A stretch of DNA of 64,000 nucleotides, from contig CAMKGA010000006.1 of assembly GCA_946412015.1 (NCBI GenBank), positions 1-64,000 of the forward strand, given 5' to 3'. The notes under the pieces were generated by a model. It was not told the origin of the DNA, did no database searches, and worked only from the letters and a program-made list of their open reading frames with translations. Made by a program: the position numbers and the translations under genes. The stretch's first letter is position 1; each line of letters opens with the position of its first letter. Of this stretch, positions 1-64,000 are shown one piece after another. The stretch comes from an uncultured Caryophanales bacterium (GTDB lineage: Bacteria > Bacillota_I > Bacilli_A > RF39 > UBA660).

Positions 1-132
1 AGACTAAATTCAACTCGGTAATATTGAAACTGGAATTTACTTTTTCATTTCACAAATAAAAAAAATTTATAAAAGTAATAAAAAAAAGCTTGAATAAATT
101 TCTTTTTTGTTGTATAATTTTTCTTGTCGGAT

Positions 133-209
133 GTCTCAGTAGCTCAGCTGGATAGAGCATCGCCCTTCTAAGGCGAGTGTCAGGGGTTCGAATCCCTTCT
201 GGGACACCA
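133..209 (+). tRNA. tRNA-Arg (anticodon TCT), CCA encoded
   Basis: 7-bp acceptor stem GTCTCAG/CTGGGAC, anticodon stem TCGCC/GGCGA with loop CTTCTAA, T-arm GGTTCGAATCC, terminal CCA. Confidence 0.95.
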
Positions 210-248
210 TTTTAAATATTAAGCCTATATAGGCTTTTTATTTTATAT

Positions 249-322
249 GCCCTTTTAGTTAAGTGGTATAACAAAGCCATGGTAAGGCTTAGTCATAAGT
301 TCGATTCTTATAAAGGGCACCA
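249..322 (+). tRNA. tRNA-Thr (anticodon GGT), CCA encoded
   Basis: acceptor GCCCTTT/AAAGGGC, anticodon stem AAGCC/GGCTT with loop ATGGTAA, T-loop TTCGATT, terminal CCA. Confidence 0.92.
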
Positions 323-356
323 GATTAATAGGAAACTCGAACTTTTCGGGTATAAT

Positions 357-386
357 AAAAAAGCGGCTTGCAAAAAAGTCGTTTTT
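357..386 (+). terminator. intrinsic terminator downstream of the tRNA pair
   Basis: AAAAGCGGCTT...AAGTCGTTTTT hairpin with U-run. Confidence 0.6.
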
Positions 387-430
387 ATGTTATTATGAAT
401 ATGTCAGAGAAATTTGCATACAATAAAAAA

Positions 431-519
431 GGAAATATACAGCTTTGGCGAGTTGAATGTCTACCTAAATAAATTTAAGCGAGACACTTATTCAAATGCG
501 AATGAGTGTCATTTTTTTA
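431..519 (+). ncRNA. candidate small RNA ending in an intrinsic terminator, convergent to a small peptide mRNA
   Basis: -10-like TACAAT at 419-424, then GGAAATAT; terminator stem GACACTTATTC/GAATGAGTGTC (483-510) followed by ATTTTTTTA. Confidence 0.4.
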
Positions 520-601
520 TTACAATAATCATTATGATTAGGAGTAACAAAATGATAGAAAGATATCTAAGAACTCTTATAACAAAAATTCTCTTCTTCA
601 T
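509..601 (-). CDS. 30-aa hydrophobic single-TM peptide MKKRIFVIRVLRYLSIILLLLIIMIIVIKK (candidate type I toxin-like)
   Basis: ATG with upstream AGGAGG, consensus promoter TTGTAT-17-TATAAT at 690-695/667-672; basic ends and hydrophobic core. Confidence 0.5.
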   Translation of the reverse strand: MKKRIFVIRVLRYLSIILLLLIIMIIVIKK

Positions 602-853
602 TTTTATCAAACCTCCTCTCTTTATGAGATTTGGTAGACACTCAACAACTGATATTTCCTATGAAAATTATACTAAATATTTTAATATAATACAATGAGT
701 TTGACTAAATTTTGACTATTTAGAAACACACTTGCAAATTGACATAATCAATTTGTAATTTTTAAATAAATAATATTTTATTTTTTTAAATTTTATGTTA
801 AGATAGTTTTGTAATAAAATTAAACCATTCAGTTATTTGGACTGGGCCCTAGG

Positions 854-885
854 GATAGGTATGATCTAATCATATCTATCTTTTT
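854..885 (+). terminator. intrinsic terminator in the leader of the exonuclease gene (possible attenuator)
   Basis: 12-bp stem GATAGGTATGAT/ATCATATCTATC, CTA loop, TTTTT; about 20 nt before the ATG at 906. Confidence 0.7.
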
Positions 886-905
886 GTTTAAAGGAGGAAT
901 TATTT

Positions 906-1739
906 ATGAATAAAATTATTTTGATAGATGGACATAATTTATTATTTAGAATGTTTTATGGAATACCATCACCTATAAAAAATACTAAAGGAAAAGAAAT
1001 TAGAGGGTTAATTGGATTTATTGGTAGTTTGAAAAAAATAGTTGATGAATTTCGACCATATTTATTAATTGTGGTTTTTGATAGTCAAACCAGTAAAGAT
1101 AGTAACTTAAAAATTGATATAAATTATAAACGAAATAGAGTCGATTATACAAATATATCAGAAGATGATAATCCCTTTTCGCAACTTCCCTTAATAAAGA
1201 AAGCTTTAGAATATTTAAACATTTATTATTTAGAAGTTGAAAATTATGAAGCCGATGATTACATAGCTTCTATAATAAACAATAATAGAGAAAATCAATA
1301 TATAATAGTATCAACAGATTCTGATTTTATACAATTAGTAGATAATAATATATTTCTATATGTTCCTAGAGGTAAAAAAAGCGTATTATATACTCCAGAA
1401 GAAGTTGTAAAAAAATATAATATACCACCCACAAAATATGTAATATTTAAATCATTAGTTGGCGATAAAAGTGATAATATTAAAGGAGTAAAAGGAATAG
1501 GAAATATTATTGCTGCAAAGATACTAAATTATAGTTCAATACAAAATTATATATTTAATAATCCTGATTCTAGATTTGTAAAACTTCTTATTGATAATGA
1601 AGAGATAATTTTAAAAAATCAAAAATTAATATGTATGAGTAATAATATAGATACTTCTAAAATTACTTTTAAAAAATTATCTAACAATATTTCTACTTTT
1701 AAAACCTATGAAATAATTGAAAAAATTGGAGAAAGATAA
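906..1739 (+). CDS. stand-alone 5'-3' exonuclease (PolA N-terminal / FEN-like)
   Basis: IDGHNLLFR, NYEADDYIA, STDSDFIQLV, VGDKSDNIKGVKGIG motifs; RBS AAAGGAGG. Confidence 0.9.
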   Translation: MNKIILIDGHNLLFRMFYGIPSPIKNTKGKEIRGLIGFIGSLKKIVDEFRPYLLIVVFDSQTSKDSNLKIDINYKRNRVDYTNISEDDNPFSQLPLIKKALEYLNIYYLEVENYEADDYIASIINNNRENQYIIVSTDSDFIQLVDNNIFLYVPRGKKSVLYTPEEVVKKYNIPPTKYVIFKSLVGDKSDNIKGVKGIGNIIAAKILNYSSIQNYIFNNPDSRFVKLLIDNEEIILKNQKLICMSNNIDTSKITFKKLSNNISTFKTYEIIEKIGER

Positions 1740-1816
1740 AAGTTGTCGTACTTCTTCCTTTAGGGCACCATAGGAAAATCCGCTCAAACTTTTTATAGTT
1801 TCGAGAATAAATAGAC

Positions 1817-1846
1817 AATCAATTCTAAATTAGGATTGATTTTTTT
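1817..1846 (+). terminator. terminator of the exonuclease gene, overlapping the convergent amidoligase stop codon
   Basis: AATCAATTCTA/TAGGATTGATT stem plus T7. Confidence 0.75.
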
Positions 1847-3305
1847 CTAAACAAGAAACTTTTTCATCAGTTATAAAAGTTTTTCTTCCTGTATAGAATT
1901 TTTTATATGAAGATTTATCTTTTACAGAAATCCATCTTTTTTTAAATATTTCTTTTTCTTCTTCATTATCAAATAATAAGTTAAGTAATAAATTTAACTT
2001 TTCTTCTTCTGAAACATTATCATTTAAAAATTCAGTAAAATATTGTTGCTTTGTTTTAGAATTATTAGCTAATTCTAAACTTGTTTGAAACAACTTACTA
2101 ATTAATAGGATATTTTGCATAATTATTTCAAAATCTAATGAACTATTAAATAATCTAAATTCTATTCTTCCTTTGTCATTTTTATGCCAAGTCATATGAT
2201 TAAAATTCACACTTGTATATCTAATACTCGTATCATCGTCTGATTTCTCTTCCAAGTATTTTTTGAATATAACATATTTTTCTTCTTCTGTGTTAGCATG
2301 CATCAATTCAAATTCTAAATCTCCATGTGAAAAACCAAATAAATCATTTAATCTTTCTCTTAATTGAATATTATACATAAATCTAGTAAAATCTTCTTCA
2401 TTATTCAGTACAATTCTATTATTTTCTTCGAATGTTTTTTGAATATTTGCTTTGATTGGATTAGACATAGTGTTGGCACAAACTCTTATTTCATCATTTT
2501 CTTTATTTGAAATTTTAAAAAATAATTCTTCACATTCACTCCATATTATTAACAAATATTTAAGCGCATCAATATTTCCATTAAAATAATCAACACCAAT
2601 ATTTATATGTAATCCTGTTCCACCATGAATTTGTGCACCTAACACTTTAAATATCATACAAATAGCTTTTATTTGATTTAAATTGTCTAATGTGTTTGTC
2701 ATAATAGGTGAAGATGCCTCTGGTAGATCATCATCAGTCTCTTTGGAGAAAATCCATTTACTAAATTCATTTTCTTTTTCAAAATCAGAATTATTTGTTA
2801 TTTTGCTAATTAAATAAATTGGAATCGATAAAGATTTCATAATAGTAGTTAATGTTTTTGTTTCAAAAATTTTTTGTATTTCTGTAAATGAAACTTTGCA
2901 ATATTCTAATTCTATGCCAAATTTTAAATTAGTAGGAATATTTAATGTTTGTAAATTTTCATCAAAAGTATAATTGGAAAATAATTGTTTAAATATTATA
3001 ATCTTATCTTTTTCTTCTAAGTTATCTATAGATAATATTATTGAATTTCAATTATAACAATAGTCTCTATATAAATTATCTTTATAATAGAATTTTTTAA
3101 TCAATTCTATTTTTATATTTAAATCATTAATTGTTTTTATTGCAAGTAATTTAAATTTATTCACTAAATCGTAAAGATGTACTTGTTGTAAGTACCAAAT
3201 AATATAATCTAATTTTTCATAAATTTCCTCATCAGAATAATTTTCTATGGAATCTATGAATTTACATATATCATCATATTCCATTCTACTTTTATTTTCT
3301 CCCAT
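1830..3305 (-). pseudogene. amidoligase-family gene interrupted by one in-frame TGA (3048-3050)
   Basis: ORFs 1830-2840 and 3048-3305 are in the same frame; the sequence between reads open as NSIILSIDNLEEKDKIIIFKQLFSNYTFDENLQTLNIPTNLKFGIELEYCKVSFTEI; amidoligase motifs FGIELE, GGTGLHINIG, RIEFRLF. Confidence 0.75.
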
Positions 3306-3472
3306 AATAACCCCAAAAAATATGTATTATATTATAACACAAATTTTATTTTTACAAAAATAATTTAGTAAAATTATCAAAAGTCATGATATAATGGTTG
3401 TAGAATTAAATTGTTTATTTATTTGTTGTGATGGTTTCGGGCTATCTTAACTATCGCACCATGAAATAATAA

Positions 3473-3502
3473 AAAATCAATTCTTCAACAGGAATTGATT
3501 TT
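3473..3502 (-). terminator. terminator-like hairpin downstream of the PGDYG-like gene (usable on either strand)
   Basis: AAAATCAATTC / GAATTGATTTT stem. Confidence 0.65.
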
Positions 3503-3525
3503 ATTTTAAGAAAAAGGATTATAAT

Positions 3526-4072
3526 TTAATCATGTCCTTTTATTTCAAATTCATCGGTAAACTTATATGTATCTTCAAAATCTCTTAAAGAAATTCCATA
3601 CATATCATCTACATTTGTTATATTTATATATCCACCTTTAGCAATTTCCATATCAGATCCCCATTGATTTAAAATAATATCTTCGTTTATTTGAACGAAT
3701 ATTTGAACACCGCCTTTTAGATGGTATAAAGATGGATTTTGTACATCGACCTCATATTTTTTTTCTAAATGTAGAATCATCAATAATCCATTGATTTTTA
3801 TGATTGTTATTATTTACCATTACTTCATTATTCTCATCTACTTTAGTTGCAATCCAGCCAGGTTGATTAGTTTTTTCATCCAACTTTACTTGAGCAACTT
3901 TTTCCTTTACTTCATTGCCTTCTTTATCGACACTATAAGATATAACAGTTTCTCCTACGTTTCCTTGCCTTGCAATAATTCTTGCAAACTTTTCTGCCTT
4001 TCTTGGAATTAGTGTACCATTTTCCAGCCCTTCTTTAACATAACTTGCAACTTCCACTTTTTTATAGCTCAT
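3526..4072 (-). pseudogene. PGDYG-like gene split by a frameshift in an A8 run
   Basis: ORFs 3752-4072 and 3526-3783 join as ...IDDSTFRKK|YEVDVQNPSLYHLKGG...IAKGGYINITNVDDMYGISLRDFEDTYK if one A of the A8 tract is removed. Confidence 0.7.
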
Positions 4073-4082
4073 TATATCATAT

Positions 4083-5483
4083 TTATTTACTTACTCCATT
4101 TTTCTTTGTTTGATTTAATAATAAATCTTTATTTTTATTAGAAAATAAATAATTATTATCTATAAACATTAAACTTTTTAAAGATAACTCTTTTAAACCA
4201 GTATTAAAAAATAAAAAACAATTTCCTATACTTTTTACATTATCTAATGTTAATCTTTTTATATGTCTACCACTTATTAAAAAAGCATTTCCAATTTTTT
4301 CAAGATTATCTGCCTCAAATAAAGATATATCTTCACTACAAGCTAAACAATTATCTCCTATCGTTAATACATTAGCAAGTTGTACTTTTTTTACAAATAA
4401 ACATTTATGCATAAAATTATTACCTATATTTTCTAAAAAAGCATTGTTATATTCAATAATATTATTATTTTTATTAAGTTTAATTATTATTTTTTTATTA
4501 TTCTTACAAGTAATATTTAAAGTTAATATGCCACTTTTTTTATTTCTAGTAGATTCTATTTTTTCTATATCAGTTAATCCATCAATAAAACTATCAGAGA
4601 TATTTTTATCATACAAAACTATCTTATGATGCATTAAATCTACTATAAAATAATCCGCAATAATATATTTTTCCAAATGCAAATATTCTTCCTGTAGTTT
4701 ACCATTATCAATAACTATATTATTTGGTCCATAAAAAGTATTATTAATAATATAAAATATTTTATAATATTTCCCATTTTCATCTTTTTGATAACCATCT
4801 AATTCAAAGTTCATATTATTAGTTAATTCAAGATTATAATGATACATTTTATAAAAGCTATATGTTAATCCTGGAATTATATTATCTAAATTATTACAAA
4901 ATGTTGCATCAGGATTTTTTACTTTGTGATTATATCTATTTTTTATTGAAACACCATTATAATCCCCTTTAGTAAACTGAATACTAATAACAGATACTCC
5001 ATAATCATCTTGTCTAAATGGATATTTATAATCCTCTCTTTTTATATCATTAACATCCTTCTTAACAGCAAAAAAAACATGACAATCTTTTAATCTATCC
5101 TCTTTAAAAGTACATAACTCCTCACCTTTTTTATAATACTTTTTAAAAAAATTTATTTCTCTTTCGCATCTACATTCGTATAAAATATATCCTGCTTCAT
5201 CCATTAATTCGAAAGGCGTCTTATCTGTTTTTAACAATTCTTTTTTTTCATTAAATAAACTATAAATATATTTTTCAAAATCATATATTTTATCATTTTT
5301 TACAAGATCAGCATAAAGAGCTTTAGATGGATAGAAATTATCTTCCAACAATTTTGGCAACCTATTAGGATATTCTAATATTGTTGAAAATATTTTCTTA
5401 CATAAATGCATCATTTCTTCACCATATTTATTTTTTATTTTTTTTAAATCATTATCCATAATATCACAATATAATTTTATCAT
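4083..5483 (-). CDS. uncharacterised protein with C-terminal LRR-like repeats
   Basis: C-terminal repeats of the type L.NV.TIG.NCL...DI.LFEADNLEKIGNAFL; N-terminal segment RQDDYGVSVISIQFTKGDYNGVSIKNRYNH. Confidence 0.6.
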   Translation of the reverse strand: MIKLYCDIMDNDLKKIKNKYGEEMMHLCKKIFSTILEYPNRLPKLLEDNFYPSKALYADLVKNDKIYDFEKYIYSLFNEKKELLKTDKTPFELMDEAGYILYECRCEREINFFKKYYKKGEELCTFKEDRLKDCHVFFAVKKDVNDIKREDYKYPFRQDDYGVSVISIQFTKGDYNGVSIKNRYNHKVKNPDATFCNNLDNIIPGLTYSFYKMYHYNLELTNNMNFELDGYQKDENGKYYKIFYIINNTFYGPNNIVIDNGKLQEEYLHLEKYIIADYFIVDLMHHKIVLYDKNISDSFIDGLTDIEKIESTRNKKSGILTLNITCKNNKKIIIKLNKNNNIIEYNNAFLENIGNNFMHKCLFVKKVQLANVLTIGDNCLACSEDISLFEADNLEKIGNAFLISGRHIKRLTLDNVKSIGNCFLFFNTGLKELSLKSLMFIDNNYLFSNKNKDLLLNQTKKNGVSK

Positions 5484-5520
5484 ATTTTTTTATTTATGTT
5501 AATAAAAATAAAAAAGAGCA

Positions 5521-5709
5521 CTAAAATGTACTCTTATTTACTATATATTTTTTTCCAAGTTCAACTAGTCTTTTAGTCATTTCGCCACCTACAGTACCAT
5601 TAAGTCTACTTGCTGTATCTGCACCAAGTTTTATACCTAATTCTGAAGCTATTTCATATTTCATTTTATCAATAGCTTGTTTTGAACCATTTACAACTAA
5701 CTTATTCAT
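5521..5709 (-). CDS. small acid-soluble spore protein, alpha/beta type
   Basis: [33 protein letters not shown]. Confidence 0.93.
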   Translation of the reverse strand: MNKLVVNGSKQAIDKMKYEIASELGIKLGADTASRLNGTVGGEMTKRLVELGKKYIVNKSTF

Positions 5710-5763
5710 AAATCCTCCATTCTTATTTTATAAAAAAAGATAGCTTAGCTATCCATTTTATTA

Positions 5764-5979
5764 CTATTTTGATTGGTAGTTTGATCCACCTAAATGTTGT
5801 TCAGCAATGCTTACTAATCTCTTAGTAATTTCACCACCTACAGAACCGTTAGCTCTACTTGTAGCATCAGCACCTAAGTTAACACCTAATTCTGAAGCTA
5901 TTTCATATTTCATTTTTTCGATAGCTTGTTTAGCACCAGGTACTACGAATTGATTTTTCTTATTATTCATGGTATTCAC
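5764..5979 (-). CDS. small acid-soluble spore protein, alpha/beta type
   Basis: [33 protein letters not shown]; strong RBS AGGAGGTG. Confidence 0.95.
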
Positions 5980-6043
5980 CTCCTGTACACTAATATCTTG
6001 TGTACAAAAGAGTTTTTAATACATTTTTTTTATTGGTAATTTT

Positions 6044-7213
6044 TTACAATATATCTTCGTATTTTTTTTCCAAGTTAGTAATAACTTCTATATTGTTAAT
6101 TGCATCATCTATTAGACTATCATAATCAAAATTAGCTTCATATAATTCACATTTTTCAATTGTTGGATTAATAACTGGATGTTTTGGTACAAAAACTGTA
6201 CAACAATCTTCATATGGTAATATACTAGTTTCATATGTTCCTATTTTTTTTGCAATATCAATTATTTCTAATTTATCCATACAAGCAACAGGTCTAATTA
6301 CTGGAATATTACAAACATTATTTATAACATTCATACTAGATAATGTCTGAGATGCTACTTGTCCTATACTTTCTCCATTAAAAATTACCTGCATTTTTTT
6401 CTTCTTTGCCAATTTTTCTGCAATACGATACATCATTCTGCGCATAATAGTAATAATGTATTCTTCTTTAGTATTTTTAAGTATTGTCTCTTGAATTTTT
6501 GTAAATGGAACAATATTAACTTTAATACTTCCTGAATACTTATTTATTATATTAGCAAGCTCTATAACTTTATTTTTTGCCATTTCACTTGTATGAGGTG
6601 GTGATTCAAAATATAAACATTCTAAATCTACTCCTCTTTTTAAAGCTAGATATCCAGCAACAGGAGAATCAATTCCTCCACTTAACATAAGTAATGATTT
6701 ACCTTGAATTCCAACAGGATATCCACCTAAACCTTTTATCTCATTAAAATAGATAAAAGTCCCTTCTTGTCTTATTTCTATTTTTATTAAAATGTCTGGG
6801 TTATGAACATCTACTTTAACACTTTTATTTTTTAATATTTTAGTTGCAACTATTTTATTAAAATCCATACTGTGAATTTCAAAAGACTTTAACGCTCTTT
6901 TAGTATCAATTTTAAAAGTATTAAAAGATAAATTTTCAATTAACTCTAGAACAGTATCACATATAATATCAGTATTATTATCTACTTTATACGCAACTAC
7001 TATACTATGTATTCCAAAAATGTTTTTTAACTTATTTACAACCTCATCTATATAAATTGTCTCTATATATATTCTGGACCTATCTGATTTCATTTTATAA
7101 TTAATATTGCCTAATATACTTTTTATATTATTAGTAAGCCTTTTTATAAAAACATTCCTATTACCTTTTTTAGTTGTTAATTCACCATACTTTATAAATA
7201 TTAATTTTTCCAT
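6044..7213 (-). CDS. thiI: tRNA 4-thiouridine sulfurtransferase ThiI
   Basis: KYGELTTKKGNR, LSGGIDSPVAGYLALKRGV, YEDCCTVFVPKHP. Confidence 0.95.
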   Translation of the reverse strand: MEKLIFIKYGELTTKKGNRNVFIKRLTNNIKSILGNINYKMKSDRSRIYIETIYIDEVVNKLKNIFGIHSIVVAYKVDNNTDIICDTVLELIENLSFNTFKIDTKRALKSFEIHSMDFNKIVATKILKNKSVKVDVHNPDILIKIEIRQEGTFIYFNEIKGLGGYPVGIQGKSLLMLSGGIDSPVAGYLALKRGVDLECLYFESPPHTSEMAKNKVIELANIINKYSGSIKVNIVPFTKIQETILKNTKEEYIITIMRRMMYRIAEKLAKKKKMQVIFNGESIGQVASQTLSSMNVINNVCNIPVIRPVACMDKLEIIDIAKKIGTYETSILPYEDCCTVFVPKHPVINPTIEKCELYEANFDYDSLIDDAINNIEVITNLEKKYEDIL

Positions 7214-7353
7214 ATAAATCCCTCGCAACCAATTATAACACGTAAAACTTTTTTACTCAATAACTAATTTTAATTTCAAACAATTAATAATACTTTTATT
7301 AAGAAAATATTTAAATAAAAAATAATTAATGTATAATATTAAGTGGTGATTTT

Positions 7354-7722
7354 ATGGAAATAAACGGATATAAGTCATTTGATAAATATCATAAAAACAG
7401 ATATGGTATTTATATGGAAGAAGGAAAAACATATCATACTGATGGTATTATAGAATTTGGAATTAATGGTAATGATTTTCATTTTTGTAAATACCTTGAA
7501 GATACTATTAAGTTTCAAAAACAAGATGATGGATTAATAAATCCTGTTATTGCGCAAGTAACTGGCTTTGGAAAAATTGTTGAAGAAAACGATAAAGTAT
7601 ATGATTATTATAATTTATATGCAGCAGAATATATTACAATAAATAAGTTTTTAAGTCGCAAAGAAATAATTAATTATGCATTAAATTTAGGAGTAATTGG
7701 AATGCATAGATTTATTAAATGA
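7354..7722 (+). CDS. uncharacterised protein, possibly with a frameshifted C-terminus
   Basis: ORF; adjacent-frame coding-like tail to 7810. Confidence 0.5.
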   Translation: MEINGYKSFDKYHKNRYGIYMEEGKTYHTDGIIEFGINGNDFHFCKYLEDTIKFQKQDDGLINPVIAQVTGFGKIVEENDKVYDYYNLYAAEYITINKFLSRKEIINYALNLGVIGMHRFIK

Positions 7723-7885
7723 TGACGAAATAAAATTATTTAAAAATGTATATAATATATTTTATAGCAGTGATAATGAAAAAGTTTTTAAATTAATAAA
7801 AAAAATTTAAAAAAAGTATTTTTAAAAGTAAAAACTCCATAATAATAATGTATATTCTAATATAGAATATCTAGAAAGGAGTTTT

Positions 7886-8458
7886 ATGAAAAAATTTATA
7901 ATACTATCAATAACATTTATTTTCACTATTCTATTTGTAACTGGATGTAATTATAATAAAGTAAATGATACAAATATAGATGATACAAATATAAATAATA
8001 CAGATATAGATGAAGATAATAATTATGAAATGTTTAATGGAAGTATTGATAAATCCTGGGATGAGGTTAAAGATGATTATGAGGCTATCGAACTAGAAGC
8101 AAAAAGAGAAGTTGGAAAAATGAATGATATTACCTTAGATGATATTAAATCTTTAGAAAATACAATTGAACAGAAATATCAAAATATTAAAAACGGAATA
8201 AATGATGAGACGGAAGATGATGCTAAAGAATTATATAAAGCTGCAATTAAGATAGAAGAAATATCAAAAAGAAATAATAAAAATGTAAATCATGAATTAA
8301 TAACTTTAAGTCAAGATTCTAAATCTTTAATTAAACATTATTATGGAGAAGCAAATGATGATTTTACAAATGTAAAAAACTCATTTGAATCAGGAATAGA
8401 AAATATAAAGAACTATACAGAAGATAAATGGCAAGAATTTTTAGATATAATAAAATAA
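7886..8458 (+). CDS. predicted lipoprotein, helical
   Basis: signal peptide with lipobox FVTGC; RBS AAGGAG. Confidence 0.7.
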   Translation: MKKFIILSITFIFTILFVTGCNYNKVNDTNIDDTNINNTDIDEDNNYEMFNGSIDKSWDEVKDDYEAIELEAKREVGKMNDITLDDIKSLENTIEQKYQNIKNGINDETEDDAKELYKAAIKIEEISKRNNKNVNHELITLSQDSKSLIKHYYGEANDDFTNVKNSFESGIENIKNYTEDKWQEFLDIIK

Positions 8459-8478
8459 TAGACACTAGTCTATTTTTT
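8458..8478 (+). terminator. intrinsic terminator of the lipoprotein gene
   Basis: ATAGAC ACTA GTCTAT TTTTT. Confidence 0.75.
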
Positions 8479-8538
8479 AATTTGACAAAATTATAATTTA
8501 ATGTATAATAGCACTTACATTTAGGGGGAAGAAATTAT

Positions 8539-9291
8539 ATGATATTATTTGATATTGATTATGGATTTGATGATGATACAAAATATAAAAACAAAATAGA
8601 AAATTTAAAAGTAAATGGAGAAAAATTTAATAAAAATAAAAACAAAAACTTTAAAGTATTAAAGTACGGATTAGAAACTATTTTACTTGGTGCTACAATA
8701 GGTGCTGCAATATCAAGTTTTAATTTTTTACGTGGTATAGGATTTAAACCTATTGCGTACAGTACTGATACATATAAAACTACAAAAGTTATAGAAACTA
8801 ATTATACAAAAGATGGCACTAGTAAAGATGAATATTATAAAAGAGATGTTAAAGATAGTGAAATATTAAGTATAAAGACTCCATATGAAATCGTAGATAA
8901 TAGTTTTAAAAGACAGGTATTTGAATTTAATACTACAAATTTAAGTAATTTAGAAAAAGAGTTTATAAAAGCTAATATTAAAAATCAAAGTGAATTATTA
9001 AACCAAGATTTTATTAATACATATATTGAAAACACTAAAAAATTAAATACAAAAAACGTTGAATATGCTCCTTATACTAATGAAGATTTTATTTATTCTG
9101 ATGATAATAATTATGAATTATCATATACATCTTATGTAAATGATAATAATGATATTAAGAATCAAGAAATTGGTGATTATGCAAATTTTGTAAATATAAC
9201 TAATTCTGCATTTACACTTTTATACTTATCATTATTTGGAACACCACTTATAAGATCAATCAAAAAAGAAGTAAAACAAAAAAGAAAATAA
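8539..9291 (+). CDS. uncharacterised membrane protein
   Basis: two hydrophobic segments; promoter TTGACA-16-TATAAT upstream. Confidence 0.6.
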   Translation: MILFDIDYGFDDDTKYKNKIENLKVNGEKFNKNKNKNFKVLKYGLETILLGATIGAAISSFNFLRGIGFKPIAYSTDTYKTTKVIETNYTKDGTSKDEYYKRDVKDSEILSIKTPYEIVDNSFKRQVFEFNTTNLSNLEKEFIKANIKNQSELLNQDFINTYIENTKKLNTKNVEYAPYTNEDFIYSDDNNYELSYTSYVNDNNDIKNQEIGDYANFVNITNSAFTLLYLSLFGTPLIRSIKKEVKQKRK

Positions 9292-9303
9292 TAGACAACT
9301 CTA

Positions 9304-9924
9304 TTATTTTTTTAATACCTTTTCATATACATTTTTTTTATTTTTTAAGCCATTTAAATTTACAATATATCTAATAACCTCTCCTACATTACTTACTTCT
9401 TTTAAATATTCATCTTCTATTAACTTTTCTTTATTTTTATCTCTAAAATATAATGTTTTAATTTTATTATTTCTTAAGTTATCACATATATTAGGATTAT
9501 CATCTATCATGATATCGATATTATTATCTATACAAGATTTAACTTTATCTTTAACCATAAATCTAATTTTATTAATATCAATACCATTATTATTAAATAA
9601 TGTAATAATTGCATCTTTTGTATTTTTTAAAAGACTACCTCGTGCAGTTATAAATTCATATTCATATCCCTCTAATTCAAAAAATTCAAGCATATTTTTA
9701 GCAAGCGGAATAAAGGGAGTTACATTTATTGTTGCATAAACTAAATAATTATTAATAAAATTATTTTTTTCATCTTTTGACCAATCATATCTATCTAAAT
9801 AACTAAATTTATTATTTATAGCACCACTTTTATTTAATATCAATAAATCATATAATTCAGCATAAGTATTCATAGTTCTTTCAAAATCTAAAATTACTCC
9901 ATCTATATCTATTCCTATTTTCAT
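9304..9924 (-). CDS. HAD-superfamily 5'-nucleotidase-like protein
   Basis: GIDIDGVILDFE, FITARGS, MIDDNPNIC. Confidence 0.75.
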   Translation of the reverse strand: MKIGIDIDGVILDFERTMNTYAELYDLLILNKSGAINNKFSYLDRYDWSKDEKNNFINNYLVYATINVTPFIPLAKNMLEFFELEGYEYEFITARGSLLKNTKDAIITLFNNNGIDINKIRFMVKDKVKSCIDNNIDIMIDDNPNICDNLRNNKIKTLYFRDKNKEKLIEDEYLKEVSNVGEVIRYIVNLNGLKNKKNVYEKVLKK

Positions 9925-9926
9925 AA

Positions 9927-11042
9927 TTACCTCTTAAAAGTTTTACTTTTTACCCAAGATGAACTAATATGACAATCTTCATAAAATGGTGCATCTACTG
10001 TATAACCAGTTAGCCATTTAATTACTCTAACATCAGATGTAGTAATTTCATCATCAATATGTATTATATTTCCACTGATATTACTACAATCTTCAGTAGG
10101 AAACTCACATATATTATTTTTTTTAAGAATACATTCGTGTTTCTTTTTATTAATTATTTCATATTTAAAAGGAATAATACTATCTAAATTATTATCAATT
10201 TTTAAATTATTTTTATAACTATTGCACTTGTCATACATTACACACTCTTTGCAATTTACCTCAGTAGGTCTATAATAATGAGCATTATAATCCCTATCTA
10301 GATTATGTACATAAGAAAATAAACAAGACGTTTTTCTAAATATTTTAACATTATACTCTTTAGCAAGACTTTCAAATAAAGTAACTACTTTATCATCAAT
10401 TATTTTTTTATGTCCAAATTTATATCCTGGATATGGTTTTAAATCAAGATTATTTTTCTTCCATACTTCAACACTAGATGGTTTCCCTTGTAAACCAGAA
10501 TATCCAATAGCTAAATTATATGAAGAAGCTAAGGATAATACTCTATTAAAAACATCTATTGAATCATTTACTCCATATATAATTGGTCTAAATTCAATTG
10601 AATATTTATAATTATTCCTTCTTTTTTTAATCTGTTTTAAATTATTTTCAAATCTTTCCATCGTATTACCATCTAAGGTAGAATCAATTCCAAATGTAGA
10701 AAATGCAATATGTAAATCAAGATTAAATTTCTCATCTGGAAATTTAGAAAAATCTCCTTTAGTAACTATTATTACGGGTCCTAAATGACCACTTGATTCT
10801 AATAATCTTAAATATTTAACTGTATTTTCTATTTGTAAAAGAGAATCTCCATAAAATAAATTAACAGCAACTGGAATATTTTTAAAATTATCATTAATAT
10901 CACTAGGAAGTACACTATAATGATTCTCAATATCAGCTTCTCCATTTAATCTACAATACTTACAATCATAACAAAATTTAAGTGAATCACCAAGTAAGTA
11001 AAATGATTTTGCAAATATAGCTAAATTAGTAATATCACACAT
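9927..11042 (-). CDS. putative radical-SAM-like Fe-S protein with CxxCxxC and distal Cys clusters
   Basis: FCYDCKYC; AVNLFYGDSLLQIENTVKYL barrel-like segment; CKECVMYDKC; translationally coupled to the HAD gene. Confidence 0.45.
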   Translation of the reverse strand: MCDITNLAIFAKSFYLLGDSLKFCYDCKYCRLNGEADIENHYSVLPSDINDNFKNIPVAVNLFYGDSLLQIENTVKYLRLLESSGHLGPVIIVTKGDFSKFPDEKFNLDLHIAFSTFGIDSTLDGNTMERFENNLKQIKKRRNNYKYSIEFRPIIYGVNDSIDVFNRVLSLASSYNLAIGYSGLQGKPSSVEVWKKNNLDLKPYPGYKFGHKKIIDDKVVTLFESLAKEYNVKIFRKTSCLFSYVHNLDRDYNAHYYRPTEVNCKECVMYDKCNSYKNNLKIDNNLDSIIPFKYEIINKKKHECILKKNNICEFPTEDCSNISGNIIHIDDEITTSDVRVIKWLTGYTVDAPFYEDCHISSSWVKSKTFKR

Positions 11043-11134
11043 ATTATCTCCTCCAAAACAATCATATCATAAACTATTAGCATTAAAATATATATATAAA
11101 TCATACTAGGTATAAAAAAAAGATATATATTATA

Positions 11135-12022
11135 TCAAATGCTTGTTAATGTATTAATAAAATTATTACAATCTTTAATCAATACATTATTTTTAAGTGT
11201 AATTATACCAAAATCTACCTTTTTATTTGGAACATTAAGATTAATTTTATATAACTCTTTTTTATTTAATTCTGATTGAACATACATATCAGTTACATAA
11301 CCTATTCCATATCCCATTTTTACAAAAGATATAAGCAAATTAGAACTTGCAATATTCATCTTAGGAATAATATTTAAATTATTTTCTTTAAAAAATAAAT
11401 CTATACTTTTTCTTGAATTAGAAGGATATTTTTGAACAAGTATATCATAATTTTCTAAATCTTTAACACAAATATTCTTTTTAGTTAATTTATTATATTT
11501 TTTACTTGCAACAAAAATATATTCCATACTACCAATCTTTTGATAATTTAAATCATAGTCTATATTATTTGGAAATTTACTTAAAATAAAATCTATTTCC
11601 CCTATCTTTAATTTTTTTATAAGATCATAAGTAGAATCAGTATGTATATCAAAAATAATATTAGGATACTTATCGTGATACTTTTCAATATAATCTATTA
11701 AGTATTCTTTTACAAGTGTTGTTGATATACCTATTTTTATTGTTGCACTATGACTATTTTTAACATCTTCTAAATCACTTTCTGCATCTAATATTAAATT
11801 TAAAGCATTCTTTACATTTAGAAATATCTTCTTACCATATTCATTTAAAATAACACCCTTTTTAGTTCTTATAAATAATTCTTCGCCTAATGCATATTCT
11901 AAATTTTTTATATGTTTAGTTACAGCAGGTTGCGAAATATTTAATACCTGACTTGCCTTAGTAATATTCTTTTCTTTTGCTACTACATAAAAAATTCTAT
12001 ATAATTCTAAATTAACCATCAT
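11135..12022 (-). CDS. LysR-family transcriptional regulator
   Basis: N-terminal HTH LYRIFYVVAKEKNITKASQVLNISQPAVTKHIKNLE. Confidence 0.93.
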   Translation of the reverse strand: MMVNLELYRIFYVVAKEKNITKASQVLNISQPAVTKHIKNLEYALGEELFIRTKKGVILNEYGKKIFLNVKNALNLILDAESDLEDVKNSHSATIKIGISTTLVKEYLIDYIEKYHDKYPNIIFDIHTDSTYDLIKKLKIGEIDFILSKFPNNIDYDLNYQKIGSMEYIFVASKKYNKLTKKNICVKDLENYDILVQKYPSNSRKSIDLFFKENNLNIIPKMNIASSNLLISFVKMGYGIGYVTDMYVQSELNKKELYKINLNVPNKKVDFGIITLKNNVLIKDCNNFINTLTSI

Positions 12023-12103
12023 AACCTCCAGTTATTGCAACAATAATTTATTTGTATTTTTATTATAATATAATTATTGATATAATGCAATTGGGAGGTA
12101 CTT

Positions 12104-12970
12104 ATGAGTAAAGAAGAAATTAAAAGATTACTAATGAACGGTAATACAAAGGAATATTCACATATGATAATATTTTGTGATACGTTTGATTATGAGGATT
12201 ATGCAGTATATGTTAAATACGATCAAGATGTTGAAAATGTAATAAAAGAAGAAAGAAAGCTAGGAAACATGATTAAAGTGATGGAAGTATATAATTATAA
12301 TCTAGATTTAGAGATGCAACTAAATGAATATAGAGCAAATCACATTGAACCTAAAATTAAAAAAGATGATAATAAAATTCATTCTGATAAAATTAAAAAA
12401 GCATTAGAGTTTGCTAAAGGAGCTCATTTAAATCAGATTAGAGCTGATGGATCACCTTATATTAATCATCCAATTAATGTAGCTGAAAATGTAAAAAAAT
12501 ATATAAAATCTAATGAATTAGATAATTTAATAATATGTGCATTATTACATGATACCATAGAGGATACTGATACAACATATTATGATATTGCTGATAACTT
12601 TGGTTATTTTGTTGCATCAATAGTACTAGAGCTTACAAATGATAAAGATATGAAAAATTTACTTGGTAAGACTAGATATTTACAAATAAAAATGAAAAAT
12701 ATGACTAACTTTGCTCTTGATATAAAATTATGTGATAGATTAAATAATGTAATGGATCTAGTTGTTGCACCTGAAGATTTTAGGGAAAAATATACAATTG
12801 AAACTATTGATATAATGAGCTATTTAACTAGAAATAGAAAACTTACTCAAACACAAAAAGAATTAATTAGTTTAATAAATAACGAAATAAAAAAGCAAAG
12901 AGAAAATACTAAAAAATATGAAAAAAAGGGTGAAGATTTTATTAAAATGTTAAAAAAATTAACAAAATAA
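12104..12970 (+). CDS. HD-domain (p)ppGpp hydrolase-like protein
   Basis: RADGSPYINHPINVAENV, ALLHDTIEDTDTT, LCDRLNNVMD. Confidence 0.8.
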   Translation: MSKEEIKRLLMNGNTKEYSHMIIFCDTFDYEDYAVYVKYDQDVENVIKEERKLGNMIKVMEVYNYNLDLEMQLNEYRANHIEPKIKKDDNKIHSDKIKKALEFAKGAHLNQIRADGSPYINHPINVAENVKKYIKSNELDNLIICALLHDTIEDTDTTYYDIADNFGYFVASIVLELTNDKDMKNLLGKTRYLQIKMKNMTNFALDIKLCDRLNNVMDLVVAPEDFREKYTIETIDIMSYLTRNRKLTQTQKELISLINNEIKKQRENTKKYEKKGEDFIKMLKKLTK

Positions 12971-12974
12971 AAGA

Positions 12975-13730
12975 CTATTTCAATTTATAAAATAGTCTTT
13001 TTGCATTATTATTTAAATTATTCTCCATACTATATTCATCCATACCTTTTAATGCACAAACCTTATTAAATACACATATTAAATCATCTATTTCATTATT
13101 AGATAAATATGGATAATCAGTTTCTATTAACAAATTATTTATATCGATATTCCTTACAACCTCTAATGACTTTTTAGCATTGCTTTTTAATATCATTGGT
13201 TCCACTGATACAAAGCCACCTAAATTAAGTATTTCATTTAGAATATCTAAATCAGGCTGAAATGAATGAAATACAAAACCATATTTAGGAATATATCTCT
13301 TTATTATTTCTAAACATAATTTATTTGCATATATTAAAGAATCTTTAGTAGTATTAGAATGTATTATAACAGGTAGCTTTAATTCATTAGCAAGTTTTAT
13401 ACTATATATAAATTTCTTTATCTGTATATCAATATTTTTATTAGTATCAATACCAGTTTCACCGATTGCAACCACTTTACTAATTTCACAGTTATCAATT
13501 AAATACTTTAATATATCAACACTTCCTTCATTTAGTTGATGAAGTCCTATTGTTGAATAAAATTTATTATTATTTAAACTTATACTAATTGCTTCTTTGC
13601 TAATATCATAATTAAGTCCTACATTAATTATTTTATCTATATTATTATTTTTATTAATATTAATTATTTCATCATTTAAATTATTTAAATCCTTACTATT
13701 ATAGTGAACATGTGTATCTATTAAATTCAT
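12975..13730 (-). CDS. TatD-family metal-dependent hydrolase
   Basis: LIDTHVHYNS, AIGETGID, HSFQPD, LIETDYPYL. Confidence 0.85.
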   Translation of the reverse strand: MNLIDTHVHYNSKDLNNLNDEIININKNNNIDKIINVGLNYDISKEAISISLNNNKFYSTIGLHQLNEGSVDILKYLIDNCEISKVVAIGETGIDTNKNIDIQIKKFIYSIKLANELKLPVIIHSNTTKDSLIYANKLCLEIIKRYIPKYGFVFHSFQPDLDILNEILNLGGFVSVEPMILKSNAKKSLEVVRNIDINNLLIETDYPYLSNNEIDDLICVFNKVCALKGMDEYSMENNLNNNAKRLFYKLK

Positions 13731-13734
13731 ATTA

Positions 13735-14412
13735 TCACCTTTTTAATTTATAGTATATTTTTGGTCCATATATTATATCATCTTTAATACTATACATATT
13801 TAAAATACTTTTTATATCATTATCTATTTTATCATTAAATGTATAGATATTATCCTGTACTTTATTTTTTATATCTCTATGGTTTGGTTTATGAAGATTT
13901 GATAATAATTCTATTGCATATCCTCTAAAATATTTAAAATTAGCTTCATTATAATTATTAGTTTCATAATATCCGTAGGATATATGAATATCAAAATCTA
14001 TATTAATTTCTTTTTTTAATATATTATAAATATTCATAATATCATCAACACTTATTGAATTTTTATAAACAGTAATTCCTACCATATCTCCAAACTTAAA
14101 TGGTTCTATCTTAAAACCAAATTCATTTTTTATAGGATTTGTCATATTTGGTGATAAGAATTCACATTTTTTATTATCTAAACATAAATATGAAAAATCA
14201 TCTTCTTCAATTAAAATTTTATTATTTAATTTAATTTCTTTTTTTCTCAAAATTAAATACATCATAGATATCATAAAATATAATTTTTTCTTAGCAATAC
14301 TTACATTATAATTATCCATCTTCTTAGAGTTTTTTATATCAAAAGTAAACGTTTCAAAAATACCATCATTTTGACATTTTAAAAACAGATTATTATACTC
14401 ATCATATGACAT
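13735..14412 (-). CDS. uncharacterised protein
   Basis: ORF downstream of infB. Confidence 0.5.
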   Translation of the reverse strand: MSYDEYNNLFLKCQNDGIFETFTFDIKNSKKMDNYNVSIAKKKLYFMISMMYLILRKKEIKLNNKILIEEDDFSYLCLDNKKCEFLSPNMTNPIKNEFGFKIEPFKFGDMVGITVYKNSISVDDIMNIYNILKKEINIDFDIHISYGYYETNNYNEANFKYFRGYAIELLSNLHKPNHRDIKNKVQDNIYTFNDKIDNDIKSILNMYSIKDDIIYGPKIYYKLKR

Positions 14413-14477
14413 AATATCACCAGATAATATTATACATAAATGCATTTTTTTTGTAAATAACAAAAGGTTTTATAACC

Positions 14478-16565
14478 TTATTTTACTTCAACCATTTCAT
14501 ATGCTTCTATGATATCATTAACTTTAATATCATTGAAATTAGTTATTGTAACACCACATTCTAAGCCCTTTTTAACTTCTTTAACTGAATCTTTTTCTCT
14601 TTGTAAAGATCCAATCTCACCATCATAAATTACTTTACTATCACGAATTACTCTCGCTTTAGAATTAGATTTGATAACACCATCTAATACATAAGAACCA
14701 GCAATAATACCAACTTTAGAAAACTTAAATAATTGTCTTACTTCTAAAGATCCAGTAACTTTTTCTTCATATGTTGGATCAAGTAATCCCTTCATGGCAT
14801 TTTCCATATCTTCAACTGCTTTATAAATAATATCATAAAGCCTAATTTCAACACCTTGATCCTTAGCATAATCTTTAATTGAATTATTTGGTCTAATATT
14901 AAATCCTATAATTATAGCATTAGATGCATTTGCAAGTACTATATCAGATTCAGTAATAGCACCTACACTACTTCTAATTACCTTAACTTTTACACCTTCT
15001 ACTTCAATCTTTTCTAAAGAGTTTTTAACAGCTTCTGCTGAACCATTTACATCTGCTTTTATAATTACATTTATCTCTTTAATACCATCTTGAATTTTAG
15101 AGAATATATCTTCTAGTGATACACTAACTTTAGTGTTTTTCTTTAGCTTTTCTTCTTCACGTCTAGCTTCACCAATACTTCTTGCTTGCTTTTCAGTTTC
15201 AAAAGCCATAAATTTATCACCAGCAGAAGGTATTTCATTAATTCCTGTAATTTCTACTGGTTGACTAGGCAATGCTTCTGTAATTTCCTCACCTTTATCA
15301 TTTTTTAAAGTTCTAATTTTACCAAATGATGTTCCAACTACAATTGGATCTCCTAGACGTAGTGTTCCATTTTGTACAAGCACTGTAACTTTAGCTCCTA
15401 CATGTTTATCAAGTGTTGCTTCAACTACAGATCCTATAGCATATCTTTTTGGATTAGCTTTAAAATCAGATATTTCTGCAACTAACAATATATTTTCAAG
15501 TAATTTATCTACACCTTCGCCAGTTTTAGCACTTATAGGAACACATATAGTATCCCCTCCCCATGCTTCTGGTGTTAATTCACATTCAGCAAGTTCTGTT
15601 AATACTTTATCTACATTAGCTCCAGGTTTATCAATTTTATTAATTGCAACTAGTATTGGTACATTAGCAGCTTTAGCATGATCTATAGCTTCTTTAGTTT
15701 GAGGCATAACACCATCATCAGCTGCAACAATTATAATTACTATATCAGTAATACTTGCACCTCTTGCACGCATTTCAGTAAATGCAGCATGTCCTGGTGT
15801 ATCAATAAATGTAATAGTCTCGCCATTATGTTTTACTTGATATGCACTAATAGCTTGAGTAATACCTCCAGCCTCACCAGATACTACATCTGTTTTACGT
15901 ATTGTATCTAAAAGCGTTGTTTTACCATGGTCAACATGACCCATAATAGTTACAACTGCCGGTCTTTTTTCTAAATCCTCTTCTTTATCATTAATTTCAA
16001 ATTCTTCAAATTTAGTTTCATCAATATCTTGTTTACGTTCTAACTTTTTATCATATTCTGATGCTATTAAAGCAGCATTATCAAAATCAATAACATTATT
16101 AACTGTAGCAAGAATTCCTATTGTAAATAATTTCTTTATAAGTACTGCTGGCTTTATATTTAACTCACGAGCAAGATCTCCTATTGTCATAGATTCTTTA
16201 TATATGATAATACCAGTCTTATCAACAGGAGAATTACTAATTAATTTCTCCTTATTTTTATACATTTCCTTTTTCTTTTTAGCTAATTCTTTTTTATTAT
16301 TCTTAACTTGCTTAATAGCTTTCTTAGGTTTATTATTATTAACAATTTCCTCTATTTTATTTTTTTCTTTTTCAATTAACTCATCTTCATAGAAATCATT
16401 ATCTTCTTCTTCATCTTGCATAATATCATTATCTAAAATAGTGATAGCCTCTTCATCCAACTCATCATCCTCACTTTTTACATCGATATTAAGCTTTTGA
16501 CACCTATCTAAAATTTGTTTAACTGTTTTGTTAACATCTTGAGCATATTCCAAAACACTCATCAT
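14478..16565 (-). CDS. infB: translation initiation factor IF-2
   Basis: [33 protein letters not shown]. Confidence 0.98.
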
Positions 16566-16588
16566 AATAACACCCTCTTTCTATAAAT

Positions 16589-17014
16589 TTAGTTATACTT
16601 TATAATTGGAATCCCTACCTCTTTTACAAAGTCAAGTGTCAGTTCATCTTCAAAAGAACCACCACAGACTATTTTCTTTATACCTGCACTAACAAGCATT
16701 TTCGCACATATAGAACAAGGATAAGATGTAATATATATTACCCCACCATCAAGCGATTCACCACGTCTTGCAGCTTCACTAATAATCACTTGCTCAGCAC
16801 AAATATATCTACACAACTCACGTCTTTCGCCATGATGAAGATGGTATTTATCTCTAATACAACCTATTTCTGTGCAAGGTCTAATACCACCAACTTGATT
16901 GTTATATCCTTTCGCAATAATCTTATCATCCTTAACAACAACAGCTCCTACTTTTCTTCTTAAGCATGTTGACATTTCACTCTGTCTTATTGCTTCTTCC
17001 ATATATTTATCCAT
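16589..17014 (-). CDS. comEB: dCMP/cytidine deaminase, ComEB-like
   Basis: CAEQ...SYPCSICAKMLVSAGIKKIV zinc motif. Confidence 0.88.
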   Translation of the reverse strand: MDKYMEEAIRQSEMSTCLRRKVGAVVVKDDKIIAKGYNNQVGGIRPCTEIGCIRDKYHLHHGERRELCRYICAEQVIISEAARRGESLDGGVIYITSYPCSICAKMLVSAGIKKIVCGGSFEDELTLDFVKEVGIPIIKYN

Positions 17015-17272
17015 TTATTCTCCTATAATTTTTTCAAGTTCATCATATATTTCATTACTTATATTAGTTTCTAATACTCTATCTAAAATTTTATTATCTT
17101 TAGCTTTTTTTAATACGCTAATATCTTTTTTTATATAAGCACCCTTACCATTTTGCTTACCTGTTGTATCAACAAATACATTATCATATTTATCTTTAAC
17201 TATTCTTATTAAATCCTGCTTTTGATACCTTTCGCGAGTCACAACACACATACGCATTGGAATCTTTTTCAT
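17015..17272 (-). CDS. ylxR: YlxR (DUF448) family RNA-binding protein
   Basis: PMRMCVVTRERYQKQDLIRIV; position in nusA operon. Confidence 0.9.
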   Translation of the reverse strand: MKKIPMRMCVVTRERYQKQDLIRIVKDKYDNVFVDTTGKQNGKGAYIKKDISVLKKAKDNKILDRVLETNISNEIYDELEKIIGE

Positions 17273-18450
17273 TATTCTAAAATATTTATTCCTGCTTCTT
17301 TTACTTGTTCATATGTTTTAATTTCTAAATTATAATGTGTTAGGCGACTTGCAAGTTTTACATTAATTCCTTTTTTACCAATTGCAAGAGATAAATTTTC
17401 TTTATTTACAACAACCATTGTCTCTTTAGTCTTCTCATCAAGAACAAACACTTTTAAATCCTTAGCTGGAGCAAGTGCATTAGATATAAATGTTGCAGGA
17501 TCTTTACTATAAGCTACTATATCTATTTTCTCACCATTTAATTCACGTAGAATATTATTAATACGAGTCCCTTTCTCTCCTACACAAGCACCAACTGCAT
17601 CAATGTTAGGATTATCTGAATATACTGCAATCTTAGTTCTATTACCCGCATCACGTGCAACACTATAAACTATAACATCGCCATCACTAATTTCTGGAAT
17701 TTCAAGTTCAAATAATCTTGTAATAAATCCATAATATTTACGAGTAAGTAAAATTAAAGCTCCCTTTGAATTTATATCTACTTTACTAATATATGCTTTA
17801 ATATTAGAACCCATTTTAATTTTTTCACCAGGAATAATCTCAGTTTTTGGAAGTAATCCTTGAGTCTTACCAAAATCAATAAAGTAATTTTTCTCATCTT
17901 CCATATCAACTGTACCTGAAATTAATTCTCCTTCTTTATCTTCAAACATAGATGCAATATTATTTCTTTCTGCCTCTCTTATTTTTTGTACAAGGACTTG
18001 TTTAGCAGTAGCAGCTGCAACACGTCCAAAATCTGCAGGAGTTACTTCTTGTTCAATTGTATCACCCACATTAATAGATGGATCAATCTTTCTTGCATCC
18101 TCTAATGTTATATATAATTTTTCATTAAATACAAATGGACGATATCTTTCTTCTTCAGGTAAATCTTCTAAATTTTCATCATTTAATTCTTCTTCTGTTA
18201 ATTCAACTTCATCTTTAAATCCTTCATCAAGTGATTCTTTATGCTCTTTATCAAGTACAACAGTTTTAAAAGAATACATCTTAATTTCAGCAGTTTCACG
18301 ATTTAAATCAACTCTTGAATTAGGAAGCTTATATTGCTTTTTATAAGCACTATTTAAACCAAGTTCAATTGAATCATATAAATAATCTTTATCCATTCCT
18401 GATTCTTTTGAAAAAGTATCAATTGCTTTTTTTAACTCTTCACTATTCAT
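17272..18450 (-). CDS. nusA: transcription termination/antitermination factor NusA
   Basis: DAVGACVGEKGTRINNILRELNGEKIDIV, LAIGKKGINVKLASRLT. Confidence 0.96.
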   Translation of the reverse strand: MNSEELKKAIDTFSKESGMDKDYLYDSIELGLNSAYKKQYKLPNSRVDLNRETAEIKMYSFKTVVLDKEHKESLDEGFKDEVELTEEELNDENLEDLPEEERYRPFVFNEKLYITLEDARKIDPSINVGDTIEQEVTPADFGRVAAATAKQVLVQKIREAERNNIASMFEDKEGELISGTVDMEDEKNYFIDFGKTQGLLPKTEIIPGEKIKMGSNIKAYISKVDINSKGALILLTRKYYGFITRLFELEIPEISDGDVIVYSVARDAGNRTKIAVYSDNPNIDAVGACVGEKGTRINNILRELNGEKIDIVAYSKDPATFISNALAPAKDLKVFVLDEKTKETMVVVNKENLSLAIGKKGINVKLASRLTHYNLEIKTYEQVKEAGINILE

Positions 18451-18451
18451 C

Positions 18452-18706
18452 TTATTCACATCCCTTCTCTTTTGAACAAACATCAAGTATATAATTATCA
18501 CTTATTGGATCATTATCATCTAATATAGGATTAATTAACTTACTAACAACAACACAATCATCAATATCAATAATCCCGTTCTTATCAATGACAACCCTTA
18601 AAAAATTATTACCATCTTCATAAACATATTCTACTGAATCTAGTATATAATTATTCTCTTCAATTACATCCTTAATTAAATTTGTTACAACATCTTCTAC
18701 CTTCAT
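18452..18706 (-). CDS. rimP: RimP-like ribosome maturation factor, N-terminal domain only
   Basis: LRVVIDKNGIIDIDDCVVVSKLINPILD; directly upstream of nusA; 84 aa. Confidence 0.8.
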   Translation of the reverse strand: MKVEDVVTNLIKDVIEENNYILDSVEYVYEDGNNFLRVVIDKNGIIDIDDCVVVSKLINPILDDNDPISDNYILDVCSKEKGCE

Positions 18707-18725
18707 ATTACCTCCATATTACTTT

Positions 18726-18755
18726 AAAGAGTGGGAATCCCCACTCTTTTTCTTG
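18726..18755. promoter_or_regulatory. strong hairpin between the HerA-like gene and rimP
   Basis: AAAGAGTGGG...CCCACTCTTT. Confidence 0.5.
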
Positions 18756-18831
18756 CAACAAATAAATTATATCATAAAATTCATTAAATGTATAGCTTTT
18801 TATAGACTAACCGATATATTGTTATTTAAAT

Positions 18832-18857
18832 TTATAAAAAAAGAAAGCCTAAGCTTT
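18832..18857 (-). terminator. terminator of the HerA-like gene; stop codon lies in the hairpin
   Basis: GAAAGC TTAG GCTTTC TTTTTTT on minus strand. Confidence 0.8.
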
Positions 18858-20600
18858 CCAGGTTGCGATAATATTAGCATTACTACTATATGGTTCAGGA
18901 TTAGGAAGTGGCATTTTTACAATCATTGGAATTTTAAATGCTTTACCAAAAGCAACACATGTTCCTGGTTGTAAATTTTTCTGTTTTTCCATAATCTCTT
19001 CACTCATATTAGGTAACATCTTTTTTATATAATCTAAATCTCTTGGGTGCGTCATTTTAAATATCAAAAAGTCAATACACTGTGATATAACCGTTTCAGA
19101 TATTTCAACTGGTCTTTGAGATATTAGATTAAGTATCATACCAAATTTACGTCCTTCTTTGGCAATTCTCTCAAAAATATTATATCCAAGTAATTTTAAA
19201 TCTCCATCATTTTGTACATATCTATGACATTCTTCTAAAACTAAATGAAATGGAATAGATGCACGTACCTTTAATGACTTAGTAAAATTAAAGAACATTT
19301 TTGAATATATTTTAACAATAGTCTTTGCTAGTCTATCATCTAAATCTTCTAAGTTAAAATTAATAATTTGAGCTTTACGATTATTTTTACTAACAAGCGA
19401 TGCAATATATTGTTCGAATGTTATATAGTTTGGATAATTAAAGAATACTGCATTTTCAGATATAGCAAGCGAATGAAGTCTAACTTTAAGTGTTATAGCT
19501 TCATTATACATATGCTCATTTCTAAGTAATCCTTCTGATATTAAAGTAAATTGTAATGCACGCTCTAAATCATTTAAAGTAAAATAATGATCACTAGATG
19601 GTTCCAATTTTTCTAAATCAGGTTTTATAAAACTAGTTACATAATCTGTAATTAAATTACTTTCAACAAAAGTACCGCTTGTATTAATTTCAAAGCAATC
19701 TCTAAACTTTCTAATATAACCTAGTCCTTGTACTGGCGTTTCTAGTGAGAACTGATCTGTTGAACAACTAGAAATTATTGAGAATATATCATTTCTCTTA
19801 CTTGCTGCTGTTTGATTAGTGTACATAATATCCATAATTGCTTTAGCTATTAAATGATTTTTATATTCATTACTTATATTATCATTTGTTGAAAATATTC
19901 TAACTAATTTTAACATTCTTTCAATTATTGTAAGTTGTGAATGAGTATCAGCTTCAAGTAAAAGCGCATAATCATCAATAGAAAGCAACCACAATGGAAT
20001 ACTTAATAATTCTCCATCATTTTGCATTCTATTAGTAGTATAAAATTTAAACTGATAATTAGGATTTACATCATTTAATTTGGAAAAAGCAGTGTGATAC
20101 TCTCCGTATGCATCAAATATCATATAATTGGCTCTAAATGGCATAAAGTCTTTATTATAAAATAGGCTTTGAATAAGACTTGCAACACCATATGATTTAC
20201 CAGAACCAGTATTACCAAATATAGCTAAATGGTTACTACATAATTCATTAATATCAACATATACTGGTTTATCATCATATAATGGTGAATAGCCTAATCT
20301 AAATACACTATTGCCAGGATGTCCAACAATAAGTTCTAACTCCTCATCATTTACTATTCTAACATTTGCTTCCATAGTAGGTTTACGTAGAACTCCTCCT
20401 ATAAACTTGCCATTATTAATCTCACCTAAAAAATGCACCTTAATTAATTCTTTAGATACATCTACTACTTCTCCTAATATCTTTTTGTTTGTATCCTCAA
20501 ATACTACATTCATATTAATTAAATTCATACCAATTGGAGTACCAGCAGGTATATTAATATGAGCAATATTATCACTTATATATACAATTTTCCCGAACAT
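18849..20600 (-). CDS. HerA/DUF87-like ATPase
   Basis: LAIFGNTGSGKSYGVASLIQSL (Walker A), IPFHLVLEECHRYV (Walker B), RPVEISETVISQC. Confidence 0.88.
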   Translation of the reverse strand: MFGKIVYISDNIAHINIPAGTPIGMNLINMNVVFEDTNKKILGEVVDVSKELIKVHFLGEINNGKFIGGVLRKPTMEANVRIVNDEELELIVGHPGNSVFRLGYSPLYDDKPVYVDINELCSNHLAIFGNTGSGKSYGVASLIQSLFYNKDFMPFRANYMIFDAYGEYHTAFSKLNDVNPNYQFKFYTTNRMQNDGELLSIPLWLLSIDDYALLLEADTHSQLTIIERMLKLVRIFSTNDNISNEYKNHLIAKAIMDIMYTNQTAASKRNDIFSIISSCSTDQFSLETPVQGLGYIRKFRDCFEINTSGTFVESNLITDYVTSFIKPDLEKLEPSSDHYFTLNDLERALQFTLISEGLLRNEHMYNEAITLKVRLHSLAISENAVFFNYPNYITFEQYIASLVSKNNRKAQIINFNLEDLDDRLAKTIVKIYSKMFFNFTKSLKVRASIPFHLVLEECHRYVQNDGDLKLLGYNIFERIAKEGRKFGMILNLISQRPVEISETVISQCIDFLIFKMTHPRDLDYIKKMLPNMSEEIMEKQKNLQPGTCVAFGKAFKIPMIVKMPLPNPEPYSSNANIIATWKA

Positions 20601-20612
20601 TTCACACACACC

Positions 20613-20897
20613 CTATATTAATTCTTTTATTTTTGATTTTATATCACTGGGTAAATCAACAATAATCTCATCAATTAATTTACTCTTTTTATATAATTCT
20701 AATTTTTCTTCATAATAATTTAACTTTTTTTCTATCTCTTTTAAACTATTAAATACTGCATTTCTACTTACATTGTAATTTTCCGATATTTCTTGTAAGG
20801 ATAAATTATTAAAATAATATTCCTCAAAATATAGTCTTTGCTTATCCGTAAGCAAATTACTATAATAATCATAAAGAATTGTAAGTTCTAAATTCAT
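20613..20897 (-). CDS. ylxM: YlxM-like HTH protein
   Basis: LLTDKQRLYFEEYYFNNLSLQEISENYNVSRNAVFNSLK. Confidence 0.9.
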   Translation of the reverse strand: MNLELTILYDYYSNLLTDKQRLYFEEYYFNNLSLQEISENYNVSRNAVFNSLKEIEKKLNYYEEKLELYKKSKLIDEIIVDLPSDIKSKIKELI

Positions 20898-21199
20898 CTA
20901 AAAATCTTAATTAAAGTAGATACAATAAAATATATAGCAAGTATTATATATACGACACTTAAAAATATGCAAGCTGTATTAAAATACTTCTTTTTATAAT
21001 AAATATAGTTATTATATGCCATAATTAAAAGTGTTACACCAACTACTATATAAAATACAGATAGAAAAATTGGTTCAAATAACGAAACAATTGCAAAAAT
21101 AAATACTGCTTCTGTAAACAATATTTGCGCAAGCAATGGTATTGTCAGTTTGAAATCCTTAAAATCTTGTAATAACCCCTTTTTTTCTTTTTTCTCCAT
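20894..21199 (-). CDS. small integral membrane protein
   Basis: multiple hydrophobic helices. Confidence 0.6.
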   Translation of the reverse strand: MEKKEKKGLLQDFKDFKLTIPLLAQILFTEAVFIFAIVSLFEPIFLSVFYIVVGVTLLIMAYNNYIYYKKKYFNTACIFLSVVYIILAIYFIVSTLIKIFR

Positions 21200-21207
21200 A
21201 AAACACC

Positions 21208-22185
21208 TCACATATCTTTAAATAATCCATAGATATATTTTTCTATATCAAAGACTTTTAAATCTTCTTTTTGTTCACCTAACCCAACAAATTTAACAGG
21301 AATATCTACACTATCTTTTATAGCAAGAACTATTCCACCCTTTGCTGTCCCATCTAATTTAGTAAGAACTATTCCGGTAACATCTGTAATTTCTTTAAAA
21401 CTCTTAGCTTGACTTATACCATTTTGACCTGTTGTTGCATCTAGAACTAATAATGTCTCACTAGGGCCTTCTGGAATAATCTTTTTTATTACTCTATTTA
21501 TTTTAGCAAGTTCTTCCATTAAATTAGTTTTATTCTGTAATCTCCCAGCAGTATCAACTAGTACTACATCATAATCTTCATCTACAGCCTTTTTAACTCC
21601 ATCATAAACAACACTAGCTGGATCTGTATTTTCTTTATAAATAACAGGACAATCAGTACGATTTCCCCACTCTTTTAACTGTTCAACCGCTCCAGCTCTA
21701 AACGTATCTCCTGCAACAAGCAATACTTTTTTGTTTTCTTGCTTTAATTTATAAGCAATTTTACCAATAGTTGTAGTCTTTCCAACACCATTAACACCCA
21801 CAAATAAAATAACTGTAGGATACTCACTACTATAATTAATCTTATTTACTACAATCTGATTATTGATGTATATAATAAACATTTCATCAACAATAATATC
21901 TTTTAAATCTTCACTATCTGTAATATTTTCTTTCTTAACACGTTTTTTTAATTTATCAATAAAATTAATTACTGTATTAACACCAATATCAGCCATGATT
22001 AATATTTCTTCTAATTCTTCAAAATATTCATCATTGACTTTTTTATATTTACCATTTAAAATACTAATTTTATCAGTAAAATAATTACGTGTCTTTTTAA
22101 GACCATCATCATAACTTTTTAACTCTTTTTTTTCTTCATTAGATGAAGATTTAAATATACTCTTTAATTTATTAAAAAATCCCAT
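21208..22185 (-). CDS. ftsY: signal recognition particle receptor FtsY
   Basis: GVNGVGKTTTIGKIA, DTFRAGAVEQL, DTAGRL, TKLDGTAKGG. Confidence 0.97.
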   Translation of the reverse strand: MGFFNKLKSIFKSSSNEEKKELKSYDDGLKKTRNYFTDKISILNGKYKKVNDEYFEELEEILIMADIGVNTVINFIDKLKKRVKKENITDSEDLKDIIVDEMFIIYINNQIVVNKINYSSEYPTVILFVGVNGVGKTTTIGKIAYKLKQENKKVLLVAGDTFRAGAVEQLKEWGNRTDCPVIYKENTDPASVVYDGVKKAVDEDYDVVLVDTAGRLQNKTNLMEELAKINRVIKKIIPEGPSETLLVLDATTGQNGISQAKSFKEITDVTGIVLTKLDGTAKGGIVLAIKDSVDIPVKFVGLGEQKEDLKVFDIEKYIYGLFKDM

Positions 22186-22202
22186 AAATCCCCCTTATAA
22201 TA

Positions 22203-22397
22203 CTATTCACATTTTCCATCCCCTGGTGATTTACCATCAACATATGTTTTTCCCATCATCTCACAAGATGATTTTGTCATTGTATCTTGTAAATATCCAC
22301 CAAATATTTTAACAACACTTATAACAACAACACTTATAACTGCAATAATAAGTAAATACTCAACAAGAGCCTGTCCTCGATTAGAGTTTAATCTCAT
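22203..22397 (-). CDS. Flp-type/class III prepilin-like protein
   Basis: GQALVEYLLIIAVISVVVISVVKIFGG. Confidence 0.7.
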   Translation of the reverse strand: MRLNSNRGQALVEYLLIIAVISVVVISVVKIFGGYLQDTMTKSSCEMMGKTYVDGKSPGDGKCE

Positions 22398-22485
22398 AAA
22401 TGTCACCTTACCCTAAGTTAATTTTATAACATTTTCATATATTTGTCAATTGAATTTATATTTGATATAATTTTTATGTGATAAT

Positions 22486-22794
22486 ATGAAATTGATACTA
22501 AAAAATAATAAAATAGAATTAAAAAAATGTGATAAATTTAAAGATAAATTACTAGGCTTTATGTTTAAAAAAAATATAAATTGTGCACTTAGATTTAAAT
22601 GTAAAGCAATCCATACATTTTTTATGAGAGAAAATATAGATATTATTATAACAGATAAAAACAATAAAATATTATATATATATAATAATTTTAAAAAAAA
22701 TAGAATCTTAATAAAATTAAAATCCTACTATTTTTATGAATTACCAAGCAACTCTAATACATATAAAGTTAATGAAACACTTATTTTTTCTTAA
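22486..22794 (+). CDS. DUF192-like protein
   Basis: KLLGFMFKKNINCALRFKCKAIHTFFMRENIDIIITDKNNKIL. Confidence 0.7.
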   Translation: MKLILKNNKIELKKCDKFKDKLLGFMFKKNINCALRFKCKAIHTFFMRENIDIIITDKNNKILYIYNNFKKNRILIKLKSYYFYELPSNSNTYKVNETLIFS

Positions 22795-23566
22795 CTTTTT
22801 TTATTATTAAACTAATTATAACAAATAACATTATTAACAAGCTAATTATTTGTGATGTAGATAGTCCAAATAAAAAACCTCTATAATGATCTCCCCTAAA
22901 GAATTCAAATATAAATCTAGCAATTGCATATAATGATAAATATAAATATATTAAGCATCCTTTAAGTTTTTCTTTCTTATATAATATATACATAAATATA
23001 AATAATACTAAGTTAAATATAGATTCAACTAACTGTATTGGGAATCTATTTACACCATTTGCAATCTCTACAATTGAATGTTTATATTTAAATCCTATAT
23101 GACTTTCAATCCCATAACAACATCCAGATAAAAAGCATCCAATTCTAGCAAAAAAATGAAATAGTGGTATTGTAAAAGCTCCAATATCAAAATAAAGTTT
23201 TGAATCACACTTCTTTTTTTTCATATAGAAACAGGCAGTTAATAATCCTCCAATTAACCCACCATAAAATACTTGACCACCAAATATATAAATAAATATA
23301 TCAATAAACTGTTTTATTGATTTTATTCTATTAAAATGAATAACTACTTTATATAAAATATTTATATTTGTAATTCCATATAAAAGATGACCACCTATAA
23401 ATAATCCAATTGCACTTATAAGTAAAATAACTAATATTTCATTAGGATCTTTTCCTCTTTTTTTTGCTTCATTTATAGCAAAAGGTCCTGAGACAAAAAT
23501 ACCTATCATTGTCATTATTAAATACATGCTTATCTGCTTTCCAAATATATTTACATAAGGAATCAT
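22781..23566 (-). CDS. lgt: prolipoprotein diacylglyceryl transferase
   Basis: RIGCFLSGCCYG, multiple TM helices, RFPIQLVES. Confidence 0.9.
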   Translation of the reverse strand: MIPYVNIFGKQISMYLIMTMIGIFVSGPFAINEAKKRGKDPNEILVILLISAIGLFIGGHLLYGITNINILYKVVIHFNRIKSIKQFIDIFIYIFGGQVFYGGLIGGLLTACFYMKKKKCDSKLYFDIGAFTIPLFHFFARIGCFLSGCCYGIESHIGFKYKHSIVEIANGVNRFPIQLVESIFNLVLFIFMYILYKKEKLKGCLIYLYLSLYAIARFIFEFFRGDHYRGFLFGLSTSQIISLLIMLFVIISLIIKKVKKK

Positions 23567-23627
23567 ATTACCACCAAATTAATTATAACATACAAAAAAA
23601 AAATAAAAAAGCATTTCTGCTTCTCTA

Positions 23628-23942
23628 TTAATATAAGCTTGTTACAGCTGCTGAATTAACTGCAGAGTTAACAGCACTTGCACAAATAAGTACACAAATA
23701 ACACCAATAGCACTAAATGCAGTACCAATAATAGCACATACTAATCCAGCTGTAGCCATTCCAGTTTGTCCTGTTGCAGCAGTTTTACGTCCTTTAACTC
23801 CGAAAACAATACCAACAATACCAAGTACTAATGTGAAATAACATACTACTGGAATAAAAGCTCCAACGATAGATAAAATACCTGTAACTAAAGCAGTAAT
23901 TGAAAATGCTTTAGAATTATTCTTTGGCGCATTATTTTCCAT
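23628..23942 (-). CDS. DUF4190-like membrane protein
   Basis: KAFSITALVTGILSIVGA...LGIVGIVFGVKGRK. Confidence 0.75.
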   Translation of the reverse strand: MENNAPKNNSKAFSITALVTGILSIVGAFIPVVCYFTLVLGIVGIVFGVKGRKTAATGQTGMATAGLVCAIIGTAFSAIGVICVLICASAVNSAVNSAAVTSLY

Positions 23943-24014
23943 AACAACACTCCTTTCTTACTATCAACATTTTATCAAACATTGACTAATTTTGTCAACT
24001 AATATCATGAATTT

Positions 24015-26321
24015 TTATTTTTTTTCATATTTACTAATTTTTTTATCAAACAAATAACTTAATTCCGTAAATATTGCAAGATTAAGTAAACATAAACTTA
24101 AAAATAACAATATCATAAATGGTTTTAATAGTACTAAGTCAAATAATCCTCTTAAAAAGATTATACAAAATACAAATATACTAATCAATGTTATATATAA
24201 TAACAATCTTAGTTTACTAAATGGATAACATAATTTAAATAGTAATATAAAGCCAGTATATCCAACAAGTAATATAGCCATTGTAGAAGTTTCTCTTGGA
24301 CTAAACTTAAAAAGATAAGAAAATAACATCGTTATTAAAATACTAAGTACTATAGTAACTGCACTAGGTATTGATCTTCTAAAAACATTAATAAAGAAAT
24401 TACCTTCTATTTTTTTATTATTAGACTCAAGTGCCAGTATAAAAGATGGAATACCTATCGTAAGCGCACTAGTTAAACTAAGCTGTATTGGTTGAAAAGG
24501 ATAACCCATAGATATAAATAAAAATGTTATTGCAAGTAAAGTTGAATATGTTGTTTTAGTTAAAAACAAACATCCCGATCTTTCTAAATTATTAACAGTT
24601 CTTCTTCCCTCTTTAATAATAGATGGAACAGATTTAAAATCAGAGTCCATTAAAACTACTTGAGCAACATTTCTTGCTGCCTCACTACCATTTGCAATCG
24701 ATATACTACTATCAGCCTCACGAAGCGCTAAAACATCATTAACTCCATCTCCTGCAAAAGCAACAACATGATTACTAGCTCTTAAAGCCATTACTATTTC
24801 TTTCTTTTGATTAGGAAGCACCCTACAAAAAACATTATAATTATCTACTATCTCTTTTAAGTTATCCTTATTACCAACCGTACTCATATCAATAACCTTA
24901 CTATCAATATTTAATCTATTTAATATTGATAAAGTACTAGCTATACCGTCCCCTGTAATAATTTTAACATCAAGTCCTTCACTTTTTATATAATCAAGAG
25001 TCTCTTTTGCATTATTTCTTATTTCATCTTGAAATACAAGCACACCAATTAAATTCATGTTATCTGGTTTATTATATTCCTTAAACTCATTTTTTGAATG
25101 CATTAACACTAAAATTCGATAATTTTCATACTTTTTAAATACATCATGTTTAATATCTTTACACAATATCTCACGCGCACCTAATATAAATGAGCCCTTA
25201 TCTTTAACATTTATACCAGAATATTTTCTAGAAGATGAAAATGGTACTTTTTTAGTTACCATATATCCGATATCATTACCATACTTACTTTCTATCGCAT
25301 CCATAGTCTTATTATCCCCAGAAAGACTATTAGAAAATGAACTTAAAATTTTATCTATATTATATTTATTATCTATTTTAACAACATCAATTAACTCCAA
25401 GCTTCCTTTAGTAAGAGTTCCTGTTTTATCTAAACATATAGTATCTACTCTAGCTAGTGATTCTGAACAGTATAAATCTTGAACAAGCACTTTTTTTCTA
25501 GCTAATCTTAACGCACTTATAAAAAATACAGAACTTGTAAGTAATACTAATCCTTCTGGTATCATCGAAATAATTGCAGCAGCAGATGCAACAACTGCCT
25601 TAGATAAACCAACTTCATGATATTGTCTGAAAAACAGAATAATACCTAATGGTACAATTACAAAAGATATAATCTTAATAATTTTATTTAAAGTATTTAC
25701 AATAACAGAATTTACTTTCTTTATATACTTAGCCTCACTAGATATCTTAGATGTATAATTATCAAGTCCAACATGTTCAACACGAGCTATACAACTACCT
25801 GATACAATAAAACTACCAGAAAGTAACATATCCCCTTCTTTTTTTATAATATGATTAGCTTCTCCTGTAATGAATGATTCATCAACCTCAACCTCACCAT
25901 CCATTATTATAGAATCAGCAATAATTTGATTTCCTAGTTTGTATTTAACAATATCATCAAGTACAATAGAATGAATAGAAACTAATTTCTCATTACCTTC
26001 TCTCAATACTAATATCTTCTTCATTGCAATTACATTTAACTTATCAATAGTCTTTTTAGCATGTACTTCTTGTATAATACTTATTATAGTATTACATAAT
26101 ACAATACCCATAAAAAGTAAATTCTTATATGAATGAACTAAAAAAATACAAAAAGCTATTCCTAAATTTAATAAATTAAATATAGTAAATACATTCTTAT
26201 ATATAATCTTTTTTATACTTATGGTTTTAATCTCTGTATCATAATTAACAAGTCCTTCTTCATATCTTAACTTAACCTGTTCATCAGATAAACCTACATA
26301 TATGTTAGGATCATAACGCAT
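24015..26321 (-). CDS. P-type (E1-E2) cation-transporting ATPase
   Basis: CLDKTGTLTKG, VDESFITGEANH, VKIITGDG, FAGDGVNDVLALREAD. Confidence 0.95.
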   Translation of the reverse strand: MRYDPNIYVGLSDEQVKLRYEEGLVNYDTEIKTISIKKIIYKNVFTIFNLLNLGIAFCIFLVHSYKNLLFMGIVLCNTIISIIQEVHAKKTIDKLNVIAMKKILVLREGNEKLVSIHSIVLDDIVKYKLGNQIIADSIIMDGEVEVDESFITGEANHIIKKEGDMLLSGSFIVSGSCIARVEHVGLDNYTSKISSEAKYIKKVNSVIVNTLNKIIKIISFVIVPLGIILFFRQYHEVGLSKAVVASAAAIISMIPEGLVLLTSSVFFISALRLARKKVLVQDLYCSESLARVDTICLDKTGTLTKGSLELIDVVKIDNKYNIDKILSSFSNSLSGDNKTMDAIESKYGNDIGYMVTKKVPFSSSRKYSGINVKDKGSFILGAREILCKDIKHDVFKKYENYRILVLMHSKNEFKEYNKPDNMNLIGVLVFQDEIRNNAKETLDYIKSEGLDVKIITGDGIASTLSILNRLNIDSKVIDMSTVGNKDNLKEIVDNYNVFCRVLPNQKKEIVMALRASNHVVAFAGDGVNDVLALREADSSISIANGSEAARNVAQVVLMDSDFKSVPSIIKEGRRTVNNLERSGCLFLTKTTYSTLLAITFLFISMGYPFQPIQLSLTSALTIGIPSFILALESNNKKIEGNFFINVFRRSIPSAVTIVLSILITMLFSYLFKFSPRETSTMAILLVGYTGFILLFKLCYPFSKLRLLLYITLISIFVFCIIFLRGLFDLVLLKPFMILLFLSLCLLNLAIFTELSYLFDKKISKYEKK

Positions 26322-26446
26322 ATTAACATCTCCTTGTTACTGCGACTAAATTATACTAAAATATATTATTTTTTTCAAGTAAAAAGATACGATTACTCGT
26401 ATTTTAAAACTTGTCTATACTTTACATAAAAATGCACATTAATTTT

Positions 26447-26959
26447 TTATTTAACACTTTCCCTTGCACGATTTAATAAATCAGTAACATATTTACTTTT
26501 AATATTTTTATAATCTTCTCTAATATTATATCCACTTTTCAATATTTCTTTTTTTAAATTAGCGTATGCTTTTCTTTCATTTTTATTTTTTAATAAATAT
26601 TCTTTTAAAATAAGAAAGTCTTTATATCTATCAGAATCAATTTTTACTAGGTGTATATGTATATCACCTGATTTTGTTTCTTCTTCTGTACTAGCAAAAA
26701 AGCGGTAAATATTTTCATTACTTTTTTTACCTGGATAGAAACCTAATTGTTTTAGTTTTCTTGTTAAATCTTCCATTTCATTATCGTTAAATACTCCAAT
26801 TAAAATATCTATTATATTTTTTCCAATCATATATGGAATTGCAGTTGATCCTACATGATTTATTGGATAATCTTTTCCAATTGCTTTTCTTATTCTTTTT
26901 ACTTCTCTATTATATCTTTTAGTATTATCTTTAAAATTTTGTCTTTCTAAAGCAACCAT
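26447..26959 (-). CDS. GrpB/UPF0157-family protein
   Basis: INHVGSTAIPYMIGKNIIDILIGV. Confidence 0.88.
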   Translation of the reverse strand: MVALERQNFKDNTKRYNREVKRIRKAIGKDYPINHVGSTAIPYMIGKNIIDILIGVFNDNEMEDLTRKLKQLGFYPGKKSNENIYRFFASTEEETKSGDIHIHLVKIDSDRYKDFLILKEYLLKNKNERKAYANLKKEILKSGYNIREDYKNIKSKYVTDLLNRARESVK

Positions 26960-27015
26960 AATTTTCACTTCCTTTATTAAAAATAATATCATAAAAAAGA
27001 TTGAGTTATCTCAAT

Positions 27016-29511
27016 CTATTTTTCTATATCTTTTAAGAAATCATCTATAGTCATTATCTTATCATCTATTGATTCTAATGATATTTCTTTTACTTCTTCT
27101 TTTATATCGTTTGGATTTATAAGTTCTTTAACTTCAAACATACCAAATACTTGATTATTTGAAATACTAGTACCTGTTGAGTATCTATCTAGTATTGAAA
27201 TATCAGTTGTTTTCTTATATTCAATATCTTCTTTATAAATGATTCCAATATTTGTTTTATCAACAATTAAACCACCTATTATATGGTATGGATTAGTTTT
27301 TACATCTCTTATTATTTGAACTCCACGTCTAGCTCTTGATGTTCTTTCAAATTCAGATATTTTTACTCTTTTTGCAGTACTCTTATCTGTTAAGACTAAG
27401 ATGTAATCTTCTCCATTATAAACATCTCCAAGAATAACCTTATCTCTATCTTTTAGTGAAATTGCTTTAACTCCACTAGCTTTTAATCCTATTACTCCTA
27501 TTTCATTTATATCATATCTTAATGCATTACCATAAGTTGTCGTAATAAATACCTCACTACCTATTTTATCAGTTACACTGACAACCTCATCATCACCTTT
27601 TAATTTCATCGAACAAATTGGTTTATTATAGCGTGTAACTTTAAAATCACTAAGTAATGTTCTTTTTACCATACCATTTTTACTAAATATAGTAATTATC
27701 TTTTTATCATTAAAGTTTGTAACTGGAATTGATGTAATAATTTTTTCATCTGCATCAAGTTTTACTATATTACTTACATGTTTTCCCATTTCTTTCCATT
27801 TTAAATCTGGTATTTCATATACTGGAATATACAAGTAATTTCCCATGTTTGTAAACATAAGTATTGTATCTAATGTATTTAACTCATATAATCCTATTAC
27901 ATAATCCATCTCTTTTAATGTAGGTTCTGCCTCACTAGATTGATAGCTTCTTATAGAACTACGTTTAACATATCCTTCAGAAGTTACCATAACAATACAA
28001 TCTTCTTTTTGGATCATGTCTGTTGTATCTATCTTTATCTCAGTTACTTCGTCTCTAATTTCTGTTTTTCTATCTACTGCATATTCTTTTTTTATTTTTC
28101 TTAATTCATGTTTCATTACTTCATGTAATTTATCTTCATCAGCAAGTATTTGTTTTAAGGCAGCAATAAATTTTTCTAATTTTGCTTTTTCTTCTTCTAG
28201 GGCAACAACATCAGTATTAGTTAGACGATATAATTGTAATGTAACTATTGCCTCTGCTTGTTTTAAAGTAAAATCAAATTCTTTAACTAAATTATCTCTA
28301 GCATCAGTTTTATTTTTACTTGCACGAATTACTTTAATAACTTCATCAAGTATTGATAGCATCTTTAAAAAACCATCTACTATATGTAATCTTTTTTCAT
28401 ATGCATCAAGATCAAATTTTGTTCTTCTTAATAATACTTCTTTTTGGTGAGCAATATATGCATCTAACATTGGAAGAATCCCTAAAGTCATTGGTCTACG
28501 ATTAACTATAGCTACCATATTATATGAATATGATACTTGAAGTTCAGTATTTTTATAAAGATAGTTTAAAATCATATCTTTATTAGCACCATTTTTTAAA
28601 TCTATAGCAATTCTAAGTCCATCTCTATCAGTTTCGTCTCTAACTTCAGCTATACCATCTATTTTTTTATCTATTCTAATTGAATCAATTTTACTAACTA
28701 AATTAGCTTTATTAACTTCAAATGGTATTTCAGTTACAAGTATTTGAGTTTTACCTTTATTAGTTACAAATTCACATTTACTTCTTACTATTACTTTTCC
28801 GCGACCAGTTGTAAATGCATCAATAATTCCTTTTTTACCTTCTACAATACCACCTGTTGGAAAATCAGGACCTTTTACTATTTCAAGTATTGTATCTAAT
28901 CTACAGTTTGGACTATCGATCCTTTTTATTGTTGCATCTATAATCTCTCCTAAATTATGTGGAGGAATATTTGTTGCATATCCTGCACTAATACCGTTAG
29001 TTCCATTAACAAGTAGGTTTGGATATTTAGCTGGAAGAACAGTTGGTTCTAAAAATCTATCATCAAAGTTTGGTGCCCAAGCAACAGTATCTTTTTCAAG
29101 ATCTTTTAAAAGTTCACTACTAATTTTAGATAATCTTGCTTCAGTATAACGGTATGCAGCAGCAGAATCTCCATCCATAGATCCATTATTACCATGAATA
29201 TCTATTAGTATTTCATTTTGTTTCCACCACTGACTCATACGTACCATTGCATCATATACGCTTGAATCTCCATGTGGATGGAATTTACCTAATACATCTC
29301 CAACAGTTGCTGCACATTTTATATATCCGTGTTCATGGGTATTATTAGCCTTATACATTGCATATAAAATTCTTCTTTGTACTGGTTTTAATCCATCTCT
29401 AACATCTGGAATAGCTCTATCTTGGATAATTTCTTTTGCATATTTACCAAAACGATCTCCCATAATCTCTTCTAAGGCATAATCTTGTATTCTTTTTATT
29501 ATATCTTCCAT
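27016..29511 (-). CDS. parC: DNA topoisomerase IV subunit A
   Basis: RAIPDVRDGLKPVQRRILYAM, GDSSVYDAMVRMSQ, AAAYRYTEARL. Confidence 0.96.
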   Translation of the reverse strand: MEDIIKRIQDYALEEIMGDRFGKYAKEIIQDRAIPDVRDGLKPVQRRILYAMYKANNTHEHGYIKCAATVGDVLGKFHPHGDSSVYDAMVRMSQWWKQNEILIDIHGNNGSMDGDSAAAYRYTEARLSKISSELLKDLEKDTVAWAPNFDDRFLEPTVLPAKYPNLLVNGTNGISAGYATNIPPHNLGEIIDATIKRIDSPNCRLDTILEIVKGPDFPTGGIVEGKKGIIDAFTTGRGKVIVRSKCEFVTNKGKTQILVTEIPFEVNKANLVSKIDSIRIDKKIDGIAEVRDETDRDGLRIAIDLKNGANKDMILNYLYKNTELQVSYSYNMVAIVNRRPMTLGILPMLDAYIAHQKEVLLRRTKFDLDAYEKRLHIVDGFLKMLSILDEVIKVIRASKNKTDARDNLVKEFDFTLKQAEAIVTLQLYRLTNTDVVALEEEKAKLEKFIAALKQILADEDKLHEVMKHELRKIKKEYAVDRKTEIRDEVTEIKIDTTDMIQKEDCIVMVTSEGYVKRSSIRSYQSSEAEPTLKEMDYVIGLYELNTLDTILMFTNMGNYLYIPVYEIPDLKWKEMGKHVSNIVKLDADEKIITSIPVTNFNDKKIITIFSKNGMVKRTLLSDFKVTRYNKPICSMKLKGDDEVVSVTDKIGSEVFITTTYGNALRYDINEIGVIGLKASGVKAISLKDRDKVILGDVYNGEDYILVLTDKSTAKRVKISEFERTSRARRGVQIIRDVKTNPYHIIGGLIVDKTNIGIIYKEDIEYKKTTDISILDRYSTGTSISNNQVFGMFEVKELINPNDIKEEVKEISLESIDDKIMTIDDFLKDIEK

Positions 29512-30069
29512 CTAAACACCTCTATTATTTAGTTTTTTTATTAATTTCTTGTGTACTGGCCTTATAAAATCACAAAATGATTCATCATAAGCATCTTTAA
29601 AATCAACCCATTTAACTCCTTTAGACTCATCTTCTCTATAAACAAGCGGTATTTTATCATCTGCTTCCATTAAATATACACAATCAAAATGTATATGGGA
29701 TGATACATATTTTCCTCGTTTCACATGTCCAATTACTGGATTAGAGTTAATCGCAAATATGTTTTCATCTAATACTTTTGCTTTAAGCCCAGTTTCTTCT
29801 TCTACTTCGCGAACCGCAACGGAAAGTAAATCATCTATTCCATCAGCATGTCCTCCAGGATATGCCCAACCATCATTTATGATATGATAGACAACTACCA
29901 TTTTGGTTCTATCTTTATTAACTACAAAAGCGGATGCAGTAAAATGTCCAAAAATATTATTTCTCGTTAATACATCATCAAAACTATTAATAAATTCTAA
30001 AAATTGTTCTTTATCTTTTTGCTCCACTTCGTCAAATGGCATATATTTTTCTATTTGTTCTTTCAACAT
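29512..30069 (-). CDS. NUDIX hydrolase
   Basis: GHADGIDDLLSVAVREVEEETGL. Confidence 0.9.
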   Translation of the reverse strand: MLKEQIEKYMPFDEVEQKDKEQFLEFINSFDDVLTRNNIFGHFTASAFVVNKDRTKMVVVYHIINDGWAYPGGHADGIDDLLSVAVREVEEETGLKAKVLDENIFAINSNPVIGHVKRGKYVSSHIHFDCVYLMEADDKIPLVYREDESKGVKWVDFKDAYDESFCDFIRPVHKKLIKKLNNRGV

Positions 30070-30080
30070 ATAATCACGTC

Positions 30081-30422
30081 CTACTTACTAGTTTCATGTA
30101 CTTCATTTTCATCAAATGAATTTGACATTATTTCTAACATTCTTAAATTACCTTTATAACTATATTTTTTCTTTGGAGAAATCTCAATTAAATCGTCAGT
30201 TTTAACAGGTACTTTATCATCATCTATTTCAAATTCTCCCAAACCAGAAATTATATAATAAAATATAGTACTAGTATCTAACATACAATAGTTATCACGT
30301 TCACCATTTATATCAACAAAACAAATACTAATGTCAGAACAAGTTATTTTTGGCAAAATAACATTAAATCCATTCTTTGAAAAATTATAATTCTTATTTA
30401 AATTTTTAATATACTTTTCCAT
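30081..30422 (-). CDS. cupin-like protein
   Basis: YYIISGLGEFEIDDDKVPVKTDDLIEISPKKKYSYKG. Confidence 0.65.
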   Translation of the reverse strand: MEKYIKNLNKNYNFSKNGFNVILPKITCSDISICFVDINGERDNYCMLDTSTIFYYIISGLGEFEIDDDKVPVKTDDLIEISPKKKYSYKGNLRMLEIMSNSFDENEVHETSK

Positions 30423-30430
30423 AATTCCCC

Positions 30431-32335
30431 CTACGCTCTATAATTATCTTCCATTGTAAATTCTACATTTTCTTCTATCCATTGTTTTCTAGGTTCAACT
30501 TTATCTCCCATAAGTACACTAACACGTCTTTCAGCAAGTGCTGCATCTGAAATACTAACTCTAATTAAACTACGAGTATCAGGATTCATTGTAGTTTCCC
30601 AAAGCTGATCAGCATTCATCTCTCCTAAACCTTTATATCTTTGAATAGAATACTTACCTGTATTTTCTTTTTTTATATCTTCTAATTCTTCATCTGTATA
30701 TGCATAAAAATGCTTTTTCCCATAATCTAACTTATATAAAGGAGGAAGAGCTATATAAAGTTTACCTTGTTCAATTAAGCCTCTCATATAATAGTAGAAG
30801 AATGTAAGAAGTAATATTTGAATATGAGCACCATCAACATCGGCATCGGTCATTATTATTACTTTATCATAATTAGAATCTTCAACAGTAAAATCTGACC
30901 CAACTCCTGCGCCTATTGTATGAATCATTGTATTTATCTCTTCATTTTTAAGTATATCAGATAGTGATGCTTTAGCAGTATTAATTACTTTCCCACGAAG
31001 TGGTAATATTGCTTGAAATTTACGATCACGTCCACCTTTAGCTGAACCGCCAGCAGAATCTCCCTCGACTAAGAATAATTCATTTTTCTTTGGATTCTTA
31101 CTTTGTGCAGGAGATAACTTACCTGATAAATTTTTCTCTATTTTATTTTTAGATTTACCATTACGTGCTTCATCTCTTGCTTTTCTTGCTGCTTCTCTAA
31201 CTTGTTTACTTTTAACCATTTTTTCAACAATCTTAGTAGCTACAGCTTTATTTTCTTCTAAGAAAAACTGTAATTTTTCACTAACAATACTTTCTACTGC
31301 ATTACGAGCTTGTGGAGTTCCTAGTTTAGATTTAGTTTGCCCTTCAAACTGTAATAATGCCTCAGGTATATTTACCGATAATATTGTAGTTATTCCCTCT
31401 CTAGTATCTGGTCCTTCTAAATTTTTATCTTTTGCTTTTAAATATCCATTACTTCTTGCATAATCATTAAATACACGTGTTAAAGCAGTCTTAAACCCTA
31501 CCTCATGTGTTCCACCATCAGATGTTTTTACATTATTTACAAAAGATATAATATTTTCTGAATATGTATCTGTATACTGAAATGCAACACTAACTTCTAT
31601 ATTATCTTTAACACCTTCAAATTGTACAACAGAATGTAGTTCACTTTTATCTTGATTTATATATTCAACAAATGATTTTAATCCGTTTAAATAACAATAA
31701 CTTTCTTTTCTATCATTTATCTCATCTATTATATCTATAGTAAGTCCTTCAAGTAAAAATGCACTTTCTTGCATTCTTTCACATATAGTAGAAAATGAAA
31801 AATGTGTAGTCTGAAATATTGTGTCATCTGGCATAAATCTAACACTAGTACCAGTCTTACTTGTTTTCATTCCTTTAGTAAGTGGTTGATCTAGTTTTCC
31901 ACCATCTTTAAATGATATAGCATATTCATAGCCATCACGACGAATACTTACTTTCATCCATTTAGATAATGCATTAACAACACTAGCACCTACTCCATGA
32001 AGTCCACCTGATACTTTGTATCCACTAGATTCAAATTTTCCCCCAGCATGTAGAACTGTATATATAACCTCAGGAGTTGATTTACCAGTTGCATGTATTC
32101 CTACTGGAACCCCTCTACCTTCATCTTCTACACTAACACTAGAATCACTATGAATTGTAATTTTTATTTTTTTACCGTAACCATTTATTACCTCATCTAT
32201 ACTATTATCAACTATCTCCCATACTAAGTGATGAAGACCACGTTTATCAGTAGATCCGATATACATACCAGGTCTTTTTCTAACTGCTTCTAATCCCTCT
32301 AGTACTTTGATAGAATTCTCATCATATTTTACCAT
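30431..32335 (-). CDS. parE: DNA topoisomerase IV subunit B
   Basis: LEAVRKRPGMYIG, HHLVWEIVDNSIDE, EGDSAGGSAKGGRDR. Confidence 0.97.
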   Translation of the reverse strand: MVKYDENSIKVLEGLEAVRKRPGMYIGSTDKRGLHHLVWEIVDNSIDEVINGYGKKIKITIHSDSSVSVEDEGRGVPVGIHATGKSTPEVIYTVLHAGGKFESSGYKVSGGLHGVGASVVNALSKWMKVSIRRDGYEYAISFKDGGKLDQPLTKGMKTSKTGTSVRFMPDDTIFQTTHFSFSTICERMQESAFLLEGLTIDIIDEINDRKESYCYLNGLKSFVEYINQDKSELHSVVQFEGVKDNIEVSVAFQYTDTYSENIISFVNNVKTSDGGTHEVGFKTALTRVFNDYARSNGYLKAKDKNLEGPDTREGITTILSVNIPEALLQFEGQTKSKLGTPQARNAVESIVSEKLQFFLEENKAVATKIVEKMVKSKQVREAARKARDEARNGKSKNKIEKNLSGKLSPAQSKNPKKNELFLVEGDSAGGSAKGGRDRKFQAILPLRGKVINTAKASLSDILKNEEINTMIHTIGAGVGSDFTVEDSNYDKVIIMTDADVDGAHIQILLLTFFYYYMRGLIEQGKLYIALPPLYKLDYGKKHFYAYTDEELEDIKKENTGKYSIQRYKGLGEMNADQLWETTMNPDTRSLIRVSISDAALAERRVSVLMGDKVEPRKQWIEENVEFTMEDNYRA

Positions 32336-32428
32336 GTTACCACCCTTAACATTATAGCACGCAAATTCAAGAAAAGTCAAAGAAAACAAGCAATTTTCAT
32401 TGCTTGCAAATGTAATAAAAATTTATAT

Positions 32429-33097
32429 TTATCTTAATTTTTCTACTGGAAAGTTAAAATATGTATTTTTATATGGTTCATTATTTAATGTAAAATGCCA
32501 CCATTCATTATTTAATGGCATAAAATTATATTTTTCCATAACATTTCTTAAATACTTTCTATTATCTAACTGCTTTTTTGTTAAATTTTTATAATAATAA
32601 TGCGCAATATCACCAAAATTATCAAAATTACATCCCATATCTATTTCTTCATTAGTTTTAATATCAACTAATGTTATATCAACAGTACTTCCTCTAGTAT
32701 GAGAAGATAATAGTGAAATATAATCTTTTTCAATTAACTCTTTTTTAGATAAGTCTTTATAAAACATATCTTTCATTTTATTATCATCACTATTAACCCA
32801 TCTTTTAAAATGTAATAGTGCTTTATATGGTCTATATGCATCTAATACTTTTATTTTATATCCATCTTTTAAAAAATGATTGCATGCATCATTTAAATAA
32901 CTAGCAGCATATGAAGTTAAAAGTGCACAATTATCTAAATAGCCATCTATTTTCTCACCTACAAAATTGTAACTAGAATAATACTTCATATCAATTATTA
33001 TATTAGATATAATATCTTCTAAATTAACAAAACTAGATGAATCTTCTGAAATAATATAATTTTGATTATTCACATTACCACCATACTTCACGTACAA
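32429..33097 (-). CDS. D-Ala-D-Ala dipeptidase, VanX/DdpX-like
   Basis: LDAYRPYKAL, SSHTRGSTVDITLVD, NEWWHFTL. Confidence 0.9.
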   Translation of the reverse strand: MYVKYGGNVNNQNYIISEDSSSFVNLEDIISNIIIDMKYYSSYNFVGEKIDGYLDNCALLTSYAASYLNDACNHFLKDGYKIKVLDAYRPYKALLHFKRWVNSDDNKMKDMFYKDLSKKELIEKDYISLLSSHTRGSTVDITLVDIKTNEEIDMGCNFDNFGDIAHYYYKNLTKKQLDNRKYLRNVMEKYNFMPLNNEWWHFTLNNEPYKNTYFNFPVEKLR

Positions 33098-33099
33098 AA

Positions 33100-33756
33100 T
33101 TATTTAGATTTTTTAGTTGTACTTTTTTTACTGTTTTCAATAACATTTATTAAATCTTTTTTATCTTTATTAGATTTTAATATGTATACAACTATTATAA
33201 TAGCACTACATAAAACAATTGAAACAATTAAAATAATATTATAATTTATTTCTAGTTTATTAGTTTTATCATTATTATTAGTATTATTTTTAGAATTTAA
33301 TTTCTTTAAATCATCAAGACAATCACTTTTACCTGATTCATAACATCCAACAATATCCTTATCTCCAGCTTCATATGCTTCATTTATAACATCTTCAAGA
33401 GAATCACTATATGATGTTGTTGCATATAAATCACTTATTACAACAAATGGTGTTCCTTGATAAGTTGCATTTTCAAATCCTGCTTCATTAAATTCATTAG
33501 CAACTTTAACTCCTAAATCATAATCTTTCCCTTTTTTCCATTCAACATGATCTACATATAACTCTTTTTTTATAAGTTCAAACTTTTTATCATAAGAATC
33601 TAATCCTTTTAAATATTCTTCTTCCTCTTCACAGTAAGGACAACCACCTGCTTCAAACATATAAACTTTTACCTTTTTATCTTCCGCTTTAATTATTAAT
33701 ATTGGAACAAGTAACATTAAAACAATTATAAATATAAATCTTTTTAAATTCTTCAT
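33100..33756 (-). CDS. membrane-anchored thioredoxin-like protein
   Basis: signal peptide, CPYC redox motif, TYQGTPFVV, C-terminal TM. Confidence 0.75.
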   Translation of the reverse strand: MKNLKRFIFIIVLMLLVPILIIKAEDKKVKVYMFEAGGCPYCEEEEEYLKGLDSYDKKFELIKKELYVDHVEWKKGKDYDLGVKVANEFNEAGFENATYQGTPFVVISDLYATTSYSDSLEDVINEAYEAGDKDIVGCYESGKSDCLDDLKKLNSKNNTNNNDKTNKLEINYNIILIVSIVLCSAIIIVVYILKSNKDKKDLINVIENSKKSTTKKSK

Positions 33757-33911
33757 TTTTCTACCTCCTAAAACATTATAACATGTTTTTTCAAATAAAA
33801 AAAGCAAACGTTACGCTTACTTATTAATTACAGGTTTATTAATTATATCAAAACCATTAATCATTATTTCATTATTTTTTTCTATCAAATTTAGCATTAG
33901 AAAAATCTAAA

Positions 33912-34604
33912 TTATTTATATTTTTTTGCACATATTAATATATATGTATTTTCAGGATGATAATTACAAGTTTGTATCACAACAATTCTATCATCAAAAC
34001 TAACATCGACCCCTGTATCATATATTGAATTACTCTTTAAATAATTTAAATGTTCTAACCAAGAATTATCATCAAATTCAAGCTTCATATGAGTATTATT
34101 TCCTTTTTTTACAATCATAACTGAAAAAATTAACCATTTAGTATCTTCATTAAACTTTAAATCTACATATTTATTTTCTCTATAAAATGATTCATCTAAA
34201 TATTTTTCTAAATCATGAAATGGTACCGTATCTAATTTCCTAGCATTATGTCCAAATATAAGAATTTTTTTATCATCAACACTATTCCTATAATCCATAA
34301 ACACTGCTCCAGCAATATCGTATTCTTTCTTTAAATTATGATTTAAATAATAATTATTGTCAGTTGTTTTAACTATATATTCATCTATATCAGTTCCAGA
34401 TACTGTTATATTACCAATAATATCATCATTACCATACGAATCTTTGGCATTTGTAATATCGTCTTTAGAATTCTCAATTGTTTTATTAATTATTTTTTTT
34501 ACTTTTTTATTATCTAATTTTTTATTATTTAAATTAAACAGGAACAATGTAGATAAAGTTATTAAAAAACAAGCAATTATTACAACAAATATATTTTTTT
34601 TCAT
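33912..34604 (-). CDS. sortase, class B-like
   Basis: GHNARKLDTVPFHDLEKYLDESFY, VVIQTCNYHPENTYILICAKK. Confidence 0.85.
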   Translation of the reverse strand: MKKNIFVVIIACFLITLSTLFLFNLNNKKLDNKKVKKIINKTIENSKDDITNAKDSYGNDDIIGNITVSGTDIDEYIVKTTDNNYYLNHNLKKEYDIAGAVFMDYRNSVDDKKILIFGHNARKLDTVPFHDLEKYLDESFYRENKYVDLKFNEDTKWLIFSVMIVKKGNNTHMKLEFDDNSWLEHLNYLKSNSIYDTGVDVSFDDRIVVIQTCNYHPENTYILICAKKYK

Positions 34605-34685
34605 ATACTTCCCCCTTTTAATAACAAACATATAATATATAATTTTTTTTAATTTGTCAACAAAAAAAAGACTACCTAAGCAGTC

Positions 34686-37600
34686 TTAATTTTTTAATAT
34701 TTTTTTTGAAAACAATCCTAAAGATAGTATCATAAAAATCATTTTGATTATATATGTAATATCATTATTATTTGTGTCAACACCAGTATTAGGAGCTTCA
34801 ATTTCATATCCACTACCTTTACCTTCTATTACATTATGAGTATTAGTTATATCAAAACCATTAATCATTGTTTCATAATAAGCAACTGGGTGTTCCAAAA
34901 TAGTATATAAAATTTCAGTTCCGTTTGCATATTTATCTAAATCTTTAATTTGATATTGCCAATTATCATTTTCGTTTATAATAATTGTATCAAATAAAAT
35001 ACCATCTTTAAATAGATCTACTGTAATTTCTATTGGTCTTAATCCATCATAATTATCTTTATCATCCCAAGTTTTATTAATTGTAATATCAATTTTTTCT
35101 GGAGTATGTGTATTTGTGATAGTTGATGAAACAATATTATTTTCATCTATTTCATCATAATTTATTTCAGTACTATAACCATCAACTTCTTCTTCAACAA
35201 TTTTATAACTTATCTCTACTCCATTAGCATATCTATCTAACTCATCAAATGAATAAGTCCAATTATTTTCAGCACTGATTACTGCAGTTTTAAATACTTC
35301 ATCATTTTTATAAAGATATACTGTTATACTTTCTGGTCTAATTCCATCCTGGTTATCTTTATCATCCCATACTTTTGTCGCTTTAAATGTAATTTTTTCT
35401 GGAACGTGAGTATTAGTTACATCATAACCTGTTACTTCTTTTTCATATCCATCAACAGTATCTTCTGTAATTGTATAATTAATCTCTTTTCCTTCTGCAT
35501 ACTTATCTAATTCATCAAAGCTATATGTCCAACCATTTACTGCAGTTACATCTTTTTTTGCAACTTCAGTTCCATTTGCATATAATCTTACTGTTATACT
35601 TTCTGGTCTTTTTCCATCTTGGTTATCATTATCATCCCAAATTTTTGTACCAGATACACTTATTTTCTCTGCTTCATGCGTATTTGTAATATCATATCCA
35701 TTTATTTCTGTTGAATAACCATCTACAGCATCTTCTGTAATTGTATAATTAATCTCTTTTCCTTCTGCATACTTATCTAATTCATCAAAGCTATATGTCC
35801 AACCATTTACTGCAGTTACATCTTTTTTTGCAACTTCAGTTCCATTTGCATATAATCTTACTGTTATACTTTCTGGTCTTTTTCCATCTTGGTTATCATT
35901 ATCATCCCAAATTTTTGTACCAGATACACTTGTTTTAGAAGTTTCATGGGTATTTATAATAGTATTATTATCACCATAAGTAGTTGTATATCCATCTACA
36001 CTTTCTTCCTTAACAGTATATTCAATTTCTGTTCCATTATTATATTTTGGCAAATCAGTAAATGCAAATGCCCAATTCTTATTTTCACCTTCAGTAATTA
36101 CACCTTCAGTAACGTAAGCACCATCTGCATATAACTTAACTATAATACTTGCTGGTCTTACCCCATCTTGATTATTAGCATCTTGCCATACTTTTCTACC
36201 TGTTACATTTGTTTTTTCTGGACTATGAGTATTTGTTACTTTAAATCCTTCACTTACACTTCCTGTAATTGCTTTTTCATATCCTGCAATTTCTTTTTCA
36301 TCTACAGTATATTCTATTTCTGTTCCATTATTATATTTAGCTAAATTTTCAAATGTATATTTCCATTCATTTGCATCATTTAATGTTACTTTCTCTTTAA
36401 CATTTCCATCTGCATATAATGTTATTTCTACATCTTTTCTAAGCCCATCTTGGTTATTATTATCATCCCAAGTTTTTTCTACATTTAACTTACCTGTATT
36501 ATCATTAATTAATTCAGGTGTGTGTGTATTTGTTACTTTAAATCCTTCACTTACACTTCCTGTAATTGCTTTTTCATATCCTGCAATTTCTTTTTCATCT
36601 ACAGTATATTCTATTTCTGTTCCATTATTATATTTAGCTAAATTTTCAAATGTATATTTCCATTCATTTGCATCATTTAATGTTACTTTCTCTTTAACAT
36701 TTCCATCTGCATATAATGTTATTTCTACATCTTTTCTAAGCCCATCTTGGTTATTATTATCATCCCAAGTTTTTTCTACATTTAACTTACCTGTATTATC
36801 ATTAATTAATTCAGGTGTGTGTGTATTTGTTACTTTAAATCCTTCACTTACACTTCCTGTAATTGCTTTTTCATATCCTGCAATTTCTTTTTCATCTACA
36901 GTATATTCTATTTCTGTTCCATTATTATATTTAGCTAAATTTTCAAATGTATATTTCCATTCATTTGCATCATTTAATGTTACTTTCTCTTTAACATTTC
37001 CATCTGCATATAATGTTATTTCTACATCTTTTCTAAGCCCATCTTGGTTATTATTATCATCCCAAGTTTTTTCTACATTTAACTTACCTGTATTATCATT
37101 AATTAATTCAGGTGTGTGTGTATTTGTTACTTTAAATCCTTCACTTACACTTCCTGTAATTGCTTTTTCATATCCTGCAATTTCTTTTTCATCTACAGTA
37201 TATTCTATTTCTGTTCCATTATTATATTTAGCTAAATTTTCAAATGTATATTTCCATTCATTTGCATCATTTAATGTTACTTTCTCTTTAACATTTCCAT
37301 CTGCATATAATGTTATTTCTACATCTTTTCTAAGCCCATCTTGGTTATTATTATCATCCCAAGTTTTTTCTACATTTAACTTACCTGTATTATCATTAAT
37401 TAATTCAGGTGTGTGTGTATTTGTTACTTTAAATCCTTCACTTACACTTCCTGTAATTGCTTTTTCATATCCTGCAATTTCTTTTTCATCTACAGTATAT
37501 TCTATTTCTGTTCCATTATTATATTTAGCTAAATTTTCAAATGTATATTTCCATTCATTTGCATCATTTAATGTTACTTTCTCTTTAACATTTCCATCTG

Positions 37601-39953
37601 CATATAATGTTATTTCTACATCTTTTCTAAGCCCATCTTGGTTATTATTATCATCCCAAGTTTTTTCTACATTTAATTTACCTGTATTATCATTAATTAA
37701 TTCAGGTGTGTGTGTATTTGTAATATTATTACCTGAGATTACCGTTTCATAACCTGTAACTTGCTCTTCTTTTACTTGATATTTAATTTCATTACCGTTT
37801 TCATATTTTGGCAAATTATCAAAACTATATGACCATCCATCATCTTCAGTTACATCTTTTTCTGCAACTAAATTTGATCCATTAAATACCCTTACTTTAA
37901 TGCTTGCAGGTCTAATTCCATCTTGGTTATTATTATCATCCCAAGTTTTTTTGCCACTAACAACAGTTACTTTTGGAATATGTTTATTTATTATATTGCT
38001 TCCATCATAAGTTGTAACATAACCATCAACTGTTGATACTTCTTTAACTTCATAGTTTATTAAATATTTTTCATCATTTTCATGACCTACTTGATATTTA
38101 TATAGATCATCAAAACTATATGTCCAATCAGTGCTTGTTAATGTTTTTCTAGCAACTATTACTCCATTAGCATTAAGTGTAATATTGATATTTGTAGGTC
38201 TTAATCCGTCTTGGTTATTAGCATCATCCCATACTTTTTCACCAGATACATTAACTTTTGAACGACTTAATACATTTAATGTAACTTTAGCTTCTGCACT
38301 TACGACTTTACCAGTTTCTACACTAGGGTTTAAAGTTGTTTCAACGTAATATAAAAATTCAACCTCTCCACTTACATTTTCTTCTGAAACAAAAGTAAAT
38401 GTTCCATTGTCATTCATTACTAAAGTTCCTTGCTTTACACCATCTTTTGAAATTTCATATTTATCTTCACTTATTTTCTTTGTATCATCAGTTTCAACAA
38501 TAATAACTTTATCTGATACTCTAACATTTTCATCAGTCTTTAAATTTTCATTTAAATCATTATCTAATACACTTTCTCCGTTTATGGTAGACTCTGCATA
38601 ACCAACATAACTTGTTTTTTCACTATAATGATCATCTTTTGTAATCATTGGAATTGCAACATTTGGTTTTTCAAATTCTAAAGTAATAGTTTTATTTTCT
38701 TCATCCTTATAATATGGATTATTATCATCTACAGTAGTTGTTAAACTAGCATTTTGGTTTGTATAAATACTACCATAATAATTATCGTCTGCTTTTACTT
38801 CATATGTAATTTTGTAATCAGTGTTAGCATTTACATTACCAATATTCCAGGTAAGTGTTGTTGTACCATCTTCATTTTCTACAACATCAATACCCTGTTC
38901 TGTTAGCTTAATTTTAGCACCATCAGTTAATTTAAATTCTTTAGGAATTATATCTGTTACAACACTATCTTTACCTATTAATTCAACTAAACTATCACTA
39001 ATTCCCTTGAATTTTTCTTTTAATTGTTCACCAGTTAATGCAGCATAATTAGCATAAACAGGTGTTGCAACTTGGGCTGAAGCTGGATTTATTTCTGATA
39101 AAGAATTTCCTGATTCTTTACCAAATGCGATTGTATAAACATCGGCATCACTATAAGTACTCTTCAAAGAATCTAATTCCGATTTTGCAGCCTCCGATGG
39201 TTTAACCCATCTATAATCAGTACATCTATCATTTTTATTTTTAGCATAGCAAACTTGCACAGAATTATTATTATAACCATTACCAGCTTGAGCAGTTCCA
39301 GTAACTTGCTCTCCCTTCTTATTATAATATGTATATGTATAATTAAAATATGTTGGCTCTCCATCGGTAAGTACTATAACTACTTTTTTAGCATCAGTTC
39401 TACCTCCAGACAAAATATCATTTGCTTTTGCAATTCCTGCTTGAACATTAGTTCCTTGATTATATATAGAACTAATACCACTTATAAAATCATTAATTGT
39501 TGTTTTATTGCTTGATAGTTCTTGTGAAGATTGTATGTCTGTCCCAAAAACAACAATTCCAATCTTAACATTATCTTTTCCTTCGTTGATTAAATTATCA
39601 ACAAAATCACTAGCCGCATCTTTTGCTGCTTTTCTACGAGCTAGATTGTTTTGTTCATTAGCATCTTTATTATCCATACTAGACGAATTATCTATAACTA
39701 AAACAATATCTAACTTATTCTTAGCATCAAGATTATAAGAATTTGCATTAACATCTAGTGTTACTTGTGCAAGTCTTCCTTCCTCTAGATTATCTTCACT
39801 AACGCCATCATATACTTTAGTAGCATTTTTCTCAAGACTAATCTTACCAGCTTCATCTTTTGCATTAGTCATCAAAAATGTACCACCAACTATAATAGAC
39901 GCTACTAACATAAATATATAGATAAATTTATGCCTCTTTAATAAATCAATCAT
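34686..39953 (-). CDS. sortase-anchored surface protein: vWA domain plus about 12 Cna-B repeats, APNTG sorting motif
   Basis: signal peptide, VLVIDNSSSMDN MIDAS, repeated W.D..NQDG.RP...TNTH Cna-B units, EAPNTG plus hydrophobic tail plus KK. Confidence 0.93.
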   Translation of the reverse strand: MIDLLKRHKFIYIFMLVASIIVGGTFLMTNAKDEAGKISLEKNATKVYDGVSEDNLEEGRLAQVTLDVNANSYNLDAKNKLDIVLVIDNSSSMDNKDANEQNNLARRKAAKDAASDFVDNLINEGKDNVKIGIVVFGTDIQSSQELSSNKTTINDFISGISSIYNQGTNVQAGIAKANDILSGGRTDAKKVVIVLTDGEPTYFNYTYTYYNKKGEQVTGTAQAGNGYNNNSVQVCYAKNKNDRCTDYRWVKPSEAAKSELDSLKSTYSDADVYTIAFGKESGNSLSEINPASAQVATPVYANYAALTGEQLKEKFKGISDSLVELIGKDSVVTDIIPKEFKLTDGAKIKLTEQGIDVVENEDGTTTLTWNIGNVNANTDYKITYEVKADDNYYGSIYTNQNASLTTTVDDNNPYYKDEENKTITLEFEKPNVAIPMITKDDHYSEKTSYVGYAESTINGESVLDNDLNENLKTDENVRVSDKVIIVETDDTKKISEDKYEISKDGVKQGTLVMNDNGTFTFVSEENVSGEVEFLYYVETTLNPSVETGKVVSAEAKVTLNVLSRSKVNVSGEKVWDDANNQDGLRPTNINITLNANGVIVARKTLTSTDWTYSFDDLYKYQVGHENDEKYLINYEVKEVSTVDGYVTTYDGSNIINKHIPKVTVVSGKKTWDDNNNQDGIRPASIKVRVFNGSNLVAEKDVTEDDGWSYSFDNLPKYENGNEIKYQVKEEQVTGYETVISGNNITNTHTPELINDNTGKLNVEKTWDDNNNQDGLRKDVEITLYADGNVKEKVTLNDANEWKYTFENLAKYNNGTEIEYTVDEKEIAGYEKAITGSVSEGFKVTNTHTPELINDNTGKLNVEKTWDDNNNQDGLRKDVEITLYADGNVKEKVTLNDANEWKYTFENLAKYNNGTEIEYTVDEKEIAGYEKAITGSVSEGFKVTNTHTPELINDNTGKLNVEKTWDDNNNQDGLRKDVEITLYADGNVKEKVTLNDANEWKYTFENLAKYNNGTEIEYTVDEKEIAGYEKAITGSVSEGFKVTNTHTPELINDNTGKLNVEKTWDDNNNQDGLRKDVEITLYADGNVKEKVTLNDANEWKYTFENLAKYNNGTEIEYTVDEKEIAGYEKAITGSVSEGFKVTNTHTPELINDNTGKLNVEKTWDDNNNQDGLRKDVEITLYADGNVKEKVTLNDANEWKYTFENLAKYNNGTEIEYTVDEKEIAGYEKAITGSVSEGFKVTNTHSPEKTNVTGRKVWQDANNQDGVRPASIIVKLYADGAYVTEGVITEGENKNWAFAFTDLPKYNNGTEIEYTVKEESVDGYTTTYGDNNTIINTHETSKTSVSGTKIWDDNDNQDGKRPESITVRLYANGTEVAKKDVTAVNGWTYSFDELDKYAEGKEINYTITEDAVDGYSTEINGYDITNTHEAEKISVSGTKIWDDNDNQDGKRPESITVRLYANGTEVAKKDVTAVNGWTYSFDELDKYAEGKEINYTITEDTVDGYEKEVTGYDVTNTHVPEKITFKATKVWDDKDNQDGIRPESITVYLYKNDEVFKTAVISAENNWTYSFDELDRYANGVEISYKIVEEEVDGYSTEINYDEIDENNIVSSTITNTHTPEKIDITINKTWDDKDNYDGLRPIEITVDLFKDGILFDTIIINENDNWQYQIKDLDKYANGTEILYTILEHPVAYYETMINGFDITNTHNVIEGKGSGYEIEAPNTGVDTNNNDITYIIKMIFMILSLGLFSKKILKN
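36222..37706 (-). repeat. five near-identical 297-bp tandem Cna-B repeats
   Basis: CCT of PELINDNTG recurs at 36518, 36815, 37112, 37409, 37706 (period 297 bp). Confidence 0.97.
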
Positions 39954-40002
39954 TTTTCTCCTCCTATTCCAGGCTCATGCCTTGACAGTTTCTCTATTTT
40001 AC

Positions 40003-40023
40003 ACATTTTTTTTAAAATGTCAA
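40003..40023 (-). promoter_or_regulatory. sigma-A-type promoter of the surface-protein gene (approximate)
   Basis: minus strand TTGACA-16-TAAAAT followed by GGAGGAG RBS. Confidence 0.6.
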
Positions 40024-40121
40024 CCCAATTTTTTTAATTTAGTACTTTTTGTGATACATTATTTAAATTAAACCAACTTCATATTAATATTGCAATAAAA
40101 AAATATTTTTTATACAAAAAA

Positions 40122-40141
40122 ATGTATCCATTGATACATTA
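40122..40141 (-). terminator. terminator of the lipoprotein gene
   Basis: AATGTATC AATG GATACATT TTTTT on minus strand. Confidence 0.75.
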
Positions 40142-40143
40142 AA

Positions 40144-41385
40144 TTATTTTGTCACTAATTTTCTTTCTTTTCTTAAGTTATAAATATAATTATTGCCCTT
40201 GCTATTTATTGTTATTATATCATCACTATAAATCTTTATTTTTCCCCTTTTTAATTTTATCTTACCATTTTCACTATATAAAGTATTATTATTGTTCACA
40301 TCAGTTACCACAATACCACTATTTGTAATCTTTATATTGTCCTTATTTTCTACATTAATTCTATACTTATTTTTCATTTTCAAATTCTTATTATTAATAA
40401 CATACAATTGAAATACATTTTCGCTATCAGTTTTCTTTATTAAATATATATTTTTATCAGTAAAATTTATGTTAATATTATAAATGCCAATATTATTAAA
40501 ATTCATAACATTATTTAGTGAATCATTATAATTAGTTACTTCTTTTAACAATGTATTACTAATATTAGTTGGTTTTAAAAGATAATTTAAATTATTATCC
40601 AATATGCATATATCATCTTTGCTGTAAATAAAAATTTTATTATTATAATAATATATGTATTTTACATTTTCTAAGGCTTTTAACTCCTGTTTTTTTTCAT
40701 CATAAATTTTATTGTTTTCATAATATAAATTATGTTTTAATGAAAGTATTTTACCATTATTATCTAAATAAGGCAATGTTTCATTTTCTAACATTATATT
40801 TTCCTTATCTAAATAGTCTTTGTTTGTTGGATAATTTTCATATGTAATATCTTCTTTAGCATCATACAAAGTTTCATCATTATTATCTACAATAAAATAA
40901 TCTTTATATAAACTATAACTTACAAAATCGTTATCAATATTTGCATTATCAAATTTATATTTTTTCAAAACGTCGGAAGTAAATATATTTACTATTTCAT
41001 AAATTATCTTACTATCTTTATTCTTTTTAATAAGTGCAAAACCATTTTTACTTACTGCAAGTATATGTGCTTTCGTGCAATAAAGTTCATTACCAAACAT
41101 ATCATATATATAATTAGTAATACTATTATCGTTTGAATATATATATTTATTCATAATACTATATTCCTTATTCTTATTATTATCAATAATTGCCAATTGA
41201 TTTAGAGAATAATCAAATATATTTGTCAAATCATCTGTAATTCCAACTATCAATTGATCCTTATCAGACAATGATAATATTTTTATTTCATCATTATTTT
41301 CATTTATCTTAACTTTTTTTGAACAACCTGTCACCAATAATTCTAATATAGCAATAAAAATAAGAATAATTAAAATTTTTTTCAC
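40144..41385 (-). CDS. predicted lipoprotein of unknown function
   Basis: signal peptide with lipobox LVTGC. Confidence 0.7.
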   Translation of the reverse strand: MKKILIILIFIAILELLVTGCSKKVKINENNDEIKILSLSDKDQLIVGITDDLTNIFDYSLNQLAIIDNNKNKEYSIMNKYIYSNDNSITNYIYDMFGNELYCTKAHILAVSKNGFALIKKNKDSKIIYEIVNIFTSDVLKKYKFDNANIDNDFVSYSLYKDYFIVDNNDETLYDAKEDITYENYPTNKDYLDKENIMLENETLPYLDNNGKILSLKHNLYYENNKIYDEKKQELKALENVKYIYYYNNKIFIYSKDDICILDNNLNYLLKPTNISNTLLKEVTNYNDSLNNVMNFNNIGIYNININFTDKNIYLIKKTDSENVFQLYVINNKNLKMKNKYRINVENKDNIKITNSGIVVTDVNNNNTLYSENGKIKLKRGKIKIYSDDIITINSKGNNYIYNLRKERKLVTK

Positions 41386-41541
41386 ATTTACAACTCCATC
41401 TCAAATTAATTATAGCACATGAAAAAAGACAAGTAAAATAAAATAGTTATTAGTGAATACTCTATTTACATAATGATAATATAAAAAAAAAGTGCAGGCA
41501 TTTTTTTGTCAACACTTTGTAAATTTAATAACAACCAAATG

Positions 41542-41790
41542 TTAATTATTAGAATTAATTTTATTTAAAGTCTGTTCTAATTTAGAATTATCAACATTAT
41601 TTATTTGATACCATCCATAACTAACCATTGTATTATAGGTTTCGGCTTGACTATCTAATATGTCATTTAATGATTCATTAAATAAATTTCTAATATCATC
41701 ATTGGAACTCTCTTGGGTTCCATGCACATACACCTCAACTGTACTCTTAAGTATAAGAAGATAATTATCTAAAAGTATTTGATCATTCAT
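41542..41790 (-). CDS. CotF-like spore coat protein
   Basis: LLDNYLLILKSTVEVYVHGTQESSNDDIRNLFNESLNDILDSQAETYNTMVSYGWY. Confidence 0.65.
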   Translation of the reverse strand: MNDQILLDNYLLILKSTVEVYVHGTQESSNDDIRNLFNESLNDILDSQAETYNTMVSYGWYQINNVDNSKLEQTLNKINSNN

Positions 41791-41974
41791 TTACTTTATC
41801 TCCTAACTTATTAACTAAATTATTTAAAATTTGTGTATGTTTATTTGACTCTTCTTCTATAAATGATATTAAATTTTTATCTTCTAAATTATTAATTGTA
41901 AAATCACATATTGATATAATATTTTTTTCATGTCCTACTGCATCTTCTAAATATAATAATTCTTTTTCTGTCAT
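41783..41974 (-). CDS. small CotF/ferritin-like helical protein (spore coat-associated)
   Basis: LLYLEDAVGHEKNIISICDFTINNLEDKNLISFIEEESNKHTQILNNLV. Confidence 0.55.
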   Translation of the reverse strand: MTEKELLYLEDAVGHEKNIISICDFTINNLEDKNLISFIEEESNKHTQILNNLVNKLGDKVNE

Positions 41975-42023
41975 ATTATCCTCCCAATACTATTATGGAT
42001 AATATTTCATTTTTTAAACATTT

Positions 42024-42647
42024 TTAAAGACCATCAGTAAAATTTGTAAAGTTATCTCTTTCCATTTTTGGTATTCCATATTCATCTTTACCTAATTTTA
42101 TAGCTTTAATTAAAAAGGCCATATTTTTACCTAAGTTTCTCATGGTTTGTAATCCTTCTAAATCTTTTTTAGCATCACTTGCTTTAGAACCGTGAATCTC
42201 ATTCCAATATGTACTTGATACAATAGGCATACCAGCTATTGTAAAATACTTATTAATCTCATCTAGTGCTGATGTACTTCCTGCTCTTCTTGATGAAATT
42301 ACAGCAGCTCCTACTTTCATTACTTTAGAAAAACTTGTACTATAAAATAGTCTATCCAAAATAGAAATAACCTGGCCATTAGCACCAGCATAGTATACAG
42401 GTGTGCCAATTACAATACCATCTGCTTCTTTAAATTTTATAGCTAACTTATTTACTATATCATCAAAAGTACAAACTCCATTTTTTCTACAGTATCCACA
42501 AGCAATACATCCTCTAACACTATTAGAACCAACATAAATATATTCTGTATCAATCCCTTCAATATTTAGAGTATTTTCTAATTCTTTAAGTGCCACACTA
42601 GTACATCCAGAACTATGCGGACTACCATTTATTATTAATACTTTCAT
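42024..42647 (-). CDS. NAD(P)H-dependent FMN reductase / flavodoxin-fold protein
   Basis: VLIINGSPHSSGCTSVAL, GTPVYYAGANGQ. Confidence 0.9.
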   Translation of the reverse strand: MKVLIINGSPHSSGCTSVALKELENTLNIEGIDTEYIYVGSNSVRGCIACGYCRKNGVCTFDDIVNKLAIKFKEADGIVIGTPVYYAGANGQVISILDRLFYSTSFSKVMKVGAAVISSRRAGSTSALDEINKYFTIAGMPIVSSTYWNEIHGSKASDAKKDLEGLQTMRNLGKNMAFLIKAIKLGKDEYGIPKMERDNFTNFTDGL

Positions 42648-42671
42648 TTTTACCTCCATTAAAATATATAA

Positions 42672-43565
42672 TTACTTTCTCAAATTTTTACTTATCATTT
42701 CTAAATCGTCTGTAAGTTGATTTATACGAGATATAATTCTTCCTGCTTTGATTTCTTCAATTCCATCTTTACTTTTTGATAAATGACTATTTAATTCATT
42801 TATATTAAAATTAGATGTAATAAATGTTGTTAAATGATTATCCATTCTATATTGTAGTATTGGACATAATATTTCATCTCTATTATATGCAGTTAAATTT
42901 TCTGCTCCTAAATCATCAATAAGAAGCAAATCAACATTCTTTACATATTCAACTGAATCTTTAAAATCATATGAAAACATATCACGAATAAATTCAGGCC
43001 AAAATATTATTGATGTTTTATATCCTTTTTTAGATAATTCATTAAATGTAGCAGCTATTAAATATGTTTTTCCACACCCAAAATTACCGTGCAAAAAAAG
43101 TCCTTTATTATGTCCATTATAATTATCTAAAAAATCTAAAAGCCAGTTAATAACTTTAAATCTATTTTTATCTGTTTTATATATTTTAGAAATACTTGCA
43201 TCAAGAAGAACTTCTGGAGTTTTAAAATTTCTTATATTTTTTTTATATTTATCTTTTTTCATTATAGTTTTTTTATACTTACATGGTTTATATTCAAACA
43301 ATAAATTTCCATCTACTACCTTAGGCAAATAAGCAAAACCCTTTATTTTATTTTTACATTCTAATATGTTTTTGCAATTACTACAATTTTTAAGTTCACA
43401 ACTAGCTTCTTCAATTAATGATGTATATTTTTCCAAATAATCTTTATCTAATTTTAGCTTTGATACTATCTTATTAAAATATTCATCTTTCATTGAATTA
43501 TCATATTCTTTATCAAGCATAGATTTATCACTTTTCATATTTGTTAAATTATTAAAAAAATCCAT
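42672..43565 (-). CDS. dnaI: primosomal DnaI-like helicase loader
   Basis: LFLHGNFGCGKTYLIAATFNEL, LLIDDLGAENLT, FITSNFN. Confidence 0.9.
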   Translation of the reverse strand: MDFFNNLTNMKSDKSMLDKEYDNSMKDEYFNKIVSKLKLDKDYLEKYTSLIEEASCELKNCSNCKNILECKNKIKGFAYLPKVVDGNLLFEYKPCKYKKTIMKKDKYKKNIRNFKTPEVLLDASISKIYKTDKNRFKVINWLLDFLDNYNGHNKGLFLHGNFGCGKTYLIAATFNELSKKGYKTSIIFWPEFIRDMFSYDFKDSVEYVKNVDLLLIDDLGAENLTAYNRDEILCPILQYRMDNHLTTFITSNFNINELNSHLSKSKDGIEEIKAGRIISRINQLTDDLEMISKNLRK

Positions 43566-43566
43566 A

Positions 43567-44841
43567 TTATCTACTTCCTATACGTTGTTCTAATGCCCTA
43601 ATTTCTAAATCTGTTGCAGTATTCTCTTCTATTTCTTGATTAAACCATTCAGGTTTACTTTCAATCTTAACAGTCTTTTTAACACTATTTTTTCTATTAT
43701 TCTTTTTATATTCAGCTTCAGCAAACTTCATAGCATCCTCAACTGTCTCTATATTGCTACGACTCCACTGTGATGCTATAGTATCTACATATGACTTTGT
43801 AAGTTTATTATTATTTATTTTTAAAATATAATCTATAAGTACATTAACGACACCTGGTTTTAAATTTAAATCTAAAAGTAAATGAGCAATTATTCTTAAA
43901 TCAGATGCAGTTGGATTACTATTTTTATATTTACTATTAATAAAATCATAAGGAGATGTTACCTCAAACATATATATCATCTTACTACGATTCGAATCAT
44001 CGCTTATTTTTTTTCTTAAATATTCTGGCTGATTTTTATATATCAAACTTGGTAATTTTCCTAAATTATCAAAACTATAATACTTTTCTGCATTTTCTCT
44101 TAATACTTTTTTATCTATTCTATGCATATCATTAATACTATTTCTAATTAAAGAAACCATATCATCATTATCATAGTTATATATATAAGAAATATTATAT
44201 ATATATTCTTTTAATGATTTATTAATAGTTCTTTTATTTAATAGTTCATCTGGTATTAAATTTAATATTGTATTTAGATCAATATTAGATAATATTTCAA
44301 TATGTCTATGCCTTGATTTTTTTAAATCATAAATTAAATTATCATTAATACCATTATTCGAAAAACCAAATACATCACTAAAATTTTTAGTTATATCATT
44401 ATATTCCCTTAAATTAAGATTAGGTATTTTATAAAAATTAATAATTTTTTCGTATTCTAATTTTCCAATTGCGTTATAAAGTGCTGTTGCAAGTACTGGA
44501 TTATTTATAAACTCTGATGCACTCATAGGTGAATAAAGTTCATATATATAACTATTGATATTTCCTTCTTTTAAATATGTCTTTAAAAGACCTACTGCTT
44601 CTAATTTAACTCTTGCATCATCTATTTCATTAATTGTTATTTGCATATTAGTAAGTAAATGATGATGAGTCCACTCATTACTTATAAGTTCCATCTTATC
44701 TAAATAAGACCATAAAGTATAATAAAGGCTTACTGACCCATTACCAATTAATGGCTGATAAAGATTTAAAAGTATGCCTAAATCACTTGAATTTAATACT
44801 GTTTTATTTGTAACAATAAATGTATCAGCTGGTAATGTCAT
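43567..44841 (-). CDS. dnaB: replication initiation/membrane attachment protein DnaB (Bacillus type)
   Basis: synteny with dnaI; LLNLYQPLIGNGSVSLYYTLWSYL; C-terminal DnaD-like helical region. Confidence 0.88.
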   Translation of the reverse strand: MTLPADTFIVTNKTVLNSSDLGILLNLYQPLIGNGSVSLYYTLWSYLDKMELISNEWTHHHLLTNMQITINEIDDARVKLEAVGLLKTYLKEGNINSYIYELYSPMSASEFINNPVLATALYNAIGKLEYEKIINFYKIPNLNLREYNDITKNFSDVFGFSNNGINDNLIYDLKKSRHRHIEILSNIDLNTILNLIPDELLNKRTINKSLKEYIYNISYIYNYDNDDMVSLIRNSINDMHRIDKKVLRENAEKYYSFDNLGKLPSLIYKNQPEYLRKKISDDSNRSKMIYMFEVTSPYDFINSKYKNSNPTASDLRIIAHLLLDLNLKPGVVNVLIDYILKINNNKLTKSYVDTIASQWSRSNIETVEDAMKFAEAEYKKNNRKNSVKKTVKIESKPEWFNQEIEENTATDLEIRALEQRIGSR

Positions 44842-44900
44842 AAAACCTCCTTTAATAATTAGTTTAACATAATAAGTAAAAAAAAAAAAGATTATTTTAG

Positions 44901-45104
44901 TCAATTATTAATATGATCTTCAAAAAAAATATCATCAGGTTTCATATTAAAAATTTGAGCTATTTTACAAGCATTATTATAAGATAATACTCTTTTTCCT
45001 GATTCAATCAAATAATAATATGTACCTGTAATTCCTAATTTAAGTCCCATACAATTACAAGAATAACCATGTTTTTTTCTTAATTTCTTTAATTTTATAT
45101 ACAT
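44901..45104 (-). CDS. XRE-family HTH protein
   Basis: LRKKHGYSCNCMGLKLGITGTYYYLIESGKRVLSYNNACKIAQIF. Confidence 0.85.
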   Translation of the reverse strand: MYIKLKKLRKKHGYSCNCMGLKLGITGTYYYLIESGKRVLSYNNACKIAQIFNMKPDDIFFEDHINN

Positions 45105-45120
45105 TTTAACCTCCAAATTT

Positions 45121-45137
45121 GTACACTCTTAGTGTAC
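45121..45137. promoter_or_regulatory. inverted-repeat operator between divergent XRE genes
   Basis: GTACACT-CTT-AGTGTAC perfect IR next to minus-strand TTGACA. Confidence 0.6.
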
Positions 45138-45183
45138 TGTCAATTTAATAAAAATATGAGAAAATTAGTTAGGAGTGAGTTTT

Positions 45184-45417
45184 ATGAATCAAGTAAGTCT
45201 ATATGAAGAGTACAACAACTTATCCAATAATATAAAAATATATAGAAGAAGATTGCATTTAACTCAAGAACAACTTGCAGAAAAAGCTAAATGTTCAACT
45301 TCCTATATAAAACAAATCGAATCTCAAAAAAATTTTAAAAACGTCTCTTTTATAACAATTACAAATATAAGTAAAGCTTTAAATATAGATATAGCAGACT
45401 TATTTAAAAAACAATAA
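45184..45417 (+). CDS. XRE-family HTH protein
   Basis: IKIYRRRLHLTQEQLAEKAKCSTSYIKQIESQKNFKNVSFITITNISKAL. Confidence 0.88.
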   Translation: MNQVSLYEEYNNLSNNIKIYRRRLHLTQEQLAEKAKCSTSYIKQIESQKNFKNVSFITITNISKALNIDIADLFKKQ

Positions 45418-45570
45418 ACTAATTAAAAGAAGCATTGCTTCTTTTTTTCATATTACATTTAAATTGACACAAAATTAATATATCATTTTTAATGTTCATT
45501 TACAAGTATATAATAAAAAGACAGAAAAATTTATTCTATAAACTTCTATCTTTTACACATAAAAACTAGT

Positions 45571-45978
45571 TTATCTTCTTTTTCCCTCAAAATTAGAATC
45601 TACGTATTCATCATATAATGATGTTGGTTCAGTTCCAAATCCAAATCCATCATCTTCAAACATACCATTATTCCATTTATTATGACAATGTCCGCCATTA
45701 AATGCAGAGGCTCTAGTACCAAACCTTGTAATTTTCTCATCCAAATTTTTATCATAATCTACAGTAGAATCATCACATTTTAAAATCAAATCATAAATAG
45801 TTTTTGCAAGTTCTTCCTCACTTAAATTACTTTGTTTTAATATAGAATAAACTAATAAATCAGAATCACATCCACCAATATTTAAATGATATAATGTATT
45901 ATAAACTTGTTTTGTATTAAGATTATACTTTCTTAATAAATCACTAACTTTTATTTTTCTAACATTTTCTTTTTTCAT
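45571..45978 (-). CDS. uncharacterised protein
   Basis: ORF only. Confidence 0.45.
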   Translation of the reverse strand: MKKENVRKIKVSDLLRKYNLNTKQVYNTLYHLNIGGCDSDLLVYSILKQSNLSEEELAKTIYDLILKCDDSTVDYDKNLDEKITRFGTRASAFNGGHCHNKWNNGMFEDDGFGFGTEPTSLYDEYVDSNFEGKRR

Positions 45979-46034
45979 AAAGCACCTTCCAATTCAAATT
46001 AAGTATATCATAAATAATAAAAGTACACAAACAA

Positions 46035-46448
46035 TTATTTGAAATGCCTAGCTGCCTCCTCACTACTAAGTCCTTCTACAATAAATCCCTCATTAATTAA
46101 TTTATCTCTTTTAGGAGTATAACCAAGTCTTCCAAAACTAGCAAGATCATCCCCAATACTAGGATTATTTATATATTCTTCTCTATTATTATTAATATTA
46201 AATATTGCACTACTAATCTCTTTTAAATAATTTTGATCTTTAATTCTATCAAAAATCGTAATCTCATCATAAGTAAATGCTCCAATTAATAAATCATCTC
46301 TTTTTCTAAACTCTTCTAAACTATTTACATTTTCTTTTTTTAAATATTCATAAGCCTCATATAATCTAGTCTTATAATTTTCATTTCTAGATAAAATACT
46401 ATACGTTCTAATATCACTAATAACTTGCTTAACTGTCATCTTCATCAC
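46035..46448 (-). CDS. uncharacterised protein
   Basis: ORF only. Confidence 0.45.
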   Translation of the reverse strand: MMKMTVKQVISDIRTYSILSRNENYKTRLYEAYEYLKKENVNSLEEFRKRDDLLIGAFTYDEITIFDRIKDQNYLKEISSAIFNINNNREEYINNPSIGDDLASFGRLGYTPKRDKLINEGFIVEGLSSEEAARHFK

Positions 46449-46548
46449 CCAAGTTTAGTATATCAAACAAATAAATTACAGTCAATAAGAGGGGGATATT
46501 ATTAGTTAGTACATTTCAAAAAATTATGTAATTATAGTGCCATTTTTA

Positions 46549-46996
46549 TTATGAATATTGAAAGTGAAAAATATTATCAAACTGTAAGTCTAGGAACATT
46601 ATGGAAATTTGCAATGGTTTTGGATTCTTTATAAAATCAGATACAATAGTTTGCTCTTGATTTATTAATTTACTTTTTGTTTCTTCGTCTAATCTTTCAT
46701 ACTCTCTTGATTTAATCTTATCATGTAATGGTCTATAATTATTTTTTATTGTAATGTTTATATAATAATTAATCTTATTAACATCTTTTAATACTATAAG
46801 TTCTATACAGTGATTCCAACTCAATTATGTCAGCAGTGCTGACACTTTCTTATTACTAAAAACTTTATAAAACTATCTCATCCTAAACAAGGTTCTTTTG
46901 TTATACTTTTTTCCCATTTCTAAAATAAGTTTTAACTTTATTTCTTTCTTTTGAATAATCTTAAACCATTCCATATATTTCATTATAATAATTCAT
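46549..46996 (-). pseudogene. decayed DUF1016/YhcG-type nuclease N-terminal fragment
   Basis: minus-strand MNYYNEI...(stops)...KVSALLT*LSWNHCIELIVLKDVNKINYYINITIKNNYRPLHDKIKSREYERLDEETKSKLIN... Confidence 0.65.
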
Positions 46997-47021
46997 AATA
47001 CCTACTATAATAAAAAGAAGA

Positions 47022-47150
47022 TTACTCTTCTTGTCTCTTGCTAGATAAAAATGTTACTTTTTCAGCAACTACTTCAACAACTTGCTTTTTTTCATCATTT
47101 AATTCATAGTTTCTAGTTTGAATTCTTCATTTAATACCTACTAATGGTTT
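47022..47150 (-). pseudogene. partial duplicate of ssb 3' end
   Basis: VGIK*RIQTRNYELNDEKKQVVEVVAEKVTFLSSKRQEE*, closely matching the SSB C-terminus at 48790-48930. Confidence 0.9.
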
Positions 47151-47170
47151 TTGGTGATACTCATTCAACT

Positions 47171-47875
47171 CTACCGTATTACTTTAAAACCGTTAGAATT
47201 ACCTTTTTGATTTGAAAAAGTATTAACTAGTTCAACAAAATAATTATTAACTTCTTCCACAGTAGTTTCATTGTTTAATGGATATCTTAGCAAAACTCCA
47301 TGTGTTATATATGGGAACAAGAATAAGGTATGCTTTTTTTTATAAAACTCGACATATAAAGGATCATTTGGTCGTGGATTTGTATTTTCAAATTCTTCAT
47401 ACCTTGCTATTAATTTTTCTGGAACACTCCTACCTGTACGTGGAATAGTGACAAATTCAATTAATTCTTTATTTGAAGGAACTACACTATTTAATTTACA
47501 CAAATCCAAAAAAGCTTTTTTTCCATTTTCTGGTAACTTTTCAACCAACGAAAAATTATTTTCATCACATAATGACAATAAATTTTCTTGATTTTCAGAA
47601 CTCATAGATTTAAAATCCAATAATATCCAAGCATATCCATTTGAAAAAGACCAATCTCTATTAATTCCATCTTTAAAAGTAACATTTTTTCTTCTGGGAA
47701 TGTCTTTATTTAATACATCATGCTTATTACAACTTGACATAACTGTTCTAACACCAAGTTCTTTAAATATTTTACAACTCTCTAATAATGGTAATTCAAT
47801 CAGTTTATATAAATCATCGGCACTATTAATTATTACGCTGTCTCCATCTATTCTTTCAACTTCAAGTACTTTCAT
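47171..47875 (-). CDS. uncharacterised protein
   Basis: ORF only. Confidence 0.5.
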   Translation of the reverse strand: MKVLEVERIDGDSVIINSADDLYKLIELPLLESCKIFKELGVRTVMSSCNKHDVLNKDIPRRKNVTFKDGINRDWSFSNGYAWILLDFKSMSSENQENLLSLCDENNFSLVEKLPENGKKAFLDLCKLNSVVPSNKELIEFVTIPRTGRSVPEKLIARYEEFENTNPRPNDPLYVEFYKKKHTLFLFPYITHGVLLRYPLNNETTVEEVNNYFVELVNTFSNQKGNSNGFKVIR

Positions 47876-47948
47876 AACATTTTCAACTCCTTAGAAATAT
47901 TGTAATTTAACAATAACATTTTAATTATATCATATAGCATTTCCTATT

Positions 47949-48764
47949 TCAATTCCTCATAAATCTCTTTCTCATACATTCCTCATAAATCTCTTTCTCA
48001 TACAATTCTTTAGTAATCTTAGAAATATTTCCACCTCTTCTTGCAACTTTAATATTCTCACTTAATCCCTTAGGATTTTCTTTTATAGCAATATCACGAG
48101 TTGTTACTTCACCTAAATCTGTAAGTATTACTTCTATATCACTCATATTATCTCTTAAAGATTCTTTAGTTAAACCTTTACTATTTTTATACTCTCTTGA
48201 AGTCATACCTGACCAAGTTTTATATATTTCATCAGTTAGCATTGCATACTCAAAATCTTTTTCAATACCTCCTTTTTTCCATACATCAGTTAGTTTTTTT
48301 CTATTAAGTATGCCTTTTAATCTTAATTCTATCCAATTATCATCATAGCCTTTATTTCTATAATAGTTTATTGCTCTATCAATAGCAAGTGACGGATCAT
48401 ATACTTCATCTATCCTTTCACTACCTAAATTTGCAAGCCATAATTTAAATGGTTCTGCCTTTGGTGATGGAATAGACTCAATTAGCCTTAGTATTCCTTT
48501 AGTATCTAAACAATCTGTTTTATATAGTTTTCCATCTTTTAAAGACTTTAATTTCAGTTCCCGACATTTTGTCGGAAGCTTACTTTTTTCATTATGCAAC
48601 AATCTTCTTTTTAAAGTTGTCCAATAATCACTAGAATCTTTTGGTTCAGCTAAAGCATTTATTACATCCACCACACTAAAATAATACTCTTCTTTATTAC
48701 TATCCCATACACTTCTTATTTTCTTTCCTTCAAATATTTTATTTATTGTTTCTAATTTATTCAT
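47949..48764 (-). CDS. Bro-N domain protein (phage antirepressor-like)
   Basis: KKIRSVWDSNKEEYYFSVVDVINALAEPKDSSDYWTTLKRRL; RBS AGGAGG before ATG at 48764. Confidence 0.85.
   Translation of the reverse strand: MNKLETINKIFEGKKIRSVWDSNKEEYYFSVVDVINALAEPKDSSDYWTTLKRRLLHNEKSKLPTKCRELKLKSLKDGKLYKTDCLDTKGILRLIESIPSPKAEPFKLWLANLGSERIDEVYDPSLAIDRAINYYRNKGYDDNWIELRLKGILNRKKLTDVWKKGGIEKDFEYAMLTDEIYKTWSGMTSREYKNSKGLTKESLRDNMSDIEVILTDLGEVTTRDIAIKENPKGLSENIKVARRGGNISKITKELYEKEIYEECMRKRFMRN
47952..48003. repeat. perfect 26-bp tandem duplication
   Basis: ATTCCTCATAAATCTCTTTCTCATAC x2. Confidence 0.98.
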
Positions 48765-48789
48765 AATACCTCCTAAAGAAAAAAACAGA

Positions 48790-49125
48790 TTACTCTGCTT
48801 CTTCTTGTCTCTTACTAGATAAAAATGTGACTTTCTCTGCAACTACTTCAACAGCTTGCTTTTTTTCATCATTTACTTCATAGTTTCTAGTTTGTATTCT
48901 TCCTTTTATACCAACTAAATCTCCTTGCTTACAGTATGATACTGTACTTTCTGCAACTCCCTTCCAAAGAATACACGAAATAAAATCGGTATCATATTCA
49001 CCATTTGAATTTTTAAATGAACGAGGAACAGCTAAAGTAATATTAGATACCTTCTTACCAGATTCAGTTATTTTAAGTTCAGGTTCTTTAACTATTCTAC
49101 CTACTAACACTGCTTGATTTAACAT
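48790..49125 (-). CDS. ssb: single-stranded DNA-binding protein, short
   Basis: MLNQAVLVGRIVKEPELKITESGKKVSNITLAVPR; ends KRQEEAE. Confidence 0.93.
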   Translation of the reverse strand: MLNQAVLVGRIVKEPELKITESGKKVSNITLAVPRSFKNSNGEYDTDFISCILWKGVAESTVSYCKQGDLVGIKGRIQTRNYEVNDEKKQAVEVVAEKVTFLSSKRQEEAE

Positions 49126-49217
49126 TTATAATATCTCCTTTCGAAGACATATTAACAAATATTTTTTTATTAAACAAATATCAGTTTTTTAAATATTAAT
49201 AAATATTTATTACAATA

Positions 49218-49254
49218 GAAAAAATACTAAATATCAATATTTCAATTTAGTATT
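49218..49254 (-). terminator. terminator of sufB
   Basis: minus-strand AAATACTAAAT...ATTTAGTATTTTTTC. Confidence 0.7.
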
Positions 49255-49284
49255 TATATTTACTTATTTTATTTAAATTTAGTA

Positions 49285-50589
49285 TTAAAAATAATTTTTT
49301 AAAAGTGCATTTAACTCAACTGCATATTCCATAGGTAATTCTTCTCTAAATCTTTCAATAAATCCCATTATTATTAACTCTTTAGCACGTTCTAAAGTTA
49401 TTCCTCTACTCATTAAATAAAACAATTTATCTTGACTTATACGTGCGACAGTTGCTTCATGATTTAAATTAGATGTTGAATTACTAACTATATTTTTAGG
49501 TACTGTATCACTTTTAGACTCAGGATCTAAAATAATTGTATCGCATTTTACTAATGCATTAGAATGTTCTGCCTCTTTTGTTATATTTACCCAACCACGA
49601 TATGTTGCTTCTCCACCAGATACTGCTATACTTTTACTTATAATATCACTTTTAGTATATGGAGCTAAGTGTATCATTTTAGCACCTGCATCCTGTATTT
49701 GATTATCTTTAGCAACAGCAATAGATATACATCTACCAAGAGCGTATTTTCCATTTAAAATACAAGCTGGATATTTCATGTTCACAAATGATCCAATATT
49801 ACCATCAATCCATTCCATCACACCAGATTCTTCTACAATAGCTCTTTTAGTAACCAAGTTATAAATATTATTAGCCCAATTTTGAATTGTTGTATATCTA
49901 CATTTAGCATTCTTTTTTACATATATCTCAACAACAGCAGCATGGAGTGAGTCTGTTGTATAAGTAGGAGCTGTACATCCTTCCATATAATGTAAAGAAG
50001 AATTCTCATCTACAACAATTATTGTTCTTTCAAATTGTCCCATATTTTTACTATTAATTCTAAAATAGCTTTGAAGTGGTCTATCTAAGTGAGTATTAGG
50101 TGGAATATATATAAATGTACCACCACTCCATACAGCACCATTTAGTGCAGTATACTTATTCTCATCATACTTAACAAGCTTATTAAAATATTCTTTAAAT
50201 AAATCAGGATACTTTCTTAAAGCAGTATCTGTATCGCAAAATATAACATTTTTATCTACTAATTCTTTTATCATATTATGATATACTACTTCACTTTCAT
50301 ATTGTGCACCCACACCTGCTAAATATTTCTTTTCAGCTTCAGGTATACCCAATTTATCAAATGTATCTTTAACATCTTTAGGAACATCATCCCAACTTTT
50401 TTCTACTTTATCTGTAACTTTCTTATAATAAGTAATATCGTCAAAATTAATATTTAAATCAGGTCCAAATACAGGATTAGGTGTTTGTTCAAATTTTAAA
50501 TATGATTGAACTCTAAAGTCGCGCATCCATTTTGGTTCTTTTTTTTGCTTTGATATTGACTCTACTATTTTCTTACTAATTCCTTTCAT
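49285..50589 (-). CDS. sufB: Fe-S cluster assembly protein SufB
   Basis: [40 protein letters not shown]. Confidence 0.95.
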
Positions 50590-50645
50590 TCAGATCACCT
50601 ACTTTATTATACTAAAAAAATAGTTAAATAAAAAGTAGTTTTCTA

Positions 50646-51854
50646 CTACATTTTATTTAATTTAATTTCACTTTGGTATCTTTCTTCAAATTCATAAAAA
50701 TATTCACTTGGAGGAAAATAATTATTATTATAATAATCTTCAGATTCATATATATAATCATTATCAATGATAACTAAATCACCTTTTTTTAACACCTCAT
50801 CTATATCATTTACATAACCAGTTGCACTCTTATCTACTTTATCTATCCCTCTAAAATATACTTTATTATCTTTAAGTAGTCTACCTAAGTTATCCTCTTT
50901 ACAATCAGTCCAAATAAGGCCTTGGGCTCTAAGTTCTTTATATATTTGATAAGCATCCTCTTTAGTAATATTATTAGTATCTACTTTCTCAGTTATTTCA
51001 ATACAAAATAGAAAATCTAACTCATCTTTATCTAATACTTCATCTCTATATAAAGGTTGCAAAAATCTTTTATTATTTATTTTTGTAAATACATCTCTTC
51101 TTCTTCCTATTTTAATTACTTTATCACCTATTTGATATACTGTTGAGTATGCTCCAGATTTACTTAAAATACAAATATCACTATAATTTATATTTTCATT
51201 TTCACTAAGTTCTTTTACAATATAAAACATAGTATTTCTTATAATATCATCTTTAATACATCCAAAACTTACCATAGTAGTTAATATCTCATCTGACACC
51301 ATTTCTTTATTGTTACTAATTCTTTTATTAACCAAGTCTATTAAATCACTATAAGTATTATTTTCTTTTAATATATATTTTAAATCTAATAATCTAGTTG
51401 AATAGTTAATTATTAATTCTATATCTTTTATATTTATATTTTTATAATTATTTAATAATACATTAAGTAACGAATTATTTTCTAGTATTATATTATTATC
51501 TTCTATATACTTAAATAATTTACTAATATCAATATTTTTTTCCTTACAATATCTAATTAATATTATATAATCTACTTCACTTTTATAAAATTTTAACATA
51601 CTAAATATATTATTTTCTACATAACTCTTATCAATATTATAAAAATAATCAATATAACTCTTTATTTTTTCATATCTATACTTTTTATAAAACAAATCTA
51701 TATTAGAAAAGAATAAATCATGCTTTATTACTAAATCAGTAACTTTTGGCTCTCTTAATATATAAATATGACAACTACTCATTATATTTCTAAAATTATT
51801 AACAAATTCTTCTTCTTTATTATTTTTAATTAATTCCATTACATATATATCCAT
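50646..51854 (-). CDS. protein-kinase-like fold protein (paralogue A), helical N-terminus
   Basis: GAYSTVYQIGDKVIKIG, IWTDCKEDNLGRLL, LVIIDNDYIYE. Confidence 0.6.
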   Translation of the reverse strand: MDIYVMELIKNNKEEEFVNNFRNIMSSCHIYILREPKVTDLVIKHDLFFSNIDLFYKKYRYEKIKSYIDYFYNIDKSYVENNIFSMLKFYKSEVDYIILIRYCKEKNIDISKLFKYIEDNNIILENNSLLNVLLNNYKNINIKDIELIINYSTRLLDLKYILKENNTYSDLIDLVNKRISNNKEMVSDEILTTMVSFGCIKDDIIRNTMFYIVKELSENENINYSDICILSKSGAYSTVYQIGDKVIKIGRRRDVFTKINNKRFLQPLYRDEVLDKDELDFLFCIEITEKVDTNNITKEDAYQIYKELRAQGLIWTDCKEDNLGRLLKDNKVYFRGIDKVDKSATGYVNDIDEVLKKGDLVIIDNDYIYESEDYYNNNYFPPSEYFYEFEERYQSEIKLNKM

Positions 51855-51858
51855 CTAA

Positions 51859-53073
51859 TCATTTCCTAATCTTATTATCTAACTCTTTATTATACCTTTC
51901 TTCAAAAGGAATATAGTTTAAGCTAGTATTTACATAATCTATTTCATCTATATCATAAACTTGATCTATATCAACAACTACTAAATCACCTTTTTTAAGT
52001 GTATAATCTGCATCTGTTAAAAATCCAGTTCCAGATTTATCAATATAATTAATACCATCAAAATATATTTTATTATCTTTAATTAATCTACCTATATTAG
52101 TTGTTTTAGCATCCGCTAAAATAGTCCCATCACGTCTTAAATCCTTATATACTTCATATACATCTTTATTAGTAATACCACTCATATCAACTGCTTGGTT
52201 TATCTCTAAAGTAAACATAAAATTACCATCCAATGTTTTTACTTCTTCTCTTCTTAATGGTTGCAGGAATCTTCTATGATTTTTTATATAAAATGTCTCT
52301 CTTTTTTTCCCTATCTTAAAGAATTTATCCCCTATTTTATAACAGATAGAATAATCTCCTTCAGTAACATACTTAATATCGTGATAATTTACATTTTCCT
52401 CCCTACATAATTCATAAATAAGTCTAGTAATATAAGGTAGTATCTTTTGTTCTTTAAAATAATCATAATCATACTTACTTGATACTATTTCCATAACTAT
52501 CATATCTAAATTATTATCCATTCTTTTATTTATCTCATTAATAATTTGAATATTTTCTTTTTTATTTATGAAAGATAATTTCTTCTTTAAATCCATAAGC
52601 ATAACTGATTGATTTATAAATACATCTATATTATTAATTAAAACATCTTTATATCCATTACCCATTAAATATGATATTAACTCATTACTTTTAATTATTA
52701 TTTTATAATCTTTAATATAGTTAATAATATCTTGTATAGACATATCTAAATTATCTAATCCATAATTTATATATTTTTTATAAAAATTATAACTAAAATA
52801 ATAATTAAATAATTTATATTTATTATTAATTACATATTCCCTATTATATTTAGCTATATTTTCTATTAACGAAGTAATATCCTCAGACTTTATTTTCTTA
52901 CTTATTATATCAAGATTACTAAAAAATAAGTTATTATTTATGCATACTTTTATAACATCTTCTTGGTATAATAAATTTAATAAATCATCATTACTTAAAT
53001 CAGTAATAATACTTTTAAAATTATTAATAAAAGCATCATTTTCACTAATTAAATCTAATACATTTTTATACAT
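51859..53073 (-). CDS. protein-kinase-like fold protein (paralogue B)
   Basis: GDYSICYKIGDKFFKIGKKRE, ILADAKTTNIGRLI, LVVVDIDQVYD; similar throughout to paralogue A. Confidence 0.6.
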   Translation of the reverse strand: MYKNVLDLISENDAFINNFKSIITDLSNDDLLNLLYQEDVIKVCINNNLFFSNLDIISKKIKSEDITSLIENIAKYNREYVINNKYKLFNYYFSYNFYKKYINYGLDNLDMSIQDIINYIKDYKIIIKSNELISYLMGNGYKDVLINNIDVFINQSVMLMDLKKKLSFINKKENIQIINEINKRMDNNLDMIVMEIVSSKYDYDYFKEQKILPYITRLIYELCREENVNYHDIKYVTEGDYSICYKIGDKFFKIGKKRETFYIKNHRRFLQPLRREEVKTLDGNFMFTLEINQAVDMSGITNKDVYEVYKDLRRDGTILADAKTTNIGRLIKDNKIYFDGINYIDKSGTGFLTDADYTLKKGDLVVVDIDQVYDIDEIDYVNTSLNYIPFEERYNKELDNKIRK

Positions 53074-53079
53074 ATAGCC

Positions 53080-53886
53080 TCACTTTTGACAACTAGGACA
53101 AAAATAAGTCCCTCTACCATTAACTTTTATTTTTTTAATAATACTCTTACAAACTTTACATTTATCATTTTCATGGTTATGTACAAGCAAATTATTTTGA
53201 AACTTACCATGTACTCCACGAGATGATTCGTAACTTTTAATAGTAGTTCCACCTTCTTTTATTGCTTCTTCTAATATTTCTTTAGTATATTTAATTATAT
53301 TATCAAGCTCTTTTTTGTTTAACTCATTACCTTTTTTTAAAGGATTAATCCTACTTTTAAAAAGTATTTCATCAGCATATATATTTCCAATACCAACTAT
53401 AATACTTTGATCTAGTAATATAGTTTTTATTGGTAATTTTTTATTTTTTAATTTATCTTTTAAATAAATGCAATTAAGATTATCATCCCATGGCTCTAAC
53501 CCTAAGCAACATAATGGCCTCTCATCATATACTCTATCTTTTTTTATTAAATACATTCTTCCAAATTTTCTTGTATCATTATATTTTAAAATACCATTAT
53601 CAAAATGAAATATAACATGATCGTGTTTTGTTATATCTCCATCAATAAAGTATTTACCTTCCATTCTAAGATGACTTAAAAGATAATAATCATTAAGTTC
53701 AAACATTAAAAACTTACCTCTTCTTTTTATATCCATAATTGTTTGATTCTTAACTAATTTTCTAAATTGATTAACATCTGGTTTATCTATTATATTATAA
53801 AGTACATCTACACTAATTATTTTTTTTCCTAATATTTGTCTTTTCAATGTATTTTTTACTGTTTCTACTTCTGGTAGTTCTGGCAT
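53080..53886 (-). CDS. mutM: formamidopyrimidine-DNA glycosylase
   Basis: MPELPEVETVKNTL, GIGNIYADEILF, zinc finger CKVC...CPSC. Confidence 0.96.
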   Translation of the reverse strand: MPELPEVETVKNTLKRQILGKKIISVDVLYNIIDKPDVNQFRKLVKNQTIMDIKRRGKFLMFELNDYYLLSHLRMEGKYFIDGDITKHDHVIFHFDNGILKYNDTRKFGRMYLIKKDRVYDERPLCCLGLEPWDDNLNCIYLKDKLKNKKLPIKTILLDQSIIVGIGNIYADEILFKSRINPLKKGNELNKKELDNIIKYTKEILEEAIKEGGTTIKSYESSRGVHGKFQNNLLVHNHENDKCKVCKSIIKKIKVNGRGTYFCPSCQK

Positions 53887-53911
53887 AACATCACCCATAT
53901 TAATAATAACA

Positions 53912-53958
53912 AAAAAATATATTATTGTCTAACGTAATTTGACAATAATATATTTTTT
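53912..53958. promoter_or_regulatory. perfect 18-bp inverted repeat overlapping divergent promoters
   Basis: AAAAAATATATTATTGTC-(11)-GACAATAATATATTTTTT; TTGACA-16-TATAAT on plus. Confidence 0.75.
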
Positions 53959-53988
53959 GATATAATACGCCTTAAAAAGGGAGTAAAT

Positions 53989-55116
53989 ATGATAAATTTT
54001 GATAATAAATTAATTAATGATTATATTAATGGTAACGATATTGATGCTACACTATTAGAACAATTAGAAGATAATACTGATTTTATGATTGAAGTTATAA
54101 AAAAAAGCAATGATAAAAAAATGTATTTATTCTGTGGCGATAATGTAAAAAAAAATTTTAAGTTTGTAGAATTTTTTATTCAAAAATTTAAAAGTGATAC
54201 TAATCTTATTAATGAAGTAGCTACAACTTTTTTAAATAGTAGAAAAAAAAGTAATAATTTCGATTTAGAAAAAGATACAATTATAGTATTAATAAATAAC
54301 TTAACTAAAAATATAGATGATGATAATCTAATGAAATATAGAATTGAGAGCACACTTTTTTTAACTGAAATTACTATATTTTTACAAAATGAAAAACAAA
54401 AGAATAATACTTTTGAAGGTTTAGGATTTAATATAGTAGAATCATTACTAGAAGGATATGATATTCTTTGTGATTATGTAGCAAAAACATTTATAGAAGA
54501 TTTATTCTATAAAAATAAAGATTTAGAAGAAATTATTCACAATAATATAACTAATAAAGAATATTTAAACGAAGACAATATAGATAGTTTTATATCTACA
54601 TTTATAGAACATTTTGATACCTCTTTAAATGAATACCTTTCATATGATCAAGAATTATTAAAGGATTTAAAAAAAGACTTAGATAGAATTTATAAAAGAT
54701 GGGATTATATGATTAATGTTTATAATAGCAAAAAAGTTGAAATGTTTAGAGATGTACTTTTACACTATTTTAAATATAATACTGGGGAGGAACCAAGTTT
54801 TACTTATACAGAATTAGAAGCATGTATTGTTAAAAATTTAAACCTTAAACAAATATTTGATAATGCGGATAAATTTGATGAACGAATATTTAATTGTGAA
54901 CTTGAAAAGGTAAATATAGAAAGTGCTAATTTAATGGAAACTGATTTTGATTATAATAATAAAACAGATTGTAGGTTTATTAAATTTGCAATTGAAACTG
55001 CTAAAAAAATATTTTTTCAAAATGAAAAAGTGGAATATGATCCATATATTGAACATAATAAGCAAAAGAAAAAACAATTGTTCTTTATGATACTTATTGA
55101 TGATAAAAACAGTTAA
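53989..55116 (+). CDS. uncharacterised helical protein
   Basis: intact ORF with RBS-like AAGGGAG and consensus promoter. Confidence 0.6.
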   Translation: MINFDNKLINDYINGNDIDATLLEQLEDNTDFMIEVIKKSNDKKMYLFCGDNVKKNFKFVEFFIQKFKSDTNLINEVATTFLNSRKKSNNFDLEKDTIIVLINNLTKNIDDDNLMKYRIESTLFLTEITIFLQNEKQKNNTFEGLGFNIVESLLEGYDILCDYVAKTFIEDLFYKNKDLEEIIHNNITNKEYLNEDNIDSFISTFIEHFDTSLNEYLSYDQELLKDLKKDLDRIYKRWDYMINVYNSKKVEMFRDVLLHYFKYNTGEEPSFTYTELEACIVKNLNLKQIFDNADKFDERIFNCELEKVNIESANLMETDFDYNNKTDCRFIKFAIETAKKIFFQNEKVEYDPYIEHNKQKKKQLFFMILIDDKNS

Positions 55117-55150
55117 TTCTGTTTTTTTTTATACAAAAAAAGAACAAACT

Positions 55151-56533
55151 CTATTCTTTTGGTATATCAAAATAGAAATTTGTTCCTTTTTTACTTGATT
55201 TAACTCCATATTTAAAATTATGTAATTCAAGTAAATTTTTTACAATGGAAAGTCCAAGTCCAGTACCAACAGTTAATCTATGATAGCTTTTATCAGCTTT
55301 ATAATATTTATCCCATATATATTTTAATTCTTCATCACCAATTCCTTTTCCACTATCAATAACTTCTACTCTTACATATTTATTATTATCACTCAAATTT
55401 ACATTTACAATTTTGTTTTTTCCAGTATAATTAATCGCATTATTAATTAAATTATATATTACTTGTTCTAATCTTTTTATATCAGCCTTTATAATATACT
55501 CTTTATCATAATTAAAATTAATTTTATAATTATCTCTTTCTTCTAAGACTTTATATCTAGTTAATATTGATTTCATTAAATCATTTAAATTTAATCTTTT
55601 TATTTCTAACTTCATTGTTTTAGCTTGCGACTGAGATAAATCTAATATATCTTCAACAAGCATATTTAATCTATCAGTTTCATTAATGATAACATTTAAA
55701 TTTGCCTCTCTTTTTTTCTCATTTGAATAAGTTAGGTCTCTTACCATTTCTGCATTTGCTTTAATTAAAGTAAGTGGTGTTTTTAAATCATGTGATACGT
55801 TTGCCATAAGTTCACGTCTTAAATTCTCTGTTTTAGAAAGTTCACTAGTTGCCTTATTAAGAGTATATGCAAGCTCATTAATCTCTTCAATATTTGACTC
55901 TTTAAACTTAACAAAATAATCTCCATTTACCATTTTCTTACTTTCTTTAGTCATTTTAACAATTGGATTTGAAAATTTCTTAGATAAAAAGTATGCAAGA
56001 GCAAGTGAGATAGTAAGTACAATAAAAGTCCCATAAATAAATTCTTTTTGAATTACACTAAGTATTGATGTCATTATATTTAAAGGGGTACTTATAAATA
56101 TAATTCTGTTTCCTAATTTTTTTCCATAAATAAGTAATTCATCATTATAAATATAATTATAAGATGTAAATGTAATTTTTTCTAAATCACTCTTTATAAA
56201 TTTATTTTTAGCTTTATTAACAACCTTACTATCTATTAAAAAGCAATTATTATTTGCAACAGATGTATAAGAAGTTTTTGTGTCTTTATTATCTATAATC
56301 TCAATACACACATTATTTTTATATGACAACATATTTAATTCATTAACATCAATTTTATCATTACTTGCTGCTCTTATAACATCTCTTGATACATAATTCA
56401 TATCATTTTTCTTAAAATATTTATAATAACTATTTAAAAATATTATTTGAAAAAACCAAATTATACTAAGAGTAAAAAAAGAAAAAACTACTAACACAAT
56501 AAATAAATGAGTCTTAAAACTATACTTCTTCAA
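55151..56533 (-). CDS. sensor histidine kinase (HAMP-HisKA-HATPase)
   Basis: NVSHDLKTPLTLIKANAEM, DSGKGIGDEELKYIWDKYYKADKS, GTGLGLSIVKNLL. Confidence 0.95.
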   Translation of the reverse strand: MKKYSFKTHLFIVLVVFSFFTLSIIWFFQIIFLNSYYKYFKKNDMNYVSRDVIRAASNDKIDVNELNMLSYKNNVCIEIIDNKDTKTSYTSVANNNCFLIDSKVVNKAKNKFIKSDLEKITFTSYNYIYNDELLIYGKKLGNRIIFISTPLNIMTSILSVIQKEFIYGTFIVLTISLALAYFLSKKFSNPIVKMTKESKKMVNGDYFVKFKESNIEEINELAYTLNKATSELSKTENLRRELMANVSHDLKTPLTLIKANAEMVRDLTYSNEKKREANLNVIINETDRLNMLVEDILDLSQSQAKTMKLEIKRLNLNDLMKSILTRYKVLEERDNYKINFNYDKEYIIKADIKRLEQVIYNLINNAINYTGKNKIVNVNLSDNNKYVRVEVIDSGKGIGDEELKYIWDKYYKADKSYHRLTVGTGLGLSIVKNLLELHNFKYGVKSSKKGTNFYFDIPKE

Positions 56534-57185
56534 ATTTATATCCCATTCCTCTTACAGTAACAATCAAATCACGATACTCCCCTAAATTATTTCTAAGCAT
56601 TTTAATATGAGTGTCAATTGTTCTATCATCTCCATAAAAATCATAACCCCATACTTTACTTAATAGTGTCTCTCTTGAGAGTGCAATTGACTTATTTTGT
56701 ACAAATAAGACTAATAGCTCATATTCTTTTGGAGTAAGTTTAATCTCTTTTGAGTTTATTGTTACTTTATGTCCTAAATAATCTATAACTAGAGTTTTAT
56801 ATTTATAAATATTACTATCATCCTTAACTCCCCTATTACTTATAGCTTTAATACGGGCAATTAGTTCCTTTGGACTAAATGGCTTAGTTACATAATCATC
56901 AACCCCAAGTTCAAAACTTAAAAGTTTATTATACTCTTCACTACGAGCGGATAACATTATAACTGGAACTTTACTTAATTTTCTAATTTCCTTTAATGTT
57001 GTATAACCATCCATTTTAGGCATCATTATATCTAAAACAATTATATCTATATCATCATTATTCTTTACAGCATTTAAAGCACTCATGCCATCTTCTGCTT
57101 CCATTACATCATAATTTTCAAATAAACAATATTCTTTTATTACATCTCTAATTCCTGATTCATCATCTACTATCAATACCTTCAT
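56520..57185 (-). CDS. OmpR/PhoB-family response regulator
   Basis: VLIVDDESGIRDVI, VLDIMMPKMDGY, DDRTIDTHIKMLRNNLGE. Confidence 0.96.
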   Translation of the reverse strand: MKVLIVDDESGIRDVIKEYCLFENYDVMEAEDGMSALNAVKNNDDIDIIVLDIMMPKMDGYTTLKEIRKLSKVPVIMLSARSEEYNKLLSFELGVDDYVTKPFSPKELIARIKAISNRGVKDDSNIYKYKTLVIDYLGHKVTINSKEIKLTPKEYELLVLFVQNKSIALSRETLLSKVWGYDFYGDDRTIDTHIKMLRNNLGEYRDLIVTVRGMGYKFEEV

Positions 57186-57257
57186 ACGTCACCTCTAATT
57201 ATTATTATACATAAATTTGTGTATAAATAGTGAAATAAAAGAAAAAATATTCTTCAT

Positions 57258-58250
57258 TTAGAAAAATATTTTAGGTATAAATATTATTAACCCTGCAACC
57301 AGTGCCGCTACGGATGCAAAAAATACTGCTGCTGCGGACGTATCTTTCGCAATTTTAGCACGTTCATCATACTTAGTTGTTACAAGATCTACTGTATTTT
57401 CTATTGAGGTATTTACATATTCTAAAGATATTACTAGTCCAAACAAAATTATACATATACACCATTCAACGCCACTTATTTTTAATAAATAGCCAAATAC
57501 TACAACAAATAACATTGCAATAAAATGAATCTTTATATTACGCTCTTTTTTAAATCCTAAAAATATACCTGATATAGCATAATAAAAACTTTTATATATT
57601 GGTTGTTTTTTAACACCTTCATTAGTTACAATCTTCATAAACCTAGTAAATACAATTAAATAAATAACAGATACTGCAAAACCAGCTATTACATCACTAA
57701 AATAATGAACGTGTAAATATATTCTACTTATTCCAACTAACATTATCATCAAAAATATTAGAAAGGATAATATATATTTAAAATATTTATTTATTTTTAC
57801 ATGAAATAATATATATATAAATAAACCATAAAAAGCCATAGATACCATCGCATGACCTGATGGAAAACTATATCCATATTCATCAATCAACATAAATTCA
57901 GGTCTTGGACGCGTATAAATATGTTTTAATATAAAATTTAAAATAATAATAAATACTAAATTAGTTATAACAAAAGGACAATATTTATAACTCTTTTTAA
58001 TAATACATATAAGTATAAATATTAAACAAGCTATACTTATCGCTTTCCAAGCAATTATATTAGAAATAAATTTAAAAAATGATGTTAAATTATTACTTTG
58101 AAATTGTCTTATAAAATTATAAATACTATTATCTATACCAAGTCCAGGATTACTTTTAATTCTGATTGCAAATACAATAAATATTATCGACATAAAAAGT
58201 AATACTACCCATTTATAATTGTTCTTAACTATTTTTTTCACATTATCCAT
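57258..58250 (-). CDS. PAP2 phosphatase fused to DgkA-like undecaprenol/diacylglycerol kinase
   Basis: PAP2: KHIYTRPRP, FPSGHAM, SRIYLHVHYFSDV; DgkA: SLEYVNTSIENTVDL...AKIAKDTSAAAVF. Confidence 0.9.
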   Translation of the reverse strand: MDNVKKIVKNNYKWVVLLFMSIIFIVFAIRIKSNPGLGIDNSIYNFIRQFQSNNLTSFFKFISNIIAWKAISIACLIFILICIIKKSYKYCPFVITNLVFIIILNFILKHIYTRPRPEFMLIDEYGYSFPSGHAMVSMAFYGLFIYILFHVKINKYFKYILSFLIFLMIMLVGISRIYLHVHYFSDVIAGFAVSVIYLIVFTRFMKIVTNEGVKKQPIYKSFYYAISGIFLGFKKERNIKIHFIAMLFVVVFGYLLKISGVEWCICIILFGLVISLEYVNTSIENTVDLVTTKYDERAKIAKDTSAAAVFFASVAALVAGLIIFIPKIFF

Positions 58251-58333
58251 ACTACCACCTAAAAATATTATATATGTTAATTAATTTTTTATCAAGAAAA
58301 AAGAATGTATTAAACACTCTTAATCAATTGTAG

Positions 58334-59548
58334 TTACTTTAACGCTGTCTTTTTGAGTGTTACAACAGGACGCACTGTTCCACCATAATTTGTAACATCA
58401 ACATTTGATATTTTTTGATCAAAAAGAACACAATACACTTCTGATTCAGAACCATTATATTCACTCATTACCCAATACCAATAATCTTTACTATATGAAA
58501 AACTATATACATTTTCATTAACATCATTTAATTCACCATAGCCTAAATTATTTCTTAATTCTTCAATAGTTAATAAGCGCGATTCATATCCTAGTTCATC
58601 TTTATGTAAATCAGAAACTTTAATTTTAGCGCTAGTCCAAGCATCTATAACGTACCTTATTTCGCTGTTTTCATAATCAGATTTACAATTTGATTTATCT
58701 GAAGAATTACAATTGGCACTACTATAATATGCCATACCTCCATAACCATTATGATTATGTGCTTTGCCTAATCCACCATTACCATTACTAGGATACATGT
58801 TAACATGGCCTACACCATATTCATTAACTTCATCAATAAGTAATGCATCTTCTTTTAATAAAGTAACAAATTCAGTATTCTCATCAGAATCCTTTATGAC
58901 GTAAAAATTCATATCATTATACTTAATTTTATTTCCAGTTTTATATGACTTATATAATATATTACCATATGTATAATCCTTTACTTTTTTTCCATTAACA
59001 CTACAATTATTTAAGTAGATACTTCCATCAGTGTTAATTTGTGAATTACATATTACATCTTTATCTAATTTTGGTAAATCAAGTAATCTATAGTTTATTG
59101 GATACTTGTTATTTTTTTTATAATAATCTTTTAGTGCCAGCTCTATATTATTACCTAATTTATCTACATATTCTTCATTAGTTAATACTAAAGTACCATA
59201 ATGATAATATCCATCTTCTGTATTATCAGATACTTTCTTACCATTTACCTTACACTCCGATAAATAAATAGTTTTATCAGGATTTATTCTTCTTACCTCA
59301 CATTCTATAACATTACCTGTATATTCTATTTCTAACTGATCTATAGAATCAGGATATTTTAAGTGACGAGATTGATATTCTTCCATAGCTATTTCTACTA
59401 TCTTACCATAATTATCTATACTTCTTTTATTAGCATTATTTTTTACACTTTTAATAACATTTATAACTAACATACTAGATATTAAAGATATTATACCTAA
59501 CACTATAATTACGCTTATTAATTCTATTAAAGTAAAAGCTTTTTTCAT
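58334..59548 (-). CDS. type IV prepilin-like (pseudopilin) protein with C-terminal domain
   Basis: MKKAFTLIELISVIIVLGIISL. Confidence 0.8.
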   Translation of the reverse strand: MKKAFTLIELISVIIVLGIISLISSMLVINVIKSVKNNANKRSIDNYGKIVEIAMEEYQSRHLKYPDSIDQLEIEYTGNVIECEVRRINPDKTIYLSECKVNGKKVSDNTEDGYYHYGTLVLTNEEYVDKLGNNIELALKDYYKKNNKYPINYRLLDLPKLDKDVICNSQINTDGSIYLNNCSVNGKKVKDYTYGNILYKSYKTGNKIKYNDMNFYVIKDSDENTEFVTLLKEDALLIDEVNEYGVGHVNMYPSNGNGGLGKAHNHNGYGGMAYYSSANCNSSDKSNCKSDYENSEIRYVIDAWTSAKIKVSDLHKDELGYESRLLTIEELRNNLGYGELNDVNENVYSFSYSKDYWYWVMSEYNGSESEVYCVLFDQKISNVDVTNYGGTVRPVVTLKKTALK

Positions 59549-59631
59549 TATATCACCCTATTACTTTTGTTTGAAAATATTTTCTACTTTTATATTATTA
59601 TAATATATTTTTATATTAAAAAAAAGATGCT

Positions 59632-60381
59632 TTACATCTTCTTTCCACAATTATCACAGAATTTAGCATCTTTTTTTATATCACGTCCACATTCAGGACA
59701 TTTACTATCTTCGTCTTTTATACCTTCCTTAATTCCTTTGCCAATTTCTTTTGCAATTTCTCCATAAACTGGAGCCATCTCTTTTGCAACAGTAGCACCT
59801 ACTTTACCAAGCGTTGGAGCCATTTTTTCCATTCCTTCCTGTGCAACAGGCATTGTTTGTTGCATATAATATGCTGTTATGTTTCTACGCTTAGATGTCA
59901 AAATAAGCATGCTTCCAATAGCTAAACATGGCATTAAAACCATAAGTGCTGGAACTAGTGAAAACATAATTCTACCATTAGAAAATGAACTTTCTGCATC
60001 ATGAATTTGTGCTTTAATTTTACAATACTCGTGAGTAGTCTCGTGATCACTATAAGTTGATATACTTTCACAAGTACTTAAGCTTGGATCCAATGCATTA
60101 TTAATTTGTTCCATCTCATATCCTTCTTTATCTTTATAATCCCAAGATTCAGTAACACCTTTTGCCTTTAATTCATTATATCTACTTTCCAACTGCGGTT
60201 TAAGTTCTTCTAATTTTTGTTTTAATTGTTCCGTATTTACTTTACTACTACTTAATATTTTTGGGACAAACATAACTATAAAAATAATTACTCCTAATAT
60301 AATTAACCCAAGTCCTGCAAAAAACAATCCTTTATTTGTTTTTTGATATTTTTCTTCATTTAATAATTCTTTATTTTCCAT
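59632..60381 (-). CDS. membrane protein with C-terminal zinc ribbon
   Basis: CPECGRDIKKDAKFCDNCG; TM helices. Confidence 0.7.
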   Translation of the reverse strand: MENKELLNEEKYQKTNKGLFFAGLGLIILGVIIFIVMFVPKILSSSKVNTEQLKQKLEELKPQLESRYNELKAKGVTESWDYKDKEGYEMEQINNALDPSLSTCESISTYSDHETTHEYCKIKAQIHDAESSFSNGRIMFSLVPALMVLMPCLAIGSMLILTSKRRNITAYYMQQTMPVAQEGMEKMAPTLGKVGATVAKEMAPVYGEIAKEIGKGIKEGIKDEDSKCPECGRDIKKDAKFCDNCGKKM

Positions 60382-60397
60382 AATTACTCCTTTTATT

Positions 60398-62107
60398 CTA
60401 TTTTTGATTTTCTTTTTCTAACTCGGTAAATGCAATCTTACCAACTTTAGTCTTTGGAAGTGTTTTCCTATATTCATATTCTTTTGGTAGTGAATAAATA
60501 CTTACATTTTTCTTACACAATTCAATTATTTCTTTTTTTAATTTACCTGTTAGTTCTACTCCATCTTTTAATACTATATATGCTTTCGCAACTTGTCCTT
60601 TATATTTATGAGGAACACCAATAACAGCACACGATAATACATCTTTATGACTAACTATAATATTTTCTATATAAGATGGATATATATTATAACCACTTGA
60701 TACTATAATTCTTTTTATACGTTGTTTAAATACGATAGTACCATCTTTTTGCATAGCACCTACATCTCCAGTGTGTAACCATAACTTACCATCTGGATGA
60801 TATTTTAATGTCTGATTAGTCTCTACTTCATTATTTAAGTATCCCATCATTACTGTAGGACCACTAATACATATCTCACCATCAGAACCAATATCTGCTT
60901 CTTCTAATGTATTTATTTTAACTATTTTAAAATATGTATCAGGAAATGGAACTCCAATTAATCCTTCTGTGTATTCTCCTTCATTAGTAAGACATGTTGC
61001 AGCTGTTGCTTCAGTTAAGCCATATCCAGGACGAACTGATGCATATGATCCATATTGTTTTAAATATTCATCTACTTTCTTCTTTAACTCTGGTGTTAGA
61101 ATATCTCCACCAGAAATTACAGCTTCAACACATTCTAAGTCTCTTTTTTTTAGTTTTTGTTTTAATAATGCTTCATATAAGGTTGGTACTCCTACTAAGA
61201 AATTAGGTTTTGTCTTTCTAATCAAGTCTCCAAACTTTTTAGCATTAAACTGTGGTATTAAAATACATTTCATTCCACTTAATAATGGTGTATGAATACA
61301 TACGGCAAGACCAAATCCATGAAATATTGGAAGCAATGATAATACTGAATTACCAGGTATAGTTTGTTTAATTAACTCATGAGCACCCAAAGCTAGAGCA
61401 TTTATATTTAAATTTGAAAGCATTATACCTTTAGGTTCTCCTGTAGTACCTCCACTATATAATATAACAGCAAGATCACCTGCTTCTCTTTTTTCATAAC
61501 ATACACCAACAAAATCTTTAGCGCTACTTATAAATGTATTCCATAAAACTATATCATCATCACCTTTAGGAATCCTTATTTTCTTTTTATAATTAGTTAT
61601 TTTATATAAATAATGCATTAAAGGTGGCATTGATGTATCAGGTCTAGCTACAATTATTTTTTGCAATTTAGTATTTCTTTTAATACTTAATACTTTATCA
61701 AGTACACTATCTAATATTAATATAAATTTAGAATCAGACTGGTTTACATAATTTTCTATTTCTTTTTCACTAGATAATGGATGAATCATATTAGCAACCG
61801 CACCAATTAAATTAGCAGCATAAATCGTACATATAGCCTCTGGTGTAGAAGGCATACATATAGTTACTCTATCATCCTTATCAACACCATAATTTTTTAA
61901 AGATTTAGCTACATTTTCTATTTGTTTCATAAAATTACGATAAGTAACTTTCTTACCAAAATATTCATATGCAAAATATTCAGGATATTTTCTAGATACT
62001 TGTGTTAGTGCATCTATCATACTACCTGATGGATACTCTAAATTAGCTCTAGCATCCTTATATTTATTAATCCATAATCTATCTTCTTTGTTTGTTTTCT
62101 TTTTCAC
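60398..62107 (-). CDS. AMP-binding acyl-CoA synthetase/ligase
   Basis: VILYSGGTTGEPKGIMLSN, RPGYGLTEATAA, LHTGDVGAM. Confidence 0.95.
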   Translation of the reverse strand: MKKKTNKEDRLWINKYKDARANLEYPSGSMIDALTQVSRKYPEYFAYEYFGKKVTYRNFMKQIENVAKSLKNYGVDKDDRVTICMPSTPEAICTIYAANLIGAVANMIHPLSSEKEIENYVNQSDSKFILILDSVLDKVLSIKRNTKLQKIIVARPDTSMPPLMHYLYKITNYKKKIRIPKGDDDIVLWNTFISSAKDFVGVCYEKREAGDLAVILYSGGTTGEPKGIMLSNLNINALALGAHELIKQTIPGNSVLSLLPIFHGFGLAVCIHTPLLSGMKCILIPQFNAKKFGDLIRKTKPNFLVGVPTLYEALLKQKLKKRDLECVEAVISGGDILTPELKKKVDEYLKQYGSYASVRPGYGLTEATAATCLTNEGEYTEGLIGVPFPDTYFKIVKINTLEEADIGSDGEICISGPTVMMGYLNNEVETNQTLKYHPDGKLWLHTGDVGAMQKDGTIVFKQRIKRIIVSSGYNIYPSYIENIIVSHKDVLSCAVIGVPHKYKGQVAKAYIVLKDGVELTGKLKKEIIELCKKNVSIYSLPKEYEYRKTLPKTKVGKIAFTELEKENQK

Positions 62108-62146
62108 TTAACTTCTCCATTCGTTAAAAATATCATATCACTATTC

Positions 62147-62845
62147 TTAATATATTTCAATTAGTGCAGATGTAACACCAATAGTCTCATTATATATTTT
62201 TATATAATATTTATCATTTATTTTTTCACTCATAATACTTATTTTATCATTATATTTAATTTCTTTTAAATATTCTATTTCAATATTAGTATAGTATTTA
62301 TCATCGATAACTTCAAGAGCCATATCTAAATAATTTAAATTATGAACGTGATTATTTAAATCAATATCACTTTTTCTAATATAATAATCCAATTTATTTG
62401 AGTAATTATCTAATTCTTTTAATCTTTTTATATCTCTTGTTTCAAATACATCTTTATCAATTGGATTTTGTTTTTTAATAAGTTCTAGATTCATTACTGG
62501 TTTAAATGTTTTAATATCAAGTAACATCCATTTGCTAGTAGCAATAATAGCTACCTCATCATTTATAGTAATTTCAAAATCCCTATAAAAATACATTTTA
62601 TCAGTTTTTTTTACCCAAGTATTAACCTTTAATTTATCACCAAATTTAGGTCTATTTTTTACCTCTAATTTCCAACTTAAAAGAACAATCGTATAACCCA
62701 TTTTAATAATATCTTCTAATCCTACTTTTAAAAAGTCTGTATGCTTTGCGAAAGTATTTTCTAATATTCTAAATATCTCTTTATCAGTAACAATTCTATT
62801 TTTATCTAAATTATCAACACCTATTTCATAATCTGTACTGAACAT
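62147..62845 (-). CDS. acyl-ACP thioesterase (Fat-type)
   Basis: WKLEVKNRPKFGDKLKVNTWVKK; IDLNNHVHNLNYLDMALEVI. Confidence 0.85.
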   Translation of the reverse strand: MFSTDYEIGVDNLDKNRIVTDKEIFRILENTFAKHTDFLKVGLEDIIKMGYTIVLLSWKLEVKNRPKFGDKLKVNTWVKKTDKMYFYRDFEITINDEVAIIATSKWMLLDIKTFKPVMNLELIKKQNPIDKDVFETRDIKRLKELDNYSNKLDYYIRKSDIDLNNHVHNLNYLDMALEVIDDKYYTNIEIEYLKEIKYNDKISIMSEKINDKYYIKIYNETIGVTSALIEIY

Positions 62846-62853
62846 AAATCCTC

Positions 62854-63477
62854 CTATTTAAACTTAACTCCTAAAAATCTAACAAGTTCCATTGCTTGAT
62901 ATGAATCTATTATAACACCTTCTAATGAATAATTATCAAACTTAATATTATCTATTTTACATGCTGATATATCTACATTATTCATTTTTGTATTAATTAT
63001 CTCAGCATTTGACAGGTTAACATCAACAAATTCTATATTCTTTATTTTAGTATCTAGAAATGATAAATATGATAAATCACTAGTTGTTATTAACATATTA
63101 TTTATCTTCGCACTAGATAAATTAATATAATTGCTCTTGCAAGATAAAAACTCTATATCATTTAGCTTTGATTCGATAAATGAAATGCCAGTCATTTTAC
63201 AATTTATAAATTTAACTCTACTTAACATTTGAAAATCAAATACTTTATTAGATAAATCACAATTTTCAAATATAACATCAATTAATTCTATATTTATAAA
63301 TTCTATATTAGAAAAATCAATATTTTTAAATATACAGCTATCTATTTTAATATCTTTTATTTTAAAATTACCTTCTATATTACTTGTAAATATATAATTT
63401 TCAAATATATTATCATTAATCGCATCACTTAAATTATAATCTATACATTTAACTACCTTAGGACTTTTTAATCTCAT
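62854..63477 (-). CDS. pentapeptide-repeat-like protein
   Basis: repeated IDFSNIEFINIEL / DVNLSNAEIINTKMNNVDIS. Confidence 0.75.
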   Translation of the reverse strand: MRLKSPKVVKCIDYNLSDAINDNIFENYIFTSNIEGNFKIKDIKIDSCIFKNIDFSNIEFINIELIDVIFENCDLSNKVFDFQMLSRVKFINCKMTGISFIESKLNDIEFLSCKSNYINLSSAKINNMLITTSDLSYLSFLDTKIKNIEFVDVNLSNAEIINTKMNNVDISACKIDNIKFDNYSLEGVIIDSYQAMELVRFLGVKFK

Positions 63478-63529
63478 TATATCTCCCCATATGATTATAT
63501 CACAATATATAAAAAAAGCATAAATATTT

Positions 63530-64000
63530 CTATTTACCTTTATTTTTTTCACTTAAATAATATTCATCAGTAATTTGTCTTTCAACAACATAATTTTCAT
63601 TAAAATAATTATATTCTTCATCTATTTCATCAACAGAATCAAACAATCTAGTCTCTAATTTTCCATCACTGATTTTATATAATCTAATTTTATAATATGT
63701 ATCTCTAACTGGATTATCAGTGTATTCATCTAAAGATATATCTTTCCAATCACTTTCCCAATGATAACCTGTATGTCCTCCAAAAAAGTATTCATATTTG
63801 TTACGCATAGGATTATATCCAAATCCCCATCCAACATAATAACCATATACATATTCAGTTTTAAACTCTTCTCTTGTAGTATCTCCCATCTTATCTACAA
63901 GAAAATAAAAGTTCTCTTTATTATCACTTATAGTACATAAATCATATTCACAAATAATTTTTAAATCATCGGTTAATTTTGAATACTGTTCTTGTCTTAC
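63530..64000 (-). CDS. uncharacterised protein, partial (5' end beyond window)
   Basis: frame remains open upstream of the ORF-track start to the window edge (VRQEQYSKLTDDLKIICEYDLCTISDNKENFYFLVDKMGDTTRE). Confidence 0.6.
   Translation of the reverse strand, partial: VRQEQYSKLTDDLKIICEYDLCTISDNKENFYFLVDKMGDTTREEFKTEYVYGYYVGWGFGYNPMRNKYEYFFGGHTGYHWESDWKDISLDEYTDNPVRDTYYKIRLYKISDGKLETRLFDSVDEIDEEYNYFNENYVVERQITDEYYLSEKNKGK

What the first reader, a model, noticed from the sequence alone, without database searches (positions are those of the whole stretch)
419..700. Candidate type I toxin-antitoxin-like locus: 30-aa hydrophobic peptide with a convergent terminator-ended small RNA
Seen: on the minus strand a consensus promoter (TTGTAT-17-TATAAT, 690-695/667-672), a roughly 60-nt leader, AGGAGG, then an ORF at 601-509 encoding MKKRIFVIRVLRYLSIILLLLIIMIIVIKK. 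Convergent on plus: TACAAT at 419-424, start region GGAAATAT at 431, intrinsic terminator 483-519 whose stem overlaps the peptide stop codon. Established knowledge: convergent 3'-overlapping toxin/antisense RNA pairs with small hydrophobic peptides (txpA/RatA, bsrG/SR4, par/Fst). Inference: this locus has the same layout with an unrelated peptide. The ORF track missed it because of ORF length.
Basis: partly seen in the sequence, partly recalled or inferred. Interest (0 to 1): 0.68.

Follow-up and report, generated by a model that had tools for sequence, protein, structure and literature searches.

The report
New family of RNA-controlled peptide toxins
A 300-base module in uncultured gut bacteria encodes a tiny membrane peptide that looks like a toxin, kept silent by an opposing small RNA and by its own messenger RNA closing end to end; it occurs in 1 to 18 copies per genome across one bacterial family and matches no curated family searched here.

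Summary
About 300 bp (window 368-695) is conserved in 131 of 193 genomes sampled from the host's family, in 1-18 copies each; 151 distinct full-length copies were aligned. The minus-strand peptide is under purifying selection: 148 of 151 frames are intact and median dN/dS is 0.39. The plus-strand RNA has a conserved promoter, two covarying hairpins and a terminator.

Two corrections matter. The antisense promoter is TTGCAA-17-TATTAT (368-396), so the RNA starts near 403; TACAAT at 419-424 is not it. The toxin mRNA has its own terminator (465-425), so it contains the complement of nearly all of the antisense RNA.

New finding: the toxin leader (660-633) pairs along its full length with the mRNA's 3' end (-34.8 kcal/mol). 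22 of 28 pairs show two-sided compensatory changes. The frame also hides a selected anti-Shine-Dalgarno (CUCC in 49 of 98 frames, 0.4 expected).

Best reading: a new type I toxin-antitoxin family, restricted almost entirely to one family of gut Bacilli. It uses AapA/hok-like end-to-end mRNA closure with a convergent antitoxin at the toxin's 3' end. It is not a member of Fst/Ldr. Transcription and toxicity are not shown.

The parts
667..695 (-). Toxin promoter: TTGTAT (695-690), 17-nt spacer, TATAAT (672-667); start inferred at 660-659
   Evidence: In 99 representatives TTG is 0.91-0.98 and the TATAAT positions 0.86-0.98 conserved
419..660 (-). Toxin mRNA, about 240 nt (inferred ends)
   Evidence: Conserved promoter at one end; at the other, a hairpin plus a T-run that is nearly invariant in copies
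633..660 (-). Toxin 5' leader arm AGGAAAUAUCAGUUGUUGAGUGUCUACC; pairs with the mRNA 3' end (430-465) in the full-length form, or (638-644) with hairpin H3 (503-509) in a 3'-shortened form
   Evidence: -34.8 kcal/mol duplex; matched copies -33.7 vs -26.8 permuted; 213 compensatory cells vs 58.6 shuffled
626..630 (-). Leader anti-SD (AUCUC), local hairpin with the Shine-Dalgarno region
   Evidence: Folding; alignment shows varied CU-rich stems here, but covariation on the window-derived pairs did not exceed shuffles, so moderate only
612..617 (-). Shine-Dalgarno AGGAGG
   Evidence: Positions 0.80-0.97 conserved
509..601 (-). 30-aa hydrophobic peptide (putative toxin) MKKRIFVIRVLRYLSIILLLLIIMIIVIKK
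   Evidence: 148 of 151 copies intact with ATG/GTG/TTG; median dN/dS 0.39; codon-position entropy 0.75/0.49/0.98
540..544 (-). In-frame anti-SD CUCCU (codons 20-21)
   Evidence: Codon 20 is CTC in 41 of 61 thirty-aa copies although CTC is 0.2% of Leu codons in the window's genes; CTCC in 49 of 98 frames vs 0.4 by synonymous recoding
483..510 (.). Hairpin H3: antisense terminator on +; inside the toxin 3' UTR on -
   Evidence: 122 compensatory cells vs 42 shuffled; 16 of 19 pairs of the antisense consensus covary
425..465 (-). Toxin transcript terminator: GGUAGACAUUCAAC...UAUUUCC then UUUUUU; also the 3' arm of the 5'-3' closure
   Evidence: Local hairpin covaries (29 vs 7.7 two-sided cells); T-run nearly invariant
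368..396 (+). Antisense promoter: TTGCAA (368-373), 17 nt, extended -10 TGTTATTAT (388-396)
   Evidence: TTG 0.93-1.0, TG 0.96-0.98, the -10 T/A/A/T anchor positions 0.95-1.0 conserved in 99 representatives
403..518 (+). Antisense RNA (putative antitoxin), about 115 nt: SL1 (405-416, GAAA tetraloop), SL2 (431-465), SL3/terminator (483-510)
   Evidence: Covariance model R1 finds it with 107 bits in the window and in 131 of 193 family genomes
359..386 (+). Terminator-like hairpin after tRNA-Thr whose loop holds the antisense -35
   Evidence: below -5 kcal/mol in 60 of 123 copies

Best explanation
This is a chromosomal type I toxin-antitoxin locus of a family not described in the sources searched. 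The minus strand makes a ~240-nt mRNA for a 30-aa single-helix membrane peptide, presumably toxic from inside. Its translation is held off in layers: CU-rich anti-SD sequences in the leader and in the frame cover the Shine-Dalgarno as the RNA emerges, then the finished mRNA closes on itself as its first 28 nt pair with its 3' terminal hairpin. The plus strand makes a ~115-nt structured antisense RNA that is complementary to the toxin 3' UTR. It probably pairs with the mRNA, most likely with a 3'-shortened and translatable form, and marks it for RNase III decay. Shown: the sequence elements, their conservation, the coding selection, the covariation. Inferred: that the RNAs are made, that 3' trimming activates the mRNA, that duplex decay occurs, and that the peptide is toxic.
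For: Family-wide multi-copy conservation. Frame intact in 148 of 151, dN/dS 0.39, alternative starts GTG/TTG kept. Both promoters conserved. 5'-3' closure: MFE, matched vs permuted energies, 22 of 28 pairs compensated and 213 cells vs shuffle maximum 87, still 84 vs maximum 45 in 39 representatives below 72% identity; predicted in 91 of 98 full-length RNAs. Alternative leader-H3 pairing covaries (65 vs 15). Synonymous-site signature of an in-frame anti-SD. Antisense consensus structure covaries. Three own-genome paralogues each pair best with their own partner. The 5'-3' closure, leader anti-SD and in-frame anti-SD are the elements shown experimentally to silence aapA3 mRNA (PMC6733600).
Against: No transcript, processing or toxicity data exist here. 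Folding predicts the Shine-Dalgarno to be mostly paired (unpaired probability 0.14-0.19) in full-length, shortened and nascent forms alike, so the activation step is not explained by these predictions. The leader anti-SD hairpin alone does not covary beyond shuffles. Related sequences inflate shuffle-based covariation tests.
Confidence: 0.85

Rival explanations
1. Not a toxin: a small regulatory membrane peptide (for example a modulator of a membrane enzyme) controlled by a cis antisense RNA.
For: Small single-helix membrane proteins are often regulators (general knowledge); no toxicity test was possible.
Against: 1-18 paralogues per genome in scattered positions, patchy presence (131 of 193 genomes), and several layers of translational silencing are typical of toxins and excessive for a regulator.
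Confidence: 0.1
2. [quoted passage not shown]
For: Convergent RNAs, 25-38-aa hydrophobic peptide, repeated motif at both RNA 5' ends.
Against: PXXXG in 1 of 98 peptides; no Fst model hit in Pfam or NCBIfam; the repeats are inverted, not direct; toxin and antisense do not share one bidirectional terminator.
Confidence: 0.02
3. A repeated DNA element (MITE- or REP-like) that happens to carry promoters and a short frame.
For: Many copies at scattered sites, many near contig ends, 25% within 100 nt of a tRNA gene against 6% for random positions.
Against: Selection on codons, on synonymous sites and on RNA pairing; the inverted repeats lie inside the conserved block, not at its ends.
Confidence: 0.05
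4. The two arms match because of gene conversion between inverted repeats, not because of RNA pairing.
For: Arms are similar in sequence within each copy.
Against: G-U pairs are tolerated (262) far more than A-C mismatches (99) on the toxin strand, and A-C is the more depleted of the two relative to shuffles; conversion would leave identical arms. H3, outside the arms, covaries too.
Confidence: 0.06

Closest known systems
aapA/IsoA (Helicobacter pylori, Campylobacterota)
   Same: 30-aa membrane peptide, several chromosomal copies with module-specific antitoxins, ~225-240-nt mRNA silenced by a 5'-3' long-distance interaction, anti-SD in the leader and CUCCU-type anti-SD in the frame (PMC6733600)
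   Different: Different phylum; IsoA3 forms an 80-bp duplex that masks the SD region and its promoter lies inside the toxin frame, whereas here the antisense starts beyond the mRNA's 3' end and covers only the 3' UTR; no detectable sequence relation
Fst/Ldr family (par of pAD1)
   Same: Convergent RNAs, repeat motif at both RNA 5' ends, SD-sequestering leader structure (PMC7472228)
   Different: Peptide lacks PXXXG; repeats inverted instead of direct, so leader and antisense have the same sequence rather than complementary ones; separate terminators
bsrG/SR4 and txpA/RatA (Bacillus subtilis)
   Same: Chromosomal, convergent, antitoxin complementary to the toxin mRNA's 3' end (bsrG/SR4: PMC8309996; txpA/RatA from general knowledge)
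   Different: Longer peptides (BsrG 38 aa), prophage-borne, no full-length 5'-3' closure known to me; no sequence relation found
hok/Sok
   Same: Inert full-length mRNA held by 5'-3' pairing, activated by 3' processing (as summarised in PMC6733600)
   Different: Unrelated larger toxin; Sok pairs with the leader, not with the 3' UTR (general knowledge)

Membership tests
Type I toxin-antitoxin (functional class) | Small hydrophobic peptide gene under selection | tested here: met
   148 of 151 frames intact, dN/dS 0.39; maximum 19-residue hydropathy mean 3.2
Type I toxin-antitoxin (functional class) | RNA antitoxin gene antisense to the toxin mRNA | tested here: met
   By sequence only: conserved promoter, covarying hairpins, terminator
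Type I toxin-antitoxin (functional class) | Toxin mRNA silenced by internal structure | tested here: met
   By covariation and codon use:
Type I toxin-antitoxin (functional class) | Peptide toxic, antisense RNA neutralises it | not testable with these tools
   Needs expression experiments
Fst/Ldr | PXXXG-type motif in the helix | tested here: not met
   P...G in 1 of 98 peptides; 4 have any proline
Fst/Ldr | Direct repeats DRa/DRb transcribed in both RNAs | tested here: not met
   The repeated motif is inverted (431-465 + and 633-659 -)
Fst/Ldr | Shared bidirectional terminator | tested here: not met
   H3 has a T-run only on +; the toxin strand ends at a different hairpin
Fst/Ldr | Sequence homology of the toxin | tested here: not met
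   No Pfam, NCBIfam or solved-structure hit
aapA/IsoA | 5'-3' long-distance interaction in the full-length mRNA | tested here: met
   (computational)
aapA/IsoA | Anti-SD in the coding frame | tested here: met
aapA/IsoA | Antitoxin duplex covers the SD and the start of the frame | tested here: not met
   The antisense (403-518) ends in the toxin 3' UTR, next to the stop codon
aapA/IsoA | Peptide homology to AapA | tested here: inconclusive
   No hit in solved-structure sequences or curated families, but 30-residue hydrophobic peptides are weakly searchable
Any Rfam RNA family | Covariance-model match | tested here: not met
   only the two tRNAs

The most novel reading that the evidence does not exclude
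The antitoxin works as a copy of the toxin's own leader. Because the arms are inverted repeats, the antisense RNA carries the same sequence as the toxin 5' leader and competes with it for the same 3' hairpin, so antitoxin binding opens the closed mRNA by strand displacement and at once commits it to decay. The arm sequence then serves as an 'address' that evolves in step in three places (leader, H3, 3' hairpin) and lets up to about 18 paralogues coexist without cross-talk.
Probability: 0.35. Interest if true: 0.75.

Novelty: new variant of a known kind. Interest (0 to 1): 0.64.

Why it matters
Type I systems are thought to be under-detected because searches start from known ones (PMC12390103). 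Here a reading of raw sequence led to a family found in 106 of 148 sampled genera of one group of uncultured gut Bacilli and absent from Pfam, NCBIfam, PHROGs and Rfam. It also shows end-to-end mRNA closure, an in-frame anti-SD and module-specific antitoxins arising outside the Campylobacterota and enterobacteria, with over 150 natural variants. That makes the 'inert full-length mRNA' mechanism directly testable by compensatory mutation.

Tried and rejected
- Riboswitch reading of the GGAAATAT...GTCTACC motif (it looked purine-riboswitch-like): no Rfam match even at E 5.
- Antisense promoter at 419-424: rejected by conservation.
- Mobile carriage: no match in 50,697 phage records, 72,556 plasmid records or IMG/VR.
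- Fst/Ldr membership: rejected on motif, repeat orientation and terminator.
- Activation by SD unmasking after 3' trimming: folding does not show it, so it is left as inference.
- Window-derived SD-hairpin pairs and SL1 pairs showed no covariation beyond shuffles on the MAFFT columns, although both hairpins are visible by eye in many copies.
- Synteny of the window copy could not be used: the neighbouring exonuclease gene has no close orthologue in relatives.
- Literature searches for this family in RF39, UBA660 or Erysipelotrichales gave nothing relevant. T1TAdb itself is not held, so a listing there cannot be excluded.

Full report
WHAT THE SEQUENCE SHOWS. On the minus strand: TTGTAT-17-TATAAT at 695-667, a 59-nt leader, AGGAGG at 617-612, and ATG at 601 opening the 30-aa frame MKKRIFVIRVLRYLSIILLLLIIMIIVIKK. 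On the plus strand: a hairpin at 483-510 followed by a T-run.

CONSERVATION. The 310-bp block matches relatives at up to E 1e-73 and 66-85% identity, often in several copies per genome. The peptide itself is found in 24 of 60 genomes. I fetched copies and an exact-pattern scan of genome contigs returned over 115 more stretches, nearly all from gut Bacilli/Tenericutes MAGs. In all, 220 profile hits gave 151 distinct full-length copies. A covariance model of the antisense RNA (R1) finds three copies in the window's own genome and matches in 131 of 193 genomes and 106 of 148 genera of the family, with 1 to 18 copies. Outside the family, samples of 395 class and 392 phylum genomes gave one isolated hit each (G363 of f5, where the copy fills a contig end; G675 of f19). 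These may be transfer or mis-binning. No phage, plasmid or IMG/VR match was found.

CODING. 148 of 151 copies keep the frame with ATG, GTG or TTG, 24-38 aa; median pairwise dN/dS is 0.39 and codon-position entropies are 0.75/0.49/0.98. Distinct peptide types exist: 30 aa (MKTKTF.../MKKRIF...), 27-29 aa (M.KKDFLI...) and 24-25 aa (M.KRE.SLF...). The own genome holds one 30-aa, one 28-aa and one 27-aa type. None matches Pfam, NCBIfam, PHROGs or solved structures.

PROMOTERS AND ENDS. Column profiles over 99 representatives below 85% identity confirm the toxin promoter and place the antisense promoter at 368-373/388-396 with an extended -10. In about half of 123 copies the antisense -35 lies in the loop of a hairpin that looks like the terminator of the upstream gene; in the window that gene is tRNA-Thr (249-322). 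On the toxin strand the hairpin 465-431 is followed by TTTTTT, nearly invariant in all copies, which I read as the toxin terminator.

RNA STRUCTURE. With that 3' end, the mRNA's first 28 nt pair completely with its last ~36 nt (-34.8 kcal/mol). Across copies, matched leader and 3' arm bind at -33.7 kcal/mol on average against -26.8 when permuted (lowest of 2,000 permutations -27.9). Twenty-two of 28 pairs show two-sided compensatory changes, 213 cells against a shuffle mean of 58.6 and maximum of 87; sliding the register by one or two columns drops paired cells from 86% to 39-50%. With only 39 representatives below 72% identity the excess remains (84 vs maximum 45). In 91 of 98 copies the partition function puts most leader pairing at the 3' end. 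A second, exclusive pairing of the leader with the 5' arm of hairpin H3 also covaries (65 vs 15 cells); it is the predicted fold when the 3' arm is removed. Hairpins SL2 and SL3 of the antisense covary in 16 of 19 pairs. G-U pairs outnumber A-C mismatches on the toxin strand for the closure (262:99) and for leader-H3 (65:16), and the reverse holds for H3 (24:85). Relative to shuffles the same direction holds but more weakly. This suggests that closure is selected in the mRNA and H3 in the antisense RNA.

ANTI-SD IN THE FRAME. Codon 20 is CTC in 41 of 61 thirty-aa copies although CTC is 0.2% of leucine codons in the window's genes; codons 16 and 22 are mostly ATC, a codon used for 2.9% of isoleucines. 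CTCC occurs in 49 of 98 frames, against 0.4 expected from synonymous recoding, and the SD-frame duplex is stronger than in any of 60 recoded sets. This is codon choice for RNA pairing, not for protein.

MECHANISM. The parts match the layered silencing shown for aapA3 in H. pylori: leader anti-SD, in-frame anti-SD, then 5'-3' closure; 3' trimming activates and the antisense duplex inactivates (PMC6733600). I infer the same logic here. The antisense, however, covers the toxin 3' UTR and so more resembles bsrG/SR4 in placement (PMC8309996). Because the arms are inverted repeats, the antisense carries the leader's sequence and could compete with it. In the own genome, leader/3'-arm energies are -35.6, -35.0 and -30.4 for cognate pairs and -14.8 to -19.2 for non-cognate ones, except C5 leader with C34 (-30.1).

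CONTEXT. Neighbour proteins fall into 245 clusters out of 373, so positions are scattered. A quarter of the copies lie within 100 nt of a tRNA gene (6% for random positions). Neighbours are mostly on the antisense strand (126:57 and 125:65; p about 4e-7 and 2e-5), so that read-through would make antitoxin rather than toxin.

LIMITS. No RNA or toxicity data. SD occlusion is predicted in all forms, so the activation step is unproven. The taxon is unnamed: records are labelled as uncultured Bacilli, Tenericutes, Candidatus Ventrenecus and Candidatus Scybalousia; RF39/UBA660 is my recollection, not a result. T1TAdb could not be consulted.

Noticed in passing
window 249-403; L077, L159, L147 and others: A quarter of copies lie within 100 nt of a tRNA gene, typically 50-82 nt downstream with the antisense on the tRNA's strand; random positions give 6%. 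Whether tRNA 3' ends are insertion sites is open.
   Followed up: partly
window 359-396: The antisense -35 sits in the loop of a terminator-like hairpin of the upstream gene and the T-run merges into the extended -10, a fused terminator-promoter present in about half of copies.
   Followed up: partly
window 836-905: A 15-bp terminator-like hairpin (851-883) stands between the likely start and the SD of the 906-1739 gene: possible leader attenuator; no Rfam match.
   Followed up: no
window 906-1739: Stand-alone 277-aa 5'-3' exonuclease resembling the N-terminal part of DNA polymerase I (34-40% identity to ~850-aa proteins in the family); relatives have only the full-length form.
   Followed up: partly
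window 34686-39953: 1755-aa surface protein with five near-identical tandem repeats (about 80 aa, Cna-B-like by eye) and a C-terminal sortase-type signal, next to a sortase-like gene (33912-34631).
   Followed up: no
L066 1448-1785: One copy has an extra inverted repeat (GATATGAACC...GGTTCATATC) inserted in the loop of hairpin H3.
   Followed up: no
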